A program made the position numbers and the translations under genes. The notes beneath the pieces were generated by a model. It made no database searches. It was not told where the DNA came from and saw nothing but the letters and a program-made list of their open reading frames with translations. This document shows, in pieces, positions 1-64,000 of a DNA stretch of 64,000 nucleotides. Positions within the stretch are counted from its first letter, which is position 1; every line of letters begins with the position of its first letter. This DNA comes from a virus. The stretch spans positions 1 to 64,000 of the IMG/VR virus record IMGVR_UViG_3300009008_000008; one strand, 5' to 3'.

Positions 1-1
1 G

Positions 2-76
2 GTAGTAAAGGTAGTATCCGTATGGCTGAACAATGTAAGACTTTCCCACCCACAACAACAAGAGAGGAAAGAGTAG
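2..76 (+). CDS. possible C-terminal end of an upstream gene
   Basis: Frame 2 is open from the window edge and ends in TAG directly before the ATG of the next gene. Stop-to-start abutment of this kind is the rule in this genome, so this may be the tail of a gene that begins outside the window. Only about 24 residues are visible and none suggests a function. Confidence 0.3.
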   Translation, partial: VVKVVSVWLNNVRLSHPQQQERKE

Positions 77-472
77 ATGAGTGCGTTGAATGCAATTTAT
101 GAAACCGTTGGCGACCTTCAGGATGACCTGTTACAAGCTGCGTTGGTCCAAAACAATCTGACCTTAGTCAAGGAGATTGGTCGGAAGGCTGACCTGGACC
201 AAGGGTTGGAGTGGAAGGATGTGGCAGGCATCTTGGGGAAGTTGGTCCCTGAATTGATGGATGTGGCCACCACTTTCAAAGAACTGGAAGGACAAGCCAA
301 GAGAGAGTTCGTTGTGGACTGTCTGTGGGTCTTGTATAAGACCATAGACCCTAACATCCCTTGGATTCCAGAGCCAATGGAAACTAAGCTCGAACGATTG
401 GTAGTTACTCGCCTGGGTGAGGCAGCCGTGGAGGCCGCCTACACCCTTGGTAAGATGGTGGGACGGTTCTGA
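77..472 (+). CDS. hypothetical protein, 131 aa, helical
   Basis: A 131-residue protein of mostly amphipathic helical composition, with no signal peptide, membrane segment or cysteine cluster. I do not recognise its family. A purine-rich ribosome site (GAGAGGAAAGAG) precedes the ATG, which fixes the start. It is followed by a strong stem-loop terminator, so it ends a transcription unit that enters from outside the window. The protein is acidic in its first half and has an aromatic patch (WVLY) near residue 85. Confidence 0.7.
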   Translation: MSALNAIYETVGDLQDDLLQAALVQNNLTLVKEIGRKADLDQGLEWKDVAGILGKLVPELMDVATTFKELEGQAKREFVVDCLWVLYKTIDPNIPWIPEPMETKLERLVVTRLGEAAVEAAYTLGKMVGRF

Positions 473-510
473 CTCCTTGCTTTCTACCCCCTGATGGTTC
501 GACTATTCTT

Positions 511-536
511 GGGGACCTTTGCGGTCCCCACTTTTG
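511..536 (+). terminator. Rho-independent terminator
   Basis: GGGGACC and GGTCCCC form a perfect 7-bp stem around the 5-nt loop TTTGC, followed by ACTTTTG. It lies between the end of the 131-aa gene and a new consensus promoter, as expected for a boundary between two transcription units. Confidence 0.8.
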
Positions 537-547
537 CGTCCAGATGC

Positions 548-576
548 TTGACAAATCCATTCAGATGTGGTATACT
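548..576 (+). promoter_or_regulatory. sigma-70 type promoter
   Basis: TTGACA at 548-553 and TATACT at 571-576 are separated by exactly 17 bp, and TGG directly before the -10 box makes it an extended -10. It is the best match to the host housekeeping consensus that I found in the window. It follows a terminator and lies about 65 bp before the next start codon. I infer early transcription by unmodified host RNA polymerase. Confidence 0.85.
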
Positions 577-640
577 ATAAGTATAGGGTGCGTATTGGGC
601 GCGCTCTACACAGAACTAACCAAACCCGATGGAGGGTAAT

Positions 641-1597
641 ATGAACAAGAACAACAAAGACAAAGACCGAATCCTGCTGTTTGATCTCTTATGTAGTACA
701 CAATTAAAGTTCGGTAAGCTTTTGAAGAAACAAGAGCGTGATGTAGACCTGGACCTAGGTAACACATTGAGACAGTGCGCCTTGTTTGACGTTGACTCCA
801 CCTTCCCTGGGAAGTTTGATGAGAACACCCAACAGATGTTAGAAGAAGTAGTACTACCCTTCCCAGTTACAGGTGTACAGTTCGATGTGGACAACAAGCC
901 GTTGGTACTCTTACGTGATACCGAAGTAGATGCCAAAGGCTTCAACACCACCAGGCTTCATATAGAGATAGGTCCCATGCAAGACGATGGCTTACCTTTC
1001 CGTCAACAGGGCCTCACAATCTATTATCTGGCCCTATCAAAGGTACTTACAAGTTTGAATCTAAAAGAGGACGAAGTTAGTATAAATGTACTATACCTAT
1101 CAGAGTACGTTATAGGGGCCAAGGGTACCACGGCTAAAGCTCTCGACCGCCCTACTTTTTACAACGCAGATGGAACGGTGGATCATATGGATCCTGATAG
1201 TGTGTGGTCTGTCAAAAGTTCGATAGTAAAGACAATGGGGACTATTGCTAGGATCGGAGATATGAGGCGTTTTATTGTGGAGTCAGAGGTTAGTGCTAAG
1301 CCGTTGTCCTATCGACGTAGACCCGCTGCGAAATTCGGGCAAAAGAAGGTCTTCCGCAGCCTTACCCTACCAGAAGTACACACGTTAGGTTTGGGTCAAC
1401 AGAAAGATCAGAACCCTGACACCCCGTCAAAACAACGGACAATTGCCCCTCACCCAAGGCGTCGTCATAAACGTGTACTTCGTAGTCCTAGGTGGGGTAA
1501 ACGACAAGGTGAGGTGATTGATGTAAAGGCTTGCTGGGTGGGACCTACTGAAATCAAGGACCGTCATGTCATCCACAAGGTAAGGATTGACTTGTAA
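641..1597 (+). CDS. hypothetical protein with basic C-terminal domain, 318 aa
   Basis: The start is placed at 641 because GGAGGG at 631-636 is correctly spaced for it; an ATG at 629 would lie upstream of that site. The N-terminal 220 residues are unrecognised. The last 80 residues are basic and carry a proline-arginine-histidine segment (APHPRRRHKR, about residue 268) followed by WGKRQG and a strand-rich end. Short tails of this type are widespread in phage proteins of unknown role. The gene has its own sigma-70 promoter and a likely terminator behind it, so it is probably a single-gene early unit; a role in host takeover or defence is only inference. Confidence 0.75.
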   Translation: MNKNNKDKDRILLFDLLCSTQLKFGKLLKKQERDVDLDLGNTLRQCALFDVDSTFPGKFDENTQQMLEEVVLPFPVTGVQFDVDNKPLVLLRDTEVDAKGFNTTRLHIEIGPMQDDGLPFRQQGLTIYYLALSKVLTSLNLKEDEVSINVLYLSEYVIGAKGTTAKALDRPTFYNADGTVDHMDPDSVWSVKSSIVKTMGTIARIGDMRRFIVESEVSAKPLSYRRRPAAKFGQKKVFRSLTLPEVHTLGLGQQKDQNPDTPSKQRTIAPHPRRRHKRVLRSPRWGKRQGEVIDVKACWVGPTEIKDRHVIHKVRIDL

Positions 1598-1635
1598 ATA
1601 GGTATAAAGCCATCAGACCTATTTGTGTGCTCGGA

Positions 1636-1671
1636 CTTAGCCTGCCTCCTACTGGCTAAGAGGCTAATTTT
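1636..1671 (+). terminator. probable terminator
   Basis: CTTAGCC (1636-1642) pairs with GGCTAAG (1654-1660) around an 11-nt loop, and a short ATTTT follows. The stem is perfect but the T-run is weak, so termination may be partial. It sits in the gap between the 318-aa gene and the HD hydrolase gene. Confidence 0.5.
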
Positions 1672-1705
1672 GGTCAATGACCACCAACACTAAAGGGAAG
1701 AGGGG

Positions 1706-2332
1706 ATGAGCAGAAGCGGCAAATTTGATAAGATCAAGATTAGTCTTCAGGAATGGCTTCGCGGCCAAACATTCACCCGTGCCCTTGAGGCTCTGGAGTG
1801 TGGGCTATCCTTCCACACAGGTACACGCAAGGACGGCCACACTCCAGAGTTCAGCCATCAGCTAGAGATTGCTCACTATATAAGAACCTTACCTCTTGGG
1901 GAGAACCTGGAAAACTGCTTGATTGTGGCGTTCCTACATGATGTTGTTGAAGACCACTACACAACCTTGGATGCGCTGGAAGCCAGGTTCGGACCCTTCA
2001 TTCGAGAATGTGTGGATGTCCTTACCAAACAGGGTCGATGGACGGACAAAGCTAGGCGAGAGTATTACAGGAGGCTAGGCACCAATTGTGTGTCCTCTGT
2101 GGTTAAAGGCGTGGATCGTATGCACAACGTCCAGTCTATGCAACATGTGTTTACCGTCAATAAGCAACAGAGGTACCTCCGGGAAGTGGAGAGGTGGGTG
2201 CTTCCAATGCTAAGACAAGCACACAAAGCCTACCCTTCTCAAGAAGCAGCCTACGAGAACATCATGTTTGTTCTGCAAGGTCAAATTGATCTCATCCGTC
2301 ACATACATGTAGCCCAAGCCAAAGCTCGCTAG
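1706..2332 (+). CDS. HD-domain hydrolase, RelA/SpoT or Mesh1-like, putative ppGpp hydrolase
   Basis: The order of metal-binding motifs matches the HD hydrolase domain of SpoT and of small alarmone hydrolases: H51, the HDVVED block at residues 78-83, and D137 followed by N141 in a KGVDRMHN block. The 208-residue length fits a stand-alone hydrolase; there is no synthetase domain. Known members remove pyrophosphate from ppGpp or act on related nucleotides such as NADPH. I infer that the phage protein lowers alarmone levels or edits another nucleotide signal; the substrate cannot be read from sequence. A GGGAAGAGGGG ribosome site precedes the ATG. The gene lies behind a terminator in a run of small accessory genes. 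Confidence 0.8.
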   Translation: MSRSGKFDKIKISLQEWLRGQTFTRALEALECGLSFHTGTRKDGHTPEFSHQLEIAHYIRTLPLGENLENCLIVAFLHDVVEDHYTTLDALEARFGPFIRECVDVLTKQGRWTDKARREYYRRLGTNCVSSVVKGVDRMHNVQSMQHVFTVNKQQRYLREVERWVLPMLRQAHKAYPSQEAAYENIMFVLQGQIDLIRHIHVAQAKAR

Positions 2333-2377
2333 GCACCATACTCCTGGCTCTTGTAAATATAGCTGAAGGAGGACCAA

Positions 2378-2533
2378 ATGAATATAAACCGATTTTTCTG
2401 TTGGATTGGGTGGCACGAATGGAAGTACCAGTATCAAGTAGGCCCAGAACCAGCCGACCGTCAATGTTTGCGGTGTGGGCGGTTCCAATACTTTGACGAC
2501 TTTGACGACACTTACAAGGACTACACGACATGA
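2378..2533 (+). CDS. small zinc-binding phage protein, DUF1660-like, 51 aa
   Basis: A 51-residue protein with an N-terminal CWIGWHEW block and a CLRCG knuckle, the pattern of the short DUF1660 prophage family (cysteine, GHKW-like block, then CxRCG). GAAGGAGG at 2364-2372 is a strong ribosome site for this ATG. The acidic C-terminus is rich in Asp and Tyr. Its stop overlaps the ATG of the next tiny frame. A zinc-stabilised adaptor or anti-host peptide is plausible, but the family function is unknown. Confidence 0.7.
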   Translation: MNINRFFCWIGWHEWKYQYQVGPEPADRQCLRCGRFQYFDDFDDTYKDYTT

Positions 2534-2607
2534 CCATTACTGAATTTATCCAGTACCTGAACCGTGAATTCCGTGAAGGCGCGGGCAAGACCCTGATAAA
2601 CAGGTAG
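2530..2607 (+). CDS. tiny ORF, 25 aa
   Basis: A 25-codon frame whose ATG overlaps the preceding stop as ATGA, the coupling used throughout this genome. No function is visible, and without the coupling I would not have called it. Confidence 0.35.
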   Translation: MTITEFIQYLNREFREGAGKTLINR

Positions 2608-2644
2608 GACATGCCCCGGAACCAGATTCCACGGGCTTTGTTTG

Positions 2645-2653
2645 TGATATAAT
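2645..2653 (+). promoter_or_regulatory. possible extended -10 promoter
   Basis: TGATATAAT contains a perfect extended -10 (TGnTATAAT). No recognisable -35 box lies 16-18 bp upstream. It precedes the small membrane-protein gene by about 95 bp. A competing 32-codon frame, from an ATG at 2652 and coupled by ATGA to that gene, would begin inside the -10 box, so both cannot be right. Confidence 0.4.
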
Positions 2654-2746
2654 GCTTTACAGCCCTTTGTGGGTGTTGGTGGCCAAAGACCTAAGGGGTG
2701 CCCATCTTAGGAACCTGGCTCTTGAACAGTGTCCACCCAAACTACC

Positions 2747-2923
2747 ATGAGGACCACTGTCCTGACCCTGGTGATAGGGTCAATCTTACTCAGCGCCTTC
2801 CATTGGTTAGTGCCTGAAACACCTATTACAGAGGTGGGGGTTGTTGTAACCCCGATTGCCGTAGCCCTGGCTTGGGCCATAAACCATTACTGGAACCAAT
2901 ATGACAAAGATAACCCACATTAA
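2747..2923 (+). CDS. small membrane protein with two transmembrane segments, 58 aa
   Basis: Two hydrophobic segments, about residues 5-20 and 28-45, are joined by a short polar loop, and the tail is charged (NQYDKDNPH). The ATG at 2747 is preferred; an in-frame GTG at 2729 would add six residues, and neither has a strong ribosome site. The lipoprotein gene follows directly. Small two-helix membrane proteins next to lipoproteins can be holin or superinfection-exclusion components, but nothing here proves either role. Confidence 0.55.
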   Translation: MRTTVLTLVIGSILLSAFHWLVPETPITEVGVVVTPIAVALAWAINHYWNQYDKDNPH

Positions 2924-2948
2924 CATAACTGTTCATTGAGAGGTTGCC

Positions 2949-3794
2949 ATGACTACCTGGTGGAAAGTTGGTGTAATTTTGATGGTAATGATGTTCGTGG
3001 TGGTGGCCTGTATGTCTGCTGTGGACATGAGACGGACAGTTCCCGTGATGGCCCCTCCCGACCATCCTCCCCAAACGGCTCCTATTGGAGGTGGCCAAGG
3101 TGGAGCCGGGACTCCTGGGGCTTGGCCAGAAGAAGCCATGGAAGGAGAGGCAAGCCCTGAGTACGAACCACCGCCCAGCATGGAAGACCAAGGTTACTCG
3201 CCGCCAAATCATCACGTATGGAGTTACTTAAAGGCTTATGATTCCGAGCCTGCAGGGTACGCCATGTACACTTATGTCCTGGCCGCCCGTAAAGTAATAG
3301 AGGGCCAGCCTGCCCAGGTGCGGTTACAGGCTCTTGTCGAAGCAGTACAGGCATCCACTACTAGCGACGAAATGTCCCGAATAGCTTTGGACCATGCAAA
3401 TCTTTTTCTAATACCAGGAGGCGATTACTACCACTATGATCTTTCTTTGTTAGTGTTACAACAATTCCGCATTACGATGAGTTCCCTTGGTAAAAAGCTG
3501 GATCGAGCCGGTCCTTACTTGGTGTCGGTCATCTACCCAGCATCCCATGTAGTTGAGCAGACCCTCATGCGGAGACCTGTGGAGACGCCCATCCTGATTG
3601 CGGACCTGTCCAACACTAGTCCCGCTGTTATGCGAGACCTTGTAAGGATGTATAAGTCTCGACTCAGCGGACCAATGTTAACCCAACCTGTAAATGAATT
3701 TAAGAGTTTGAGGCTTCAACTAGCCTCTATACTGACCACCGCCGATGACTACCTGTTATTGATCGGCAAGCACCTGAAGGAGATAAAGGGATGA
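2949..3794 (+). CDS. putative lipoprotein, 281 aa
   Basis: The N-terminus has a short basic start, a hydrophobic stretch (residues 7-19) and a lipobox-like VVAC, so export and lipid attachment at that cysteine are likely. Residues 30-85 are rich in Pro, Gly and acidic residues and look flexible. The rest is a helical domain of about 190 residues of no family known to me. Phage lipoproteins often block superinfection or act at the outer membrane in lysis; here that is inference from the signal alone. The stop overlaps the next ATG by 4 bp. Confidence 0.65.
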   Translation: MTTWWKVGVILMVMMFVVVACMSAVDMRRTVPVMAPPDHPPQTAPIGGGQGGAGTPGAWPEEAMEGEASPEYEPPPSMEDQGYSPPNHHVWSYLKAYDSEPAGYAMYTYVLAARKVIEGQPAQVRLQALVEAVQASTTSDEMSRIALDHANLFLIPGGDYYHYDLSLLVLQQFRITMSSLGKKLDRAGPYLVSVIYPASHVVEQTLMRRPVETPILIADLSNTSPAVMRDLVRMYKSRLSGPMLTQPVNEFKSLRLQLASILTTADDYLLLIGKHLKEIKG

Positions 3795-4213
3795 AGATCC
3801 TGAAGTTTGAAGAGGTAACGGACGAAATGATGCCTGACCTGGACCACCTGGAAGCCATCCATTTGGTGGCTTTTGACATGGGGTACCTAATGGGTAACAT
3901 GTTGGAAGACCAAGGGTTGTTGTTGCAGGCCGAAGGAACCTACGACAAGGAACAGGGTATCTTTTCTATCAAGGAACCCTTTGTCTTCTGCCACTCCATG
4001 TTCCAACCACTTGATGGGGCCAAGGTTCACGATGGTGTGATACGACTGGCTTTCCAAGGGACCTATGCTTGGGGTTGGAAACTTACCTTCGAAGATAACG
4101 CCGAGGCGATCCTGGTTCACAACGATGGACCACGAAAGCAGGCGTTCAACCATAAAACCGGATACGTTACGGTGGCTCCTGATGATACCAACTTTCGATC
4201 AACCGTTCATTGA
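3791..4213 (+). CDS. hypothetical protein, 140 aa
   Basis: The start overlaps the lipoprotein stop (ATGA). The protein is soluble, acidic in its N-terminal third and strand-rich afterwards. I do not recognise a family. Its last 32 bp overlap the rnhB start in another frame. Confidence 0.65.
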   Translation: MKILKFEEVTDEMMPDLDHLEAIHLVAFDMGYLMGNMLEDQGLLLQAEGTYDKEQGIFSIKEPFVFCHSMFQPLDGAKVHDGVIRLAFQGTYAWGWKLTFEDNAEAILVHNDGPRKQAFNHKTGYVTVAPDDTNFRSTVH

Positions 4214-4784
4214 TCAACACGGGTGGGTGGCAGGTGTTGATGAAGCCGGTCGTGGTCCATGGGCTGGTCCTATCGTGGTAGCGGTAGCCGATATAGGAGG
4301 TCAACAGTTTACGGGCCTGGACGATTCCAAAAAACTTAAAGAACACCAACGCGAGCGCCTATATGAGGAGCTAGGTCGCAAGAAGGATGTTCGGTGGGCT
4401 TGGGCTCAGGTATCAGCCCGACGTATTGACAAGATAGGCATCGACCCTGCCACCCGTAGGGCCTTAAAAGAGGCTTACCAAGATTTCCGGCCACCTTTCC
4501 TTATGATTGATGAGATGTCTATCGACGTGCCAGCACCTCATCAATTCTTCATTAAAGGGGATACTCAAAGCCCATCCATTGCAGCCGCTTCTATTGTAGC
4601 CAAAGTGGTGCGTGACAGGATGATGCTGGAACTGCACAAAGAATTCCCACAATATGGGTTTGACCGACACAAAGGGTACGGGACCGAACTCCATCGGAAA
4701 ATGATTGTGAAGCATGGACTCTGTAGAGCCCACCGGAGGTCCTACAAACCCATTAAACGGTATCTGGGTGGGTTTACACCCTGA
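4182..4784 (+). CDS. rnhB: ribonuclease HII
   Basis: RNase HII cleaves the RNA strand of RNA-DNA hybrids and removes single ribonucleotides from DNA. The family signature is complete: VAGVDEAGRGPWAGP near residues 15-29 with the first catalytic Asp-Glu pair, LDDSKKL near 43, the IDEM acidic block near 108, and the SPSIAAASIVAKVVRD segment. About 200 residues is the normal length. The start is taken at 4182 rather than the longer frame, because earlier residues read out of frame through the upstream gene. In a phage it would clear RNA primers during replication. It lies next to dapD with no shared function. Confidence 0.95.
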   Translation: MIPTFDQPFIDQHGWVAGVDEAGRGPWAGPIVVAVADIGGQQFTGLDDSKKLKEHQRERLYEELGRKKDVRWAWAQVSARRIDKIGIDPATRRALKEAYQDFRPPFLMIDEMSIDVPAPHQFFIKGDTQSPSIAAASIVAKVVRDRMMLELHKEFPQYGFDRHKGYGTELHRKMIVKHGLCRAHRRSYKPIKRYLGGFTP

Positions 4785-4832
4785 CCAACTAGGACCTCCC
4801 GTAGGTCCTTACACAGCAAGGAGCCGAATAAA

Positions 4833-5804
4833 ATGTTACGAGAAGCCATTGACCGCCTCGACGATCAGATTTCATCCATTGGGTTTGGTGGAGATTTCTC
4901 TCCCGTCTGCCACCAACTCGCCCAGTTGGTTACACAGGTGTGGCCTGAACGAGATAACGTTCCTCGGGACCAACTCCAAGACCTTTCTGGCCTTTGCCTG
5001 GAAATGTTGGATCGAGGTGCCGTCAAGATCTCGGAACCAGACCCCAGCGGGCACAAACATGACAACGGGATACCATCCTACGTCATCAATGATTGGCCCA
5101 AGCTTGGTATCTTGATGTGGTTCAAGAGCCATGACATGGAGGTGATGCGCACCAAGTCTACTTCGGGACCCGGTATGCAGGCGATCGACCAGATTGCCTA
5201 CGACAAAGTACCACTCAAAACCAGTCGGTGGGGTAAACAGGATTTTGAAGCCCATGGCTTCCGCGTGGTTCCCGGAGGTGTTATCCGTTACGGAGCCTAT
5301 ATAGCACCCAACGTTATCCTGATGCCGTCTTTTATTAACCTGGGGGCCTACGTTGACAGCGGTACCATGATTGATACCTGGGCCACTGTCGGGTCCTGCG
5401 CTCAGGTCGGGAAGAACTGCCACATTAGTGGTGGTGCCGGTCTTGGAGGGGTACTGGAGCCCATTAACGCACGTCCTGTTATTGTTGAGGACGATTGCTT
5501 TATCGGTGCCCGGTCAGAGGTTGCGGAAGGGGTGGTGGTCGGCCGTGGATCGGTGTTGAGTATGGGTGTCTATATTGGCGCCTCCACGCCGATCCTGAAC
5601 CGTAAGACGGGCGAGATCACTACTGGTTATGTGCCACCCTACTCGGTGGTGATTCCAGGGGCTCTACACAAAGGCCAATGTGGGCCCTCCGAAACGATGC
5701 GTGGCCTTTATATTGATTACTCTACCTATGCCGCAGTTATCGTCAAGACCGTAGACGAAAAGACACGGGCATGTACTAGTATCAACGACCTACTGAGGGA
5801 CTAA
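4833..5804 (+). CDS. dapD: 2,3,4,5-tetrahydropyridine-2,6-dicarboxylate N-succinyltransferase (DapD)
   Basis: DapD transfers succinate from succinyl-CoA to tetrahydrodipicolinate, a step to lysine and to the diaminopimelate of peptidoglycan. The C-terminal two-thirds is a left-handed beta-helix built from hexapeptide repeats and contains the characteristic blocks RVVPGGVIRYGAYIAPN, DTWATVGSCAQVGKN, GGVLEP and IEDDCFIGARSE-like (VEDDCFIGARSE). The C-terminus (AVIVKTVDEKTR) matches the E. coli-type enzyme closely. At 323 aa it is longer than the E. coli form because of the N-terminal helical domain; no active-site block is broken. It sits between rnhB and acb2, with 3 bp to the latter. DapD is rare in phages; see findings. 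Confidence 0.95.
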   Translation: MLREAIDRLDDQISSIGFGGDFSPVCHQLAQLVTQVWPERDNVPRDQLQDLSGLCLEMLDRGAVKISEPDPSGHKHDNGIPSYVINDWPKLGILMWFKSHDMEVMRTKSTSGPGMQAIDQIAYDKVPLKTSRWGKQDFEAHGFRVVPGGVIRYGAYIAPNVILMPSFINLGAYVDSGTMIDTWATVGSCAQVGKNCHISGGAGLGGVLEPINARPVIVEDDCFIGARSEVAEGVVVGRGSVLSMGVYIGASTPILNRKTGEITTGYVPPYSVVIPGALHKGQCGPSETMRGLYIDYSTYAAVIVKTVDEKTRACTSINDLLRD

Positions 5805-5806
5805 TC

Positions 5807-6019
5807 ATGACCACACAAGAAGACCTGAACAACCGATTTACCTACCATCCACCCAAGCCAGGGCAGGCGGATCGTTATGTCAAGATTCGAGACACTGCCC
5901 ACGAATTTGCCTCCTTGCTCAACGACGAATGCCCAGATAGCCGGGAGAAGTCGGTGGCTTTCACCAAGTTGGAGGAGGCCGTTATGTGGGCTAACGCCTC
6001 GATCGCGAGGAACGAGTAA
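5807..6019 (+). CDS. acb2: Acb2-like cyclic-oligonucleotide sponge (anti-CBASS/Thoeris)
   Basis: This 70-residue protein has the features I associate with the Acb2 family: an N-terminal RFTYHPPKPGQ block, a helical middle with CPDSREKS, and the end TKLEEAVMWANASIARNE. Known Acb2 proteins are small hexamers that bind cyclic di- and trinucleotides (and in some cases the Thoeris gcADPR signal) and so stop effectors from being triggered. It is in the cytoplasm and needs no enzyme activity. It has a GAGGGAC ribosome site and overlaps the next gene by 1 bp. The assignment is from remembered family motifs, not a search. Confidence 0.8.
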   Translation: MTTQEDLNNRFTYHPPKPGQADRYVKIRDTAHEFASLLNDECPDSREKSVAFTKLEEAVMWANASIARNE

Positions 6020-6375
6020 TGTCCAAGACCTTGACCAAAGCCGCCTTGACCTACATCGGGGAAGCCATTCGAGCCACCATGCAGAGCATGGGTGCCTTCA
6101 TTGGTGACGACGTAGGCTACCAGCGGTTCAAACAAACAGCCGTCCAGCACTTGGGGACCACTGCCCGCTTACCTCAGAATTGGGGCTGGCGTGTATCTAT
6201 CCCTGAGGACCTTAATACGCCAGAGGTCAAGGACAAACATGAAATGTGGGTCCTTGTCCGCATCACCACCGACGATGGAGTAGTTCATCCTGTCCGAGTA
6301 CATGTGGCACCTCGCTATGGGGACGTACTCGGAATCAACCCTGTTATTCAAGTCAAGTACACACCAAAGGAGTAA
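6019..6375 (+). CDS. hypothetical protein, 118 aa
   Basis: The first base of this ATG is the last base of the Acb2 stop codon. The protein has a helical N-terminus (about 40 residues) and a strand-rich C-terminal half with many Val and Arg residues. I do not recognise it. Its tight coupling to Acb2 makes an anti-defence role worth testing, but nothing in the sequence proves it. Confidence 0.6.
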   Translation: MSKTLTKAALTYIGEAIRATMQSMGAFIGDDVGYQRFKQTAVQHLGTTARLPQNWGWRVSIPEDLNTPEVKDKHEMWVLVRITTDDGVVHPVRVHVAPRYGDVLGINPVIQVKYTPKE

Positions 6376-6379
6376 ACAC

Positions 6380-6580
6380 ATGGCCCTCGTAGCAGTCGTA
6401 GTAAAATACAACAAAGAAGGCGCTCTCAGCGGTCCGCATAAGGAACGCCTGGCCTACCTACAAGGTCAGGTTTTGCCGGGCCCGAATGGCGAACCCCCGA
6501 CAAGCCAGGACCTACATGTACATGTCCACAACCACCGAACCGACACTCTGGATTCTGAACTCAAGGAGGCCTCCCTATGA
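6380..6580 (+). CDS. hypothetical protein, 66 aa
   Basis: AAAGGAG before the ATG at 6380 fixes the start; the longer frame would overlap the upstream gene. There is a short hydrophobic beginning, then a polar stretch with HVHVHNH, which could bind a metal. The stop overlaps the next start by ATGA. Confidence 0.6.
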   Translation: MALVAVVVKYNKEGALSGPHKERLAYLQGQVLPGPNGEPPTSQDLHVHVHNHRTDTLDSELKEASL

Positions 6581-7080
6581 CCATCAAACGTGTACCGCTT
6601 TTAACCCGCTCCGGTTACGGTTTGTGGAGTGCTTTCGTTAACCTGTTATACTGGGGGTTCAACTTCTACCGGTTACCAGGAGCCCTCAAGGAGCTCAAGC
6701 ACATCGATTCACGTGTGACCGGTCCGCGGGCTACCACAAACATTGAAGCCTATATGCGGGGCTTCCAGTGGACGGAAGACAAACCCACCGATTGGAAGCC
6801 CTGGGTTATCACGATCTTGGCCCGCAAGTTGAAGGATGACTGTGATGGCGCCGCCACTTTGGGTAAATACCTGTTCGACCAAGGTGGGCGTCCTGCGAGC
6901 CTGTTTTTGTTGAAAGGGCCTGACGGCAACCACATGGTGGCGGTCACAGATGACAGTAACTTTATGGTGTCGAACGCCAATGTGGTAAAGTTACACGACG
7001 TAATTGGTCCATACCAAGAGCCCTATCAGAAGGTCCTTGGCTACCACAATGGCCAATACACTTCCATCCAAAAGTGGTAA
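6577..7080 (+). CDS. transglutaminase-like cysteine protease fold protein
   Basis: The order Cys-His-Asp of the transglutaminase/papain-like superfamily is visible: C89 in a DDCDGAATL block, H119 in NHMVAV, and an Asp pair at 125-126. The length, 167 residues, fits the short bacteriophage members. Such proteins are often described as proteases, deamidases or peptidoglycan-associated enzymes; which applies here is unknown. The N-terminal 35 residues are aromatic and hydrophobic (residues 18-33) and could touch a membrane. A GAGG-type ribosome site lies in the end of the upstream gene. Confidence 0.6.
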   Translation: MTIKRVPLLTRSGYGLWSAFVNLLYWGFNFYRLPGALKELKHIDSRVTGPRATTNIEAYMRGFQWTEDKPTDWKPWVITILARKLKDDCDGAATLGKYLFDQGGRPASLFLLKGPDGNHMVAVTDDSNFMVSNANVVKLHDVIGPYQEPYQKVLGYHNGQYTSIQKW

Positions 7081-7093
7081 GAGGGAGGCAGTG

Positions 7094-7615
7094 ATGACCC
7101 TTGGTCACCCGAGAATCATGGTTTTTATTGACGGGTCCAATTTCCATTCTACTTTAAAGGCTCTTAACCTAGACATCTGTTACAAACGTTTACATGCGTA
7201 CTTGAGTGACCAAGGGGTCGTTCAACGCATCTACTATTATACCGCGTTGGATGAGGGTGATTACAATCCCCTTAAACCCTTGGTAGACTGGATGCACTAC
7301 AACGGTTATCACATTGTGTCCAAACCAGTAAAAACCTGGAAAGCCCCTAATGGTGACGTCCGCCGTAAGGGTAACATGGATGTGGAGATGGCTGTAGACA
7401 TGCAATCTTTCGCTGATAATTATGACACGGCTTTCCTGTTTACCGGGGATGGGGACTTTCGGTACCTGGTTGACAAACTACAACAACTAGGTAAGAAGGT
7501 AGTTGTTGTGTCTACCAAGAAAACGGACCCTCCAATAGCGGCGGACGAACTACGTCGCCAAGCCGATGAGTTCCGCGACCTGGTGGAAATTAAAGATAAC
7601 CTTGTCAAGAAATGA
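7094..7615 (+). CDS. NYN-domain (PIN-like) nuclease, LabA/DUF88 family
   Basis: The NYN domain is a PIN-like metal-dependent RNase fold. The acidic residues are in place: VFIDGSN with D13 and N16, a GNMDVEMAVDM block near residue 95, and FTGDGDF near 112. The start at 7094 follows GAGGGAGG directly after the previous stop; the longer frame overlaps the upstream gene and is rejected. At 173 residues the domain is stand-alone. Family members are thought to act on RNA; a phage role in tRNA or mRNA turnover is inference. Its stop overlaps the start of a tiny cysteine-rich gene. Confidence 0.8.
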   Translation: MTLGHPRIMVFIDGSNFHSTLKALNLDICYKRLHAYLSDQGVVQRIYYYTALDEGDYNPLKPLVDWMHYNGYHIVSKPVKTWKAPNGDVRRKGNMDVEMAVDMQSFADNYDTAFLFTGDGDFRYLVDKLQQLGKKVVVVSTKKTDPPIAADELRRQADEFRDLVEIKDNLVKK

Positions 7616-7785
7616 GGGCCCGAGATATAAGTGCCTTCATTGGTATACTGAGGGACCACTGGGACCTCTTTTGCCAGGACTGTAAATGGTTTAAGAGAGA
7701 CGCACAACATTCCTGCACTGGTTGGTGCACCAAATTTGACAAATTCGTAACCCTACACTGGGGTTGCCGAGGAGACTATAAATGA
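7612..7785 (+). CDS. cysteine-rich mini-protein, 57 aa, probable zinc binder
   Basis: This frame of 57 codons begins by ATGA overlap with the NYN gene and ends overlapping the purC ATG, so it closes the gap exactly. It carries five cysteines (FCQDC, SCTGWC and a final WGC), the pattern of a small zinc-bound protein. No function is known to me. The double coupling is the best evidence that it is translated. Confidence 0.65.
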   Translation: MRARDISAFIGILRDHWDLFCQDCKWFKRDAQHSCTGWCTKFDKFVTLHWGCRGDYK

Positions 7786-8543
7786 CACTATTATACAAGG
7801 GTAAAGCAAAGGAACTTCATACCGTGAAAGACGCGGGCTTGTTGCGGATGTTGTTCTGTGATGACACCAGTGCCTTTGATGGCAAAAAGACAGACCAGCT
7901 GGCAGGCAAAGGTCGGTTGAACGGCCTGTTCAACTGGCATATTATGCAGCTTCTGCGGAGTAACAACGTCCATACCTGCATGGTGGACAAGTTATCTGAC
8001 ACGGAATACCTGGTAGCCCAGCTGAAGATGTTTAAAGTAGAAGTCATCGTACGTAACGATGCGACCGGTTCTTTCTGTCGGCGTTACGGCTCAGAATTTG
8101 AGCTCACCCAGTTCGACCCTCCACTGGTAGAGTTCTGTTACAAGTCCGACGAACACGGTGACCCTTTGATCAACATGCCGGCCATTGTGGCCCTGGGCTT
8201 GGCGACCAAAGAAGAATTACTTACCATGCAAGACCTGGCCCTCCACATCAACAGTGTCCTCCGCCGTTTCTTTGGTCAACGAAAGCTGAACCTCGTCGAC
8301 TTCAAGTTGGAGTTTGGCACTACCACACACCCATACAAGGTACAAGGCGAGGACAGGGCTCCTGCTGGGTTTGGGTGGACAGAGGATGTATTGATGCTGG
8401 GTGACGAGTTCTCCCTTGACAGTTGCCGCCTGTGGACCAAAGAAGGCAGAGGCGAACGGTGGTGGCGGTGGATCCGTCACGACCTAGGGCCGGTCATTGA
8501 GGGTTACCAAGAGGCACTCGATGCTGTCACAGGAGGCCTATAA
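7782..8543 (+). CDS. purC: phosphoribosylaminoimidazole-succinocarboxamide synthase (SAICAR synthetase)
   Basis: PurC joins aspartate to CAIR using ATP in purine biosynthesis. The N-terminus (LLYKGKAKELH) is the canonical nucleotide loop, followed by DDTSAFDGKK, a central EVIVRNDATGSFCRRYG block that binds substrate, and DFKLEFG. The length of 253 residues is normal. GAGGAGAC precedes the ATG. It stands alone; no other purine-ring enzyme is visible in the window, so it may relieve a single bottleneck in the host. The stop shares a base with the start of the Lar-like gene. Confidence 0.95.
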   Translation: MTLLYKGKAKELHTVKDAGLLRMLFCDDTSAFDGKKTDQLAGKGRLNGLFNWHIMQLLRSNNVHTCMVDKLSDTEYLVAQLKMFKVEVIVRNDATGSFCRRYGSEFELTQFDPPLVEFCYKSDEHGDPLINMPAIVALGLATKEELLTMQDLALHINSVLRRFFGQRKLNLVDFKLEFGTTTHPYKVQGEDRAPAGFGWTEDVLMLGDEFSLDSCRLWTKEGRGERWWRWIRHDLGPVIEGYQEALDAVTGGL

Positions 8544-8932
8544 TGTTAGAAGCTCTAAACTGCCCTGCTTGTGGTGGCTATGCCATTACCTCCAACGACC
8601 TCGAGGGACAACGATTCTCGGTCCAAGTGATGTGTGATGATCCTGTGGACTGCGGGGTTGCGGGCCCTGTGGCTTATGACACGATACCTGCTGAGGAATC
8701 TGTGTCCAACAATATGCTGGACCACAAGTTGGAGCACGGGCACTGGCCTCAGAACATGACTCATGTCACCCAAGCCGCAATCGAACGGTGGAATAAGATG
8801 GTGGGCCAAGACAAGCAAGAAGTTATGGTCCTACGTCAGTATGGTAACAAAGATTGTACTATAATGGCGGATGAACACCTTACAAAGCTGAGGGATCAAG
8901 GTAACTATACTGACATGGAGGACAGGGCATGA
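8543..8932 (+). CDS. Lar-like zinc-finger protein
   Basis: The first 90 residues show the restriction-alleviation (Lar) zinc-finger layout: CPACGG, a short loop, VMCDDPVDCGVAGPV, and a later AAIERWNKM helix. Lar proteins modulate type I restriction in some prophages. The C-terminal 35 residues (from VLRQYG) are extra. Start and stop overlap purC and the next gene. A second, shorter Lar-like protein lies at 39.0-39.3 kb on the other strand. Confidence 0.65.
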   Translation: MLEALNCPACGGYAITSNDLEGQRFSVQVMCDDPVDCGVAGPVAYDTIPAEESVSNNMLDHKLEHGHWPQNMTHVTQAAIERWNKMVGQDKQEVMVLRQYGNKDCTIMADEHLTKLRDQGNYTDMEDRA

Positions 8933-9123
8933 CGCGGGAAGAACTACAAAAAGCCGCCGACAACAAGGTTCCTGCCCAGGTAGGCTCTAAATCAGGTAGA
9001 GTCCATGCCTACGATATTGCAAGGGATCGGGTTGCTATCCAACTGGATGATGAACAAGACCTACACTGGGAACCTATTCGAAACGTCCTGGTGATTCGCG
9101 GTATCCTGAGAGTGGTGACATGA
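8929..9123 (+). CDS. hypothetical protein, 64 aa
   Basis: Coupled by ATGA on both sides. The middle (RVHAYDIARDRVAIQLDD) looks like a small beta-barrel of the kind seen in short phage SH3- or OB-like proteins, but the assignment is weak. Confidence 0.6.
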   Translation: MTREELQKAADNKVPAQVGSKSGRVHAYDIARDRVAIQLDDEQDLHWEPIRNVLVIRGILRVVT

Positions 9124-9376
9124 CTACCCATAAGCTTCCTGACGGTCCTGTTCCGGGGACCTCCACACACCAGACTCCTTAGGTGGAGAATGGTTATGGC
9201 GGGTTGGGAAGGATGGAGTAGGTCAATGGAAACCGGTTATAACCGACCTCGAGCTCGAAACATCCTTTCCCAAAGAGCCAGTAATGGGCCAAGCCCATGA
9301 GGACAAGGCGGGTAGAATATGGACATGGACCCCGACAACGGACGATAATATTTGCAGATGGAGGTACCTGAAATGA
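9120..9376 (+). pseudogene. small gene split by a frameshift, about 85 aa if joined
   Basis: The frame from the ATG at 9120 (ATGA-coupled to the previous gene) stops after 20 codons at 9180-9182. The -1 frame is open from 9143 to the TGA at 9374-9376, has no start codon, and reads as a convincing protein segment (GGEWLWRVGKDG, later GRIWTWTPTTDDNICRWRY). Its stop overlaps the ATG of the deaminase gene. The simplest reading is one gene with a one-base change near 9178, by mutation, assembly error or ribosomal frameshifting. Confidence 0.55.
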
Positions 9377-9939
9377 CTACCTACCCTTGGAGTCTTGAGG
9401 AAACTATCAGGAACCTCAAGAGAGGTTCCCAAAGTCCTACCCTAATCCAACAGTTGGTCGAAGCCTATGAAAAACTGTTGGGTAATGGCAGGCGCCCCTC
9501 TTGGGACCAACACTGGATGAATGCTGCTCACATGGCCAAGCAGATGTGTACCTGTCAATCCAGAGCTGTAGGGGCAGTATTCGTCCAAGATAAACGTCTG
9601 TTAGTATCAGGGTTTAACGGGGTGCCTGCCAAGTACCCACACCCAACAAGCTGTTTGCGTAAAGACCGAGGGTTCAAGACTGGCGAAGCTTTACACCTTT
9701 GTCCTTGTATGCACGCGGAACAAAACGGTATCTCCAATGCTGCCCGACATGGTATTGAGTTGAAGGACAGTACGGTATACGTGACTTGTATGCCCTGTCA
9801 GATGTGTATGGGTATGCTGGCAAACGTAGGCATTAAACGGGTGGTGTATGACGGGGAGTATCCTGCAGCCGAAACGAGGGATGCTATTGCCAACTATGCA
9901 AGCATCCAACTCCAACAATTAGGTGATCTCAATGAGTAG
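9373..9939 (+). CDS. deoxycytidylate deaminase
   Basis: dCMP deaminase makes dUMP for thymidylate synthesis. The zinc site is complete: CMHAEQN with H114 and E116 (Glu as proton shuttle), then C139 and the PCQMC block with C142 and C145. The extra cysteines in the N-terminal half (MCTCQS, SCLRK) also occur in the T4-type enzyme. I start it at 9373 (188 aa) because GGAGG lies about 8 nt upstream and because of the ATGA overlap with the previous frame. Together with ThyX and Tmk in this window it forms a dTTP route. Confidence 0.92.
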   Translation: MTTYPWSLEETIRNLKRGSQSPTLIQQLVEAYEKLLGNGRRPSWDQHWMNAAHMAKQMCTCQSRAVGAVFVQDKRLLVSGFNGVPAKYPHPTSCLRKDRGFKTGEALHLCPCMHAEQNGISNAARHGIELKDSTVYVTCMPCQMCMGMLANVGIKRVVYDGEYPAAETRDAIANYASIQLQQLGDLNE

Positions 9940-10885
9940 GATCTGGGACTGGATATGTGGACGGCCTCGCTGGCCTCCCAAGAACTGGAAGGGAACCAAA
10001 GTCAAGGGAATGGTGGGAAAGACCTACGGCCAATTAACGGTGTTGGAAGAAAGCCCTGAGAGGGCCTCCAACGGGGCTATAATATATTTGTGTCTTTGCG
10101 TATGCGGAAAACGTTTGGAGGTCATAGGCACGGTACTCCGGCGTAAGAAATGGCCAAAGCATCACTGTGGGTGCCTGAAAAAACCCAGAGTTGTGGTAAA
10201 GCAGGGACCGAAAAAAGAGTCCCTCGCCCAAGAGATCGTTCCTAAGTTCGATCTGCCTGCCATTAACGATGGGTACCCTATGCCTACCCATCACAGTGGG
10301 GCCAAACGACCTGTTATCCGAGAACGACCGGAAGAGACCCGTGTACTGGACACCACTAAGCAAAAGCTAGCTGTTTTGCAAAAGGTGACAGGACAAACCA
10401 CCGTCACCGCAGAGTCCCCTGTACAAAGAAAAAGACGCCAACAAGCCGTTTGGCAGGCCATGGAAAACAGGTGGAGGATAGAGAAGTCCGAGGACTTCAA
10501 AATGGGGATCAACCAAAACCATCGGATACGTCTCCACACGGAGCCCTGCGTAGCTTACTTTATGTGCCCAAATTGTGGGCAGTCCCTGGCAGATCAGTGC
10601 GACACAGGATACCCACAACTGCGACTTGACCAAATGATGGGCCCTTACCTTGAGGTTGTTGCCATGGGCAGAGAATCAAATTGCTGTAAGTTTGGTTTCA
10701 TGGTCCTGGTAGCGATCCAGTCTCAAGAGGATGGTACTCTTTTCAAAGGCCACAGCCGCCGTTGTCAACCGACAAGAACACCAACGATTACTGGAGCAAC
10801 AGGATGGCTCGAAACAAGGATAACACCAATTTACCCACCCGTGATTTTTATACATGCAGAAACTGTAATCAGAAGCTTATGTTAA
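9932..10885 (+). CDS. zinc-ribbon protein with phage GKTYGQLTV domain
   Basis: Residues 30-85 carry a domain common in phage proteins: GKTYGQLTVLEE, then a CLCVCG knuckle and a closing CGC. It is often fused to AP2 or HNH DNA-binding parts. A basic linker follows. Residues 190-280 hold a second cysteine cluster (MCPNCGQS, later SNCCKFG and SRRC). The last 27 codons overlap the next gene by 82 bp and may not be real protein. No catalytic HNH residues are visible. DNA binding is likely; the role is unknown. Confidence 0.6.
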   Translation: MSRIWDWICGRPRWPPKNWKGTKVKGMVGKTYGQLTVLEESPERASNGAIIYLCLCVCGKRLEVIGTVLRRKKWPKHHCGCLKKPRVVVKQGPKKESLAQEIVPKFDLPAINDGYPMPTHHSGAKRPVIRERPEETRVLDTTKQKLAVLQKVTGQTTVTAESPVQRKRRQQAVWQAMENRWRIEKSEDFKMGINQNHRIRLHTEPCVAYFMCPNCGQSLADQCDTGYPQLRLDQMMGPYLEVVAMGRESNCCKFGFMVLVAIQSQEDGTLFKGHSRRCQPTRTPTITGATGWLETRITPIYPPVIFIHAETVIRSLC

Positions 10886-11007
10886 GCGGCCCTGAGAGGC
10901 GGCAGGGCACCAGGCAGGTATTCTTATACAGAAACCAATTCTCTCATAAGTGCGTCGATGGTAAGTACGGCATACTTGAACTCCAATACTACGAAATGCA
11001 GGGATAA
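10804..11007 (+). CDS. small zinc-ribbon protein, 67 aa
   Basis: The pattern YTCRNCNQKL followed by FSHKCVDGKYG gives a C-x2-C plus H-x-C zinc site. A very similar layout recurs in the protein at 11992-12294, so the two look like paralogues. The start could also be a TTG at 10762, which would add 14 polar residues; no ribosome site decides. Confidence 0.6.
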   Translation: MARNKDNTNLPTRDFYTCRNCNQKLMLSGPERRQGTRQVFLYRNQFSHKCVDGKYGILELQYYEMQG

Positions 11008-11010
11008 ACA

Positions 11011-11664
11011 ATGTTGAGTCCACTACGCAAACCCGAGTTTTTTCGTTTCTGCATGGAACACAAAGCGCTCCGTTTTGGAAACGTCACCCTACCATCTGGT
11101 ACAGTATCCCCTTATATCTTCAACCCTGGCGAGATTCTCAATGGGTTCGGGTTATCGGTCTGGGGTAAGTTTATGGCCGAAGGTCTGGACGCTGACTGGG
11201 GTATCGGTCAAGACTTTAACCTAGTGTGGAGTCCGACTGGTGGGGTTCCGCACCTCATTTCTACCGTCATTGGCATCAACGACCTCCACGCCTTTCGTAT
11301 GACCTACAGCTTTGGAGATGAACAAGGTTTCCATGGTGATCCTCAGATTTATGGGTCCAAGGTCGTCCTGTTGTTCGATCAGATTACTGATGGTAAGGAG
11401 ATTGAGGAAGCCCTGAAATGGATGCGTCCACATGGGTGTAAGCCTGTTGGTGTGTTGGTAGCCCTTGACAGAAGGGAACGAGTTCCGAATGGGCACACAC
11501 AACACGCGTCCATCATTGAGATGGAGGTTAAGACTAAGGTCCCCGTCAAGTGCTTGGTGACGTTTAACGACATGATCAGGTTTGTGCGTGAACAACTAGG
11601 GCCTGAGTCTCCACAGTACAGAAGCCTAGTCACACATAAAGCCAATCAAGGGATTGACAAATGA
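11011..11664 (+). CDS. pyrE: orotate phosphoribosyltransferase-like protein
   Basis: The N-terminal block ALRFGNVTLPSGTVSPYIFNPG matches PyrE, and VALDRRERVPNG and the C-terminal helix also fit. PyrE makes OMP from orotate and PRPP. The PRPP loop, normally VDDVITAGT, reads LFDQITDGKE, so one of the paired acidic residues and the small residue of the loop are changed; the flexible lysine loop (RKE-K-HG) is also altered. Activity may therefore be weak or altered, even though PyrF, the next enzyme in the pathway, is present at 20.6 kb. The stop overlaps the next gene. Confidence 0.85.
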   Translation: MLSPLRKPEFFRFCMEHKALRFGNVTLPSGTVSPYIFNPGEILNGFGLSVWGKFMAEGLDADWGIGQDFNLVWSPTGGVPHLISTVIGINDLHAFRMTYSFGDEQGFHGDPQIYGSKVVLLFDQITDGKEIEEALKWMRPHGCKPVGVLVALDRRERVPNGHTQHASIIEMEVKTKVPVKCLVTFNDMIRFVREQLGPESPQYRSLVTHKANQGIDK

Positions 11665-12005
11665 AAATCTGGTTGGATGACGAACGCCCTGTTCCTGATT
11701 CCAGCTGGAAAGCCGTGCGTTGGCCCGAAGAAGTTATTGCCCTCTTGGAGCAACATGGACCAAACGTTTTAAAGATTAGCCTGGACCATGATCTTGGTGA
11801 CGTTGGATCCAACAAGGAACGAACAGGTAAACAGGTTCTCGATTGGATCGAGGAACAAGTAGTATTGTACGGGTACCATCCACCTCTGATATACGTTCAC
11901 ACAGCCAATCCAGTAGCAAGGCAAGTGATGTGTGATATAGTGGCCAGGATTTATGCAGTGGCCACCTTATTAATGGACAAAGGAGGCGGTTGTGAATCAA
12001 TATAA
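11661..12005 (+). CDS. cyclic-phosphate processing receiver (cREC) domain protein
   Basis: This 114-residue protein fits the cREC family: KIWLDDERPVP at the start, ISLDHDLGD in the middle and VHTANPVARQVM near the end. The family has a receiver-like fold and has been linked by others to processing of cyclic phosphates in RNA. The Asp pairs that would bind metal are intact. It overlaps pyrE and the next gene by a few bases. Confidence 0.75.
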   Translation: MKIWLDDERPVPDSSWKAVRWPEEVIALLEQHGPNVLKISLDHDLGDVGSNKERTGKQVLDWIEEQVVLYGYHPPLIYVHTANPVARQVMCDIVARIYAVATLLMDKGGGCESI

Positions 12006-12294
12006 GAGGGAACCAGAGGTCCCGGCTTTCCCAACCTTTGGGCTGTATGCCTGTCATCTTTGTGATAAGAAATGGGCAGCCTCTGGATCAGATATGGTTG
12101 GTCATAGGGAGACATCCATGGAGAATGGCACTGTAAGGCATAATTGTCAGGATGGGGAACGTGGGTACGTAAGGATAACCAAGGCATGGAGGAACATATC
12201 AGACGAAGAAGTAGAATCCCTCCGATCCCTGTACTCCACCTATGGGCAGCAACAACACCAGTATACGCTGGATCTTGGTAGCGGAGGAATTTAG
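11992..12294 (+). CDS. small zinc-ribbon protein, 100 aa
   Basis: A GTG start is chosen because AGGAGG (11981-11986) is ideally spaced. The YACHLCDKKW knuckle and VRHNCQDGERG pair repeat the layout of the 10804-11007 protein, then a helical tail follows. The function is unknown; the repeated use of this fold suggests a diversified small-protein family. Confidence 0.65.
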   Translation: MNQYKREPEVPAFPTFGLYACHLCDKKWAASGSDMVGHRETSMENGTVRHNCQDGERGYVRITKAWRNISDEEVESLRSLYSTYGQQQHQYTLDLGSGGI

Positions 12295-12355
12295 GGAACC
12301 TTATATCTGTTGGCAGGAAGTAGGAAACACATTCTTTAAACGGAGTAACAGATGA
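12242..12355 (+). CDS. possible small ORF, 37 aa
   Basis: The frame ends by ATGA overlap with thyX and its translation (IRWILVAEEFREPYICW) has protein-like composition. No ribosome site is seen and it overlaps the previous gene by 53 bp, so the call is weak. Confidence 0.4.
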   Translation: MGSNNTSIRWILVAEEFREPYICWQEVGNTFFKRSNR

Positions 12356-13743
12356 AAATTACCCTTTATGACGGACAGGATTATGACCCCGAGACCTTGG
12401 CTATGTTACAGGCTTTCTATAGCCGGAGCCCAAAACCGATTGCCGATCGGGTTGCAGCCATGGAGAAGGACCCAAGACCTTTGATGGACCAGTACTATGT
12501 GGGGTATGGCCACCGTTCTATTGGTGACTGTGGAACCACTACGGTCTTCATGGAAGGTGTGTCCATGTTATTCGCCAAAGCCATCCAGGACTGGCCCCTC
12601 TACAGTGGGCAAGAAGGCTCGACCCGTTACATGGACTTTGGTAAAGGTGGTTGCGTCAATCCAGTAGGGTCGGCAGATGGGATGCAGATCCAACAAGGGT
12701 GGTTTGCCTTGTACAACCGTTATATGCCTCTGGTACGTGAGGCCTTGGCCAAACGTCACCTCTTCGAGTTCAAAGGGCAGGAGAACCCTGGTACGGCAAG
12801 GAAAGAGCATAATAGATCTATCAGTGCCCGGGCTTTCGACATTTGCCGTAGCCTCCTTCCATGTGGAACGCTCACTCAACTATCTTGGACGACAAACCTC
12901 CGACAAGCCAACGACCACCTAATGAGGCTGAGAGCACATCCGTTGGAGGAAGTACGCGAGACATCGGCCAAGGTGTACCTACAATTGGCGGAAAAGTACC
13001 CGCATAGTTTCAGCCCTGACCATTACGCTGGCGCTAATTTTAATTCAGGCGCGTTTAAGGGTGTGAGCAGCCAACAACATCTGGAGTACCACCAAAAGTA
13101 CCCTGGGATCTTCTACGGAAATCCAGAATTGGATACGTTTTCCAGTAACGATCTGAAAAACGGTGGGCTGGAATGTAGTACCGAACTTCTGGACTTTTCG
13201 GGTCTTTCCCATGCCCAAGGGGCACTGGAAGATCGACCTCGAGGTACAGAGGTACCACGGTATTTTGATCAATTCGGTGTCCTACGTTTTGGGTTCCTGT
13301 TGGATTTCGGATCCTTCCGGGACATCCAGCGCCATCGTAACGGTGTGATTCGTATGCCTGTAGTAACAAGAGCTTATGATCTCCACCCTTGGTACTGGGG
13401 TCAGTACCAAGACCTTTTGAGTGGGTCCTTATTTACAGGTCTATGCTCACATATCCAGGATCTCTTGGCGCGGGCGGAAAGGCTCCAAGCAGAACCTAGA
13501 GTAGAACAATACTACCTACCTATGGGGCTTCAGGTTCCAGTGTTTGTTACCTGGACCGTACCTCAATTGGCGTATGTGGCTGAGTTACGTTCGGGTCGTG
13601 CGGTACATCCAACGTTACGTGTAGTAGCCCATCGTATTGGGCAATGGGCGCAAGAAAACATTCCAGGTTTAAAGCTCTACCTCGATAACGAACCTGACGG
13701 GTTCCAACCTGTACGAGGAGGGCAAACCATCGAGAGGAAATAA
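12352..13743 (+). CDS. thyX: FAD-dependent thymidylate synthase, double-domain ThyX
   Basis: ThyX methylates dUMP to dTMP using FAD and folate. Ordinary ThyX subunits are about 220-250 aa and act as tetramers; this one is 463 aa and looks like two ThyX domains in tandem. The first half has YGHRSIGD (residues 52-59), SGQEGSTRY (85-93) and a NLRQANDHLMRLR helix. The second half has SFRDIQRHR (RHR at 327-329) and a related C-terminal helix. The RHR and S-x-R-Y parts of the ThyX motif are thus divided between halves, so a complete site would need both. GGAGTAACAG precedes the ATG. Confidence 0.88.
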   Translation: MKITLYDGQDYDPETLAMLQAFYSRSPKPIADRVAAMEKDPRPLMDQYYVGYGHRSIGDCGTTTVFMEGVSMLFAKAIQDWPLYSGQEGSTRYMDFGKGGCVNPVGSADGMQIQQGWFALYNRYMPLVREALAKRHLFEFKGQENPGTARKEHNRSISARAFDICRSLLPCGTLTQLSWTTNLRQANDHLMRLRAHPLEEVRETSAKVYLQLAEKYPHSFSPDHYAGANFNSGAFKGVSSQQHLEYHQKYPGIFYGNPELDTFSSNDLKNGGLECSTELLDFSGLSHAQGALEDRPRGTEVPRYFDQFGVLRFGFLLDFGSFRDIQRHRNGVIRMPVVTRAYDLHPWYWGQYQDLLSGSLFTGLCSHIQDLLARAERLQAEPRVEQYYLPMGLQVPVFVTWTVPQLAYVAELRSGRAVHPTLRVVAHRIGQWAQENIPGLKLYLDNEPDGFQPVRGGQTIERK

Positions 13744-14021
13744 TGCAAATCGGTCCACCAGTTTTCCCACATGAAAAAGCGGAATGGGAAAAGCCTACCC
13801 GCATTATTCAACGTCAGGATCCGGATACTGGGTGGTTCATCACGATCCCTATGGATGAGTTAAGGGCAGGGGACGTATTCAGGCACTATGAACCTGACGG
13901 CAGGCTTATCGTGGATAAATATGGTCGCAGCCAGTTTATCACCACGGAAGACCCACGACCAGTGGATCCACATAACGTGTTTGAGTTCACCGTCAACATC
14001 AAACACTGGGAAAACGCTTAG
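13743..14021 (+). CDS. hypothetical protein, 92 aa
   Basis: The start shares a base with the thyX stop. A proline-rich N-terminus is followed by a small strand-rich body (FRHYEPDGRLIVDKYG). I do not recognise a family. Confidence 0.6.
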   Translation: MQIGPPVFPHEKAEWEKPTRIIQRQDPDTGWFITIPMDELRAGDVFRHYEPDGRLIVDKYGRSQFITTEDPRPVDPHNVFEFTVNIKHWENA

Positions 14022-14027
14022 GAGCCG

Positions 14028-14306
14028 ATGATGACAGGAACCAGAAAAGACTTCGCGCCAACCATTCATTCTAAGGACTGGGAATCCGCCGACAATGAAC
14101 TGGTGTTAAACAAAGGAGAGGCAGGGGATGGTATTACTACGGGCTTTGGGGGTATCCGTATCCTGCGCGGTACAAAGCCTGATTTTTTGATCAGATTTAC
14201 CGAGAGTGGCCAACGCCAGCCAAATTATTGGCTCTTAAACCTTGGAACCACAAGAAGGTATAAACCAGGGCCACAAGTACCCTTCGTGTTAACAGAGCCG
14301 AGATAA
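14028..14306 (+). CDS. hypothetical protein, 92 aa
   Basis: Two adjacent ATGs (14028 and 14031) follow AGGAG; the second has the better spacing. The protein is polar, with a glycine-rich middle (GITTGFGGIRILRG). No family is recognised. Confidence 0.6.
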   Translation: MMTGTRKDFAPTIHSKDWESADNELVLNKGEAGDGITTGFGGIRILRGTKPDFLIRFTESGQRQPNYWLLNLGTTRRYKPGPQVPFVLTEPR

Positions 14307-14317
14307 GGAACAATATA

Positions 14318-14539
14318 ATGGATTCTGAACCCTTGCTCGCTCTCCTGAGAGAATGTAACAATGCTCTTACCTTATTCCGCAAAACTAAGTACGAGGGCAG
14401 TGACCTTGAGCTACGCGTCCGACGCCAATTAGGTCTCCCTATCCGGAGAGTCTCTACCATGGCTTGTACGAGTCCTACTGAAAGTTGCAGTCCAGGAAGC
14501 GTTGTTGTCCCACCACATATGAGACCAAGGAGCACGTAG
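14318..14539 (+). CDS. hypothetical protein, 73 aa
   Basis: AAGGAAC precedes the ATG. The first 45 residues are helical and charged; the C-terminal part is rich in Ser, Thr and Pro with two cysteines and is probably disordered. Confidence 0.55.
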   Translation: MDSEPLLALLRECNNALTLFRKTKYEGSDLELRVRRQLGLPIRRVSTMACTSPTESCSPGSVVVPPHMRPRST

Positions 14540-14540
14540 C

Positions 14541-15065
14541 ATGATTTTCGGACGCCAGGACTATAACCGCCGGATTGTGGATAAAGCTGGTTTAATCCCC
14601 GAGGATGAACCGGTATTCTTGATTCGAGGGCAGGATCCAGTAGCTGTAAAGGTGGTAAAATACTGGGCTCAAGTCACTGCCAACCGAAACCGGGGACCTT
14701 CTGATGTAACCCAGAACGCTCTCCAACAAGCAGAAAGGATTGTTCTCTGGGCCAACAAAAAGCCGGTGGATATACCCACACCAGAACCAGAGGAAGACCT
14801 ATCCTATCTGGAACCATTCTCCACTGATGGGTGTTCAATGTTTCCGGATGGTAAGTGGAGAGAGTGTTGTGTGGAACATGACAAGGCATATTGGAAAGGT
14901 GACCCCGAGGATAAAGAGGGTCGCCGCAAAGCAGACTTAGAATTGATGGCGTGTGTTGCCAGGAAGGGATACCCCTTCACCGCGTTCATCATGTACGTGG
15001 GAGTTAGAATAGGTGGGAGTTCCTGGTGGCCCACCTCTTGGCGTTGGGGTTACGGGAGAAAATGA
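14541..15065 (+). CDS. phospholipase A2-like protein
   Basis: Residues 94-174 show a prokaryotic phospholipase A2-like core: TDGCSMFPDG, the catalytic-type CCVEHD block (C109, C110, H113, D114) and a downstream KADLELMACV helix, with a conserved GVRIGG and RWGYG end. In that fold the His-Asp pair and calcium loop cleave the sn-2 acyl chain of phospholipids. No signal peptide is visible, so it would act in the cytoplasm or be released at lysis. The N-terminal 90 residues are helical and unrecognised. The stop overlaps the next start. Confidence 0.65.
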   Translation: MIFGRQDYNRRIVDKAGLIPEDEPVFLIRGQDPVAVKVVKYWAQVTANRNRGPSDVTQNALQQAERIVLWANKKPVDIPTPEPEEDLSYLEPFSTDGCSMFPDGKWRECCVEHDKAYWKGDPEDKEGRRKADLELMACVARKGYPFTAFIMYVGVRIGGSSWWPTSWRWGYGRK

Positions 15066-15523
15066 AGACAACGACGAAGGTACAACATTTGGTAGTAGTA
15101 CCCTACCGATTTAAGGACGAAGCCCTTGAATTCCTCGTCTGTATTGAGGACCATCCAGTGTGCGAGGTAGAACCTCTCTGTGCTATCCTCAAGGAGTTGG
15201 AACCCTCAGATTCTTGTACCCGCGAGGTAGCCCTGTCCACGTTTGACACGATGGGCTATGACTTCCCGATCGAGGCCATGATTCCTCTTGGTAAATGTTG
15301 GTTGTCCAAAACAGAAACAACCATCTGCCATTTATACACGGTTAACCTGACCGACAAAACCCCAGTTTCAAAAGGGGACTGTAAATGGATATCAGAAAAG
15401 TCGGTCGTGGCATCGCCCGACCCTTTGGTACACATTACAATCAATAAATTGCGGAACCTACCACCAGGAGTAAAAGGAGATGATTCGCTGGTTGAAGAAG
15501 ACGGTCAGGAGCCGATTATCTGA
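15062..15523 (+). CDS. NUDIX-like domain protein with degenerate box
   Basis: The start is set at 15062 by ATGA overlap with the upstream gene. The fold order (HLVVVPYRF strand, a central REVALSTFDTMGYDFP helix, then a CHLYTVNL strand) recalls a NUDIX hydrolase, and the central helix sits where the Nudix box should be. The box has lost its GX5E beginning and the EEXG glutamates, so hydrolysis is doubtful. It may bind rather than cut a nucleotide. Confidence 0.45.
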   Translation: MKTTTKVQHLVVVPYRFKDEALEFLVCIEDHPVCEVEPLCAILKELEPSDSCTREVALSTFDTMGYDFPIEAMIPLGKCWLSKTETTICHLYTVNLTDKTPVSKGDCKWISEKSVVASPDPLVHITINKLRNLPPGVKGDDSLVEEDGQEPII

Positions 15524-15818
15524 CCGACGACCCAAGGTGATTGAAGACTGGTGTCAACAATTTGGCATCGCATTAGTGACCCAATACCACATGCCCTTTC
15601 ATTGTGGTCAACTGGCACAATTAGCCTACTCCTCAATACCAAACAAGAGCTGCAGTAGCCTAGTGTGCTCGAACTGTGGTCTGCAATTAACGCAGGTCGA
15701 GAACAACCTGTGGATGTTGAAACACCGACCTACTGTTAAGAAAGTGCGTCCAAACCCTGACCAGGAAGAATTACACCAGATGGCTATGGCATACTTCCCC
15801 TATGAAGAACAATATTGA
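15480..15818 (+). CDS. small zinc-knuckle protein, 112 aa
   Basis: AAAAGGAG is directly upstream of the ATG. The N-terminus is basic; CSSLVCSNCG gives a cysteine cluster near residue 62. It overlaps the NUDIX-like gene by 44 bp. The function is unknown. Confidence 0.6.
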   Translation: MIRWLKKTVRSRLSDRRPKVIEDWCQQFGIALVTQYHMPFHCGQLAQLAYSSIPNKSCSSLVCSNCGLQLTQVENNLWMLKHRPTVKKVRPNPDQEELHQMAMAYFPYEEQY

Positions 15819-15836
15819 CCATTAGGAGCCGATTTA

Positions 15837-17987
15837 ATGGATTACCAACCCGCATCTCAAGATACCATTGAGAAGAAATACCTGCTTCGAGACCACCAGA
15901 ACCGACCAGTAGAAGACATACCAGGCCTTCACTTCAGGGTAGCCAAGGCATTGGCGGGCCAAGAGACAGAAGACAAGAAAGACTACTGGGAAGAACGGTT
16001 TCTCTGGGCTCTTGAAAACGGTGCAGTTCCCGGTGGAAGGATTATTGCCAACGCAGGCGCCCAAGACTACAAACCAGCTACGTCCCTCATCAATTGCACG
16101 ATGAGTGGGACTATCCTGGATGATATGGATTCTATTCTATCATTGGTCCGTGAAGCGGGATTAACCCTCAAGGCTGGGTGTGGAATCGGATACGACTGGA
16201 GTTGCTTGCGACCATCAGGGGCCTTTGTCGGAGGGGCAGGCGCCTACACCAGCGGGCCCATATCTTTCATGCACATTTATGACAGTATGTGCCGCACTAT
16301 CAGCTCTGCAGGGGACCGCCGAGGAGCCCAGATGGCGACCATGGATATCCGGCACCCCGACATTGAAGCCTACATCCGTGCCAAGCGGGAGCCTGGTGTC
16401 CTAACACAGTTTAACCTGTCTGTGTTGTTTACACAGGACTTCATGCAGGCAGTTGAAGAAGACAAAGACTGGAACCTGATTTTTCCTGTTCATTCTGGAG
16501 AATGGTGGGACCAAGAATACTTAGGTACTTGTGCCGTTGACAGAGATCCCCCACCCCCTATCGAATACGACTGGGTATGGGCACACTGGCCGGGCACGGA
16601 AGACCATCCCCATAAAAACCGGAATGGTGGGGGGACCGTCCCATGTAAGATTTACCGAATGATTAGGGCCCGTGACCTATGGCAAACGGTCATGCAGTCT
16701 GCCTATGACTTTGCAGAGCCAGGATTTATGCTGGTTGACAGACTGAACGACCAGAACAACCTGTGGTGGTTGGAAGAAATCCGTGGAACCAACCCATGTG
16801 GAGAACAACCCTTGCCGCCGTATGGTGCCTGCCTGTTGGGATCCATCCTCTTGACAATGTTTGTAGACAACCCATTCACTGACAAAGCTACGTTTAACTT
16901 TGAAGGGTTCAAGGAGGTAGTACGGGTATTCACTCGTATGTTGGACAACGTGGTGGACATCTCTGGGCTCCCGTTGGAGAAACAGCGAGAAGAAATTCTC
17001 GCCAAACGTAGGCATGGTATGGGGTTTATGGGTCTGGGTTCTGCTTTAGCTATGATGGGTGTTCCTTACGGATCGGAAAAAGCCCAGGCTTTCACCGAGG
17101 AGGTTGCCAAGACAATGGCAATCACTGGGTGGGAAGTAGGGGTAGAGCTGGCGAAAGAGAAGGGCGTGGCCCCTGTGCTGGACCAGGAATATGAAATCAC
17201 TGCCGAAATACGTCATCGGCTGAAAGATTACCTAGGTGGGGATTTACGAATAGGGGACAAAGTAAACGGCTCTCTTTTACTTGCATATGGGTCCCGATAC
17301 CTGGCCCAGTTCCCAAAGGAACTCAGGGCCGCCATTGAAAACCACGGATCTCGGTTTACCCACCACACGTCCATCGCACCAACAGGGACCATCAGTTTAG
17401 GGTTTGGTAACAATTGTTCAAACGGTATCGAGCCAACGTTTGCCCAACGATATGGTCGCAACATCACGCAACCAGATGGGTCCAAGAAGAAGGTGAAGGT
17501 ATACTCAGCAGAGTTGATGGCGTATGCTAAATACATGACACGATCCAGAGGTGACGCGGTTTATGAACCTGATGACCTCCTGGACTACCCCAACGAGGTA
17601 GGAAACAAGCTACCGAAAGGATTCGTTGACACCGCTACCATTACGCCGGAACAACACTTGCGGATGCAGGCAGCAGCCCAAAAGTGGGTGGACTCCAGTA
17701 TATCCAAGACCATCAACGTACCAGAAGACTTTCCGTTCGAGGACTTTAAGGGTGCGTATTTGTTGGCCCACCAACTAGGCCTAAAGGGTTGTACCATGTA
17801 CCGCCCGAACCCAGACCGTGGTGAGGCTATACTGGTGCGTGAAGAGGAGACTCCGGCTATCATTGTGTTTGAGACAGAAGCCGGACCAGTAGAGGTACCA
17901 CGAAACCAGATGATCGACTACCAAGGTGAGCAAGTATTGGCCCAGGAATTGTGGCAACGCCTGCGACAAGAAACCCAAACAACATGA
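15837..17987 (+). CDS. nrdJ: adenosylcobalamin-dependent ribonucleotide reductase, catalytic subunit (NrdJa-like)
   Basis: Class II ribonucleotide reductase makes dNTPs with or without oxygen using coenzyme B12. Three active-site regions are present: the first redox cysteine in LINCTMSG (near residue 87), the thiyl cysteine and glutamate in TNPCGEQPLP (near 319), and the second redox cysteine in LKGCTMYRPNPDRG (near 651). At 716 residues it ends soon after this last block and lacks the C-terminal TSCPD domain and redox tail of full-length NrdJ (about 950 aa). Those parts are encoded at 37440-38060 on the other strand. AGGAG precedes the ATG. No B12 riboswitch is visible upstream. Confidence 0.93.
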   Translation: MDYQPASQDTIEKKYLLRDHQNRPVEDIPGLHFRVAKALAGQETEDKKDYWEERFLWALENGAVPGGRIIANAGAQDYKPATSLINCTMSGTILDDMDSILSLVREAGLTLKAGCGIGYDWSCLRPSGAFVGGAGAYTSGPISFMHIYDSMCRTISSAGDRRGAQMATMDIRHPDIEAYIRAKREPGVLTQFNLSVLFTQDFMQAVEEDKDWNLIFPVHSGEWWDQEYLGTCAVDRDPPPPIEYDWVWAHWPGTEDHPHKNRNGGGTVPCKIYRMIRARDLWQTVMQSAYDFAEPGFMLVDRLNDQNNLWWLEEIRGTNPCGEQPLPPYGACLLGSILLTMFVDNPFTDKATFNFEGFKEVVRVFTRMLDNVVDISGLPLEKQREEILAKRRHGMGFMGLGSALAMMGVPYGSEKAQAFTEEVAKTMAITGWEVGVELAKEKGVAPVLDQEYEITAEIRHRLKDYLGGDLRIGDKVNGSLLLAYGSRYLAQFPKELRAAIENHGSRFTHHTSIAPTGTISLGFGNNCSNGIEPTFAQRYGRNITQPDGSKKKVKVYSAELMAYAKYMTRSRGDAVYEPDDLLDYPNEVGNKLPKGFVDTATITPEQHLRMQAAAQKWVDSSISKTINVPEDFPFEDFKGAYLLAHQLGLKGCTMYRPNPDRGEAILVREEETPAIIVFETEAGPVEVPRNQMIDYQGEQVLAQELWQRLRQETQTT

Positions 17988-18008
17988 CCTGTTTGATAAG
18001 GAAGTAGC

Positions 18009-18233
18009 ATGGTGTCATTTATACAACGGTGTACCCATCGTGAATGTCCTGATGGTAAGGTAGGGGAGCCCGCGTCTTATGTTGTTTGTCAAAGATGTTG
18101 GAGGGGGTCCATTTGCCGTACATGTAAATACGCGGAAGACAGACCATACGTGAATCGTTGTACCACGGCACTAGCTTTGGTACTGTCAGGACTAGGGATT
18201 CACCTTTTAATTACATTGGGTACATCCCTTTAA
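18009..18233 (+). CDS. small zinc-ribbon membrane protein, 74 aa
   Basis: An N-terminal cysteine-rich half (CTHREC, CQRC, CRTC) is followed by one hydrophobic segment (about residues 53-72). A zinc-bound domain anchored to the membrane is likely. AAGGAAG precedes the ATG. Confidence 0.55.
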   Translation: MVSFIQRCTHRECPDGKVGEPASYVVCQRCWRGSICRTCKYAEDRPYVNRCTTALALVLSGLGIHLLITLGTSL

Positions 18234-18252
18234 CGTAACCAAGAGGGCCGAC

Positions 18253-19173
18253 ATGGATAATACAGAACGACCAACCGGTAATTTGGCACAACAAGCGGAG
18301 GGCATGTCTTTCCGCCTCCCAGACCTGATCAACCAACGAGGTCAGATTGTACCGCGTAACAAGAGTGAGGAGGTAGAACTCCAACAGCTCTACAAAGCGT
18401 TCGGTGTAGAACCCCTTGGCAAGAAATACCGCAAACGCCAGGAAGCCATCAACAAAGTCGAGAAGGACATGCCGATCCTGGCCTGTACGATTGTTTCTGT
18501 TGGTCAAGCAATGACCATCAAGGGCATCTGTCGGTTGGTAAACAAGCAAGACTTATGGCCCCTCTACCAACGGATGAAAACCAACCGTGAGAAGGTACGC
18601 ATCCAACAAGAACAAGAACTGGTGATAAAGCAGCAGCAAGCGGCTTTGGCCAAGCATCGCCAGAAACAAGGTACGACACAGATTCCTGAAGGCATCCCTG
18701 TGAAAGAGGGTGACGGGGTTGTCAGTATTAGTTTGGACCAACCCATCATGCCACAGGCAGACGAGCCCCTCGAGTTTGAGGACCAAGAGGGATTACCAGA
18801 GGAACCGACACCCGAAGAGTTGAAGCAACTTGTAGGAGAAACCTTGGGTATGAATCCTGACGAGGTTGTTCTACCGATAGAGCCTGAAGGTATTGCGGAG
18901 GAAGATCCAGGTGAGGTAGTTGAGTTCGCCGACAAGATGGGCACCCAAGACACCATAGAGATAGAGATGGATGGTAATGACGTGTCTGGCCAGGAATTCG
19001 GTCAGGATGTTCCACCTGTGTCGTTGGAGACTCCTGTAGATCCAGAACCTCTTAAAAAGGTGACGGTCGAAGAGGTGGCACCCGCCGTAACCATCACACG
19101 ACCTGGCGAAGAGGCCAAACAATTTCCTGATGCCTCCAGCAACCAAGCTGTTCAGTGGGGTACACCGAAATGA
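18253..19173 (+). CDS. hypothetical protein with acidic C-terminal half, 306 aa
   Basis: Residues 1-115 are basic and helical, with a glutamine-rich coiled segment near 115-140. From about residue 150 the chain is strongly acidic and proline-rich and is probably disordered. No family is recognised. Such acidic tails occur in phage DNA mimics and scaffolds, but that is speculation. AGAGGG precedes the ATG, and the stop overlaps the exonuclease start by ATGA. Confidence 0.65.
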   Translation: MDNTERPTGNLAQQAEGMSFRLPDLINQRGQIVPRNKSEEVELQQLYKAFGVEPLGKKYRKRQEAINKVEKDMPILACTIVSVGQAMTIKGICRLVNKQDLWPLYQRMKTNREKVRIQQEQELVIKQQQAALAKHRQKQGTTQIPEGIPVKEGDGVVSISLDQPIMPQADEPLEFEDQEGLPEEPTPEELKQLVGETLGMNPDEVVLPIEPEGIAEEDPGEVVEFADKMGTQDTIEIEMDGNDVSGQEFGQDVPPVSLETPVDPEPLKKVTVEEVAPAVTITRPGEEAKQFPDASSNQAVQWGTPK

Positions 19174-19935
19174 GTATCCAAATGATGATAGACCTGGAGA
19201 CGTTAGGTTTGGAACCCGGCTCCGTTATCTTGTCCATTGGTGCCGTTGTATTTGATCCCAATGCAGGATGGGTTCCTGATTTACCCCCCTATTCCAGAGG
19301 ATCCCAATTCCATTAACGAAGTCCCTGGCTATTTTTACGCCAACATTGATCCGGAGGACGCCCAACAACAAGGCTTGACAGTGGATGCCGGGACCGTCAA
19401 ATGGTGGATGAGACAATCCAAGGAAGCCAGCTCTTACTTGGAGGTAAACCAACGTCCTCTCCAAGACGTGCTCCATGACCTATACTATTTCTGCCTGAAG
19501 ACAGCCCATGAGGCTCGGGCATCAGCCCCTCAATTCCTGCATAATGGAAAACCTATCGAGGTGCAAGACATAAAATATTTACGGGTATGGGGACATGGGG
19601 CGGACTTTGATCCTGTGCTATTGCAACAGGCCTTCCGTCTGTTTAAGGGTAGCGAGATTTCCCGCCCTTGGGGTCACCGGATGGCCCGTGATACCCGCAC
19701 TGTTTTTGACCAGGTATGGCCCCAACTCGGAGGGCAGTACCCACACAATACCCTACTTCCGGGTACAAACCACCTTCGACATATTGCGTGGGTAGACGCA
19801 TGGCGACAAGCCCATGCAGTGTGTTGTGCTTACCACCAACTAGGGCTGACAAATCAAGAATGCCCCTGTGACCGCCAAGCCGACTGTTTGGACGTAAACG
19901 AGGAATCTCATGGAAACACAAACAACCAAACCTAG
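19170..19935 (+). pseudogene. DnaQ-like 3'-5' exonuclease interrupted by a frameshift at a C6 run
   Basis: From the ATGA-coupled start at 19170 the chain begins MMIDLETLGLEPGSVILSIGA, the exo I motif of the Rv2179c/DexA-like DEDD exonucleases, and stops at 19317. The +1 frame carries the rest: YFYANID, KWWMRQS, VWGHGADFD (exo II) and RDTRTVFDQ near the end, to 19935. The two fit together if one base is removed from the six C residues at 19284-19289, which gives DLPPIPEDP. The joined protein would be about 254 aa. It would trim DNA or RNA from the 3' end. Sequencing error, true mutation and ribosomal frameshifting on CCC are all possible. Confidence 0.8.
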
Positions 19936-20122
19936 ACTACCTTCCCGAAACGACGGTCGGTATTATATTCAGCAATGGGACGCTGGACACGCTGTTATCG
20001 ACAAGGATAGGGGAGAGACAGAACCGGTCCTTATTACCGACAGTTACGAAAGAGCCTGTGATTTCATTGAAGGGCTTTGGGGAGAACAAGATGCAGAGGA
20101 GGAACCGACGGATGGACCTTAA
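19910..20122 (+). CDS. hypothetical protein, 70 aa
   Basis: A small acidic protein with a strand-rich middle (GRYYIQQWDAGHAVID) and an acidic tail. It overlaps the exonuclease end by 26 bp. No family is recognised. Confidence 0.6.
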   Translation: METQTTKPRLPSRNDGRYYIQQWDAGHAVIDKDRGETEPVLITDSYERACDFIEGLWGEQDAEEEPTDGP

Positions 20123-20285
20123 GGAGATGCGCGAATTTTGGCACGCAAAGAACCCTTCCAGACCTTTGCGTGCCCCCAAACCCGAGGATATTCCTCAACC
20201 AAAGAAACCTGATAGAGGGTCGCTCCTGGTCCACAGTCGGCACCTATGTGGATGTGACATGGGCAGACCTTGCGAAACAGTGTGA
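20112..20285 (+). CDS. hypothetical protein, 57 aa
   Basis: I choose the ATG at 20112, which has GAGGAACC upstream and gives a charged helix (LKEMREFWHAK), a proline-rich middle and a CGCDMGRPC end that could bind a metal. Two longer frames in this interval are less likely. Confidence 0.45.
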   Translation: MDLKEMREFWHAKNPSRPLRAPKPEDIPQPKKPDRGSLLVHSRHLCGCDMGRPCETV

Positions 20286-20287
20286 CC

Positions 20288-20629
20288 ATGGCTGAATGTG
20301 TTTTCCCTGATGAAGGCGTAACATTGGTACCGACCCTTGAGGAGTATATTATCCAAGAGGGTTACGTTGATGGTACCTGTTTTCCCAACACGTTTTTCGT
20401 AAACATCCTGTGCTGTGCTCAACACTACATTGCCGACATGGAAGACTGGATGGAAGCTCATACTAATGGGGAGCCTGTGGGTACGAAAGCGTTTGGGGGC
20501 CTCAAGGGAATGTGGGTGACAGGATGGACAGGAAAACAAGCGTCCGGTGATATGAATTTTCGCCGGTATGCCATCCGGTATGCGGGTCCTTCTGGGGACC
20601 CATGGGAGTTCAATTCATTTGTAGTATAA
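20288..20629 (+). CDS. hypothetical protein, 113 aa
   Basis: The ATG at 20288 follows the previous stop closely. The protein is rich in Gly, Trp and aromatic residues and has three cysteines. It looks globular and cytoplasmic. I do not recognise it. Confidence 0.6.
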   Translation: MAECVFPDEGVTLVPTLEEYIIQEGYVDGTCFPNTFFVNILCCAQHYIADMEDWMEAHTNGEPVGTKAFGGLKGMWVTGWTGKQASGDMNFRRYAIRYAGPSGDPWEFNSFVV

Positions 20630-20639
20630 GGGGCCGAGT

Positions 20640-21746
20640 ATGTTTGCAAAGAGAATGGTGGAAAGGGCACAAGAGATTGACAGCCGGGTAATCATAGGTC
20701 TGGATCCAGATCTGTCCAAGATGCCGCCAGAAGTACAAAAAGAAGCCCAAGAAAATGGAGTAGGGCTTTCCTCTGTCATTGGGTCCTATCTTCGGCAGGT
20801 TATTGAAGCCACCCGCCAACACGCGGTGGCGTTCAAGCCTCAAGCTACTTTCTACGAACAATTCCAACGGGATGGTCTGGAGGTCTTGGAATACGTGATC
20901 GAAAGCCTCCGGGAACTTGGTCAGATTGTCATCTTGGACGCCAAGCGGAATGACATTGGCAACACCGCAGCCGCTTATGGAAGAGCTTGGTTAAACTCCC
21001 GGTCAACTCATGGTTTTCCCAACCCTTGGATGGTTGATGCAATTACAGTAGCACCTTACATGGGCAAGGATTCTGTTCTTCCTTTCCTGGACGCCAACAG
21101 GGATGCTGGAGTGTCCCTCCTCTGTCGGACCTCCAACTCTGGGGCCGATGACTTTCAGGACTTTTCTGACAACATGGGTGGGTGTTTATATGAAAGGGTG
21201 GCAGAAAAAGCACATGACTGGGGGAAGGACTATCGACCCCTCCATTGTAAATACTCCAATCTTGGGCTTGTTGTAGGGGCCACCAAAGACATACGAGAGG
21301 TGCGATCGATCCGGCAGTTTAATAAACGGGCTTTGTTCTTGATGCCTGGTATTGGTGTTCAAGGAGGATCGATCGAAACGATCGTAGCTGGGGCAGGACC
21401 TGACTTACTAGGCGCCTATGCGGCAGCGTCACGGTCGGTATTGTATCCAAAGAGAAGGACTAAAGAGGAACAAGCGTTGTGGGACGGAGAGAACTGGCCA
21501 GAGTTTATCCGTCTTCGGTGTGAAGAGGAAGCTCGTCTGTTGAAGGAAGCCATCCAAAAGCGGTTCGCACTTGAAAGGTGGCGGAACAACTTAAAGAGCA
21601 AGGATATCGTGGTACACAACGGGCAACAAGAAGTGCTGGAAGGAGTTTACACCTCTCAGGATACCTTGATGGGCAGGATCCGCAAGTCAGGAGCCAAGGT
21701 CATCAATGTCCCAGTGTCAGAGTTTAATCCAGTTTCACAAGGTTAA
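20640..21746 (+). CDS. pyrF: orotidine 5'-phosphate decarboxylase, type 2
   Basis: PyrF converts OMP to UMP. The catalytic block LDAKRNDIGNTAAAYG (near residue 99) gives the Asp-Lys-Asp charge relay, and VIIGLDPD, VAFKPQATFYE, TVAPYMGKDS and LCRTSNSGADD are the other family blocks of the longer type 2 enzyme. The core ends near residue 310; the last 60 residues (from RWRNNLKSKD) are an extension that reads like a separate small strand-rich domain. AAGGGGCC precedes the ATG. With the PyrE-like protein upstream it covers the last two steps to UMP. Confidence 0.93.
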   Translation: MFAKRMVERAQEIDSRVIIGLDPDLSKMPPEVQKEAQENGVGLSSVIGSYLRQVIEATRQHAVAFKPQATFYEQFQRDGLEVLEYVIESLRELGQIVILDAKRNDIGNTAAAYGRAWLNSRSTHGFPNPWMVDAITVAPYMGKDSVLPFLDANRDAGVSLLCRTSNSGADDFQDFSDNMGGCLYERVAEKAHDWGKDYRPLHCKYSNLGLVVGATKDIREVRSIRQFNKRALFLMPGIGVQGGSIETIVAGAGPDLLGAYAAASRSVLYPKRRTKEEQALWDGENWPEFIRLRCEEEARLLKEAIQKRFALERWRNNLKSKDIVVHNGQQEVLEGVYTSQDTLMGRIRKSGAKVINVPVSEFNPVSQG

Positions 21747-21755
21747 CTGTAAATA
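21747..21755 (+). promoter_or_regulatory. CTGTAAATA motif, candidate phage promoter element
   Basis: CTGTAAATA directly follows the pyrF stop, 44 bp before the next start codon. Identical nonamers lie in two other gene gaps, 49774-49782 and 56269-56277 on the - strand, both directly behind stem-loops. It resembles in form a phage late promoter -10 box (T4 late: TATAAATA). No -35 partner is evident. Confidence 0.4.
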
Positions 21756-21798
21756 AACCCTGAGCGTTCACCCAACTATTACCAGAAGGAGAAGTACT

Positions 21799-22176
21799 AT
21801 GGCCGATGAGCCGAAGACCGAAACACCCCAACCCCCTGCGCCCACAGTAACTGCCCTGCCCGGAGAGAACGGGATCCAGCCGCCAGAGCCGATGGGAGCA
21901 CGCCCACAAGGCCCCACGATTACCATGCCCATCGTCGAGCTGGCGGAAGCCTTGACCACCGCTTATGTTGACGGATTCAACTCAGCCGCGGCAGGCGTTA
22001 CCTTAATCAGCCGGAAGTTCAACCGCGAACAGCATAAGCAAGCCACGATCGTGCGAATTGCCAAAGCGGTCGGCGCCATCAAAGAGCCGGTTAAGGAAGC
22101 CCCTCCAGAGGGCCAGCCTGCCACTGACGCTCCGGCTGAGGCCAATGCCGAGGCAAAACCCCCGCAACAGGAATAA
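21799..22176 (+). CDS. proline/alanine-rich hypothetical protein, 125 aa
   Basis: AAGGAGAAG precedes the ATG. Residues 1-40 and 95-125 are rich in Pro, Ala and Glu and probably disordered; the middle (PIVELAEALTTAYVDGF) is a helical core. GC content and codon use are higher than in neighbouring genes. Its last 86 bp overlap, on the opposite strand, the end of the GGDEF gene, where the two transcription arms meet. Confidence 0.65.
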   Translation: MADEPKTETPQPPAPTVTALPGENGIQPPEPMGARPQGPTITMPIVELAEALTTAYVDGFNSAAAGVTLISRKFNREQHKQATIVRIAKAVGAIKEPVKEAPPEGQPATDAPAEANAEAKPPQQE

Positions 22177-23449
22177 AATCATCTGGGCGTTTCAACTCAC
22201 CTTTATGTTCCCAACGGACAAGGGCTTCGACTGCTTCTACCTTGTTGGCCCCCAGGTTTATTTTAGGTTGGTATACCAGATAAAACTCACCTTTTTCCAG
22301 ACCTTCACGGACGGAGGCTTCTATTTCAACACGACGGCAAGCTTTCTCTTGCATTTCTGGATGATAAAAGTGGAAGGTACCACGTCCAGCATTCTTGGAT
22401 TCATACATTGCACTGTCGGCACTCTTGAGCAGGTCTTCTTGGAGTTCTGCGTCGTCTGGGTAGACTGAGATACCGATTGAACAGGAGATGAAAATGTTCT
22501 GCCCACACAGCTGGAAGGGTAACGTTAACTGTTCCAGAATCTTACGGGCAACCAACTCAACATAACAGGGATGGGTGATACCTGTCAGGATAGTAGTGAA
22601 TTCATCCCCTCCAAGACGGGCTACAGTATCCGACTGCCGCACGCAACTCTTGATACGGATGGCTACCTCCCGCAGCAAGTCATCCCCTGCGTCGTGTCCG
22701 AGAGTGTCATTCACCCACTTGAAACGATCCAGGTCAATAAACATTAACACAACCTGTTCTCTGTGCCTCTTGGCGGCATACATAGACTGTGACAAACGGT
22801 CCAAAAATAGGCTGCGGTTGGGTAACCCTGTCAGTTTGTCCCTCTCTACCTGGAGTTTTAGCTGGTGTTCCAAATACCTCCGTTTGATTAAACACGCGAC
22901 TGTCGAAGCTACCACGCCAAGGAAATCCTGTTCTTCCTTATTCACAGGATGCCCTTCTTCCAGATATAGGTTAAGTACTCCCAAGAGCTTATCAGCATCC
23001 ATGATGGGCACTACATAATGCCCATGAGGAACCATGCCCTCGAATGTAAAGTCATGTTGGTGGTCCACTTTATCGGCGAAGAGGAGGCTCTGTGATTGCA
23101 GTACTCTACCACACAGACAATCCCCTAGTTTTATAACCGCGCATTGTACCTTCTGCTCTTCCAGGAACCCTTGCTGTGCCATCAAGTGTAGGTGACCTGA
23201 CTGTTCGTCTACCAGGAACACTCCTCCTTTTGGCACCAGTTTAAACCAAGGTATGTCCAGGATGATCTTTAAAAACTCTTGTAACTGGGATTTCAAAGGC
23301 ATCTGGTCAAGCGAGGTCAACAACAGACGGTTAAGTACCATCACCGAGTTAAATTTTTGTTGGTTAGAAATATTAGGCTCCTGTTGCATAAACCAAGCGG
23401 CGGATGGTGTCACCCCACAATCTTGTACGGCTGGTTTTTCTGTTAACAT
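22091..23449 (-). CDS. GAF-GGDEF protein with truncated EAL domain (putative diguanylate cyclase)
   Basis: A GAF sensor domain (about residues 45-195) is followed by a full GGDEF domain (200-365). The catalytic LGGDEF is at 279-284, the product-inhibition site RQSD at 271-274, and DKLTGLPNR opens the domain, so synthesis of c-di-GMP with feedback control is expected. An EAL phosphodiesterase domain then begins (VYQPKINLG; EAL at 408-410) but homology ends at FIPVA (about residue 429), after roughly 55 of 240 residues. The remaining 23 residues are antisense reading of the convergent gene. Hydrolysis of c-di-GMP is therefore not expected. There is no membrane segment. Host-derived gene capture is the likely origin. 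Confidence 0.9.
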   Translation of the reverse strand: MLTEKPAVQDCGVTPSAAWFMQQEPNISNQQKFNSVMVLNRLLLTSLDQMPLKSQLQEFLKIILDIPWFKLVPKGGVFLVDEQSGHLHLMAQQGFLEEQKVQCAVIKLGDCLCGRVLQSQSLLFADKVDHQHDFTFEGMVPHGHYVVPIMDADKLLGVLNLYLEEGHPVNKEEQDFLGVVASTVACLIKRRYLEHQLKLQVERDKLTGLPNRSLFLDRLSQSMYAAKRHREQVVLMFIDLDRFKWVNDTLGHDAGDDLLREVAIRIKSCVRQSDTVARLGGDEFTTILTGITHPCYVELVARKILEQLTLPFQLCGQNIFISCSIGISVYPDDAELQEDLLKSADSAMYESKNAGRGTFHFYHPEMQEKACRRVEIEASVREGLEKGEFYLVYQPKINLGANKVEAVEALVRWEHKGELKRPDDFIPVAGVLPRHWPQPERQWQAGPLEGLP

Positions 23450-23848
23450 TCATCTATCACGACCCCCCAACACCTGTTCCTGGCGTAGGAGACGGTCGAG
23501 CCTCCTTTGGTTGTACTTGAGTAATCTGTGGTCATTGTCATTAGCCTCACCTCTCTGTACACGGTCTTCCAAATACTCAATATAACCAGTCACACTCTCA
23601 ATTTTATACGCCAGGAGTTCTCGCTCGACCGCGAGAATACGGGATGCCACACCTGCCTCGATAACCTGACGCTCTTCTGCCAAGGCTTCTTTGGTCACGA
23701 TGTTATTGGCAACCCACCAAACCCCACCTACCAAGGGTATAATCACAGATAAAACAGCACTTACCTTTTGCCAGCCAAACTTCCTGTCCAGTTTCTCACG
23801 CACCTCTTTATCCACCAGCTCTTCCACATCCACATCGTTGTCACCCAC
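23450..23848 (-). CDS. membrane-anchored coiled-coil protein, 132 aa
   Basis: A GTG start with GAGGAGG eight bases upstream is chosen. One transmembrane helix (about residues 28-48) separates a short acidic N-terminus from a long helical part rich in Glu, Arg and Leu (residues 52-125). This layout resembles inner-membrane spanin-type or membrane-tether proteins of phages. It is followed by the GGDEF gene with no gap. Confidence 0.6.
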   Translation of the reverse strand: MGDNDVDVEELVDKEVREKLDRKFGWQKVSAVLSVIIPLVGGVWWVANNIVTKEALAEERQVIEAGVASRILAVERELLAYKIESVTGYIEYLEDRVQRGEANDNDHRLLKYNQRRLDRLLRQEQVLGGRDR

Positions 23849-23898
23849 GGTACTATCCTCCTCTTTACCCCCTAGAAAGGGACATAAATAGCCGGTAT

Positions 23899-24039
23899 TT
23901 AAAATATTCTGGCCGTTAAATCTATGACAGCGACAGACACTCCGAGCACTACGGCCAGAATCAAAAATTGAAAAAGCACTAGGGCCGCATCAACCAAGCG
24001 GTCCCTCCAATTACGCGGTGGGTCCTCCAGGTTTTTCAT
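23899..24039 (-). CDS. small single-pass membrane protein, 46 aa
   Basis: This short frame has a polar N-terminus (KNLEDPPRNWRDR) and one strong hydrophobic helix (residues 17-40). Its ATG lies inside the end of the holin-like gene. It may be part of a lysis group with its neighbours. Confidence 0.55.
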   Translation of the reverse strand: MKNLEDPPRNWRDRLVDAALVLFQFLILAVVLGVSVAVIDLTARIF

Positions 24040-24334
24040 TTTGTTTATCTGCCGAGCCGGATCTCTTTGTGAATCCCTTCAACATTGTGCTGGCGTTGAC
24101 ATAAAAGGCAAATAAAGGAGCGGCGAAACCAACAACAGCCGCCACTACCCCAGCTTGTTGTGTGCTGATATCGGGCAACCCTTTTGCCCACGTAATGGTA
24201 TCGTACACCAGCCACATGTATCCAAAGATTACAACACGCGGTACGATACGCAATCGATCAAAGAAGTACCCAATGAGGTCAATGTTGACCTTCACAAGGT
24301 ACTCGACGTTCTCTACGTTAAACGGGTTAGTCAT
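24011..24334 (-). CDS. holin-like membrane protein, 107 aa
   Basis: The start at 24334 (MTNPFNVENVEYL) is preferred to a longer frame through the upstream gene. Two hydrophobic segments (about residues 31-50 and 59-80) and a charged C-terminus (KGFTKRSGSADKQ) fit the class II/III holin layout. No endolysin is seen nearby, so the lysis role remains inference. Confidence 0.5.
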   Translation of the reverse strand: MTNPFNVENVEYLVKVNIDLIGYFFDRLRIVPRVVIFGYMWLVYDTITWAKGLPDISTQQAGVVAAVVGFAAPLFAFYVNASTMLKGFTKRSGSADKQNEKPGGPTA

Positions 24335-24638
24335 AGTTAAACTCCAATTGGAACGTACATGCGCCGCACTCCTTATGGATGCCAAAGTATTCCACCTCGG
24401 TAGAGTACCGCCTAGTTTTCTTGGTAGGGGTAGGCCCACCTTTCGACGTCTCCAGGTACCTTATTTGACGATGGGGTTCATCAGTATCCCAGATACAAAG
24501 GTCGAATATGTATACTGCATTTGTTTTTTGGACGGCCCGCATTAGTGCCCGTGAGAGGAACCTCAATAGATGGGCGTTGGCCTCGATGGAACTACATTTA
24601 GAGAGGGCGTTGGCAATATCGTTAATATAGAGTTGCAT
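24327..24638 (-). CDS. hypothetical protein, 103 aa
   Basis: The ATG at 24638 has GAGGAG eight bases upstream; a GTG at 24671 is an alternative. A helical N-terminal half is followed by a strand-rich end with HKECGAC. I do not recognise the family. It overlaps the holin-like gene by 8 bp. Confidence 0.55.
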   Translation of the reverse strand: MQLYINDIANALSKCSSIEANAHLLRFLSRALMRAVQKTNAVYIFDLCIWDTDEPHRQIRYLETSKGGPTPTKKTRRYSTEVEYFGIHKECGACTFQLEFNYD

Positions 24639-24701
24639 TGGAGTCACTCCTCGGTTTTCAGTACATGACACTCACCTCCTCATGCTCGCGCCCAACCACA
24701 C

Positions 24702-24881
24702 TTAACCATCCCACTCCTTCTCAATTTCATTGAAAAACTTCTTCCGTTCCTCGACACTCAAATCCGCGGGACTGGAGGCATCCCACTCATCCAATTTTTT
24801 GTTGAAAAACGCCTGGTATTCCCTTTGCTTATCACTCTGGGCACAGACACTAGGCGTTCGTGTGGCAAGTTCTTTAATCAT
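24702..24881 (-). CDS. small conserved-type phage protein, 59 aa
   Basis: The start at 24881 follows GAGGATACC. The C-terminal pattern (DKQREYQAFF, then LSVEERKKFFNEIEKEW) is seen in many myovirus small virion or prohead peptides. A helical structural peptide is likely. Confidence 0.6.
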   Translation of the reverse strand: MIKELATRTPSVCAQSDKQREYQAFFNKKLDEWDASSPADLSVEERKKFFNEIEKEWDG

Positions 24882-24919
24882 GGTATCCTCTTTGGTATAC
24901 TCCGCGATCTGTTCCCACA

Positions 24920-24945
24920 ATAAAACGTAGGCAGGCCTACCTACG
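24920..24945 (-). terminator. Rho-independent terminator on the - strand
   Basis: On the - strand CGTAGG and CCTACG flank an 8-nt loop and are followed by TTTTATT. It ends the terminase-portal-protease transcription unit. The 120 bp between it and the protease gene hold only a doubtful TTG-started cysteine-containing frame. Confidence 0.75.
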
Positions 24946-25066
24946 CGATCATGAAAACTTGGTGGTGGGGCGAGCGGTCAGTCCGAATCCCCAACCCCAG
25001 AGTCCCGGAAACTCGATAGGGCGGATAACACCACACTTGCAGCCCTTATACAACTACCTTCTGAAG

Positions 25067-25861
25067 TTACTCCACTGAAAGTAAGCTAGAGTCCTCCTGG
25101 ATAGCACTGTAAAACGCGGGAGAACTTACAGCACTGGTTTCAAAACCTTGGACCCCATGTACCTGCCGATACACCAGCCTGTTACCTTTCTTGTAGAAAT
25201 CAACAGGCCGGTTGGCAGATATATGACTACAATGCCCCAGTTCCTTCCCACAGTAGGAACAACTGTACTGGTCTACGTAGGCACCCATGGAATAACTGTT
25301 CATCTGCCCACTAAGGATATCCTTCACCAGGTCAGGATCCTTAGTGCGGTCAAACGCCAAGAGCTCCAGGAACTTCCAGACCTTTCCTTGACCGAACTCC
25401 GGCATCTTACGGAGGTAGGTATCGGCGATAACACCACGGGCTTTTGACAGAACAGTGTTCTTATGTTCAACAAAACATGGTTTCCCTTTAAACGTCTTGA
25501 ACGCCTGCATCCCTGCTTCAGGGTTGAACGCTACCATTGATGCCAGCGGGAACGCCACACCATTCCTGTTTGGTAAGTCTGTTGGAATCGTAATAACCGG
25601 CACCATCACAAAGTCCTCGAGGTTGTCAGAGATCTCGTAGGTTTTGCTGGCAAAAGGTAACCATTGGCTGATGTCTAGCGAGGTATCTCCGCTTTCCATT
25701 CCAAGGACCTCATTCCGCATTACGACCCTGCCCGAGGCTAAGGTCACATCTTTTCGTTTGACCGCCTGGTGGACCTCCAGAGGGTTGCAAAGGGCTCTTC
25801 CACCGAGATCATAGTTGGCTGTCTTGTTCACAGGACGCCGACCTGGCAAAAATTGTGTCAT
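25067..25861 (-). CDS. prohead maturation protease
   Basis: The protein has the layout of phage prohead serine proteases: LPNRNGVAFPLASM, the catalytic-type histidine in FVEHKN, and a serine in SYSMGAYVDQYSC. A zinc-like knuckle (CSYCGKELGHCSHI) follows the serine, as in many large myoviruses. It would cleave scaffold and capsid proteins inside the prohead. It lies directly behind the portal gene (4-bp overlap), the usual order, although the capsid gene is not in the window. At 264 aa the length is normal. Confidence 0.8.
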   Translation of the reverse strand: MTQFLPGRRPVNKTANYDLGGRALCNPLEVHQAVKRKDVTLASGRVVMRNEVLGMESGDTSLDISQWLPFASKTYEISDNLEDFVMVPVITIPTDLPNRNGVAFPLASMVAFNPEAGMQAFKTFKGKPCFVEHKNTVLSKARGVIADTYLRKMPEFGQGKVWKFLELLAFDRTKDPDLVKDILSGQMNSYSMGAYVDQYSCSYCGKELGHCSHISANRPVDFYKKGNRLVYRQVHGVQGFETSAVSSPAFYSAIQEDSSLLSVE

Positions 25862-28800
25862 GACACGTCTCCATAGGGATTCCGACGACCAATAAAACGC
25901 TGTGCCATTCGTTGTCGGCGTTTGTTGTTGGGTTCCTTGGCAATCTCACGGACCGCCTTGATTATCTTATCATTGATGGCTTTGTTGGCACGTGTTTGGT
26001 TGAACACGTGCCGTTTCTTGCCAGCTTTGTCGGTCGTAGACAACTCTGCGAGGTCTCCGAAATCCCTGTCCGTAAGGGTCTGGCGTTTGATAGACCGCAG
26101 ACCAGAGAAGGAAAAATCATCGTCGTCCTCGTCATCACCTCCACCTTTAAGTTCCTTGATTCGGTCCTTAATCTCCGCGTCTTCCTCAAGGTCACTCATC
26201 AGGCTGTCAACAGATAGACCACCGGCAGCAGCCCACATCCGCAGAGGGACCGGCACTCCCTTCTCGGTCAGGGTCTCCAATACTGTCAGGTACTCGGTGT
26301 CCGCCTCAGGCCGAAGGGCTTTATGCCAGTGCATGGTTGGAATAACCAGTTTACTGGTATCAGCCGTATACCACTGTACCATGTCGGTTGTCAACATAGG
26401 AGTTGTCCGACGGGCCGCCGACTCCTCAGGTGTCCTGTGTCGATAGTAAGGGTTAGGCTTTGGAGCATCCTCTTCCTTCTCAAAGCCATTGATAACCGAG
26501 ATCAATGGAAACAGCTTGTTGTAAAACACCCTGTGGGTGGTCATGTCACGGAACGCCCGCATGTGTTCAATAAACACTGACAACGCTACTTCCATCGTTC
26601 CATACGACATGTCTCCACTGTTATGTACCACGATACCGTTAGACACAAAGGCAGGTGCCACTTTGTGTTCCATGGTCAGGTCATACAAATGGGAAGTTCC
26701 AGCTGGTTTTACCTCCTGTACCGGGTCAAAGAAGTACTGGAGTTCAGACAAGCGCACCAATCGTCTGACAACTACAGGATCAATTTGTTCCAGGATATCC
26801 AATAAATCGGAGTATAGACCTTTCTCAAAGTTAGAGTAGGGCAGGACTCCATCTCGATGTTTACCCTTCCCAACCGTTGATCCCAAGTATTTTGAGGTGC
26901 GGTGACCAAAGCCTTCAATTAAAACTGGTTGGCCTTCCGCATTTTCAAACCACTCACCAACATTGGTTTCTCTGCGGATCCAACGGGATGCCAAGAAGTT
27001 TCGGATAGGTGGTATAGGTACCCCGAATGTACGTCCTTGTAAATCCGCTTCACGTACATCGTACTGGTTTTTTTCAGTATGGGCCAACCAAGGACGTAGA
27101 CGCCTGTAAAATTTGTTCCCAAAATACCGAATAACACTTAACCATTTGGGGTGGTCAGTCATCCGAAAGCTGGGTACCCCGAGGTCCGCCAATAGTATCT
27201 GCATTTGGTCCAACAATTGGCCACTACTACTGCAAAAACGCAGAGCCACAGTATCTTTCCTTTGGGCAACAGAGCCATCACCGTCAAGAAAAGCGGCAAT
27301 GAAAGCCAATCGGCATTCCGTCGGGGCCTGAAGGATGGACCAAGGTACTACTCTGTAGGCAGACGGATTGTTCACCTCGGATTTCCGTTTCTGTACGACC
27401 CCGAGTTCCTTCAACCAATGTACGACCTTTACCTCCTCGAAGGACATCTTGTAAACATCCGAATTGGAGGTACCCGTCACACCCTTAATGTTATACCTAC
27501 GACCTTTCGGGCTACTTAAGGTCCGTTCAGGAACCACACCAAAAACAGAGGTAAAAGCCTCTTGGTATCGGTCAAGGACTCCCAGATTCGAATTCGTGAT
27601 CGAAACCACGTTTTTCTTCTTAAGTGTGCCCTCAGACACGATAAGTCCTAACACATAGGCCAAATCGGGTGTCATTTCTGTCGGTTTGGTTGCAGCTTTT
27701 TGGGACCAACCTCCTTTAACCAGATAATCTGTGAGGTTCAGCCTCAGGGGTTCCGTCGCCTCCTGCCCCTGTGTGTCAATGCACAGGTAATCGGATTTTT
27801 GAAGGCGCTTCACAGGAACCCATTCCGGACGTAGGTCTTGTCCCAAAGTCAGTACCTCATGCTTCTTTGTTGTTGTGACATTATACCCGGATTGTGTAGT
27901 GGTTTTGACAACAGGTGATTTACCCCGGTACCACCAATGAATGGCTTTTGCAAACTCTCCAGAACGCCCCTTGACCAACAAATCTGTGGTGTACCCTTGG
28001 TCTTTACGTAGGCCCCTACGATCATACAATTGGTCAATAGGAATTAGGCCACGTTCCGTGTGAACATACGAGCCTTCCGCCAAACACAAAAAGCCCTCAT
28101 TTATCCCAAGAGCCTGCATCTTGAGGTTGGAGGTCTCTGGAATAGTATCCGTCCATTTCCAGGAGTCACCGCCGCTCCTGATTTCATTGGTATTCACATC
28201 ATCACGTGTGGCAATCATGGCACCAACAGGATCTAAGTCCGCTTGTTGGAACAGGGCTACGATAGCCTTGAGCTCCTCATCCGTGGGTTCCCAATCCTCA
28301 TCCCCTGCCACGATATGCAGGATCGACCGTTGCCTCTTTGCTGCCTCTGTCAGTGTACCCCTGTACAGGATCTTCTCCAGAAAGTAAATAGGCAGCAGCC
28401 GATGATACAACGAGGTACCACGATTGTTAAAGGTAAAGCTGCGCCTGGGTACATAAAGCGTGGTCAACGGATCGAGCGTCACCTCTGGGGCTCGCATGGC
28501 TCTCAGCATACCCGGGGACAGTCGTTCCTTCAGACGTTCGATGTGCGGTTCCCGGCTGTTGATGAACTCCTTCATGTCGGCCCCAATTTTCATCTTAATC
28601 AGAGGATCGGTGCCATACAAGGGAGTCGGAATCACAGTACAGTCGGCTATGTTCTGTGGTATCAAATCAGTAAATAATTTCTCCGCCTTTTTAAACACGA
28701 GGGTGGATACGAAGGTGCCGAGCACGAGGTAATCTACACTCATTTCAGGCATTAGACTACGCATGTTCAGGCGGTCCAAATTGGACTCGAACACCTCCAG

Positions 28801-29109
28801 TTGCCTCTCATCGGCTCCGCTAAGAGTCCAATCACTGAAGGGTAGGGTACTCATGAGGTCTACAGCCGCGCCGGCGATAGGGTCGTGGTAGTAGATATCC
28901 GTGTAAATGTCAAACAGTTGGCGAGGGTCGGAGGGTATTACACCATCCAGCATACCGTCCTTGATGGCTCCGAGTCCGGTATAACCCATCTGCATGTTGA
29001 CATTACCACCACCCATACCAAAGGGTGACATCTGATAACTGGATCTTACCTGAGGACGTTGGTCTGTCACAGATGCCCGTACGGCTATCTTCCGGCTACT
29101 TTGAAACAC
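25858..29109 (-). CDS. portal protein interrupted by a LAGLIDADG intein
   Basis: The exteins (residues 1-341 and 831-1083, 594 aa together) form a portal protein: the ring at the capsid vertex through which DNA enters and leaves. The early region (DPRQLFDIYTDIYYHDPIAGAA...) and position between terminase and protease support this. An intein of 489 residues (342-830) lies between GINEGFL and SGDMSYG. It starts with Cys342, ends in VVHN, and is followed by Ser831 as the +1 nucleophile, so self-splicing is expected. The extein C-terminus is acidic then basic (GGGDDEDDDD). The start is the first ATG after the zinc-protein gene. Confidence 0.85.
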   Translation of the reverse strand: MFQSSRKIAVRASVTDQRPQVRSSYQMSPFGMGGGNVNMQMGYTGLGAIKDGMLDGVIPSDPRQLFDIYTDIYYHDPIAGAAVDLMSTLPFSDWTLSGADERQLEVFESNLDRLNMRSLMPEMSVDYLVLGTFVSTLVFKKAEKLFTDLIPQNIADCTVIPTPLYGTDPLIKMKIGADMKEFINSREPHIERLKERLSPGMLRAMRAPEVTLDPLTTLYVPRRSFTFNNRGTSLYHRLLPIYFLEKILYRGTLTEAAKRQRSILHIVAGDEDWEPTDEELKAIVALFQQADLDPVGAMIATRDDVNTNEIRSGGDSWKWTDTIPETSNLKMQALGINEGFLCLAEGSYVHTERGLIPIDQLYDRRGLRKDQGYTTDLLVKGRSGEFAKAIHWWYRGKSPVVKTTTQSGYNVTTTKKHEVLTLGQDLRPEWVPVKRLQKSDYLCIDTQGQEATEPLRLNLTDYLVKGGWSQKAATKPTEMTPDLAYVLGLIVSEGTLKKKNVVSITNSNLGVLDRYQEAFTSVFGVVPERTLSSPKGRRYNIKGVTGTSNSDVYKMSFEEVKVVHWLKELGVVQKRKSEVNNPSAYRVVPWSILQAPTECRLAFIAAFLDGDGSVAQRKDTVALRFCSSSGQLLDQMQILLADLGVPSFRMTDHPKWLSVIRYFGNKFYRRLRPWLAHTEKNQYDVREADLQGRTFGVPIPPIRNFLASRWIRRETNVGEWFENAEGQPVLIEGFGHRTSKYLGSTVGKGKHRDGVLPYSNFEKGLYSDLLDILEQIDPVVVRRLVRLSELQYFFDPVQEVKPAGTSHLYDLTMEHKVAPAFVSNGIVVHNSGDMSYGTMEVALSVFIEHMRAFRDMTTHRVFYNKLFPLISVINGFEKEEDAPKPNPYYRHRTPEESAARRTTPMLTTDMVQWYTADTSKLVIPTMHWHKALRPEADTEYLTVLETLTEKGVPVPLRMWAAAGGLSVDSLMSDLEEDAEIKDRIKELKGGGDDEDDDDFSFSGLRSIKRQTLTDRDFGDLAELSTTDKAGKKRHVFNQTRANKAINDKIIKAVREIAKEPNNKRRQRMAQRFIGRRNPYGDVS
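26620..28086 (-). mobile_element. intein with LAGLIDADG homing endonuclease in the portal gene
   Basis: The 489-codon insert has splicing block A (CLAEGSYVHTERG), block B (TKKHEVLT), F (HLYDLTMEHKVAP) and G (GIVVHN plus Ser). Two LAGLIDADG motifs, LGLIVSEGT and AAFLDGDGS, mark an in-frame homing endonuclease; one acidic residue is Glu in the first and Asp in the second, so cutting activity may be intact. It would copy itself into intein-free portal genes. The insertion point is in a conserved stretch before GDMSYG. Confidence 0.92.
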
Positions 29110-29335
29110 GGCTGTTCTCCACAGGGAGGGCTACGCGGTGACCGAGACAAACATAGGCAGGAATGTTATCAGCACATTCCAAAACCTCCATCTGTTTGCC
29201 ACACCCAGGCACAGGGCAGACCCCTGCTTCAGTATTGGAGACACGGGCCATCTCTTTCTTGGCACCATCGGTTGACGCGGTGGCCACATTTGGCACGCGT
29301 GGTGGTGCCAGCGGGTTTTTCAGGTCACGTTTCAT
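29096..29335 (-). CDS. small zinc-finger protein, 79 aa
   Basis: A basic, proline-rich N-terminus precedes a C-terminal zinc module (CPVPGCGKQM, later VCLGHRV). It overlaps the portal start by 14 bp. Its place between terminase and portal suggests a packaging or head role. Confidence 0.65.
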   Translation of the reverse strand: MKRDLKNPLAPPRVPNVATASTDGAKKEMARVSNTEAGVCPVPGCGKQMEVLECADNIPAYVCLGHRVALPVENSRVSK

Positions 29336-29401
29336 ATCGGTATCCTTTTCGGATTAACGTTCCAATAAAATTAGTGTGGGCTATAGGTGGGAGAGTACTA
29401 C

Positions 29402-31645
29402 CTATCTTCTTCTTTGAGCAATGGCCCCTTGGTTGTTCCTACTTGGATCCTGTGCTAAGGTTCCAGAATTCGTTGACAGTGCACCTATACCTTCTGCCAC
29501 CCCGATAGGTTGCCGAAGTGGAGTTCCGAGTACACCTACCCCGCGTCTACGGCTTCGGTCCTTGTTCAACAGGTGGCGTTTTACCAAGTCTTCATCAAAT
29601 AGTTGTGACAGGCACAGGGCAGCCGCTCGGAACAAGTCGTCCGTCAGGTTCATGCCTTTGGTGACGGTTTTTCCAGTATCGTTGACGGTTAAACACTGGA
29701 AATAAAAGTGACTGACAGGCTTGTACCGAAAGCATTTTGGGTACGTTCCTTGATCAATTTCCAGGATATCTTTGGTTGGCATCTCTGCCCTCGGTAAGAC
29801 TACCTTTGGTTGCTCATCCTCTAGGTAGTCGCGGACATACACAAAGTCAGGGTACTTCATGCTATACTGGAACGCCAAGATACCAAGCTCTTCCTCCACA
29901 TCGTGCAAGAGTTTCAAGCTATTCCATCGGTCGGCCACCACTATACCGACATTGAGTTCCTTGATAAGTGGATAAATGAGATCTCGGGCCAGCTTCGAGT
30001 AGTTTAGTACCACCAAGTCTTTTGTCGGCGCCACCTCCACAAAAGTGTCAAGGTGGTATGTAACCTCCCCATCCAGTGACTCCCGCGGGTGTCCGATAAC
30101 AAGGGCAAAGCTGTTGTTGGAGAATCCTGCGTCGATAGCAAGGAGACTACGCCTTACCTTGGACTCGGTACGAACGTTTTCGACCGATGCTGCCCGCATA
30201 CGGCGTCCTGCTTGGTCTTTTTTGTGCATATATTGGTATTGTACTCTATTGGTTCCACTGGCTAGCCTATACAGCAACTGGCCGTTATGTATGAAGGGGT
30301 TTTCGTTTAGGGGAGGGTTGGCACCGTAATCCCGTTCTGCTTTCATGGGATTTTCTTGGTACACTTTCTGGATATCAGGAGAGTCCTGTGGAAGGTCAGG
30401 ATTCATTTCCCAGGTAGGGAGGTGAACAGTAAACACCTGACTTGAGTTAGCGTGGTCTCGTACCAACGTCATAATCCTATCACGTGGATGGCTTGGGCTG
30501 CTAATGTTAAAAGCATAGGCAGTAGGGACGTTGTGGTACCCTTGTTCCAACAACCGACGGGCCTTGGCTCGGATAGTCAACAACGACCTGTCCAGAGCCG
30601 TATAGATTTCGTCGGCACCCGCACGTTCCTTACTATCACTATCCCCTTCATTCAGGAACCACCCAAGCTCGTCAATCGCGGTTAAAAATCGGGTATCCCC
30701 ACGAAGAGTCCTTTTATTGGGTCCAGAAGGATACATAACAAGTGACCGGTGTGGGTACTCCACGATCTGGTCCTTTAGCTTGTACACCTCCTCGCCATAC
30801 TTTTGACCGTAATAGTCTAGTACCTCATGGTAAGCCTGGAACCAAGGGCTGCCTGTAAGGTGATTGTGAAGAGGTGCCCAGAGAAGACGGAGAGCACGAT
30901 TGAACGTCAGGGCAACAAAGGTGGCGGTCAAGATAGAACCGCGCATGAGGCCAAAGACCTCAAGAGGTTTCTGGAGCTTGAGGTACTTATGAATCAGGTA
31001 GGCAGAGAATAGTGCCACAGCACTCGACTTGCCCGCCCTTTGACCAACGCACGCCGCCAACTCCGCATAAGAGTGAAGCCGGTTCCTTCTTACCCATCCA
31101 CGCTTAGTATGCCCACACTTAGGACACGTACCATGCTTCAACATCGTGATCTTGTCAGGAAAGTCGGCAGCGGGGAAATCCACAGGGACGTTGGTGATGT
31201 CCATGAACCGAGGACTACTACACCTTTTATTTGGACACCACTCTCCAAACAGGTGTAGGCCAATAGCTAACTGACGGGCAAAGGGCGGGGTATCCAAACC
31301 ATCTTTGGACATACAGAACTCAAAGAAGTTTGGAAACTCTGGTACATCTCGGTCATCGATGCGGATATCAGGTGGTACCTTGTTATGCGAAGCAAAGGCT
31401 TGATCCAGCATTTTGACCAGTTGGAGTTCCTGGCCATGAGCTTCACCGTCCGACATATTAAGCCCTTCCTGGACCTCTGTGGACCTCCTCCGCCCTTTTC
31501 TCTTTTTTCCCGGCATTTGCATATCCAGCAGTTCTGCGATGCTGGAGACTGTCTCTCGACCCTCGTACCGATCACATAGGTGTTGGTGGCTTTTGTCGGG
31601 GTCCCGACAACTCACGTACAAGACACAGGATAGGCAACTACTCAC
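29402..31645 (-). CDS. terL: terminase large subunit
   Basis: TerL pumps and cuts phage DNA during packaging. The ATPase has a Walker A CVGQRAGKSSAV (residues 199-210) and a Walker B FLTAIDELGW (D325, E326); the nuclease domain begins near residue 508 with LLAIDAGFSNNS and continues with IVVADRW. A GTG start at 31645 keeps an N-terminal cysteine module (CLSCVLYVSC, then HLC), and a second zinc-like pair (CPNKRC, CPKCGH) lies before the Walker A. The N-terminal extension makes it 747 aa, long for the family. It overlaps the upstream gene by 8 bp. Confidence 0.93.
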   Translation of the reverse strand: MSSCLSCVLYVSCRDPDKSHQHLCDRYEGRETVSSIAELLDMQMPGKKRKGRRRSTEVQEGLNMSDGEAHGQELQLVKMLDQAFASHNKVPPDIRIDDRDVPEFPNFFEFCMSKDGLDTPPFARQLAIGLHLFGEWCPNKRCSSPRFMDITNVPVDFPAADFPDKITMLKHGTCPKCGHTKRGWVRRNRLHSYAELAACVGQRAGKSSAVALFSAYLIHKYLKLQKPLEVFGLMRGSILTATFVALTFNRALRLLWAPLHNHLTGSPWFQAYHEVLDYYGQKYGEEVYKLKDQIVEYPHRSLVMYPSGPNKRTLRGDTRFLTAIDELGWFLNEGDSDSKERAGADEIYTALDRSLLTIRAKARRLLEQGYHNVPTAYAFNISSPSHPRDRIMTLVRDHANSSQVFTVHLPTWEMNPDLPQDSPDIQKVYQENPMKAERDYGANPPLNENPFIHNGQLLYRLASGTNRVQYQYMHKKDQAGRRMRAASVENVRTESKVRRSLLAIDAGFSNNSFALVIGHPRESLDGEVTYHLDTFVEVAPTKDLVVLNYSKLARDLIYPLIKELNVGIVVADRWNSLKLLHDVEEELGILAFQYSMKYPDFVYVRDYLEDEQPKVVLPRAEMPTKDILEIDQGTYPKCFRYKPVSHFYFQCLTVNDTGKTVTKGMNLTDDLFRAAALCLSQLFDEDLVKRHLLNKDRSRRRGVGVLGTPLRQPIGVAEGIGALSTNSGTLAQDPSRNNQGAIAQRRR

Positions 31646-32237
31646 TTTTTTGTTCCTGCATCATCTTAGTTAACCGAGTCAATGTATCTGGTTTGGCTTT
31701 CCCTGACGGAGGCGCGTGCTGACGTCCTAACCAAGATTCCAGAAATTTATCGCGCACTCGGTTGTCAAGCGCCAATAAATCCGCCAGCTTATGGATGACC
31801 TTCAGGACCACCAACTGAGAGGTAACTTCCCGTATCTTCCCTACGGATGCCTGTACACCACTGTCATCCGTCATCATGTTAAGGGTTTGCTGGGCGGCGG
31901 ATATCGCAGGTTCAAGGGCCATGGAGATTGTACTAATGTCATGGATCAGGAACTCACGGAGCTCAGAGATGGTTGAGTCCAGGCCATCCACCCACTCCTT
32001 CCGGTCTTTTTCCGGTACTTTAATGGTATCAACAACCCGATCCTGGATGTTATGTAGGGGCGAACCTGTTCCTGCCCGAAGCTTTATAGGTCGCCTTTTG
32101 TCGGTGATAAAAGGGTTGTAGGCTCTTCGTTTTATAAAACAGGAGCCTCCCTCGGCAGAGTCTGGAACCGACCCCATGTATTGTTGCTCAAGACGGTCGA
32201 GGATTCCCTCTTGGTCAGTCTTCTCCCTCGTCGCCAT
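31638..32237 (-). CDS. hypothetical protein, 199 aa, possible terminase small subunit
   Basis: A helical, basic protein with no recognised family. It lies directly upstream of terL, where the small terminase subunit is often found, but no helix-turn-helix is clear, so this is context inference only. Residues 70-150 look like a long helical bundle. It overlaps the helicase gene by 23 bp. Confidence 0.55.
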   Translation of the reverse strand: MATREKTDQEGILDRLEQQYMGSVPDSAEGGSCFIKRRAYNPFITDKRRPIKLRAGTGSPLHNIQDRVVDTIKVPEKDRKEWVDGLDSTISELREFLIHDISTISMALEPAISAAQQTLNMMTDDSGVQASVGKIREVTSQLVVLKVIHKLADLLALDNRVRDKFLESWLGRQHAPPSGKAKPDTLTRLTKMMQEQKSE

Positions 32238-33564
32238 CTGATATATCCTCTAGGTAGGTATCTAGGTTTTGCCGTTTCTTCTCGCCCTCATCAGTAGCCA
32301 ACTCCTGGGCTTCTCCGGCTTTTAAATCCCGGACCCGCATACGCTTAAAGTCTTGCGCCAACTGGAACGAGAAAGGATCCTGATTACGGGCTTTGGCTTG
32401 TCGGATATCAAGGATACCCGTCTCACGGTTCTCATCGGTCATCACCCAGAACCAAGCATTGTTGCTGTGTTCCACGATGGACCGAGCGTACCGGATCTCA
32501 CCTTCCTTGTTAAGCTGTGCCAACAGGACGATGATGATCTTGTGGGTCTCTGCAAATATCTTACAAAATCGGGCTACCTTACCCAGCTGTTGCCAGCTAT
32601 CATCCCCGTCCACCCCTTTGAGGAGGGAGATATAATCAATAATGATTACCTGGTACCCGTAAGGTTTCAGGATAAACAGTATTTCTTCGACGGTCAGGTC
32701 TTCCTGTGGTTTGAAAATCGAGTACCTGGTTTCGCTGGCTCGGAGGGCATCAACATACTTTCGGTACGCCCTGGTGGTTTTTCTGTTCTCCCTCTTTGTA
32801 ACCTTGCGTAACATGTACTTGGTTACCTCGACCCCGGATAAGGAACTCATCAGACGGGCGGTAGACTCCTCCTCTGACATTTCAAGGGGAACCAAAGCAC
32901 AGTCATGACCAGCCAACGTCATGTTGATCAACAATTGGCCTGCCAACGTGGTTTTACCACCACCTGTTGTTGAGGCGATCGTCATCAAGGAACCCTGAAA
33001 AATACCACCATTCCTTTTATCAAAGGTGCGGAATCCTGTAGGTACCAACGGGGCCCTATCATTAGACAACAAGGCTTTCACTACACGGGAGCTGTTGTTT
33101 TCCCGACCAAAATGGAGTAAGTGGTGTTCGGACCCTGTAGAGCGGGCCCTCATAAGTGCCCGACTGTTCTTCTCCAAGATAATGTCAAGGTCCAACTTTT
33201 TCTCTGTCAGAGCCTCGATGGTTTTTTCTGCGTTGTGGAACAACAGGCGTAGCTTACGGTACTTCTCCAAAGCACTTACCATGCTGTCCAGCTTTTCTTT
33301 GCTTTGGGCCTCTCGTTGTTTACTGGCCAAGAGGATTTGCCTGTTATCTTCAGGTATGACAGGATCCGCGCATATCTCACTGTAATCAGGTATGGTACCT
33401 TTTGTGCGTACAAGGGAGGACAGGCGCCTATAGGCAGCACGGGTGGGCTCATAGAAAAAGTGTTCGTCAGACACTCTTCCCAGTAGGATGGAGGCCAAAC
33501 TGTCGGGAGACTGGCAAATGGACAGGATGGTCTTGAGCTCTAGTTCGACGGATAGTAGCTTCAT
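32215..33564 (-). CDS. DnaB-like replicative helicase
   Basis: A helical N-terminal domain (about residues 1-110) of the DnaB type precedes a RecA-like motor with Walker A TIASTTGGGKTTLAG (near 195-209) and Walker B VIIIDYISLL. LLAQLNKEGE and a later RQAKAR block match the DnaB arginine-finger region. It would unwind the fork 5'-3' for the split polymerase of this phage. At 449 aa it is normal for phage forms. The gene follows a loader-like gene with a 4-bp overlap. Confidence 0.85.
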   Translation of the reverse strand: MKLLSVELELKTILSICQSPDSLASILLGRVSDEHFFYEPTRAAYRRLSSLVRTKGTIPDYSEICADPVIPEDNRQILLASKQREAQSKEKLDSMVSALEKYRKLRLLFHNAEKTIEALTEKKLDLDIILEKNSRALMRARSTGSEHHLLHFGRENNSSRVVKALLSNDRAPLVPTGFRTFDKRNGGIFQGSLMTIASTTGGGKTTLAGQLLINMTLAGHDCALVPLEMSEEESTARLMSSLSGVEVTKYMLRKVTKRENRKTTRAYRKYVDALRASETRYSIFKPQEDLTVEEILFILKPYGYQVIIIDYISLLKGVDGDDSWQQLGKVARFCKIFAETHKIIIVLLAQLNKEGEIRYARSIVEHSNNAWFWVMTDENRETGILDIRQAKARNQDPFSFQLAQDFKRMRVRDLKAGEAQELATDEGEKKRQNLDTYLEDISDGDEGED

Positions 33565-34226
33565 AGGACTTCCCTATTAACCGTCAAATAGGCGGAAAAA
33601 TGGAGTGGGTAAAATAATTGGCGCCTAAAGAAGGAAATGGGGTCGGTACCTGTAGTTACAACGATCCTTGGAATCTCACCGTATAACTCCAGTATGTCAC
33701 GTAACTTTTCCAGCTTGGTCTGAGTCGAGTTGACGGTCACGTTACTCAACACCAATAGGGAAGGCTTGGCTTTGGTGTCCCGTAACTTATCACCGAACCC
33801 CCCAAGTAACGTGTGCCACAATGGAAGGTCCCTGCCTGACAAGGTTTCATTAAGTGGGTGTGGTTCTTCATCGCCATTGGACTCCCTTACTTGGTTGTGT
33901 ATGCTCAATGCTTGTATCATCAGACGGAGAGCCACCAATTTTGCCTGACTATCGTTGGTGGCTCCACTAATACAATAAATGTATGGTTTTTTGAAAGGTT
34001 CTACAAAAATGCGCTTGTAGTACAGGAGTTGCTTATCCTTGTTGACCCTAACTGGTTTACGCCCTTCTACTCCAGAGGTGATGGGAGTGATATACCCAGG
34101 TAACTGGAAGGGCTTCGTTCGTAGCGTCTGCCAGCTAGCACCACGAGACACCGCCTGGTTAACAAGCGTAGTCCTCCTGTGGTCCACCCCGACATACAGC
34201 TTGTTCCTGAGAGTTCTCTGTGTCAT
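33561..34226 (-). CDS. putative helicase loader or AAA-like protein
   Basis: The C-terminal half (LLVLSNVTVNSTQTKLEKL, then IVVTTGTDP) has the look of a AAA+ Walker B and sensor region as in DnaC-type loaders, and CISGATNDSQAK sits where a Walker A would be but lacks GK[ST]. Adjacent position to the DnaB-like helicase, in T4-like and many other phages, is typical of loaders. The degenerate P-loop leaves doubt whether it uses ATP. Confidence 0.5.
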   Translation of the reverse strand: MTQRTLRNKLYVGVDHRRTTLVNQAVSRGASWQTLRTKPFQLPGYITPITSGVEGRKPVRVNKDKQLLYYKRIFVEPFKKPYIYCISGATNDSQAKLVALRLMIQALSIHNQVRESNGDEEPHPLNETLSGRDLPLWHTLLGGFGDKLRDTKAKPSLLVLSNVTVNSTQTKLEKLRDILELYGEIPRIVVTTGTDPISFFRRQLFYPLHFSAYLTVNREVL

Positions 34227-34318
34227 ATCACCACTATCAGTAAGGTTACACCAAAGACCAGTAAGGTGGTCCAGCGGTATTGGAAGTCAGTGAGCTCTGG
34301 ATCCTTGTTTAGATTCAC
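34223..34318 (-). CDS. micro-protein with one transmembrane helix, 31 aa
   Basis: A GTG start overlaps the preceding stop, and its stop overlaps the next ATG; the whole frame exactly fills the gap. After 16 polar residues there is one hydrophobic helix (TLLVFGVTLLIVVI). The double coupling supports translation. Confidence 0.55.
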   Translation of the reverse strand: MNLNKDPELTDFQYRWTTLLVFGVTLLIVVI

Positions 34319-34533
34319 GGTATACCCCTATTTACAGTATGTTCTTCAAGTCCTACCAGTAAACAGAGACCTAGATAGGGCAGAAACAACCACACACCAC
34401 AGCATTTAAGCGGGAAGCCTAGGCCCCATTGTCGGCTGACGCCTCGGTGGATGAAATCCCCGTCATAGGAAAAGCGGAGACCTATCTGGAACACTGGAGT
34501 TGTAAGCCGTACCAACCATATACCACTTTCCAT
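34315..34533 (-). CDS. small membrane protein, 72 aa
   Basis: AGGAG lies seven bases before the ATG, and the ATG shares a base with the helicase stop. A hydrophobic segment (about residues 42-62) suggests a membrane anchor. The function is unknown. Confidence 0.5.
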   Translation of the reverse strand: MESGIWLVRLTTPVFQIGLRFSYDGDFIHRGVSRQWGLGFPLKCCGVWLFLPYLGLCLLVGLEEHTVNRGIP

Positions 34534-36065
34534 CAAAATCTCCTGCCTATCGCGGACCTGCGTGGTTTGAGATCATCATCCAATGGCTCTTCGGCTCCAA
34601 ACTTAGGTCTGAGCTGAGCCAAATGATGGCGCATGATACCTCGGTCCCTGTCAGTCCACCGAAACTTGAGCTTCTTGAAGGTCGCACAACAGGTACGAAA
34701 ACAGTGTCGTGTCAACGACATGTTGTCAATGAAGAACTTAACCTTCGGTGTCTTCTTGCCCTCCATTGGTGTGCAGATCCGTTGTACTTCCTGTTCATAA
34801 TTCGGCGGGTTGGAGATCGGCATGATACCATAGATGGTGTCCCATCGAGGTACGTTTATCCCGGTCAACATAGTACGGCGTGCAACCACCACCCGGATCT
34901 CCCCTGTCCTGGCTTTCTCAATGATCTCCCTACGCTTTTTCTTGGATTGCTTACCAGTGAATGCCCACGCTGTCTGTTCTCCAGTAGCTTTGTTAATACG
35001 GTCCACCAGGCTGTTTATATGACTGATATGCCAACTTGGGATCAGGATATGCCGACCCTTCTGGAGGTCTCTCACCACGTGCTTAACAATCAAGCGGTCA
35101 CGACCTCGCACCTTTTCAAGAAAACGGAGGGCATAGTGCCAAAGCTTGTACTCTTTACCTTCGATGCCTGTCTCAACCATACGGACCCAAGGAATCAAGG
35201 TTTTGGTGTTAACGTCATAAGACACAGGACCCAACACGGCTGCCATAATGAAGTGCTTGAGATCCTTCCGTTCAGGTGTTGCCGTCAGCCCTACCTTGTA
35301 CCGGCTGTTGAGGCTGGCAATCACTCGGGAATACTCTAAGGCATTCCCACGATGTACCTCATCAATGATCACCAGCCCGAACATATCCCGGATCGCTTTT
35401 AATCGCTTAGGGTGCCTCAGGAAGCCCTGGTAGGTGGTGATGCATACGTCATGACGCTTGAAGTCCTCGAAGGTCTTACAGAGTCCTACAAGGGGGCGGC
35501 CCTCGAATTTTTCCACCGCCTGGATATCCGTGAACTCTGGATCATGAAAGGTCTCAAGAAATTGGAGGGCTAAGTCGTGCTGGTGGACCAAAATCAGGGT
35601 CTTAAACCCCAGACGGGCTGTTAGATCTGCCGCCATGACCGTCTTACCAGTTCTGGGCGGGGCTTTCAGGATACCGCGTTTTTTCTTTTCGAGAGCATTA
35701 ACGGCAGGCACTTGGTCAGGCCTCAATGTACCGCAAAACTCGAACGATGTTTGAGCCTTTGCCGTGGACCGGAGGTCCTTCATAGGACGTTGACGGAACT
35801 TGGGCACTACATGGGCAATCTTTTGTCGGTCCCCAGGAGGGAGACCATAATACCAAACGCCTTTTACTTGTTTACGTCGGTAAAGGGTAAACAAGCCCTT
35901 ATAAGCGGGGCATGTATCACAGACCTCGTTAGGACGATCATCCTTGTGCTCACACTTGACACACCCCTTTTCCTCGAACATGTGAGTGGTATAGGCTTTC
36001 TTCAGACGGTCGCGGTCCACCCATTGCTTAGGCACCCACACACGCTCACGGAGGACGATGTTCAT
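34533..36065 (-). CDS. UvsW-like DEAD/DEAH-box helicase
   Basis: SF2 helicase of about 510 residues. Motif I is KAPPRTGKTVMAAD (near 133-146), motif II IIDEVHRG, motif III TATPERKD, and motif VI is in the region of NYEQEVQRICTP. An N-terminal cysteine module (CVKCEHKD, CDTC near residues 35-55) may bind zinc. The domain order fits UvsW-type branch-migration helicases that process stalled forks and R-loops, rather than a DNA-repair UvrB. It heads a coupled chain with the small membrane proteins and the loader. Confidence 0.8.
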   Translation of the reverse strand: MNIVLRERVWVPKQWVDRDRLKKAYTTHMFEEKGCVKCEHKDDRPNEVCDTCPAYKGLFTLYRRKQVKGVWYYGLPPGDRQKIAHVVPKFRQRPMKDLRSTAKAQTSFEFCGTLRPDQVPAVNALEKKKRGILKAPPRTGKTVMAADLTARLGFKTLILVHQHDLALQFLETFHDPEFTDIQAVEKFEGRPLVGLCKTFEDFKRHDVCITTYQGFLRHPKRLKAIRDMFGLVIIDEVHRGNALEYSRVIASLNSRYKVGLTATPERKDLKHFIMAAVLGPVSYDVNTKTLIPWVRMVETGIEGKEYKLWHYALRFLEKVRGRDRLIVKHVVRDLQKGRHILIPSWHISHINSLVDRINKATGEQTAWAFTGKQSKKKRREIIEKARTGEIRVVVARRTMLTGINVPRWDTIYGIMPISNPPNYEQEVQRICTPMEGKKTPKVKFFIDNMSLTRHCFRTCCATFKKLKFRWTDRDRGIMRHHLAQLRPKFGAEEPLDDDLKPRRSAIGRRF

Positions 36066-36208
36066 ACCAGTCGGATACCTTTTTCGTCAGGAACCATTTC
36101 CCACACCAACGTGTCCCTGCAATTTGGACAGGTCCGCGGTGGTTGGTCATCAGATAGGTCAAACCGAATAGGCCACCCACAATAGGGACATTCCTCTTCT
36201 ATTATCAT
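36062..36208 (-). CDS. zinc-ribbon mini-protein, 48 aa
   Basis: CPYCGWPIRF and CPNCRDTL form a four-cysteine ribbon. The start at 36208 overlaps the previous stop by ATGA. It is adjacent to another four-cysteine protein. Confidence 0.65.
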   Translation of the reverse strand: MIIEEECPYCGWPIRFDLSDDQPPRTCPNCRDTLVWEMVPDEKGIRLV

Positions 36209-36435
36209 AACACCCTCATACCTTTGAAGCCACAAGCCGTGCAATGGACGGGGGTGGTATACACAGGTTCCCGTCCCTGCTCAAGATCATCCACAAACCG
36301 CTTTTCCAATATACCGTTGGTGTCACAAAGTTGCCCCTGGCAATTCGGGCAGGTCAACGGGATTGCCCGAGGGTATCGGCGACCGCTCCATTGGCGGTAG
36401 GTGTTCTCGCGGTTGTTTTGTTCAAGTGATTGCAT
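36205..36435 (-). CDS. zinc-ribbon small protein, 76 aa
   Basis: The start at 36435 follows GAGGC closely after the previous stop. CPNCQGQLC and CTACGFKG form a zinc site. The longer frame upstream is rejected because it overlaps the next gene fully. Confidence 0.65.
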   Translation of the reverse strand: MQSLEQNNRENTYRQWSGRRYPRAIPLTCPNCQGQLCDTNGILEKRFVDDLEQGREPVYTTPVHCTACGFKGMRVL

Positions 36436-36436
36436 G

Positions 36437-36916
36437 TCATGCCTCCCACAAACTAAAGTTGGCAAAGTACTCGGGTACAAAATAGTTACCGACTCCTGTA
36501 GATGAGGATAAAAACCCCAAAGGAAGGACTTTGGTATAATAGTGTTCATTCGCAATAATTGCGGCAATGAGGATGCCGACCGGAAAATCTACACCCGTTT
36601 CTCTTTGGGATACCTGGTGTAACTGGGTCAAAGGTACGTCCATGTTAAGGGTCTTACGTGGACGACAGGTTCTTACCCAGGCGGAAGCCCGTAAAAAACA
36701 CTGGAACCACTTATCGTCCAACGTCATGGCTGTACGGTCTTTATCCTGACGTTTTTGGGCCTTCTTTAACTTTTTCTCCTTATGGGTATTAGGACGTACC
36801 CAGAAACCCTCAAATGTCAGAAGGGGCTCGCTTTCCATGGCAAACATAAGGAGATTTTCCATCTTGGATTGCTGACCGGATAGTTTTTCATACTCTGCTT
36901 GGATCTTAGGTGTCAT
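36437..36916 (-). CDS. hypothetical protein, 159 aa
   Basis: A helical N-terminus, a lysine-rich segment (residues 47-62) and a more hydrophobic C-terminal third. No family is recognised. Confidence 0.6.
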   Translation of the reverse strand: MTPKIQAEYEKLSGQQSKMENLLMFAMESEPLLTFEGFWVRPNTHKEKKLKKAQKRQDKDRTAMTLDDKWFQCFLRASAWVRTCRPRKTLNMDVPLTQLHQVSQRETGVDFPVGILIAAIIANEHYYTKVLPLGFLSSSTGVGNYFVPEYFANFSLWEA

Positions 36917-36918
36917 GG

Positions 36919-37443
36919 CTATTCCTCTGTAATAGGTGTGCAGGTCACCAACTCCAACTCTACGGCAATAACCTTGGTAACCAATAATTGGACCCAGCCA
37001 AACTCGTCTATGGCCTGAGCTCTTTTTACATGTTCGGGAATGTTAAGCACCACCGACTTCTTGTGTGCGGGTTGCCCGAACAATACCTGTTGGCCCACCA
37101 ATGTCCCGACAACATTCCAACCTTTGTCGTCAGGATACAGGAAGCCCTTACCGCGCCATCCCAGTTCGTTCAAACCTGCGTCTGACAAGTAGATGCGTGT
37201 GTAGTTACCAACAGGTTCGTCGTGAAGGGTAAACTGCCTGTTGATAGCGGTTGGTGTTTGGGCCCCGGCAGGAATGAACAAGAACTGGTGGTCGCTTACG
37301 ATACCCTTCACCCACACCAGCGGTTCAGGCATCACGCAAAGGGGTTCTGTTTGGACCTCTGCTTTGACAGTGTTTTGCCCTTTAATAGGTCGCCAGGCTT
37401 CTTCAGAAAATTGGGTGGCGAGGGCCATCACGTTGGGTTTCAT
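36919..37443 (-). CDS. hypothetical protein, 174 aa
   Basis: Mostly strand-rich, no cysteine motif or membrane segment. It overlaps the start of the NrdJb-like gene's end by 4 bp and follows it in the same unit; a role linked to it cannot be shown. Confidence 0.6.
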   Translation of the reverse strand: MKPNVMALATQFSEEAWRPIKGQNTVKAEVQTEPLCVMPEPLVWVKGIVSDHQFLFIPAGAQTPTAINRQFTLHDEPVGNYTRIYLSDAGLNELGWRGKGFLYPDDKGWNVVGTLVGQQVLFGQPAHKKSVVLNIPEHVKRAQAIDEFGWVQLLVTKVIAVELELVTCTPITEE

Positions 37444-38060
37444 GGGCTCTCACACCTATCATATGGACAGTTAAGACAATGCTCGCAGTTCTGCTCTACC
37501 ACGAGGGCTATGTGGTGGCACTTTGGACACTCGACACAATTGGTAGGAAAGTCCCCTACCTCATCCAACGCCAGTTTACCTGCCCGTTTAGCGTAGCCTA
37601 TCTTGTGGAGGTGTTCCTCCACAATGTACCCGAGTTCTGCCACCACAGAAGGCATCCGCCGCGACCCCTGCATGTAACCACCACGAGGATCAAAAATGGC
37701 CGCCAGCTCTTCGACCACAAAGCTGACGTTACCTCCATTGCGGAACACTGCACTCACCATACGGGTAAGGGCAACGATCCACACAAAGTACTCCATATTC
37801 TTGGAGTTGATGAAAATCTCGAATGGTCGGCGGTGTTCGTGTTGGGTGCCTTCATCCAACAGAATATCATTGATCGTGACGTAGAAGGCGTGCTCAGACC
37901 AAGGCGGTTTAAAATAATAGGTTTCCCCGGGTAGAACACGAGGTCGTTTAATCTTTTCGTGCATCTGGGTAGGCTCTAGCCCAAGGTCTTCCTCTTTCTT
38001 GGCCTCTGACTTACCATGGGTTCCTGTAATAAGGGCCTTGATTACAACCGGTTCACTCAT
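37440..38060 (-). CDS. nrdJb: NrdJb-like TSCPD-domain subunit of B12-dependent ribonucleotide reductase
   Basis: The sequence matches the C-terminal part of class II reductases: RPRVLPGETYYFKPP, FEIFINSKN, ALTRMVSAVFRNGGN, then PSVVAELGYIVEEH. The chain ends with a four-cysteine ribbon and the tail CLNCPYDRC, equal in position to the CGYSKC-like redox tail that re-reduces the active site. The start at 38060 has TGAGGATAAG upstream; a longer frame is rejected. In Pseudomonas aeruginosa NrdJb is a separate protein encoded right beside NrdJa and needed for activity. Here it is some 19.5 kb away from NrdJa and on the opposite strand. Confidence 0.88.
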   Translation of the reverse strand: MSEPVVIKALITGTHGKSEAKKEEDLGLEPTQMHEKIKRPRVLPGETYYFKPPWSEHAFYVTINDILLDEGTQHEHRRPFEIFINSKNMEYFVWIVALTRMVSAVFRNGGNVSFVVEELAAIFDPRGGYMQGSRRMPSVVAELGYIVEEHLHKIGYAKRAGKLALDEVGDFPTNCVECPKCHHIALVVEQNCEHCLNCPYDRCESP

Positions 38061-38067
38061 CTTATCC

Positions 38068-38577
38068 TCACACAATATGTTCGCGTTTCGTTCGCATCTC
38101 CAGACCTTTGACAGCGGTGGAGAGTGCCCAAGCACACTTGTCTATATCAGTTAAAACGTGGTCACAGGCTTCGATGGTGGTCTTCAGCCTGTTTAAAGCA
38201 CTGTACCCCGTCTCCAACAGGGTCTTCACGTAGGTCACCTTGTCTGTCTTGGTGGTATACGGAAGCTGGCGGCCATATTGGACAAGGATATAATTGTGGA
38301 GCCCGTCAGTGGCGGCCAGTAGATGGTTATAAGTGCGACTGGTCTTCACCAAGAGGGAGACGATACGGCTCCGATAGGACTGATCCTTTGTCGAGGCGTC
38401 AATAATGGACGCCGCGTCACGAGCTTCGATAAGGTGGCCCGTGGTCGATGCCCGTAGTTTATGAAGCTCCATCACCTCGTCTATGCCACGCTCAGCAAGC
38501 ACCTTCTCTGCTTGCTGCCGAATACGGCGCCACTTGAGATATGTTTGGTCCTTACGGAGCAAAGGTTTGATTGACAT
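38068..38577 (-). CDS. hypothetical protein, 169 aa, helical
   Basis: A nearly all-helical basic protein of the kind seen in DNA-associated phage proteins; no family is recognised. It lies directly upstream of the nrdJb-like gene in the operon. Confidence 0.6.
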   Translation of the reverse strand: MSIKPLLRKDQTYLKWRRIRQQAEKVLAERGIDEVMELHKLRASTTGHLIEARDAASIIDASTKDQSYRSRIVSLLVKTSRTYNHLLAATDGLHNYILVQYGRQLPYTTKTDKVTYVKTLLETGYSALNRLKTTIEACDHVLTDIDKCAWALSTAVKGLEMRTKREHIV

Positions 38578-38834
38578 TAGGTAAGTCTCAACAAAGGATG
38601 TTGGCTAGCTTTCATACGATGGATAACACCAAACTCCACGATATAGAGGAATCGTTCACCAGTATCAGGATCCTCCTTATAATCAATCTGGGAGTCTGGT
38701 TGGATGGGCACAATATTAACCGACTCACACCCATGGCAATTCACCATCAACAAAACCTCCGGGTCAGGGTCCTGCTGGTCAGCAAGAGCTTTTTGGGCGG
38801 CCTGTAGTGCCCCAATCATCTCAGATAATTTCAT
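38577..38834 (-). CDS. hypothetical protein, 85 aa
   Basis: N-terminal helix with KALADQQDPDPEVLL followed by small strands. It shares the helix-plus-DPEV/GDLEV layout with the next upstream gene, and the two may be paralogues of a common short phage family. Confidence 0.6.
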   Translation of the reverse strand: MKLSEMIGALQAAQKALADQQDPDPEVLLMVNCHGCESVNIVPIQPDSQIDYKEDPDTGERFLYIVEFGVIHRMKASQHPLLRLT

Positions 38835-39037
38835 TAGTTGGCCTCTGGTAATGGATATCTTGATATTAAAGCGTGGTCAGGTGCGGAACCAGGGGCTGTA
38901 CCAACGTCCCAGTTAGGACTGACGGACTCCACAGGTTCTGCAAAACCTTCGGCGTCATATCCCGCCCCATATACCTCTAGGTCTCCATGGTTGTCCAGAA
39001 TAATCTGAAGCTGGGCTATTAATCGGGACGCCTTCAT
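38834..39037 (-). CDS. hypothetical protein, 67 aa
   Basis: N-terminal RLIAQLQIILDNHGDLEVYG is the conserved beginning of a short phage family. Starts and stops abut both neighbours. The function is unknown. Confidence 0.6.
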   Translation of the reverse strand: MKASRLIAQLQIILDNHGDLEVYGAGYDAEGFAEPVESVSPNWDVGTAPGSAPDHALISRYPLPEAN

Positions 39038-39270
39038 CGAGTGGGCCCGTCCAAGATGTAGTCACCAGGGCATCCAAGCCGAGTGTTCCAACGCCTGACA
39101 GCTAGTTGCTGGCGTGTATCCTGGTTCTCGTGTTGTACGGCAGGACCCATAGCCTGACAATCTATATTCCGGCAAGCTACAAAAGCACATAGTGGGCCGT
39201 CCCTGAGACCATCATCTATCTCTGGGTCTGGGTCCCTGCAAAACACACATGGTTCAGGTTTTGTCATCAT
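39034..39270 (-). CDS. Lar-like zinc-finger protein, 78 aa
   Basis: CVFCRDPDP, then CRNIDCQAMGPAVQ and VRRWNTRLG, is the compact Lar-like pattern. Members help prophages escape type I restriction. It overlaps the UDG gene by 17 bp. It is more compact than the Lar-like protein of the left arm. Confidence 0.65.
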   Translation of the reverse strand: MMTKPEPCVFCRDPDPEIDDGLRDGPLCAFVACRNIDCQAMGPAVQHENQDTRQQLAVRRWNTRLGCPGDYILDGPTR

Positions 39271-39856
39271 GTTTCCCTCGTTTAATTGCCCGTCGTATAT
39301 CAGTTACAGCTGTCTGGATTTCCTGCCTGCCGTTTGGACGCATCAGGTAAGATGGATGGAACGTCGGCATCACAGGAATCGCCCTTGTTGGACCTGTAGA
39401 TACCCTAGGCTCGTATTTCTTCCATTGGCCTCGCACTTGCCCCATCTTGGCTCTCTGGCCTGTCAGGCGCTCGTAGGCGGACAATCCGAGGGTAACGATA
39501 ACCCTAGGTCGGATGATCGACAATTGTTGGTCCAAAAAGTGGGCACATGCCTCCGCTTCCTCCGTCTTGGGTACCCTGTTGTTTGGGGGCCTGCATTTCA
39601 GGACGTTAGCCACAAACACCGCGTTACGGTGGAGACTAGACTCATCCAACATACGGCTTAGCATCTTACCCGCTCTGCCAACAAAAGGTAAACCAGTTTC
39701 GTCTTCGTCGGCCCCAGGTGCCTCGCCCAAAAAGAACAGACGGGCTCCTGGGTACCCAATACCCGGAACAACCAGGGTCCGTGTAAGACCTAGTTCACAG
39801 ACCTTACACCCGGCAATCTGGCGGTTTAGCTGATGGAGTTGTTGGCTGCGGCTCAT
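39254..39856 (-). CDS. uracil-DNA glycosylase, family 4
   Basis: Family 4 glycosylases remove uracil from DNA and carry an iron-sulfur cluster. The cluster cysteines are C17, C20, C88 and C104; the active-site blocks are GEAPGADED (44-52) and HPSYLMR (167-173). The length of 200 residues is normal. It fits with dCMP deaminase and ThyX in this genome, which imply normal thymine DNA that would benefit from uracil removal. The ATG overlaps the neighbouring stop by 4 bp. Confidence 0.92.
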   Translation of the reverse strand: MSRSQQLHQLNRQIAGCKVCELGLTRTLVVPGIGYPGARLFFLGEAPGADEDETGLPFVGRAGKMLSRMLDESSLHRNAVFVANVLKCRPPNNRVPKTEEAEACAHFLDQQLSIIRPRVIVTLGLSAYERLTGQRAKMGQVRGQWKKYEPRVSTGPTRAIPVMPTFHPSYLMRPNGRQEIQTAVTDIRRAIKRGKHDDKT

Positions 39857-40110
39857 TGTTGTGGCCGGAAGTAAGGTCCCTTTGGATCATGCTTGACGAA
39901 GAAACGGTGGGCTCTGCAGATCATAACCTTGGCCCGCTTCTTGCCTTTTTTCTTCTGGCTGAGGCAGTACATAGGAGCCTCAGACTCAGTGAGGTTGTCA
40001 GAAGCAGTAGTCTGGATCTGCGGTTCAAGTTTGGTGCCGACGGCAAGCATACAGCTTGCAAAGTGAGCACAGGTATCTCGTTCACAAATGTGGTTATAAT
40101 GGTTGGTCAT
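39853..40110 (-). CDS. hypothetical protein with cysteine module, 85 aa
   Basis: An N-terminal CERDTCAHFASC cluster may bind zinc; the C-terminal half is lysine-rich. No family is recognised. Confidence 0.6.
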   Translation of the reverse strand: MTNHYNHICERDTCAHFASCMLAVGTKLEPQIQTTASDNLTESEAPMYCLSQKKKGKKRAKVMICRAHRFFVKHDPKGPYFRPQQ

Positions 40111-40129
40111 CTGTTAATCCTTTTGATGG

Positions 40130-40693
40130 TTACCATAAAAGTGTGATGCCCCTGATTTCGCTGAGTACCAAACTCAGGCTTATGTTCTCTGATTCGATGT
40201 GGCTTTCCCACCAACAGTACTTACAGGGGCAATCCTTGACATGATGGCGCCCGGTTTGCATCAAGTGGGTGGTTTTTTCATGACGGATCCATTGCAGGAT
40301 CCTCTTCTTGGTCTGCTTCTCCGTCAACTCTGGACCGTCGTCAGTATATCGCGAGTACAGAACCGGATAGAATTGGTACTCTGGATGTTCGCAATATTGT
40401 TCCTGGTGTACGATGGTACAAACACCATCGCCACAAAACTTGGTAACAGCTCTAGCAAGGTTGGCGGTATAGAGGGATTTACCTTCCTCCTCCATGTTTG
40501 GAAACACGGTGTTAAACAGGATCTTGCCCAGGCTTTTGGATTTACCGGTTTCCCTTACATGTAGAAGGACAGGCAGGATAAACATACCATCTGGGTCACA
40601 AGGACCTTCCGCTGTAAGAGAAAACCAATTACCTTTACCTAGCATGAAAGCTTGCTTGGTGTCGGTATTCAAAAGTACAAATTCAACGCCCAT
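40130..40693 (-). CDS. hypothetical protein, 187 aa
   Basis: Strand-rich N-terminus, then a charged helix and a CPCKYCWWES block near the C-terminus that could bind a metal. The family is unknown. It lies behind folE in the same unit. Confidence 0.6.
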   Translation of the reverse strand: MGVEFVLLNTDTKQAFMLGKGNWFSLTAEGPCDPDGMFILPVLLHVRETGKSKSLGKILFNTVFPNMEEEGKSLYTANLARAVTKFCGDGVCTIVHQEQYCEHPEYQFYPVLYSRYTDDGPELTEKQTKKRILQWIRHEKTTHLMQTGRHHVKDCPCKYCWWESHIESENISLSLVLSEIRGITLLW

Positions 40694-40702
40694 AACATCA
40701 CC

Positions 40703-40798
40703 TCACATTGGATGGTCGTTATACCGATCCATCAGGACCCAGGCATCACCGACCATTATAAAAGCCGCTACGAGCATGAACGTCCCAAACACGAGCAT
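40703..40798 (-). CDS. possible micro-protein with one membrane helix, 31 aa
   Basis: The frame (FGTFMLVAAFIMVGDAWVL) is hydrophobic and its stop is 10 bp before the next gene. It overlaps the folE end by 53 bp and has no clear ribosome site, so the call is weak. Confidence 0.35.
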   Translation of the reverse strand: MLVFGTFMLVAAFIMVGDAWVLMDRYNDHPM

Positions 40799-41498
40799 GC
40801 AGAGTGGGATTGCCAACAAAAGTTCCTGAAAAGAAGTCGTATGTCGTATCACTCTCATTTTCAACACCCCTACATTTCATACACAGATGGACACCGGAGG
40901 TTACGGCCATCACACCATCCACTTTAATAGCCTTGCGGTGGTCCACAGGAAGCCCTACCTGCCCTCCGATAACCTGGTCTTGCATAACCGTAACAAGATC
41001 CTTGCAATACTGTTCCTGTATCACAGGACGCCGTGCCAACAGCTCTGCGATGCGGGTAAGTTTGGACAAGCCAATAACCCGAGCACCATCCCCTGACAAG
41101 TAGGCATAGGTGACCTTGTATAGGACGGGAAGGAAGTGGTGGGGGCATAGGCCGTGAGCTGGAATCGGTGACTGGATAGTCAACCCACCCATAGCGTAAG
41201 GCCCTTTAACAGGGCGTGTTTCTGTTAAACCACCCATTGGTGGGCCTGTAACCACTTCCTTGGGAATACCAGAAACCGGGAACGTCCTGATCAAAAGACC
41301 AGACACCTCCCCAAGGATACGTTCGACGGGTAACGCCATCTCAGACATCAAAGCCTTGGACGCCCGCTCCCCACTTCCTTCGAGATTGGATCGGTCATCC
41401 TCAGTAAAGCAGCAATGCTGTCGGAAGTACTCAGCAATAACGTTGTAGGCTTCGACAACCTTTTTCTGGTCGGCGTTAGGGGTAAATTCAATAGGCAT
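40746..41498 (-). CDS. folE: GTP cyclohydrolase I (FolE)
   Basis: FolE opens GTP to dihydroneopterin triphosphate, the first step of folate and of 7-deazaguanine synthesis. The zinc site is visible: HGLCPHHFLPV (C118, H121) and LCMKCRGVE (C206 or C209). GLSKLTRI is the other family block. At 250 aa it is normal, but the C-terminal 35 residues are divergent. The gene lies 2.3 kb from queE in the same direction, which argues for deazaguanine rather than folate as its purpose. Confidence 0.9.
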   Translation of the reverse strand: MPIEFTPNADQKKVVEAYNVIAEYFRQHCCFTEDDRSNLEGSGERASKALMSEMALPVERILGEVSGLLIRTFPVSGIPKEVVTGPPMGGLTETRPVKGPYAMGGLTIQSPIPAHGLCPHHFLPVLYKVTYAYLSGDGARVIGLSKLTRIAELLARRPVIQEQYCKDLVTVMQDQVIGGQVGLPVDHRKAIKVDGVMAVTSGVHLCMKCRGVENESDTTYDFFSGTFVGNPTLHARVWDVHARSGFYNGR

Positions 41499-41506
41499 TT
41501 CGGCTC

Positions 41507-41938
41507 CTAATCAAGAAAACGTGTTACAGTGGATGGGACCTCGGCAGCGGTCACAAGTACGGCAGAGTCTCCAAAAGTGAAGATGCGCACCATAGGCAAG
41601 CGGCACCGCAACTCCGCTTGCTGGTGTTTCATTAATCTAGCTGGTGTTTGTTGGTAAAACTGTTCACGGTACGCCAAAAGATATGAGGCTTCCATGCGGT
41701 ACTTAGGGCCCACCCTCAAAACGTATCCCACATGGTGACCGACATCCACCATTAAACGCAGGTCATACACATGTAGTATTCCAATCCGTAGGTCTTTGTT
41801 CCTCACTGCTACCAACGTATTGGACATATGTACCTTCTTGGTCAGGAACGTGAAGTGTTTGGGCATACCCGGTATCGGGTTAAATGTATGAAGCAAGAAG
41901 TGCGTCAGGTCGCTCGCATGAAGTTCCAGATGACCCAT
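41507..41938 (-). CDS. hypothetical protein, 143 aa
   Basis: Between folE and the clamp gene. Strand-rich, with histidine-rich parts (VGHHVGYV, HASDLTHFL). Not recognised as QueD, which needs a different HxH spacing. Confidence 0.55.
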   Translation of the reverse strand: MGHLELHASDLTHFLLHTFNPIPGMPKHFTFLTKKVHMSNTLVAVRNKDLRIGILHVYDLRLMVDVGHHVGYVLRVGPKYRMEASYLLAYREQFYQQTPARLMKHQQAELRCRLPMVRIFTFGDSAVLVTAAEVPSTVTRFLD

Positions 41939-41939
41939 A

Positions 41940-43118
41940 TCACTTGGAAACCGCGGGTAACAGGTAACAAGCGTATAACGTGTGCCCTTCCCCTGTCGGT
42001 ACCTCAGTAGACAACACCCAAGGGATGGTGTTCCCTGTTGAGTCTTCCTTGAGATGGAAATTAATCTCTATCAGCTGGTTCGGGACCAACGACAGCATGT
42101 CACGTAGAGTATAAGGATCCAATGCAAACACCATCCCCTTGTCACCAGTCTGGGCCTTTACCTGGCGTTTGTCCTGTGCTTTACCATAATTCGTTTCGAT
42201 GGCAAAGGTAACGTGGCCCTTGGCCTCAAACTTAACGGTCACAGGCACACCGCGCTCAAAGATGGCATCAAAATTACCGATGATTGTTTGGAAATCGGAG
42301 GAGTTGATCTCCAATGACGCAAAGGGCGTGCCCTCCAATTGTTTGGATATGTGCTGAATGTTGGCAAAGGCAAAGGCAGCCTCAGTGGACAAGGCCTCTG
42401 TGGAGAACTGAAAGGTTTTACCTGAGGCGTAGACATGGGCAACCCCCAGCCTCAGCATGTACTTGGTACCTTGTGCAAGGGCTTCAATAGTATTCATGGT
42501 TTGCTGGGCAAGGGTAAACTCCAGCTTGTCCTCCACCGTGGCATCATGGTTGCTGTGGAAGGCAATGTGATAAGCATCACCACAAGCAACGAACGTCCCG
42601 GCGGCTCCCATGTGAGCAGACACTGACAAAACAGTGTCGTCCTTTGCATGTTGAGGTGTCAAGGACACCGCTTTTAAAACCCGTTCCATCGAGGACTCTT
42701 CCGACTGGTCGTCGTTCATGTAGAAAAACGGACCTTCAGTAGGCACCTCGAAAGATAACTTCTCGAAAGGCAGTACCACGACGTACCCAGTGTACCGAGA
42801 GGACTTGGATTGTGGGGCCCTGAAAAATAACTTTTCTGCTGAGTTGGCCGGGTCATGCTTGAGTAGCAGTTGCTTGCGCCCCTTCAACAACTTTTGGAGG
42901 ATCTCAATGCGAACGATGAATCTTCCCCTACTATACTCCTCAATCTTGGCATCCGGAAGGTAACAAGCAAGGACCGTTCCCTCCCCGGAACCACCAAAAC
43001 ACAACTTCATTTTGTCCTTACGCTTTTCGATAAACACCCGCACGTCTTCGGTCTTGGCGTAGTCCACTATCTGTTTGAGGACCGCCAGCACCTCTTTACA
43101 ATCGATTTGTACCCTCAT
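41940..43118 (-). CDS. DNA polymerase sliding clamp-like protein
   Basis: At 392 residues, and with a repeated strand-helix pattern, this looks like the three-domain beta clamp (DnaN) that tethers polymerase to DNA. The C-terminal region (FALDPYTLRDMLSLV, then IEINFHLKED and HTLYACYLLP) resembles the third DnaN domain with its ending. Position beside queE and the polymerase pieces supports replication. No sequence match strong enough for a symbol. Confidence 0.6.
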   Translation of the reverse strand: MRVQIDCKEVLAVLKQIVDYAKTEDVRVFIEKRKDKMKLCFGGSGEGTVLACYLPDAKIEEYSRGRFIVRIEILQKLLKGRKQLLLKHDPANSAEKLFFRAPQSKSSRYTGYVVVLPFEKLSFEVPTEGPFFYMNDDQSEESSMERVLKAVSLTPQHAKDDTVLSVSAHMGAAGTFVACGDAYHIAFHSNHDATVEDKLEFTLAQQTMNTIEALAQGTKYMLRLGVAHVYASGKTFQFSTEALSTEAAFAFANIQHISKQLEGTPFASLEINSSDFQTIIGNFDAIFERGVPVTVKFEAKGHVTFAIETNYGKAQDKRQVKAQTGDKGMVFALDPYTLRDMLSLVPNQLIEINFHLKEDSTGNTIPWVLSTEVPTGEGHTLYACYLLPAVSK

Positions 43119-43840
43119 CCGTTTACTCCTCTGTTATGTCGTGCTGTCCTCTGTAGGTACCGTTGTAGGGCCCCAACAGCAGGAAAAGTTTGCCCACCAT
43201 TAGCCGCCATCCATCCATTGAATTTGGTCTCCAAGAATAACGTTTGAAGAACCAAAGACTGGTTCCTCAGCGTTATCAAAGGGACTTCCATCACCCTGTT
43301 TTGCTCCCTGGCTCCCGCTTTATTTACAAAATTGGGATCATAAGGACTCCAATAAAGTATATGCACACCCTTATACCACACCAGGTATAAACAAAGTGGT
43401 TTGTCTCCTGAAGACAGGATAAAATTAGACCGAGGGCCTAGGTAAAAAGCCGACAACAAACGACTTTGGGCAGGGAACCTGCTTATCAACGCTGCCACCG
43501 CGTCAGTGTAAGGAACACTGGTAGTATCCAGTTGGGCGAAACCCTCCAAGAATTCTGACAGGTGCTCGGTATTCCTGGTAAAAACGGAGTGGGCGGCGAG
43601 TATGTAACCACCTCTCTGTGGTATGTGTAAGTCCTGTGACCCTGAAGAGATGCAAAAGTCCACGGGTGAAGGGCCCGGTAATTCCCTGAGACCTTCCTTG
43701 TTTTTAACCGACCCGCCTACCATCGGTCGGCTAGGAGGGCCCTGAAGGTCAGTAAAGAATAATCGGTGGATCTCCAGTTTCCGGTCTTCCGTTACAACGT
43801 AGTCTTTTACCGGAAGGATCCAGTAACCAAGAGTTCTCAT
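43115..43840 (-). CDS. hypothetical protein, 241 aa
   Basis: A mixed protein with a PSRPMVGG loop and a strand-rich C-terminal half. I considered a deazaguanine transferase (DpdA) because of its neighbours, but its key residues are not visible. It is coupled on both sides to queE and the clamp-like gene. Confidence 0.55.
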   Translation of the reverse strand: MRTLGYWILPVKDYVVTEDRKLEIHRLFFTDLQGPPSRPMVGGSVKNKEGLRELPGPSPVDFCISSGSQDLHIPQRGGYILAAHSVFTRNTEHLSEFLEGFAQLDTTSVPYTDAVAALISRFPAQSRLLSAFYLGPRSNFILSSGDKPLCLYLVWYKGVHILYWSPYDPNFVNKAGAREQNRVMEVPLITLRNQSLVLQTLFLETKFNGWMAANGGQTFPAVGALQRYLQRTARHNRGVNG

Positions 43841-44613
43841 TAGTAGTACCCTAACAGTTTATGTTGTTGAGCAACCACCCGGATGTTATATCCTTGGTTC
43901 CAGTTCAGGATCATCTGGGTGATGCGTTGGAGTTCCTTAGTAGGAACAGGGCCCTTGGTGTTGTCAGCACAGGGCGTAAGGATGATTGGGTGTGACATAA
44001 AAGCGTGGTCTTGTAACAACCCACTGAAATGTTGTAATAACCAATCCAGGTCTTCTTGGTCTCGTACCACTGCCTTGGCATATACCTGGGGCATCTTCTC
44101 GATAACTTGGTAAAGGGCTGCCAGCACGTCGGCCCCCAATTCGACACCTGTATTTGGCGTCTTGATATCCAACGACACCTGATCAAAACAGTTAAAGGCT
44201 TGGCTGTCAATGATAGTACCGCTAGTCTCCAGGTTTGTTCGCAACCCTCGCCGTCGAAGTAAAGTCGAAAGGCGGGTTACTTGGGGGCGGTAGTGGAGAG
44301 GTTCGCCCCCTGTAATGGAAACCTCCACCACTTTACCTTTGACTATCTTTACCAATCGGTCCGCAAGCGAGGAGACCTCAGCCAAGGGGTGTTCTCCTAC
44401 TGCCCAACTATCCTTGGTATCACAAGTAGTGCAGCCTACAGCACATCCGGATACACGGATAAATAGCCTGGGTACCCCTATGTTTATACCCTCCCCCTCC
44501 AAAGTCTCCTGGATTTCCATCACAGGGAGAACATCGTCGGGCACCTCATGGATTCCCAGTTTCAAGAGGTTACACTTAAACTTGGGTACCACCACATTGA
44601 TCGGCTTAATCAT
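43840..44613 (-). CDS. queE: 7-carboxy-7-deazaguanine synthase (QueE)
   Basis: QueE is a radical SAM enzyme that contracts carboxytetrahydropterin to CDG on the way to preQ0. The cluster motif is a classical C-x3-C-x2-C at C57, C61 and C64 (CAVGCTTC), and SITGGEPLHY plus TNLETSG are the SAM-binding blocks. At 257 aa it is normal; QTLEGEG near residue 37 is the family start block. QueD and QueC are absent in the window, so intermediates would have to be supplied by host or by genes elsewhere. Confidence 0.93.
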   Translation of the reverse strand: MIKPINVVVPKFKCNLLKLGIHEVPDDVLPVMEIQETLEGEGINIGVPRLFIRVSGCAVGCTTCDTKDSWAVGEHPLAEVSSLADRLVKIVKGKVVEVSITGGEPLHYRPQVTRLSTLLRRRGLRTNLETSGTIIDSQAFNCFDQVSLDIKTPNTGVELGADVLAALYQVIEKMPQVYAKAVVRDQEDLDWLLQHFSGLLQDHAFMSHPIILTPCADNTKGPVPTKELQRITQMILNWNQGYNIRVVAQQHKLLGYY

Positions 44614-46682
44614 CCTTCGACTCCTTCATAAAATTCAGTGTTCAGCGGGAAGTGTTCGTCCAACCAAGGTTGTATCCGTTTGCCTTCCGCACGAATCATT
44701 GCCATTGTCTCTTCTACATTTACATTGTAGCCAATTTCATCGCGTTGACGTTCTAACGCCGACCGGATGTTGTGCAGGAGGTTTTTCTTGGTGTAATCCC
44801 ACTTTTGCATGGCGTCCCCGGAAGCCCCTATGTCAAAGTCTACCGCTAGCCCTACGTTAAACTGGAAATGAAACGTCTCTGCCACTTTCTGCTCAACGCC
44901 GACTGTAGTACACCACTCCAGCAATCGGAGGACCAAAGGAATATACCGATAGTTCACCTCCACTTCAACGCTGTCATGGACCATCATGGACGGGTAAAGG
45001 TTCGTTGGAACCCCTATCGACTGGAGTTCTTCCCCGTCAGGATCCAGCCCATATAAGTCCTGTAAGCTTTCCCACAGTTTTTCACTGTACAGGCGTGCAG
45101 CAAGGAATCCCAACTGGCTGGCGAATCCCTGAATAGGGCTGTTGGCCGCCCGTCGTTTCATGGCGGACACCAGACCAGGAACCTCTGTCATGTAAGCAAA
45201 CAGGTTTCGCTTGAACCCCAGAGGGTTGTAGGTGTACAAACGGTCGGCACTAAAATCGCATGTCCACTGGATCCAGTTGCCTGCCTTGAAAAACTTGGCA
45301 AAGAAACCGCCCTTCACCTTTTTCATCTCAGCTTCTGACTTTCCAGTGTCCCGAGCCAAAGACCTATCCGACTTACCATACATGGTCCCAAAGGTAATCA
45401 CCTTTGAATCCTGCCGTTGTTCCTTTGTCACCTTCTCTACAGGTGTGCCAGTAAAGAACTGGTAGTTAAGTTTGTGGGGGTCGCCCTTCTCTTTTAAGTC
45501 GTCTCTGTGCCGAGCGGTCGGTTGCTGGCGGAACCGCAGACGGAGGTTGTGCACAACCTTAAACATCATGGCCAGCACGGCATCCTTGCTGATGATACCC
45601 CAACAACGCACCTCATGAGCGGCATAATCAAGCTTAATAACCAAACAACCCACACGGGCAGTGAATGAACGTTTGATAAACTTGGCATCAGGACCGTGTT
45701 GGGGTGTTTGTTGGAGGCTTGGTTCTGAGCTATTACTGCGCCCTGTCACAACATCCTTAAATCCATACTGCGGACGTAACCTGTGGTCCACCTTCCCGTC
45801 ACGGGATTTACCAATCTTCTTGTAGAAGGCGTTGACATAGGATGTGAGCAACTTCTTGAGCTTGGACAAGGTGGTGAAGTCAGCCACCTCTGGATGTTCT
45901 TTGTACTTTTTCTGGAATGCGGCGTCTATTGAAGCGGCATCATCCTTACCTGTTGACAGAGGTTCCAGCCCCATCACCTGGATAAACAACATCTGTTTGT
46001 GGGCGGCTTTATTGGGATCAAATACCCAAGCCTGGGTGTTACCAAATATACCACCGCCTGGGGGAACCCCTTGTACTTCACACAACAATCGGTTGGCGGT
46101 CTGGACATGTTCTGACTCTCTCATCTGAGCCGCGAGTTCCTTCCGTTTGGCCAGCACTGGGGACCGTCGGCGGTCGCGGAGCAACAACAGGTATTCGATA
46201 TCCAGATGGGCTCCTGTTTGTTCCATGCCACTCATCACATGGACAGTATCCGACATCTGAGTAAGCAATAAGCGCCTATAAAACCTTCTGTAGTTGTGTT
46301 TACCTACCCGTTGGAGGGCCGCCCTTTCTTGCTGGAGTTCATGGACACGGAAGCAAGCTTGAGTATCCATTGCACAATAGTCTAATACCTCGTCAGACAG
46401 GTCTCTGTTGGCTATGTCTTGACGGTCATCTTTAGAAAACCTGGCGTCATAGTAAAAGGCGTTCCCATAGTAGGCCAATATTTGTGCCAACCCATAAGCT
46501 GGTGTACCGTACAGCATCAACACCTTCATGTTCTCGTCAAGGCAATTGTGAACCAAAACTGGTTTATCACTAATTTCATTACAAATAAATAGGTTGTGAT
46601 TATCCTGTACCGTAACATCACATACCATAGGTGGGGAGTCAACCACCTTTACCGACTTAACTCTTACAGTTCGGGTAACCAT
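44610..46682 (-). CDS. DNA polymerase A, C-terminal part with C-intein
   Basis: Residues 1-46 are a C-intein (VCDVTVQDNHNLFI, ending VLVHN), then Cys47 starts the extein CLDENMKVLML. This part contains exo III (YCAMDTQ) and the complete polymerase: motif A VIKLDYAAHEVR, motif B KVITFGTMYGKS, motif C MVHDSVEVEV. Trans-splicing to the N part encoded at 47698-49092 would give a family A polymerase of about 1010 aa. The ribosome site GAGG lies inside the opposite-strand endonuclease gene, and the two ATGs touch in CATATG. Confidence 0.93.
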   Translation of the reverse strand: MVTRTVRVKSVKVVDSPPMVCDVTVQDNHNLFICNEISDKPVLVHNCLDENMKVLMLYGTPAYGLAQILAYYGNAFYYDARFSKDDRQDIANRDLSDEVLDYCAMDTQACFRVHELQQERAALQRVGKHNYRRFYRRLLLTQMSDTVHVMSGMEQTGAHLDIEYLLLLRDRRRSPVLAKRKELAAQMRESEHVQTANRLLCEVQGVPPGGGIFGNTQAWVFDPNKAAHKQMLFIQVMGLEPLSTGKDDAASIDAAFQKKYKEHPEVADFTTLSKLKKLLTSYVNAFYKKIGKSRDGKVDHRLRPQYGFKDVVTGRSNSSEPSLQQTPQHGPDAKFIKRSFTARVGCLVIKLDYAAHEVRCWGIISKDAVLAMMFKVVHNLRLRFRQQPTARHRDDLKEKGDPHKLNYQFFTGTPVEKVTKEQRQDSKVITFGTMYGKSDRSLARDTGKSEAEMKKVKGGFFAKFFKAGNWIQWTCDFSADRLYTYNPLGFKRNLFAYMTEVPGLVSAMKRRAANSPIQGFASQLGFLAARLYSEKLWESLQDLYGLDPDGEELQSIGVPTNLYPSMMVHDSVEVEVNYRYIPLVLRLLEWCTTVGVEQKVAETFHFQFNVGLAVDFDIGASGDAMQKWDYTKKNLLHNIRSALERQRDEIGYNVNVEETMAMIRAEGKRIQPWLDEHFPLNTEFYEGVEG
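46545..46682 (-). other. C-terminal half of split intein
   Basis: 46 codons with splicing blocks F and G, ending in Asn before the Cys nucleophile of the extein. It starts on its own ATG, so it must join the N-intein after translation. Confidence 0.92.
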
Positions 46683-47741
46683 ATGAAGACCTCAGAAATA
46701 CGTATGTTAGTGGAGCGGCGAGTGTTTGACCAAAAAATAAAGTTAACTCAAAAATTTGTACGAGACATGTCACCAAAACTCTTAGGATATTGCCAAAAGG
46801 AAGCTCTGCGAATTTATGGAGGTAAATACCCACCCTGGTGGGCTATTCTCTATAAAGTTATTTACAAGGACCACTATCGGTGCCGGTGTGGGTCCGAAAA
46901 ACTAGCTTGGCAGGGTTGGGAAGGCGGTCTGGCGGAATACTGTTCCTGTAAATGTGCAGGGGCCTCTCCGGATGTTTTGAAAAAGAGGGAACATACTTGC
47001 CAACAAAAGTACGGTACTAAACATGTACAATCGGTACCTAGTATACGTGCTAAATTTAAACAGTCTATGGTACGAAACCAAGGAGTAGAATACACAGCCC
47101 AAAGCCCACGCTTAAAAAAGAAGATGCGTAAAACACTCAAAAAGAACCATGGAGTCGAAGAAACTTTCCATTCCATGGTTCTTTATGGTAAAGCAAAGGC
47201 CACCATGTTACAGAAATATGGTGCTGAGCATAACCAACAGGTCCCCCACCTGTTTGAACAACAACAAAGGTCAGGTTTTAAAATACGTACCATAAAAGTT
47301 AATGGGAAACGGTTTAGGGTACGTGGAGGGGAAGGTCATGCTATAAAATACCTTGTCCACGAACTTGGGTGTTCTATAGACGAAATTTACACGACGGCGG
47401 TACAAGGTAAGCCATCCATCCCTTGGTATGACAATAAAAACAAGTACCACATATATCACCCTGACATCTATGCCAAAGTTAAAGGGCGATGGTTTATTAT
47501 TGAAGTCAAAAGCACGTATACAGCGGGTATAACCACCAAGTCTGGGGCTGAGTTTTACCGGCTACGTATGAAGGCAAAGGGTGTGGAAGAGGCCGGTTAC
47601 AATTTCAGGACACTCCTTGTCCATTATGGACGGTCCCTCCCTCTTGACTACCGTCCACTTGTTATTAAAGACATACACCAAAAGACCAGAAAACAGGTTA
47701 GGTCTGAAGTAAAACTTCATCGTCAGAGGTTAGGTTCTTAG
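46683..47741 (+). CDS. free-standing Vsr/PD-(D/E)XK homing endonuclease
   Basis: This is the only + strand gene in the right arm and fills the gap between the two polymerase parts. The N-terminal half has repeats with KYGTKHVQSV, NQGVEYTAQS and KYGAEHNQQV, a DNA-reading pattern found in phage endonucleases. The C-terminal half ends in the nuclease core (YHPDIY, then WFIIEVKS, near residues 258-275) of the Vsr-like/EDxHD group. The ATG abuts the polymerase ATG in CATATG and the end overlaps the other polymerase part by 44 bp. It probably cuts intact polymerase genes and spreads the whole split arrangement. Confidence 0.85.
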   Translation: MKTSEIRMLVERRVFDQKIKLTQKFVRDMSPKLLGYCQKEALRIYGGKYPPWWAILYKVIYKDHYRCRCGSEKLAWQGWEGGLAEYCSCKCAGASPDVLKKREHTCQQKYGTKHVQSVPSIRAKFKQSMVRNQGVEYTAQSPRLKKKMRKTLKKNHGVEETFHSMVLYGKAKATMLQKYGAEHNQQVPHLFEQQQRSGFKIRTIKVNGKRFRVRGGEGHAIKYLVHELGCSIDEIYTTAVQGKPSIPWYDNKNKYHIYHPDIYAKVKGRWFIIEVKSTYTAGITTKSGAEFYRLRMKAKGVEEAGYNFRTLLVHYGRSLPLDYRPLVIKDIHQKTRKQVRSEVKLHRQRLGS

Positions 47742-47994
47742 CTTTTACATAGGAACCTCGGGTAACCGACCAAACCTCATGGTCTTCAGTAACGCGAATG
47801 GATCCCCCTTCATAGGATATTTCCACCATTCGTTGGTCTGTTGGGTGGGTAGAAGTAGCTAAAAGTGGTTTATATTCTTCCTGTTGTGTTTTATGGTTAT
47901 ATGATAAAACCTGAGGAGGATTCCCCATAACCACCAAGTCTTTCATTTGTACCATACCACGTTCCGTTACCACCCAAGACTCTGGGTGTATACA
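47698..47994 (-). other. N-terminal half of split intein
   Basis: 98 codons with block A (CIHPESWVVTERG) and block B (RVTEDHEVW, with the T-x-x-H site). There is no endonuclease domain in it. It ends at the stop codon with no linker. Confidence 0.92.
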
Positions 47995-49092
47995 GAACTC
48001 ACCGGCAATGGTGTCCCAAACAGGCCAATAAATGAATGGGAGATCGAACTCCTGACGTATAATACGAAGGTCAAATTTGGCGTTGTGCATAACCAAATAA
48101 CGAGGGGATTTAGGCTGCCATTCCACTCGTTGCCCAAAGTAGGCACGTAGTTCCTTAAATATTGTGCGGAACTCTGATCCTGAGAATGGGGTATCACGAT
48201 GGTGTACAGGGAGGATAAAAGCCCTGTCGGGATTGTCTGAGAATTGGAGGGTCTGGAGTTGGTTATGATGAACGGACAGGTTCTTGGTCTCTGAGTCAAC
48301 GGAAACCACGGGAGCCCGTTTAATGACCCTCATCATACGCTTAAACTTGCTCAACGTATCGATGAGGATTGGATTTGGCCGCACCTCGGAGGCCGTAAAT
48401 GGGAGTCGGTCCAAAAACGCCGACATGAGAGTGCGTCCGATATATCCAAGAATATTGGCCTGGGTGATGGCTTCATCCATCTTTGTCTGACTCTCGGCAT
48501 CGGAGTCATTGTCCATGTCGGTACCACGCAAAAAATAGGTGTGGTCGTACCGTATGGTGTTGGTGACCAGGACAGGCTTCCCTCGCACTTTGATAGCATG
48601 GGGCCAACCCCTTTTATGTGAAATGTCATCCACCCGGGGTAACAGGGATTCTGCCGCTTCATCCCCAAATACTATCACGTTCGTCGGATCCATCTTGCGA
48701 ACAAACGCCTTTACTCGCTTAGAAGCAGCATCATTGGCGTGCTTACGTCGGGCACCTTTGAGGTGGTAGGTCTTGAAGAAATTGAAGTTGATGGTGGCAT
48801 AAGCCACCGATTCCTCAATGGATTCTGGGTTGACAAGAGCACATTGTCGGCGGGCAAATTGTAGGAGGTTCGTGACAACGGTGGCGCCGGTTCCTCGATC
48901 CAATAACGCCTTTTCCTTGAGGTCTTTACCATCCACATGTTCTACCACCAGAATAACACGGCGCCTGGCGGTCTTCCAGTTTTTCGTTATAGGGATAGCT
49001 ACGTCAAATGCGGGGCATTCCTTTGGGCTCCAACCCTCTGGAAGATCGTTTTGGAAAGTCACATAACGCATCTGCCGGCGGTCTGTTATCAC
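47698..49092 (-). CDS. DNA polymerase A, N-terminal part with N-intein
   Basis: Residues 1-366 form the N-extein: an N-terminal region of about 240 residues of uncertain fold (FGDEAAESLLP recalls uracil-glycosylase-like folds) and the 3'-5' exonuclease with exo I VSVDSETKNL and exo II VMHNAKFDLR. It ends WDTIAGEF, and Cys367 begins the N-intein of 98 residues. On its own the protein lacks exo III and the polymerase. The stop lies in the end of the endonuclease gene. The neighbouring tmk gene overlaps its start by 4 bp. Confidence 0.92.
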   Translation of the reverse strand: MITDRRQMRYVTFQNDLPEGWSPKECPAFDVAIPITKNWKTARRRVILVVEHVDGKDLKEKALLDRGTGATVVTNLLQFARRQCALVNPESIEESVAYATINFNFFKTYHLKGARRKHANDAASKRVKAFVRKMDPTNVIVFGDEAAESLLPRVDDISHKRGWPHAIKVRGKPVLVTNTIRYDHTYFLRGTDMDNDSDAESQTKMDEAITQANILGYIGRTLMSAFLDRLPFTASEVRPNPILIDTLSKFKRMMRVIKRAPVVSVDSETKNLSVHHNQLQTLQFSDNPDRAFILPVHHRDTPFSGSEFRTIFKELRAYFGQRVEWQPKSPRYLVMHNAKFDLRIIRQEFDLPFIYWPVWDTIAGEFCIHPESWVVTERGMVQMKDLVVMGNPPQVLSYNHKTQQEEYKPLLATSTHPTDQRMVEISYEGGSIRVTEDHEVWSVTRGSYVKAKNLTSDDEVLLQT

Positions 49093-49727
49093 TGGCGTGC
49101 TCCCAGTTGAGGGTGTTTTTGGATGGCAGACTGGGCGGCTGCCAGTATATCTTCTGGTGGTTGGTCGGCATTGATTTGGTCTACTGACCTGCCCCTGAAC
49201 AAGGGAGATCGGTGTAGGTTCTCAAAGTTGTAGGCTACGCGGTCGAAGAAAGCCCGATCCTCTTGTTCCATTCGATCCAACCCACGTTCAATCCTGGCCA
49301 TTGCTTTAACCGGATCCATCAGCAACAAAAGAGTCAGGTGTGGGAACACTCCCTGGACGGCCATGGCAGAAGCGGCCCGAAAATTGTCAACTGAAGTACG
49401 GCGACCACCTACTTGGTAAGCGAACGTACTGTCAATAAACCTATCACAGATAACCCAGTCTCCTCGGTCCAAAGCAGGCTGGATTACCTGGTGTACGTGT
49501 TGACAACGAGCGGCTGACACCAACAATAACTCGGCATCCCCACATAGGTCAGTCTCTGGGTCCAGAAGGATACTACGCATCCTTTCTCCAGCGGGAGTCC
49601 CGCCAGGTTCCCTTGTCACGACTACCTCCACCCCTTGGGTCTCTTTAACCCAAGGGATCAGACCTTTCAAAAGGGTGGTCTTCCCTGTACCTTCACCACC
49701 CTCAATAGCAATAAACCTTCCGCTCAT
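49089..49727 (-). CDS. tmk: thymidylate kinase
   Basis: Tmk makes dTDP from dTMP. The P-loop is EGGEGTGKTT, TREPGGTPAGE binds dTMP, and DRFIDSTFAYQ is the DR(Y/F) block; the lid has no basic insertion typical of some forms. The second of two ATGs (49727) is chosen because GGAG is seven bases upstream; the first is too close. At 212 aa it is normal. It completes the dCMP deaminase-ThyX-Tmk route. Confidence 0.94.
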   Translation of the reverse strand: MSGRFIAIEGGEGTGKTTLLKGLIPWVKETQGVEVVVTREPGGTPAGERMRSILLDPETDLCGDAELLLVSAARCQHVHQVIQPALDRGDWVICDRFIDSTFAYQVGGRRTSVDNFRAASAMAVQGVFPHLTLLLLMDPVKAMARIERGLDRMEQEDRAFFDRVAYNFENLHRSPLFRGRSVDQINADQPPEDILAAAQSAIQKHPQLGARQ

Positions 49728-49773
49728 AGCCATGCTCCTTCTTTGTACCTGTGATGGTCATTTCCTTGAATTC

Positions 49774-49782
49774 TATTTACAG
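49774..49782 (-). promoter_or_regulatory. CTGTAAATA motif behind a terminator
   Basis: The nonamer lies in the gap between the 50-kb gene terminator and tmk, about 47 bp before the tmk start, in the orientation that would transcribe tmk and the polymerase parts. Confidence 0.45.
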
Positions 49783-49785
49783 TTC

Positions 49786-49811
49786 AAAAAAAGAGGCCCG
49801 CGAAGGGCCCC
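49786..49811 (-). terminator. Rho-independent terminator on the - strand
   Basis: On the - strand GGGGCCC and GGGCCTC pair around TTCGC (one G-T pair) and are followed by seven T residues. It ends the unit carrying the giant helicase. Confidence 0.9.
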
Positions 49812-49843
49812 AGTATAACATCCAAGGAAAGGAGAGTGGTTGG

Positions 49844-50377
49844 TCAGTCAGGACGCGTGTTTTCTTCGGTCGGCTCGTCGGCCCGTATGAGACCTACCTG
49901 GGAGGCAGTCACAGAAGCGGGATGTGGGTGGGCTTGCTGTTTCTCAGGTCGGGCATCCGGATCCACCGACTTGGGCTTTTGCTGGACCGCTTTGGGTTCT
50001 CCCTCGGGTTTTTCTTGGCGTCGGGGGCCTTTGCCTTTCCGAGAACCAGGAGGGGTTACAGGACCGCTGGAGGGAGGTCGAATGGTGGCCGCCGTTTTGG
50101 GTGGCATGATGGGTTTGGGTGTCGCTTTGGCAGGAGCCGGATCTGGTTTCGCAGCAGGTTCTTCCACCAGCAAGCCTCGCAAAACAGGTTCTAGGCTTTC
50201 CATGTTGACAGGTTGAGAATTACGAACCAACCGAGAGGCGCCCTGCGCAGCACACCAACCAAAGTAGGCTTTACTTGTTACGTGGTCCCAGATTCCCGTG
50301 GTTTTGCCTGATAGGAATCCCTTATCAATCAACACCTGTTGGATCTGGGTGATTTCTTTGTGTCCAATGTCGGTCAT
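49844..50377 (-). CDS. peptidoglycan-binding-like N-terminus with proline-rich tail, 177 aa
   Basis: Residues 8-45 (IQQVLIDKGFLSG...GIWDHVTSKAYFGWC) resemble a peptidoglycan-binding (PGRP-like helix) domain of the type PF01471. From residue 70 on the chain is Pro, Lys, Glu-rich and disordered. No catalytic domain is present, so a virion or lysis accessory protein is more likely than an enzyme. Confidence 0.5.
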   Translation of the reverse strand: MTDIGHKEITQIQQVLIDKGFLSGKTTGIWDHVTSKAYFGWCAAQGASRLVRNSQPVNMESLEPVLRGLLVEEPAAKPDPAPAKATPKPIMPPKTAATIRPPSSGPVTPPGSRKGKGPRRQEKPEGEPKAVQQKPKSVDPDARPEKQQAHPHPASVTASQVGLIRADEPTEENTRPD

Positions 50378-50378
50378 G

Positions 50379-53300
50379 TTATTCGTTGCCTCCTGAGTCT
50401 TGTTTGGTAACCTTGAGTTGTTTATACTCTTCCTTCACTTGGTCGAGGTTACGAATATCATAACCTGCATCTACCATCTCCTTTACCTTGTCCTTGGCAT
50501 CGTTCTTGGACTTGGCGAAGTAGAACCACTCTCCATTGGAACGCTCCCACTTGACTCCCGGTACCTTGGCTTTCTGCCTCAGCGTCTTGGAAGCAGGTTG
50601 GGTGGGAATCGTAGCACAGATAAAGAGCTGGCCGTCTTGGATAACCGGGTACGGCCGCAGTATGGTTGGTTTTCCAACAGGGCGGAACCGCATACGGAAG
50701 AAGTTCTTGATATCCATCTGAGTGGCTTTAGGTACGTTCAACAGGCGTCCTTTGCCTTGGTCAAATGCCTGTTGAAGGCGACGAAGGGTACGGACGAAAC
50801 TGCTCCGCATTTCGTAACCCTCGACTAAGGCATCCACCATAAGCGCCATCTTTTGCTTGTTCGGGATATAGGCAAAAGCGTAAGCCGGGATCAGATGGAA
50901 CCCAAGATCCTGCATCTCACTTGCAGGCGGAGCATCAGGGTCGTCGTCATCAACGGTCACACAAATGATGTTGTTGGCGACCGTCAAGAACGCCTCAAAG
51001 CCATTACCTGCCTGCTTGTCACCTGTTGGAACAGGCTTCCGAACTTGGTCCCCACTTGGGCCCACCGGCTGTTCATCCTGGTCTTCGACTACCTCTGTGG
51101 GATCAACATCCATGCGGGGTTCTTCTTCGGCAGGAGGCTCTTCTTCCATCTGTTGTTGGGCATCATCCATGAGATCTTCAACATGGTCTTCTGCCTGCTT
51201 CTTAAGCTGGTCTTTATGGTCCTCGGCTTGTTTCTGTTCTTCCTCCTCATTGGTGGGCTCCTGTTCAACCTTAAGTTCCTTGATACCCTCACCTTCCGGC
51301 TGTTCGTCTGTAGGTGGAAGTCCTTCGTCCACCGGAGCCTCTGGAGTCTCCTCTGGTCCCATCTCTTGCGTTTGTTTCATAACCCGACGTAGGCGCCTAC
51401 GTTCACGCCGCAATTCCTTTTCCAGTTCCTCGTTACCTTCTTGTACAGCCTGCTTGATCTTGACGGCAGTTTGTTTAATCTCCATCTGGAGTTCTTCAAC
51501 CGTACGCCCGTCAGGCACCAAAGCACGCCGACGTTTTTGTTGACGTGAGGCTTTACCCGCTTTGGTCGCCGGGGCATTGGTTTTGTCACGCTGGACCTGA
51601 GCGTCAGAGCCAGTGTCTGGAACATTAACGGGCTCACCAACATCAATAACCCCTACCGTGGGTAAGCCTAGCAAACCAACCAGACGTTCTTGGACCGGAG
51701 CGGTATCCTCAGACTGGATGATAAAACTCCGCATCTTGAAAGCCGACACTGTTTGACCACTTGCCAGCTTGACCCTGATCTTGTTCTTAGTACCCCCAAC
51801 AATAACACCATCCCCGAACTCTGTGTGGACACGGGCATTCACCGGGGTGAAATCATCCAACTCTTGCCCGTTGTCCTCCGCATAGTTGGCAAACGTCGAT
51901 ACCCCGAGTTCGTCCATGTATGGCAACACCTGCCCGTCAATGTAGGGCACACCTACCATATACTGAGAACCCTCGAGGTCTGGGGCCGTAGCCACCAACC
52001 TTGGCTTTTTGTGGTGCTTGGGGTTGTTCTTATAGTTCTGGAAGTCCTTATGCTCTGCCTCCTTGTATGTGTGGAAGCCTTCCAGATACTGAGACAGGTT
52101 GGTCTCGAAATCGTTCTTCTCAGTGATCGAATCCAGTGTCATCGACACCAGTGGAAGGTTCGGTACTCCATCGTACAGCGGGTTACCTTGCTCATCGAAA
52201 CGAACCTTGGCCAACATTTTGGAGATCAAGCGGCTGATCTTGGTGACATCAATGGATTGGTCACAAATCACCCAGTCAAAGTACACTTTGTCACGCTCGG
52301 CAAACTGCCCTTTCGGATCCGGCCGGAAGATACGCGACTCTGCCTGGTCCAACGCTCCGGGGCTCCACACCGACTCAACCCTAATCAACCGACTCGCCAT
52401 TTGGAGGTTGAGGCCTTCCTCCAGAGACTTGCCCACACCGATCAGGATCTGGATACGGTCATCCTTCATGAACTGGGCGACATGCTTGGCTTTCTCCGAA
52501 GCATGGTACCGAAGGGCCCGGCTCTGCAAGTCAGGAGGCAGGCCCTCGTACATGGCATCTGCTGATCGGTTGTAACCGCAGAACACCAGAATCTTGCCCG
52601 GGATACCCTGGCTGATGTGCTGGTTGCACAGCTTCGTAACCTGCATGGCTTTGGGGCTGACCTGGTCTGCGGGGTCCTTCAGGAGGGCTTCACCATCGTG
52701 GTCCATCGCAGGCGCCGACAGGAACTTTTCCATCCGTTGCATGTAGGGCCGTAGCAAAAACTCGATGTTCTCAGCTTCTACTTCATCACCAGACCTCAAC
52801 TTGGACAAGAGGTCTTCGTTTTGGGCGATGAGCTCCAACGTCTGCTTGAGGATCGAATCGTAGACCGTCCGTTGGTTGGGCCTCATCTTGACAAAGTGGA
52901 AGTTCTCCACACGCTTTGGCAGGAGAGCCGCCCATTCCTTCCTCTTAATGGTAACAAGGTTGGAAAACTGGCCTACTCGTTGGGCGATCTTCCGCTCAGC
53001 GTCAGGCTTCCAGCTCAAGACCTTTCCACCACGCCAATCCGAGGCATAGGCTTCGATGAACTTTTTCCTATTGCCAAAGGTAGCGGGGTCGATCATGTTA
53101 AACTGACCGACAATATCCGTCATCTGGTCAGTAACAAAGGTACCAGTTGCCAGCCTACGATAAGGGATATCTGCCGCTAGCCGTTGAGTAACCTGGCTAC
53201 GAGTGGACGCTGGGTTCTTGACATTGTGGCTTTCATCCAGCGCGATGTAGTCGAACCCAAAGGACCGCAGCATCTCGCTGTTGTCACCAATCTTAATCGG

Positions 53301-55784
53301 TTCTGGACCGTAGGACTCTTCGCGGACACGACCCTTGATGAAGTCGTAGTCAGATACCACGATGGTATTCCGAGGTGCCTGTTCCAGGACTTTCTGGAGG
53401 CCTTCCTCTCCATATTGACGGAAAGTCTGGGTGGTGATTGGGATCATGTTCATCTTCCCTTTGAACAGGAAGACGCCATCCTCAATGTAGTTCCGCACCA
53501 AGTACCCAGGACACAAGATAATACCTCGCGTTACCTTGCCAGCCTGGACCAACCGAATCAGGTCCGTCAAGATCAAAATCGTTTTTCCGCCCCCCGGCGA
53601 CACATCCAGGATCGCAAACTGCGGATCCTGCACAAGATAGTTCTGGGTCTTCATCTGATGAGGCAGGAACGAAAACCCTTCGACATAAGGGAGAGCCGTA
53701 GGCTCTGCGTTGGGGTCGATCTGTGGATCGATGTAGGGTTGGCGCCTCTTGAGGTCAGCAGCAACCACCTGGTCATACTTGGAAGCGTACTTGGCAATAC
53801 ACAGGAGTTGGGCAACCTCTTTCATACCGTTTAGTACCGAACGCCCTGAGAGGGCCGCTGTCGGGTCCCCCTCAACCAACTTCCAAGCGGCTTCGACCAT
53901 ACGCCCGAGGGGACGGAGGGCCGGGACAGGGCTGTTGGAGGACACCAGGTGGAGTTTCCAGTCATCCATGGACGAATGTTGTTCCACCCATTCAGGCACA
54001 TCAGCGGGGTTGGCAGACCGATCGTAGTCGTAGTAGGTCTTCAGATCGCGGACTGCGGAGTGTACTTTCCTGACGATCTCCCCTGGCGACATGTCAAAAT
54101 AACCTCCTAGGATGTTGCGGAGACCCCAAGGTACACTGTACTTGTCGTCAGGGCTGTACTTTTCTGCCTGGGCAGGGTTCAGCAAAGACAAGAGTTCATC
54201 CGACTGACCAACGGGACCATCACCCATGAAAGAGTTAAGGTCGGTACCTCCGTCAGTCAAACGGTTGGCGGCGCGGCCGAGGTTCTCTAAGAGTTCTTCT
54301 TCCTCGTTATATCCAAACAACGGACGCTCCAACAAAGAAGCAATCGCGGTAGACTGGCCACTGGCAAAGCCTTCCAGGCTCCAGATTTTGAGAGCCGCAC
54401 TCGTATCAGTGTAAGCAAGCCGGTTGTTTACCCAGTCTGTGTACACCAACATATTGGCGGGGAGTTTCTTTGGCTTGACGGGTTCTTCACCTTCATCCAC
54501 AGATACTCGACGGCGCCGACCAGATGGTTGTTTGACATCCTGGAAGGTGACTTCTTCCCCACCATGTTGGGAAGCAAAATCTTTCACTTCCTGGTCATAG
54601 GCGTCAACGTTATCAGATGTTGGAATCCAAACCAAATCCCCTTGGAAGGTGATGGACAGACCATCCTCGTTAACACGAGGCTTCACATCACCCTGCACAT
54701 CGCTGTTAGAGTCACGGATGTTGCGGATGGGGTTCATCCGCGGTTGCCACTTTTCACCCTTCTTGAACAACCCTTGGATCCATTGTTGACTCCACAAGAG
54801 CATGTCACTGGCTTCTGCCTGGGCAAAGGGCGTTTGGATTATGTACTCCGCGTACTCAGCAGGAACGTGCAACACCATTGATGTAAAGAAGTCCCGAGAG
54901 TTCAATGCCTGTGCGGCGAATCCAATTGGATTGGCGGCGTCTTTGATGCTGGTCAGTGGACTCTCTTTGTTGATGTCGGACTCATTGTATAGACCGCCAC
55001 CATACCCCAAATCCTTGGCATCCAACGGAGGTGACATGAGGCGGATCATCTTGACGTATTTTTTGAACAACGCCAGAGAGTCCTTGGAAACCGCCAAATC
55101 AGAATGGGTGGGGTCGAACCAAGGGCTTGTCTCAACAGCATCAGACGCCCTGTAGGTGTGATCGACTGCTTGGGATATGTCGAAGAGGGCAGGACCTGGG
55201 AATTTATTCAACGCCTCAATCATTTGTTGTTTAAGTGCGTTGGCCTCTGGGTTGTTGTCACCCCAAGGCATATAGGTATCAACACTGCGTGCGATGCTGG
55301 AGAAATCAAAAGCGGCCCCAATGGTACCACCAAGAGGGATCGTAAGGAGGAAACCATCATCGGCTTTTTTGACACGAATCTGGTTGGTTTTCTCTGCAAT
55401 GGCTGCATGAGAGGCATCAGAAATTGCTAACCTTGGGTTCGGCTCCTTGGGCTCGTCCCGCTGTACCTGGAGGTTATCCATAAAATGAGTAATGAATTCG
55501 TTCTGGGCCCCACTTACTGCCAGCCGAACAAACTCCCCAAACTTATGCAGGACAGGCTTCAAAAAAGCCTTCTTGAAAGACTTGGGCTCAGGCACTGCCG
55601 CCTGGAGTTGGCTGCGAACGCCTGCTTCTTCCAAATAATGGAAGGGTTTGACCTTGGACACCAATGGAACCGGGCGTTGCCAGCTGGAACGTGTGTTAAC
55701 ACGCCCGGTCACGCCGTTACGGCGTTGTACCTTCAGGCCCTTTATGACTTTACGGTTCGGGATCCTTAGTTTCAGTCGTCGCAT
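50379..55784 (-). CDS. giant SNF2-like SF2 helicase, 1801 aa
   Basis: The motor is in the middle: Walker A VSPGGGKTILIL (near residue 728), DESHNVKNP (near 850), TGTFVTDQM, a second RecA domain with ILVFCGYNRS and motif VI QAESRIFRP (near 1146). This order is SNF2/Rad54-like. Before it lie some 700 residues of unknown fold with a basic start, and after it a strand-rich part, a basic coiled coil and a strongly acidic coiled coil (residues 1430-1560), then a globular end. The size suggests a virion protein injected with the DNA or a fork remodeller. The N-terminus (RRLKLRIPNRKV) is very basic. Confidence 0.85.
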   Translation of the reverse strand: MRRLKLRIPNRKVIKGLKVQRRNGVTGRVNTRSSWQRPVPLVSKVKPFHYLEEAGVRSQLQAAVPEPKSFKKAFLKPVLHKFGEFVRLAVSGAQNEFITHFMDNLQVQRDEPKEPNPRLAISDASHAAIAEKTNQIRVKKADDGFLLTIPLGGTIGAAFDFSSIARSVDTYMPWGDNNPEANALKQQMIEALNKFPGPALFDISQAVDHTYRASDAVETSPWFDPTHSDLAVSKDSLALFKKYVKMIRLMSPPLDAKDLGYGGGLYNESDINKESPLTSIKDAANPIGFAAQALNSRDFFTSMVLHVPAEYAEYIIQTPFAQAEASDMLLWSQQWIQGLFKKGEKWQPRMNPIRNIRDSNSDVQGDVKPRVNEDGLSITFQGDLVWIPTSDNVDAYDQEVKDFASQHGGEEVTFQDVKQPSGRRRRVSVDEGEEPVKPKKLPANMLVYTDWVNNRLAYTDTSAALKIWSLEGFASGQSTAIASLLERPLFGYNEEEELLENLGRAANRLTDGGTDLNSFMGDGPVGQSDELLSLLNPAQAEKYSPDDKYSVPWGLRNILGGYFDMSPGEIVRKVHSAVRDLKTYYDYDRSANPADVPEWVEQHSSMDDWKLHLVSSNSPVPALRPLGRMVEAAWKLVEGDPTAALSGRSVLNGMKEVAQLLCIAKYASKYDQVVAADLKRRQPYIDPQIDPNAEPTALPYVEGFSFLPHQMKTQNYLVQDPQFAILDVSPGGGKTILILTDLIRLVQAGKVTRGIILCPGYLVRNYIEDGVFLFKGKMNMIPITTQTFRQYGEEGLQKVLEQAPRNTIVVSDYDFIKGRVREESYGPEPIKIGDNSEMLRSFGFDYIALDESHNVKNPASTRSQVTQRLAADIPYRRLATGTFVTDQMTDIVGQFNMIDPATFGNRKKFIEAYASDWRGGKVLSWKPDAERKIAQRVGQFSNLVTIKRKEWAALLPKRVENFHFVKMRPNQRTVYDSILKQTLELIAQNEDLLSKLRSGDEVEAENIEFLLRPYMQRMEKFLSAPAMDHDGEALLKDPADQVSPKAMQVTKLCNQHISQGIPGKILVFCGYNRSADAMYEGLPPDLQSRALRYHASEKAKHVAQFMKDDRIQILIGVGKSLEEGLNLQMASRLIRVESVWSPGALDQAESRIFRPDPKGQFAERDKVYFDWVICDQSIDVTKISRLISKMLAKVRFDEQGNPLYDGVPNLPLVSMTLDSITEKNDFETNLSQYLEGFHTYKEAEHKDFQNYKNNPKHHKKPRLVATAPDLEGSQYMVGVPYIDGQVLPYMDELGVSTFANYAEDNGQELDDFTPVNARVHTEFGDGVIVGGTKNKIRVKLASGQTVSAFKMRSFIIQSEDTAPVQERLVGLLGLPTVGVIDVGEPVNVPDTGSDAQVQRDKTNAPATKAGKASRQQKRRRALVPDGRTVEELQMEIKQTAVKIKQAVQEGNEELEKELRRERRRLRRVMKQTQEMGPEETPEAPVDEGLPPTDEQPEGEGIKELKVEQEPTNEEEEQKQAEDHKDQLKKQAEDHVEDLMDDAQQQMEEEPPAEEEPRMDVDPTEVVEDQDEQPVGPSGDQVRKPVPTGDKQAGNGFEAFLTVANNIICVTVDDDDPDAPPASEMQDLGFHLIPAYAFAYIPNKQKMALMVDALVEGYEMRSSFVRTLRRLQQAFDQGKGRLLNVPKATQMDIKNFFRMRFRPVGKPTILRPYPVIQDGQLFICATIPTQPASKTLRQKAKVPGVKWERSNGEWFYFAKSKNDAKDKVKEMVDAGYDIRNLDQVKEEYKQLKVTKQDSGGNE

Positions 55785-55805
55785 GTCACTTGTCCTCTAT
55801 TATGC

Positions 55806-56240
55806 TTATTCAGCCGCCCGTTCCCAGACACGGTAGGCGCCGGATGGACCAAAATGGTTCAGGAGTGCTTCTGCCAATTGCCGTGCAAATGTTCGGTCTT
55901 CTTGTTGTTGGAAAAAATCTTGGTTATACATACGGGTGGCCCGTTCAAACCCAGCAGGCTGGCCCATGTCTTTTAGGTCGGAAACAATACGACCAATGGT
56001 ACGATCACGCTCTTCATCGGTAAACGACACCAATTGCATGTACTTGGCGTGTAACTTATCGTATGCCTCTGACAAAGAGTCCATTTGTTGGTTCAGGCGG
56101 GCATTGCGGGCATCCACCTGGTCCTCTGTCATGCCAGGGTCATACCCCTGTTTGAGGTCCTGCCGCAGTTCTGCCAACTCTTTGCCCATCTCATGGACTG
56201 GCTGTTGGAGGCCGATGATCCTAAGGGACTTTATGGTCAT
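55806..56240 (-). CDS. coiled-coil hypothetical protein, 144 aa
   Basis: Helical and charged, with a long coiled stretch (residues 20-80) and a shorter helical end. AACAGGAGC precedes the ATG. It is the first gene behind the candidate promoter at 56269-56277. Confidence 0.6.
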   Translation of the reverse strand: MTIKSLRIIGLQQPVHEMGKELAELRQDLKQGYDPGMTEDQVDARNARLNQQMDSLSEAYDKLHAKYMQLVSFTDEERDRTIGRIVSDLKDMGQPAGFERATRMYNQDFFQQQEDRTFARQLAEALLNHFGPSGAYRVWERAAE

Positions 56241-56268
56241 TTCTCATGCTCCTGTTCTACCGTGAATT

Positions 56269-56277
56269 TATTTACAG
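56269..56277 (-). promoter_or_regulatory. CTGTAAATA motif beside a stem-loop
   Basis: The motif lies one base after a 9-bp stem-loop on the - strand and 29 bp before the ATG of the coiled-coil gene, in the same orientation as that gene. Confidence 0.45.
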
Positions 56278-56278
56278 T

Positions 56279-56307
56279 AGAACCATATGAAATTAGCGTA
56301 TGGTTCT
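56279..56307 (-). terminator. stem-loop with 9-bp stem, possible terminator
   Basis: AGAACCATA pairs perfectly with TATGGTTCT around an 11-nt loop. It lies just behind the end of the 246-aa gene. There is no T-run after it, so termination may need a factor; it may equally mark an operator. Confidence 0.45.
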
Positions 56308-56313
56308 TGTGGT

Positions 56314-57054
56314 TCAGAATAAACTCTTGGGGTTTTTGAGGGTCTTGAAGCGGTTCGCCCTCACAACTGGCAACCAAAGGCGCCGTTCAACAAAGGATAG
56401 GAACTGCTTCTTTGACACTACCCCATTACCCCTTACCCGAATAACCGGGTCCTGGTGGACCTCCACGGTGTAGGACAGGGTTGGACGACGATTGAGCTGT
56501 ACACGTACCCCAGGGCAGACCTGACGCTGGAGGGACCCTCCCCTGGGCATTGTGAACCCATGACCAGATAACTGTTTCACCAGGTCCCCGTACGCCGATA
56601 GAGTAGGGACCTTCAATTCGGCAGAGCTGGTGATCAGGAACCCAGAGTTTCGTTGAGCAACCAACCGATGAGGTTTCATCAAGCGAGCCGTTGACAGGAG
56701 CCCTGTTTTATCCAGAGCCGCCACCAGTTTACGCCGACCGTTGCCAAGGTAGTTCTCAATACGTTTGTTGGCCGATGCCCCTGAGGTATCCTGAACAGCC
56801 ACCACATTGGCGTTCCGTGCCCGTTTCATGAACTCGGAGAGCGCCATCCGCCATTGGCTTTCGGGTGTTCCCAGGGCCCCCATCATCCCCAAGAACTCCT
56901 TGGACGCCATCATCTTGTCCCAGATTTTCCGGGCATCAGGGTTAAACCGTGGAGGATAAGCAGATTTGGTAGGACGTTTACCATGGTGGCGTGCTGCTAC
57001 CCCAAGAGACTGGAGGTTAACCGAACCCTCCTCAATGTGTGTAAGTTCTTTCAT
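56314..57054 (-). CDS. hypothetical protein, 246 aa
   Basis: A basic protein with helical N-terminal half (WDKMMASKEFLGMMG region) and a strand-rich C-terminal half. I do not recognise it. It follows a small 40-codon gene. Confidence 0.6.
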   Translation of the reverse strand: MKELTHIEEGSVNLQSLGVAARHHGKRPTKSAYPPRFNPDARKIWDKMMASKEFLGMMGALGTPESQWRMALSEFMKRARNANVVAVQDTSGASANKRIENYLGNGRRKLVAALDKTGLLSTARLMKPHRLVAQRNSGFLITSSAELKVPTLSAYGDLVKQLSGHGFTMPRGGSLQRQVCPGVRVQLNRRPTLSYTVEVHQDPVIRVRGNGVVSKKQFLSFVERRLWLPVVRANRFKTLKNPKSLF

Positions 57055-57061
57055 AGGGCCC

Positions 57062-57184
57062 TCACTTAATACCTGTCATGTCTACGAGGTCCCAGATGGT
57101 TTGGACCTGTTGAGTGGTAAAAGAATAATTTGGTATATCTTTGGCAGCCCATTCCCTTAAGGAGGTTCCTAATTCCAGGGACAT
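57062..57184 (-). CDS. small protein, 40 aa
   Basis: GAGGTGGC precedes the ATG, and the stop is 7 bp before the next ATG. The protein has a helical core (LREWAAKDIPNYSFTTQQV). It is too small for reliable family assignment. Confidence 0.55.
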   Translation of the reverse strand: MSLELGTSLREWAAKDIPNYSFTTQQVQTIWDLVDMTGIK

Positions 57185-57190
57185 GCCACC

Positions 57191-57586
57191 TCAGTCTGCA
57201 ACCATGTCCACCAAATCCACATCTTGCATCCTGTCGTCCGCTCCATGGGCCTCGGGGTGGTGTAAGTTCATCCGCACATGGTGCTCAGAAGCACGATGAG
57301 TCCAGGCTTCAATCCCAGGAGGGTACTCATAAGGTGTAGGGGTGTCCTTGTGCTTATACCACCAGGAAATGAAGATGTAGGGCACCCGCTCTTGAGGGCC
57401 ATACTTGGTACGATCATGGCCCTTCAGACGCTGCTTGAACAACGTAAGGTCCTCTGGATCAGCAAAGAACCTGAACAAAGAGGTGCCAGCCCGTTGTACT
57501 AACTTAATGTGTCGGGCCGTCCGATGCTCAAACCACCGCTCCATCTCTGCGGTGTATGTAGGAACCTTTACCGCCAACTCCTTCAC
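57191..57586 (-). CDS. DUF5662-like protein
   Basis: Residues 16-115 have the pattern of DUF5662: EHRTARHIKLVQR, KGHDRTKYG near 55, and a closing HHVRMNLHHPEAH. The many paired histidines and aspartates suggest an HD-like metal site. The function is unknown. A GTG start overlaps the HNH gene stop. Confidence 0.7.
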   Translation of the reverse strand: MKELAVKVPTYTAEMERWFEHRTARHIKLVQRAGTSLFRFFADPEDLTLFKQRLKGHDRTKYGPQERVPYIFISWWYKHKDTPTPYEYPPGIEAWTHRASEHHVRMNLHHPEAHGADDRMQDVDLVDMVAD

Positions 57587-57864
57587 CGTGAGCCTCTCAT
57601 GTGTTTGTGTTTACGGACGTGGCACCGATCACACACGGCCATCAAGTTACTCATGGAATCGGAACCTCCCCTAGACTTTGGGCGAATATGGTGGGCTTCT
57701 AACTTCCCACCTCGCGCCTTACGGGCTGACGCGGTCTCACCACATGACCGACAAGTGTGGTTATCTCGTTCACGAACACGGGCTGATAACTGGGCCCACT
57801 GGGACCCATACCCAGGACGTTGGATACGGGTCACCCCACCGGATTTACGATAAAAGCGTGTCAT
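57583..57864 (-). CDS. HNH endonuclease
   Basis: The HNH core is clear: CRSCGET, then LEAHHIRPKSRGG, NLMAVCDRCHVRKH. Basic ends fit DNA binding. I begin it at 57864 (MTRFYRK) because the longer GTG frame has no ribosome site. As a free-standing nuclease it may be a homing element or may act in packaging, but it is far from terL. Confidence 0.85.
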   Translation of the reverse strand: MTRFYRKSGGVTRIQRPGYGSQWAQLSARVRERDNHTCRSCGETASARKARGGKLEAHHIRPKSRGGSDSMSNLMAVCDRCHVRKHKHMRGSR

Positions 57865-57910
57865 CCTTGTAACCACCAAGGTAGGCACCCGAGGTATCCA
57901 TCCATACCGT

Positions 57911-58558
57911 TTACTCCATTGATTCGACCATCTTTTCCTTTATGTGCCCTCGCTGTGACTCAATGTATCGAGCAATCGTACCGGCACTCTCACGCGCCAA
58001 ATTGTTCAATTGAGGATGCCTGTGCTCTGGCACATAGGTTTCCAATGATCTCTTGAGATTGTGTAAGCTATCAATCACCACCTGCGCGATACCGATAAAG
58101 GCGGGATCGATTATTTCCGATGACAGTTGCAGAGCCAGTTGCCTACCATCCCTCTCTGCCTGCATGTCTGCAATTAGCTCCCTTGCTTGGGAAACCAGAC
58201 TGTTTAAGGCATAGGCAGCCCTCTCTGAACCCTCCTGCCTGTACTTGTCTTCTGCTATGGGTATCAGGTCCATCAGGGACTTCAACATAGTACGCTGAAA
58301 CCGATTGACCGCGCTCTCTGTCTGCTGGTCTTCCAGTAGGGATGCGATTTCTGTTACGTCATCCTTAAACAAAGAACGCAGGTTCTTCAAACGACGTGCT
58401 TGTTGACGCTGTTTCTTGGTCAAGCCGCTAGACGGGGGCCTCCCCTCTTTATGAGAGGAAGAGACCTTGCCCGCCCGCGATTTTTTTAACCGCTGCGACT
58501 TAACATGTGATACAGCCACATCCCGACGTTGGGCATATTGCTTACCCCTGACTGTCAT
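57911..58558 (-). CDS. hypothetical protein with basic N-terminus, 215 aa
   Basis: The first 60 residues are lysine- and arginine-rich and probably bind nucleic acid; the rest is a helical bundle. GGAGGGAGCC is a strong ribosome site. The 160 bp upstream hold no convincing gene or terminator (a weak 31-codon frame at 58618-58713 only). Confidence 0.6.
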   Translation of the reverse strand: MTVRGKQYAQRRDVAVSHVKSQRLKKSRAGKVSSSHKEGRPPSSGLTKKQRQQARRLKNLRSLFKDDVTEIASLLEDQQTESAVNRFQRTMLKSLMDLIPIAEDKYRQEGSERAAYALNSLVSQARELIADMQAERDGRQLALQLSSEIIDPAFIGIAQVVIDSLHNLKRSLETYVPEHRHPQLNNLARESAGTIARYIESQRGHIKEKMVESME

Positions 58559-58720
58559 TAGGCTCCCTCCAGTTAATATTCAGGATGTGTTGGACCCTTA
58601 CCAATCAGAGAGATAGTTTATGCCCGTGTCCTGACGGCCACAACTACACTGGTACCCGGAAACAGGTAACCCACACGAAATCCCATTGTTACAAACCCAG
58701 TCTCAAATCTCATAAATAAT

Positions 58721-59083
58721 TTACATTGGTCCCACATAGATGGTCTTTGAGTGCGGAGACAGCACGATACCGTTGTATTCCCCGGACTTCCCAAAGGTTG
58801 GCGGAACAATATAATATTCTGGACCATTCCCCATATTAACATCCGGGAAGTCCGTGTCCTCGTCAGGAGTGGGTTTCCACTTGGCGGCCCTCATCGCCTT
58901 TTTGAGAGCACCCTCACCAGCAAAACGTAGGAGCTTGTAGGTATCCATAGTACCGGTAACCTTGGGCCCGATCTTGAAACCATTGGCCACCAGTTGTTCC
59001 ACCATCACCTCGTAAGGTTCGCCCCAAGGTTCATCCTCGGCTGTTTCTTTAAGACGAGCCAGTGCCTGTTGGTGGGTGTTCAT
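58721..59083 (-). CDS. hypothetical protein with MNTHQQALARL start, 120 aa
   Basis: GGAG five bases before the ATG at 59083 sets the start. The N-terminal MNTHQQALARLKE recurs at the start of two other small frames in this region (60335 and 60625). A strand-rich, GKSGEYNG-containing end follows. The role is unknown. Confidence 0.6.
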   Translation of the reverse strand: MNTHQQALARLKETAEDEPWGEPYEVMVEQLVANGFKIGPKVTGTMDTYKLLRFAGEGALKKAMRAAKWKPTPDEDTDFPDVNMGNGPEYYIVPPTFGKSGEYNGIVLSPHSKTIYVGPM

Positions 59084-59085
59084 GG

Positions 59086-59382
59086 TCACTCCATCTTGAA
59101 AAGTTTTTGAAAGTTGGCTACTTCCAGTATTCTACGGACGCCAGGACGTGCGTGACGTAATACTACACGCTTGGGTCCTAGCTTTTCGTTGGCTATTAAC
59201 AGAATACCAAGGGCAGCACTATCAATGTACCTGGCATGTCTTAGGTCAACCACAAGATTCTGGTCGGGTTTAACCTGGTCCATAGCCTTCCGAAACATAC
59301 CATGACATTCAAATTGGAAGGTACTGGGTGGTACAAACACCACTTCCTTACTATCCGAGTGTATTTTGCACTCCTGTTCCAC
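59086..59382 (-). CDS. STAS-domain protein (anti-anti-sigma-like)
   Basis: LVVDLRHARYIDSAALGILL (S55 in DSAALG) and a closing VLRHARPGVRRILEVANF helix give a STAS domain of the SpoIIAA/RsbV type. In those proteins the serine is phosphorylated by an anti-sigma kinase; unphosphorylated protein frees a sigma factor. A GTG start overlaps the previous stop. No partner kinase or anti-sigma is seen. It could sequester a host anti-sigma factor or bind a host STAS partner. Confidence 0.8.
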   Translation of the reverse strand: MEQECKIHSDSKEVVFVPPSTFQFECHGMFRKAMDQVKPDQNLVVDLRHARYIDSAALGILLIANEKLGPKRVVLRHARPGVRRILEVANFQKLFKME

Positions 59383-60086
59383 TATGATACTCCACTTGCG
59401 AAGTCTATTGCCATCTGCTTCGCGTCATCCATCGTTTCCGCCTGCCACTCCCCACGCCCTCTGTTAAACTGCTCAACATGGTCTGTATAGATGACCTGAC
59501 TTTCATCACCTTTTGGCCAAATTTCATAGGATACATGGATGTTTACACTGTCACCGTCCTCGTGGAGAGTGATCTCTTTGTTCTGGTACATGTCATCTGA
59601 GTACCATGCCTCAACGTCCTCGAGGAATTCCTGTGGGTCGGAAGGGTGAAAAGCACAATCACCTTTCTTGACTTTGGAGCCGACTCCAAACCCATACATG
59701 GCGCGGTGACTCCACCCATACCACTTTTGTTTGGCCTCACAGTATCCAACAGAGCAGACATTGTGGTCGGGTGCTGACAGTTCGGGTACGATTCCTCGTT
59801 TTGCCAAAGAGGCAGCGAACTCGGGATCCCCTATATAATCCCCATCTAGGTTGTATGCACTCTTCATCTCCAGCGGCTTATTGGAACCCGACTCTCCAGG
59901 CGGAATCTCTTCGGTCCTCACTTGGTAAGTAGGGAACGTCTGTATGCTTAGGACCTTTCGCAAACTCGACAAGGAGAGCCGGGCTAGGGCCTGAAACCTC
60001 AGGCCCTTGCTAGGCACCATGGCACAAACTTGGCCGCGGTGTATTACTGGAATACGTGGAAGCAGGACAACCCGTAGGGATTTCAT
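59382..60086 (-). CDS. conserved-type phage protein with GWSHRAMYGFG motif, 234 aa
   Basis: The WYGWSHRAMYGFGVGSKV block, followed by KKGDC, is a signature of a phage protein family without known role. Residues 1-60 are basic and of low complexity; the C-terminal half is acidic and strand-rich. A true start may be later than the first ATG, but none is marked by a ribosome site. Confidence 0.65.
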   Translation of the reverse strand: MKSLRVVLLPRIPVIHRGQVCAMVPSKGLRFQALARLSLSSLRKVLSIQTFPTYQVRTEEIPPGESGSNKPLEMKSAYNLDGDYIGDPEFAASLAKRGIVPELSAPDHNVCSVGYCEAKQKWYGWSHRAMYGFGVGSKVKKGDCAFHPSDPQEFLEDVEAWYSDDMYQNKEITLHEDGDSVNIHVSYEIWPKGDESQVIYTDHVEQFNRGRGEWQAETMDDAKQMAIDFASGVS

Positions 60087-60089
60087 AAA

Positions 60090-60335
60090 TCAGGCTTGGA
60101 ACAAGGCATTACCCTTACCCTTCATATCACGCATGGAATCGGAATATTGGCCTTTACGGCGGAGCAAGGACCAGAAAGCTTTGGCTTTCTTCCGGTCACC
60201 GTCAGGGAGCGGCGTAAACAACAGTTGTTCGAAGAACACCAGGTCTTCAGGGATTTGGAGTTCATTGCGTGTATGTTCGTAGGAAGTCGCCTGCTGTTTC
60301 CTGAAGGCGAGCCAACGCCTGTTGGTGGATGTTCA
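60090..60335 (-). pseudogene. small gene with a frameshift, remnant of a MNxHQQALARL family
   Basis: The ATG at 60335 begins MNIHQQALARLQETAGD, almost a copy of the start at 59083, and stops after 24 codons. The +1 frame continues at that point with RNELQIPEDLVFFEQLL, ending at 60090 just before the next ATG. Neither frame alone fills the space. One base change near 60265 would join them. Confidence 0.5.
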
Positions 60336-60338
60336 TGG

Positions 60339-60512
60339 TTATTTCCTCTTGGCACGCCGCACAGCAATCTTTTTCTTGTTCTTCTTGCGGTACTGTTGCT
60401 GCTGCTTCTGGATCTTGGCCTTGTTCTTTTGGTAGTACTTCTGGCGGGCCTTCTTCTTGGCCGGATTTTTCTCAGGCTTCCGCTTGGGCTTCAGGGCAGT
60501 GACGGTGGGCAT
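60339..60512 (-). CDS. very basic small protein, 57 aa
   Basis: More than 40 percent of residues are Lys or Arg (PKRKPEKNPAKKKARQ and on), with a glutamine-rich middle. AAGGAG lies eight bases upstream of the ATG. Such peptides can neutralise DNA in the head or bind nucleic acid; no family is recognised. Confidence 0.7.
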   Translation of the reverse strand: MPTVTALKPKRKPEKNPAKKKARQKYYQKNKAKIQKQQQQYRKKNKKKIAVRRAKRK

Positions 60513-60517
60513 CTGCT

Positions 60518-60625
60518 TTACTCCTTAACTTGAGTGGTTTTACGTTCGTGATTACGTACCGCCATATCATTGGCAGCACTCCAGGCCTGACGCAGCCGGG
60601 CCAATGCTTCTTTGTGTGGGTCCAT
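60518..60625 (-). CDS. small protein with MDPHKEALARL start, 35 aa
   Basis: A strong GGGAGG site lies 6 bases upstream. The start resembles the repeated MNxHQQALARL beginning of two neighbours, so it is a third copy. It overlaps the membrane-protein gene by 59 bp in another frame. Confidence 0.55.
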   Translation of the reverse strand: MDPHKEALARLRQAWSAANDMAVRNHERKTTQVKE

Positions 60626-60764
60626 TGAGACCTCCCTTTTTGAAAAGTTGACGCCAAGATACGTTACAGCTCAAGACGCCGCTGATAAAACCAATGGTTA
60701 AAGCCGGCATTCCAATAATGATGAGTGCCGAAACAAGGTCGAGGGGCGGAATAAAATCAAACAT
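60567..60764 (-). CDS. small membrane protein, 65 aa
   Basis: GGAGG is five bases before the ATG at 60764. The hydrophobic helix is at about residues 10-32. The C-terminal 30 residues overlap another small gene and may be shorter in reality. Confidence 0.5.
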   Translation of the reverse strand: MFDFIPPLDLVSALIIIGMPALTIGFISGVLSCNVSWRQLFKKGGLNGPTQRSIGPAASGLECCQ

Positions 60765-60793
60765 GGCGGGCCTCCAATTGATGGGTCCACCAT

Positions 60794-60913
60794 TCACATT
60801 CCCAGCAACAGCCTCATTTTTACCCATGCAAAAAACATCGCACCACCTACTATATACAGTAATCCCATAAAGAACAGCTCTTCCTTCCAGTGAGGGCCCC
60901 TTGGATCTTTCAT
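60794..60913 (-). CDS. small single-pass membrane protein, 39 aa
   Basis: ATGA-coupled to the ligase end. After 12 polar residues there is one hydrophobic helix (LFFMGLLYIVGGAMFFAW). It heads the small-membrane-protein cluster. Confidence 0.55.
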   Translation of the reverse strand: MKDPRGPHWKEELFFMGLLYIVGGAMFFAWVKMRLLLGM

Positions 60914-61878
60914 TTTTCTAGGTTGAACGTCTCAACCAGCTCTTCCCTAGTCATGATCTTGATGCCAAGGTTAACCGCTTTCCGCTCCTTGGAACTGCCA
61001 GTACCTTTAAGTTTCATCACCAGGACTGTCACTTTCCTGGAGATGCCGCTGGCGATAGTACCGCCCTCACGTTCGATTTGTTCTTGTAAGTCTTTATCCC
61101 TGAAGCCGGTAAACACCACAATCTCACCCGACATCTTGTCACCCTCTGGAGGAGCCACAGGACCTAGTGTTTCAATGGTAATCAGGCGTTTGATGGGTTT
61201 TACGAAGGCCTGGAATTTGGGAAATCCTTGGGCAAACTGCTTGGCACGCTTACTGCTGAACCCAGATACAGACAGGGCCATATGCTCCAAGTCCCGAGGG
61301 TTAGGTCTGTTAAGATCCATGATCTGCGGGTATTTCTCAACCAGTGGTGTTAACTGCCGTACACCAAAGCCAGGACCGAATACCCCAGAAGCCGCCATCA
61401 ATACGGGCAGAGACACTGGATTCAAAGCTTTCTTAATCCCGGTGACGATGGTGGTGGCCGTTTTATCCTGGATGCCAGGAACCGCCATCAAGTCTTTTTT
61501 CGTGGCTCGGATAACGGCTTCGATGGAGTCGATTCCATGAGTAGCCAACCGTTGGATTGTACCTTGAGCAAAGTTTTCGACTTCAATGGCCTTAAAAAAC
61601 CAAGCAATTTGTTTTACCAACTGTTCGTCGGTGTCCCCCGTGGCGCGTATATCGACACCAGAGGAAGTCCATTCAAAGTTACCGTCTTCCGGTAATCCTG
61701 CCTTGCGGCTAGGAGCAACAACCTCCAAAATATGCGGGATAACATCTCCACTCCTTGTAATCTTGAGGACCGCACCAGGCCCTACCTTGTTGTCGTTGAT
61801 GAACTTGGCATTGAAACCAGTTACCCGACGGATAGTTACCCCTCCCAATCTAACACCAGGACGTACACTTTTAGCCAT
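60910..61878 (-). CDS. ligA: NAD-dependent DNA ligase, C-terminal fragment
   Basis: It resumes LigA within the OB fold (RPGVRLGGVTIRR, then ITRSGDVIPHILEVV), followed by a helix-hairpin-helix region (MAVPGIQDKTATTI) and a BRCT domain (VVFTGFRDKDLQEQIEREGG). The four-cysteine zinc finger normal after the OB fold is missing: that stretch has no cysteine. The fragment starts at an ATG that overlaps the endonuclease stop and has no NTase, so it needs the N fragment. The ATG is part of the join, not a native start. Confidence 0.9.
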   Translation of the reverse strand: MAKSVRPGVRLGGVTIRRVTGFNAKFINDNKVGPGAVLKITRSGDVIPHILEVVAPSRKAGLPEDGNFEWTSSGVDIRATGDTDEQLVKQIAWFFKAIEVENFAQGTIQRLATHGIDSIEAVIRATKKDLMAVPGIQDKTATTIVTGIKKALNPVSLPVLMAASGVFGPGFGVRQLTPLVEKYPQIMDLNRPNPRDLEHMALSVSGFSSKRAKQFAQGFPKFQAFVKPIKRLITIETLGPVAPPEGDKMSGEIVVFTGFRDKDLQEQIEREGGTIASGISRKVTVLVMKLKGTGSSKERKAVNLGIKIMTREELVETFNLEK

Positions 61879-62908
61879 GGTGTATCCCCTTTAAAATCTG
61901 AGTGCGTGTCTTCCGATACCAACCTCGTGGCAAAACTATGCGTTTGGGGGAGCCGTTATCATTTTGCATAACCAAAAGTCGAAAGATAAAACCATCCTTC
62001 ATTGTCTGTCGGGCTTTAGCACACAAAATGTGCCATAAACGGTCAGGGGAGCTTTTATGTAATCTATGGTTTGTTAATCCTGCCGTGTGTAAAGACTTTA
62101 CTTCTATAAGTATGTTACGGTCCGGGAGGAACAAATCGGGGTAGTACCTACGGTTCTTTCCGTCAAGTTGGTAATATACAACCGGCACTTCGCGGTCACT
62201 AAATACTCGGATCCTTGAAGGATCCACCCCTTTTTTGTGGAGTAACCAATCCAATGCTAGGTCTTCATATCCTTGTACCTGAACGACCCGGGAACCTAAC
62301 GTATAAGAATGATAAAATCTTGTGCTGGAACAAGCATTACATGCCAAGCCTCGTTTAGCCAACACGGAAGAAGGGCGGGCCGTAAATAAGGCACCGCAAG
62401 AAAGGCATTTATGTTCTATTGGAACACTAATACCCTTATACACTCCTATAGGCTGTAGGGCTTTACCTAATTTCTCCAACCTCTCACCGTATCTCTCTGT
62501 GGTATGTAGGCCATGTTTTGACGGGTTGCATGATCGACAACCAACACCACGTTTAACAGCCTCTGTGGTATACCAATCCTGGGTATTACAAAACTTACAT
62601 TGATACAGGTTTTTGGCATTCTTCAACCGACGATAACCTTCCATAACATAAAAGGAAGAGTTACGGATTTCTGTCATATGGTTGCACATCGAATGGAAAT
62701 TCTGCAACCTATCAGAGCAGGCAGGGCAGTTAAGGAACCCGTTTTTCGTGGTCCTGGGTTTAGTTATAAACCCATTACCGCAGATCTTACAATAATGGCT
62801 ACAAGGTACGTGAACACCGGAATACCCGGAAAGGTACCCTACCAAAGTAGAATCCAAGGATTTAATATACTCTTGTTCTCTTACCTCGAGAGATTTAGAC
62901 ATACCCAT
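61871..62908 (-). CDS. Vsr/PD-(D/E)XK homing endonuclease between ligase halves
   Basis: The N-terminal 210 residues carry repeated zinc knuckles (CKICG, CPAC, CKFC, CRSC, CLSCG, CNAC), used to grip DNA. The C-terminal part has the same nuclease core as the polymerase endonuclease: YYPDLFLPDRNILIEVKS and HTAG following it. ATG and stop overlap the ligase halves to the base. It is transcribed with the ligase. It probably cuts intact ligase genes and inserts itself by repair. Confidence 0.85.
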   Translation of the reverse strand: MGMSKSLEVREQEYIKSLDSTLVGYLSGYSGVHVPCSHYCKICGNGFITKPRTTKNGFLNCPACSDRLQNFHSMCNHMTEIRNSSFYVMEGYRRLKNAKNLYQCKFCNTQDWYTTEAVKRGVGCRSCNPSKHGLHTTERYGERLEKLGKALQPIGVYKGISVPIEHKCLSCGALFTARPSSVLAKRGLACNACSSTRFYHSYTLGSRVVQVQGYEDLALDWLLHKKGVDPSRIRVFSDREVPVVYYQLDGKNRRYYPDLFLPDRNILIEVKSLHTAGLTNHRLHKSSPDRLWHILCAKARQTMKDGFIFRLLVMQNDNGSPKRIVLPRGWYRKTRTQILKGIHHG

Positions 62909-63891
62909 TACATCGGTTCCACTATGACAGTAGGTTTCAAAATACCATGCTTAGACACGTTCCATTCTACACTCACCACCCTACATTTCACTATCTGATC
63001 CTCCATCAACATCTTGAAGGCTACGCTGTACCGAGGGTTGCCAGATGTGGCGCGTTTGTATATTGAGTCCTGTGTGACCACCAGACCGTCTATGGCAAAC
63101 TTAGAGCTCTTCCGCCTCGCAATGAGTCTGTCAGAGAGTGTCTGGGCGTCCAGGACCTTATAGGCCTTGGCAGGAGCGACCGTGAATCCAAGCTGGTGTT
63201 TCAGGTAGTTGAGCTGTTCGGAGGGTTTCTTGCGTGGAACGATGAGTTCGTAGCACACCAAGGTGGCGTCTTTGAGGGCAGGGCTGACATCCGGGCGGTT
63301 GACCAACCCACCCATGAAATTCCGTGGGTTTGCGAAGTCCTTGGCGTACTTCTTGAACGCCGTCTCGGACATGATGATCTCGGCCCGTACCGCGAAGGTG
63401 TCCTGTGTCTTGGGAAGCCCAAGAATTGGCACCATGGACGTTACATCCTGTCCGACCTTACCGTTACCTCGGGTAAACAGTTGGTACCGGCCCTTGGTAC
63501 AGATGATAAGCATTGAGATGCCGTCCATCTTGTCCGACACCACGTAGGGCCCTGGGTTGGCGTCAAACCAACGGTCAAGGTCTGGAGTGTTGGGTTTGAT
63601 CTTGTCGAGGGAACCCATCCAATAGGGCAGTTTTTGTTTCTTACCCTGATCGACAGGAGCGCCTACTTTTTGGAGCAAAGGGCTGTCAGGGAACCTCTGG
63701 CGGAACGTATCCTCAATCGCGTCAAACTCGGCGTCTGACAAGAAAGGGCTTCCCTTGTAGTACGTGTTCTTGGCCCGGCGGTATAACTGACGTAGCAGCC
63801 GAGCGGACAACTTTGAGGCATAACCTCCAGGGTCTGCCTTTAGGGCTGTCAAATCGAACTCATACGCTGCCACTTCCCTCAACCTTTTCAT
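62908..63891 (-). CDS. ligA: NAD-dependent DNA ligase, N-terminal fragment
   Basis: A shortened Ia-like start, then the adenylation domain: Lys121 in SDKMDGIS is the AMP acceptor, TRGNGKVGQDVT and NPRNFMGG are further blocks, and the DNA-binding LKPTVIVEPM is the first part of the OB fold, where the fragment stops. It ends in TAATG shared with the endonuclease gene. Alone it could bind NAD and be adenylylated but would seal nicks poorly. Confidence 0.92.
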   Translation of the reverse strand: MKRLREVAAYEFDLTALKADPGGYASKLSARLLRQLYRRAKNTYYKGSPFLSDAEFDAIEDTFRQRFPDSPLLQKVGAPVDQGKKQKLPYWMGSLDKIKPNTPDLDRWFDANPGPYVVSDKMDGISMLIICTKGRYQLFTRGNGKVGQDVTSMVPILGLPKTQDTFAVRAEIIMSETAFKKYAKDFANPRNFMGGLVNRPDVSPALKDATLVCYELIVPRKKPSEQLNYLKHQLGFTVAPAKAYKVLDAQTLSDRLIARRKSSKFAIDGLVVTQDSIYKRATSGNPRYSVAFKMLMEDQIVKCRVVSVEWNVSKHGILKPTVIVEPM

Positions 63892-64000
63892 CCGTCCAGT
63901 ACCTGCTCTGTGGATGACTCATCATAATCTTCGTCCGCGTCACCAGCCTGACTTACCTCCATCTCCATGTCTTCCAACAAGGAACTTGCTTGGCTGAGCA
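63888..64000 (-). CDS. C-terminal end of a gene extending beyond the window
   Basis: The - strand frame is open from the window edge and ends in TGA overlapping the ligase ATG. It is acidic (DADEDYDESS). No function is visible. Confidence 0.6.
   Translation of the reverse strand, partial: LSQASSLLEDMEMEVSQAGDADEDYDESSTEQVLDG

What the first reader, a model, noticed from the sequence alone, without database searches (positions are those of the whole stretch)
44610..49092. DNA polymerase in two pieces with a split intein and an opposite-strand endonuclease gene between
Directly seen: the N part ends in a complete 98-residue N-intein, the C part starts with a 46-residue C-intein, the junction fits exo II/III (DTIAGEF then CLDENM), and a Vsr-like/PD-(D/E)XK endonuclease gene fills the gap on the other strand. 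Known: free-standing endonucleases between split-intein genes have been reported as fractured genes. New here: the endonuclease is inverted, its ATG and the polymerase ATG touch as CATATG so each gene's ribosome site lies in the other gene, and its 3' end overlaps the N part by 44 bp. The invader cannot spread without coupling to the splice of the polymerase, and its expression is antisense to both parts. The split is inside the proofreading exonuclease.
Basis: partly seen in the sequence, partly recalled or inferred. Interest (0 to 1): 0.85.

Follow-up and report, generated by a model that had tools for sequence, protein, structure and literature searches.

The report
Split phage polymerase with reversed nuclease gene
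A large phage carries its DNA polymerase gene in two halves that can be rejoined by a self-splicing protein element, with a "homing" DNA-cutting gene lying backwards between the halves; the parts are a known kind of arrangement, but the backwards layout looks like a recurring variant that I did not find described.

Summary
A family-A DNA polymerase of a phage (128-kb record) related to jumbo phages PaBG, Vibrio GR11A and Dickeya JA11 is encoded in two parts. The first ends in a 98-residue N-intein, the second starts with a 46-residue C-intein; joined, they give 1010 aa, at a junction that fits six uninterrupted relatives. A 352-aa PD-(D/E)XK homing-type endonuclease (DUF7487) lies inverted between them, with touching ATGs and a 44-bp overlap of 3' ends. 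Intein and endonuclease are AT-rich against the exteins, so the cassette looks foreign. The kind is known ("fractured genes"), and inversion is not unique to this window: I found five other distinct inverted loci, three in cultured phages (helicase genes of Dickeya JA11/JA33, Yersinia fHe-Yen9-02, Vibrio GR11A). All six share convergent 3' overlaps. In gp41-1-like and NrdJ-1-like loci, by contrast, 65 of 65 intervening ORFs lie on the same strand (many near copies). Inverted fractured genes thus look like a recurrent variant, five of six in this jumbo-phage group. Trans-splicing and homing are inferred. The mutual ribosome-site claim holds well only for the polymerase half. Dassa 2009, the defining paper, could not be read.

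The parts
47995..49092 (-). PolA N-extein, 366 aa (GTG start), with the region before the exonuclease, Exo I and Exo II
   Evidence: Pfam DNA_pol_A_exo1 35.7 bits over cut-off 23.6; phrog_17 DNA polymerase 1.8e-15; aligned to six intact relatives
47701..47994 (-). N-intein, 98 aa (stop at 47698-47700)
   Evidence: both halves joined are 43% identical to a continuous mini-intein in another phage polA, L085, and 40% to a split one, L062; profile of the three matches NrdJ-1 intein, 2.2e-14
46683..47741 (+). Inverted homing-type endonuclease, 352 aa, DUF7487, PD-(D/E)XK (P260, D261, E274-V-K276)
   Evidence: Pfam 3.8e-28; PHROG homing endonuclease 2.1e-11; D261, E274 and K276 invariant in 43 sequences; model pLDDT 84.5, nearest folds TnsA, a splicing endonuclease and Hjc
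47698..47741 (.). Convergent overlap, 44 bp: end of the N-intein on -, last 14 aa and stop of the endonuclease on +
46680..46685 (.). CATATG: start codons of the C part (-) and of the endonuclease (+), head to head with no gap
46690..46693 (-). Likely ribosome site (GAGG) of the polymerase C part, inside the endonuclease gene
   Evidence: -6.3 kcal/mol against anti-SD
46545..46682 (-). C-intein, 46 aa, ends VLVHN, +1 residue Cys
   Evidence: C-intein HMM hit 6.2e-21, the window being one of the rows of that HMM
44610..46544 (-). PolA C-extein, 644 aa: Exo III and the polymerase domain
   Evidence: Pfam DNA_pol_A 125.9 bits over cut-off 34.3; intact in relatives

Best explanation
This is a mobile split-intein/endonuclease cassette in the DNA polymerase gene. 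A DUF7487-type PD-(D/E)XK homing endonuclease gene sits, inverted, at the place where inteins normally carry their endonuclease, so an ancestral mini-intein like that of L085 is broken in two. The polymerase halves are translated separately and rejoined by protein trans-splicing into a 1010-aa proofreading polymerase. The endonuclease cuts cassette-free (or endonuclease-free) alleles in mixed infection, and repair copies the cassette. Shown: anatomy, precise extein junction, intein motifs, conserved nuclease residues, foreign composition, recurrence of the layout. Inferred: splicing, cleavage, homing, and the order of events (mini-intein first, endonuclease second).
For: The extein junction fits uninterrupted relatives, with the +1 Cys present in two of six. 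Intein residues are in place: C1, TEDH in block B, penultimate H, final N, +1 C (block names recalled). A continuous homologue, L085 (141 aa, polA), aligns end to end with the two joined halves, so the break lies at the usual endonuclease site. Tree: window, L085 and L062 polA inteins form one group, 95/91 support. GC is 0.43 N-intein, 0.43 endonuclease, 0.38 C-intein against 0.50 in both exteins; GC3 is 0.33-0.40 against 0.55-0.57. Nuclease residues are invariant in 43 sequences. The same architecture stands at other sites: four helicase loci at two sites and one terminase locus. A close relative of JA11 (L294, which by its length of 253,323 bp is Dickeya JA29) has an uninterrupted helicase, N part 96% identical, so that cassette is gained or lost among close relatives.
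Against: No splicing, cleavage or transcript data. No near-identical empty polymerase allele was found, so homing of this cassette is not shown. The endonuclease start has a weak ribosome site, and promoter-like sites are at chance level. The co-conversion-like patch at the JA11 helicase site (20 of 48 bases differ from L294) is not seen against L295 (12 of 48, ordinary), so it may be a change in L294; over the whole 5.1-kb stretch 138 of 5145 windows reach that level.
Confidence: 0.78

Rival explanations
1. Gene in pieces: the intein halves are remnants and the polymerase halves assemble without a covalent joint, as described for Aeh1 NrdA and as the DNA ligase of this phage seems to do.
For: The phage's own LigA is in two pieces around a related endonuclease with no intein seen. 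A split NrdA that works without splicing is described in PMC3653736 and PMC10448857 (passages).
Against: All splice-site residues are kept in both halves, which align over their whole length with the continuous L085 intein. An unspliced joint would leave 98 and 46 extra residues inside the exonuclease fold.
Confidence: 0.07
2. The inverted endonuclease is not a homing enzyme for this site but a free-standing one that landed in the intein and acts elsewhere, for example against competing phages.
For: Relatives of the enzyme often stand free or inverted: of 65 distinct loci, 60 could be scored for neighbours, and 15 of those 60 (the window's own locus among them) lie against both neighbours. PaBG carries one inverted between sbcD and a DHH gene.
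Against: It sits at the canonical endonuclease point of the intein, and related enzymes do so in five other distinct loci: L137, L139 (26.5 bits, just under the Pfam cut-off of 27) and L109 inverted, L116 and L129 on the same strand.
Confidence: 0.12
3. Assembly error (false inversion or chimera).
For: By my reading of the ORF list the endonuclease is the only + strand gene in a long block of - strand genes.
Against: Identical in a second contig over 16 kb, one of the two junctions present in a third, non-identical record, and the same layout in cultured, separately sequenced phages.
Confidence: 0.01

Closest known systems
Fractured genes with split inteins and free-standing endonucleases (Dassa et al. 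2009, NAR 37:2560; not held; known to me from memory and from reference lists and passages of citing papers)
   Same: Conserved replication enzyme broken by a split intein, free-standing endonuclease gene between the halves, phage setting.
   Different: In gp41-1-like and NrdJ-1-like loci tested here the intervening ORF is on the same strand in 65 of 65; here it is inverted. Orientation in the original loci could not be checked.
Split UvsW-like helicase genes of Dickeya JA11/JA33, Yersinia fHe-Yen9-02, Vibrio GR11A, IMG/VR L109 (found here; the records do not name the middle gene an endonuclease)
   Same: Split intein, inverted endonuclease, 3' ends overlapping by 24-69 bp, phages of the same group.
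   Different: Helicase instead of polymerase; head-to-head gaps of 41-105 bp instead of 0; GR11A has another endonuclease (no Pfam hit at 0.1; Vsr-like by a motif I recall).
Pseudomonas phage MIJ3 PolB split intein with HNH endonuclease (PMC6892783, passages read)
   Same: Phage DNA polymerase in two parts around a split intein with an endonuclease gene.
   Different: Family B polymerase, HNH enzyme, all three genes on one strand by annotation.
EDxHD/Vsr-outgroup homing endonucleases with CapR/DUF4379/DUF723-like domains (PMC12350094, passages read)
   Same: JA11 and L109 enzymes hit CapR, DUF4379 or DUF723 plus DUF7487; the window enzyme shares the DUF7487 nuclease.
   Different: Those described in the passages are in group II and group I introns, not inverted in inteins.
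NrdJ-1 split intein (PDB 8ubs)
   Same: Best solved-structure match of the intein profile, 2.2e-14.
   Different: Other host gene; same-strand ORF between the halves in NrdJ-1-like loci, 8 of 8.

Membership tests
Split intein (Hint fold) | N fragment with Cys1 and block B TxxH, C fragment ending HN before Cys/Ser/Thr | tested here: met
   (motif definitions recalled)
Split intein (Hint fold) | Profile similarity to characterised inteins | tested here: met
   NrdJ-1 2.2e-14; a DnaX mini-intein 5.3e-9; a DnaE intein (7qil) 2.2e-8
Split intein (Hint fold) | Trans-splicing activity | not testable with these tools
   needs protein experiment
Fractured gene (Dassa type) | Conserved enzyme gene broken by a split intein with a free-standing endonuclease gene between | tested here: met
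Fractured gene (Dassa type) | Endonuclease on the same strand (a feature of gp41-1-like and NrdJ-1-like loci, not known to be part of the definition) | tested here: not met
   inverted here; 65 of 65 same-strand there
DUF7487 (PF24308) | Pfam gathering score | tested here: met
   99.4 bits against 27
EDxHD/Vsr homing endonucleases (I-Bth0305I type) | Shared catalytic fold standing out among PD-(D/E)XK folds | tested here: inconclusive
   I-Bth0305I Z 5.2, TnsA 8.2, Hjc 7.4; Foldseek had none at E <= 0.001
PD-(D/E)XK nucleases | Conserved D...ExK on the core strands | tested here: met
   D261, E274, K276 invariant in 43 sequences; strands 262-266 and 269-276 in the model
Homing endonuclease | Cuts the cassette-free allele at the insertion site | not testable with these tools
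   needs cleavage assay
Family A DNA polymerase | Pfam DNA_pol_A over cut-off | tested here: met
   125.9 bits against 34.3
Gene in pieces without splicing (Aeh1 NrdA type) | No intein or intron at the break | tested here: not met
   intein halves present at both ends; no Rfam family at gathering score in the window

The most novel reading that the evidence does not exclude
Inverted fractured genes are a separate class in which the inverted endonuclease, with start codons head to head and 3' ends overlapping, makes its transcript antisense to both halves of the host gene. Endonuclease and spliced polymerase (or helicase) production would then be mutually exclusive in time, and the unspliced C part alone would be a polymerase without proofreading.
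Probability: 0.2. Interest if true: 0.7.

Novelty: new variant of a known kind. Interest (0 to 1): 0.5.

Why it matters
Fractured genes are thought to show how endonucleases enter inteins and how split inteins arise. A recurrent inverted form, apparently built from three kinds of endonuclease (DUF7487 by Pfam; the GR11A and L134 types by eye only) with one shared geometry, constrains that model: an inverted gene is hard to derive from an in-frame endonuclease domain that later broke loose, and fits the entry of a free-standing gene. It also gives testable pairs (JA11 with and its close relative L294 without a cassette) and several new natural split inteins, and it puts a protein-splicing step on the assembly of a proofreading domain.

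Tried and rejected
Group I intron at the break: no Rfam family in the window at gathering scores. Chance ORF: rejected by family hits and conserved catalytic residues. Sigma-70 promoter for the endonuclease: 4 sites found in 46300-47900 against 3.1 expected, none of them upstream of its ATG on its strand; four other head-to-head gaps gave 0-1 sites against 1.0-2.1 expected. Phage promoters of other types were not tested. Inverted endonuclease remnant in the gap of about 175 bp of L062: a 24-codon reverse stretch starts at the C-part ATG, but no similarity was shown, so not claimed. One origin of all inverted layouts: the tree of 17 inteins (two of them N halves only) clusters the inverted label (2 changes, 4 of 500 shuffles as low) but rejects one clade of the six inverted rows plus L062 and L085 (p-AU 0.02); 15 of the 17 rows carry an orientation label, and most branches are weak. 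The rows were picked by endonuclease and intein searches, so proportions are biased. Defence nuclease: no PADLOC hit. Vsr membership: not settled. The helical N-terminal repeats were not searched apart from the whole model. A bacterial-genome scan with the polymerase found no relative. A plasmid search with it gave 67 records, the five listed at 26-27% identity. The N-intein alignment A6 could not be used for a scan; other queries were used. Dassa 2009 is not held; in the passages of citing papers and reviews that I saw no endonuclease orientation is stated.
Full report
What is there. The polymerase gene of this phage is in two parts on the - strand. The N part (47698-49092) has 366 extein residues and a 98-residue N-intein; the C part (44610-46682) has a 46-residue C-intein and 644 extein residues. 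Between them, on the + strand, lies a 352-aa gene, 46683-47741. Its ATG touches that of the C part (CATATG), and its last 44 bp overlap the end of the N part. By my reading of the ORF list, not by a gene call, the genes run on - from about 22 kb to 64 kb with this one exception. The record is 128,047 bases and may be a fragment.

The break is a true extein junction. Alignment with six uninterrupted phage polymerases (Vibrio GR11A, Xanthomonas PhiXhv-12, Achromobacter Motura, Pseudomonas PaBG, Burkholderia BcepSaruman, Pseudomonas Pori-4) puts DTIAGEF|CLDEN at one spot between Exo II and Exo III, and two of the six have Cys at +1. Of 80 IMG/VR loci with this polymerase (the best 80 of 124 that the scan confirmed, some of them copies of one phage), 73 are uninterrupted. 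The seven others are: the same phage again (L011); L062, split by an intein at Exo III (KY|C) with only about 175 bp between; L085, with a continuous 141-aa mini-intein at polymerase motif A; and L069, L076, L079 and L083, which are broken elsewhere with no intein that I saw. The window intein is 43% identical to L085 and 40% to L062, and the three group in the tree with 95/91 support. So the same intein type exists unbroken, and the window's break falls at the usual endonuclease site. A profile of the three finds the NrdJ-1 intein as best solved structure, 2.2e-14.

The endonuclease. Pfam DUF7487 at 99.4 bits; a PHROG called homing endonuclease at 2.1e-11; D261 and E274-V-K276 invariant in 43 sequences. 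The AlphaFold model (pLDDT 84.5, pTM 0.54) has helices followed by a PD-(D/E)XK-like domain. The second look by VIA-align ranks TnsA (Z 8.2), a splicing endonuclease (7.5) and Hjc (7.4) first, with the homing enzyme I-Bth0305I at Z 5.2; such Z values are middling. Foldseek alone had no match at E <= 0.001. PMC12350094 (passages) describes a large outgroup of EDxHD/Vsr enzymes with CapR, DUF4379 and DUF723-like domains; the JA11 and L109 enzymes carry such domains plus DUF7487.

The cassette looks foreign. GC is 0.50 in both exteins, 0.43 in the N-intein, 0.43 in the endonuclease and 0.38 in the C-intein; GC3 is 0.55 and 0.57 against 0.36, 0.40 and 0.33. Of 152 one-kb windows, five are as AT-rich as the endonuclease: four that overlap this cassette and one at the ligase endonuclease. 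In the other inverted loci examined the contrast is smaller.

The inverted layout recurs. tblastn of the endonuclease and of the joined intein met side by side in Dickeya phages JA11 and JA33. There a helicase gene is split, with an unannotated endonuclease on the other strand between. The same stands in Yersinia fHe-Yen9-02 and Vibrio GR11A. Of 90 phage records with a relative of the fHe-Yen9-02 helicase N part, only four match over 80% of it or more, intein included. Home-made N- and C-intein profiles over the loci then held gave 13 distinct split loci with an ORF between, copies removed by me. Six are inverted: window polA; JA11=JA33=L050 helicase; L109=L178 helicase; fHe-Yen9-02 helicase; GR11A helicase; L134=L135=L136 terminase. 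Seven are on the same strand: L102=L103 IMPDH; L111 RecA-like with a TnpB-like gene; L111 topoisomerase; L116=L117=L190, L129 and L126=L128 RecA-like; L140 KP13-7 NrdA. The C half is a weak hit in two of them (L111 RecA-like, L126). Host genes are, by likeness of the junction to L116 for L126 and L129, by annotation for L140. The enzymes of L134, L111 topoisomerase and L126 (HNH) and of L140 (GIY-YIG) are named by eye. One split locus (L062) has no ORF. All six inverted loci have overlapping 3' ends, 44, 69, 24, 64, 35 and 55 bp (order: window, JA11, L109, fHe-Yen9-02, GR11A, L134). Head-to-head gaps are 0 in the window and 41, 54 and 72 bp in JA11, fHe-Yen9-02 (42 to the annotated start) and GR11A, and 105 and 23 bp in L109 and L134, worked out by hand; start codons are in part my choice. 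The window is the tightest. MIJ3 PolB, the published polymerase case, is same-strand by its annotation. L316, a further locus with several same-strand split inteins, was met later and is not in this tally.

Yardstick. gp41-1-like and NrdJ-1-like loci in IMG/VR gave 87 loci (79; 8). 76 held both halves apart; 65 had an ORF of at least 90 aa between them, and in 65 of 65 the largest lay on the same strand; 11 had none. Many gp41-1 loci are near copies, so 65 is not a count of independent events, and the ORFs were not tested for being endonucleases. For the endonuclease family at large, 85 of the 98 rows were given (13 repeats of contigs left out); they hold 65 distinct loci, 60 with neighbours on both sides: 39 parallel to both, 15 against both, 6 mixed. 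So an inverted member of this family is not rare in itself, which lowers the surprise. On the intein tree the inverted label is clustered, 2 changes, 4 of 500 shuffles as low; one clade that includes the terminase locus is rejected, p 0.02. I read this as at least two origins, one of them in the PaBG-like jumbo phages. The sample is small and was found through these very families.

How it most likely works. Each half is translated on its own and the intein halves rejoin them. Splicing brings Exo III to Exo I and II, so proofreading needs the splice while the C part alone holds the whole polymerase domain (inference). The endonuclease gives the cassette its mobility. Support from a sister locus: L294 (Dickeya JA29 by its length) and L295 have uninterrupted helicases, 96% and 90% identical to JA11 in the N part. 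Against L294 the 48 bases round the JA11 site differ at 20, the highest level in that gene (7 of 1562 windows reach it), though over the whole 5.1-kb stretch 138 of 5145 do; against L295 they differ at 12, which is ordinary, so the patch may be a change in L294. For the window itself no near-identical empty allele was found, so homing there is inferred.

Inversion is not peculiar to this locus. The ribosome-site claim holds for the C part (-6.3) but weakly for the endonuclease (-3.8). Expression antisense to both parts follows from the layout, but promoter-like sites are at chance level.

Known or not. The kind is known from Dassa et al. 2009, which is not held; its abstract I only recall. The listings of searches, and the passages read, gave no description of inverted endonucleases in split-intein genes nor of the JA11, fHe-Yen9-02 or GR11A cases; most listed papers I did not open, and most subscription papers are outside this library. 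I therefore call it a new variant of a known kind, with the caution that the original figure could show inverted cases.

Noticed in passing
window 60910-63891: NAD-dependent DNA ligase in two pieces (62908-63891 and 60910-61878, -) with a second DUF7487 endonuclease (61871-62908, -) between, same strand, ends overlapping, no intein seen; PHROG positions 7-335 and 336-654 abut exactly.
   Followed up: partly
window 25858-29109: 1083-aa ORF (portal-like by my reading of the sequence, not tested) with a full LAGLIDADG intein (Pfam LAGLIDADG_3 and Intein_splicing).
   Followed up: no
L111 1586-2839 (IMGVR_UViG_3300027784_000010): A TnpB-like gene (OrfB_IS605, Cas12f1-like TNB) lies between the split-intein halves of a RecA/UvsX-like gene, in the place of the homing endonuclease. 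The C-intein hit is weak.
   Followed up: partly
L316 1840-8062 (IMGVR_UViG_3300036715_002117): What looks like a ribonucleotide reductase gene (by my reading) in several pieces with three N-intein ends and C-intein-like starts, plus two intervening ORFs, all on one strand.
   Followed up: partly
L062 4401-5000 (IMGVR_UViG_3300025288_000012): PolA with a split intein at Exo III and only about 175 bp between the halves; a 24-codon reverse stretch starts at the C-part ATG.
   Followed up: partly
L076, L079, L083: Polymerase genes of this family broken into two ORFs near the same profile position (about 755-769) with no intein seen.
   Followed up: no
L069 3876-6848: An HNH/AP2-like stretch of roughly 190 aa (by eye) sits in frame inside the polymerase ORF with no splicing element recognised.
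   Followed up: no
L141 829-3270 (Vibrio GR11A): The helicase N part holds a second, full-length intein near the Walker A motif upstream of the split one (by eye).
   Followed up: no
window 22091-23449: A GAF/GGDEF-like signalling protein gene (by eye) at the turn between the + and - strand gene blocks of the phage; not tested.
   Followed up: no
L010 3620-4444 (Pseudomonas PaBG): A free-standing relative of the endonuclease lies inverted between sbcD and a DHH phosphoesterase gene.
   Followed up: partly
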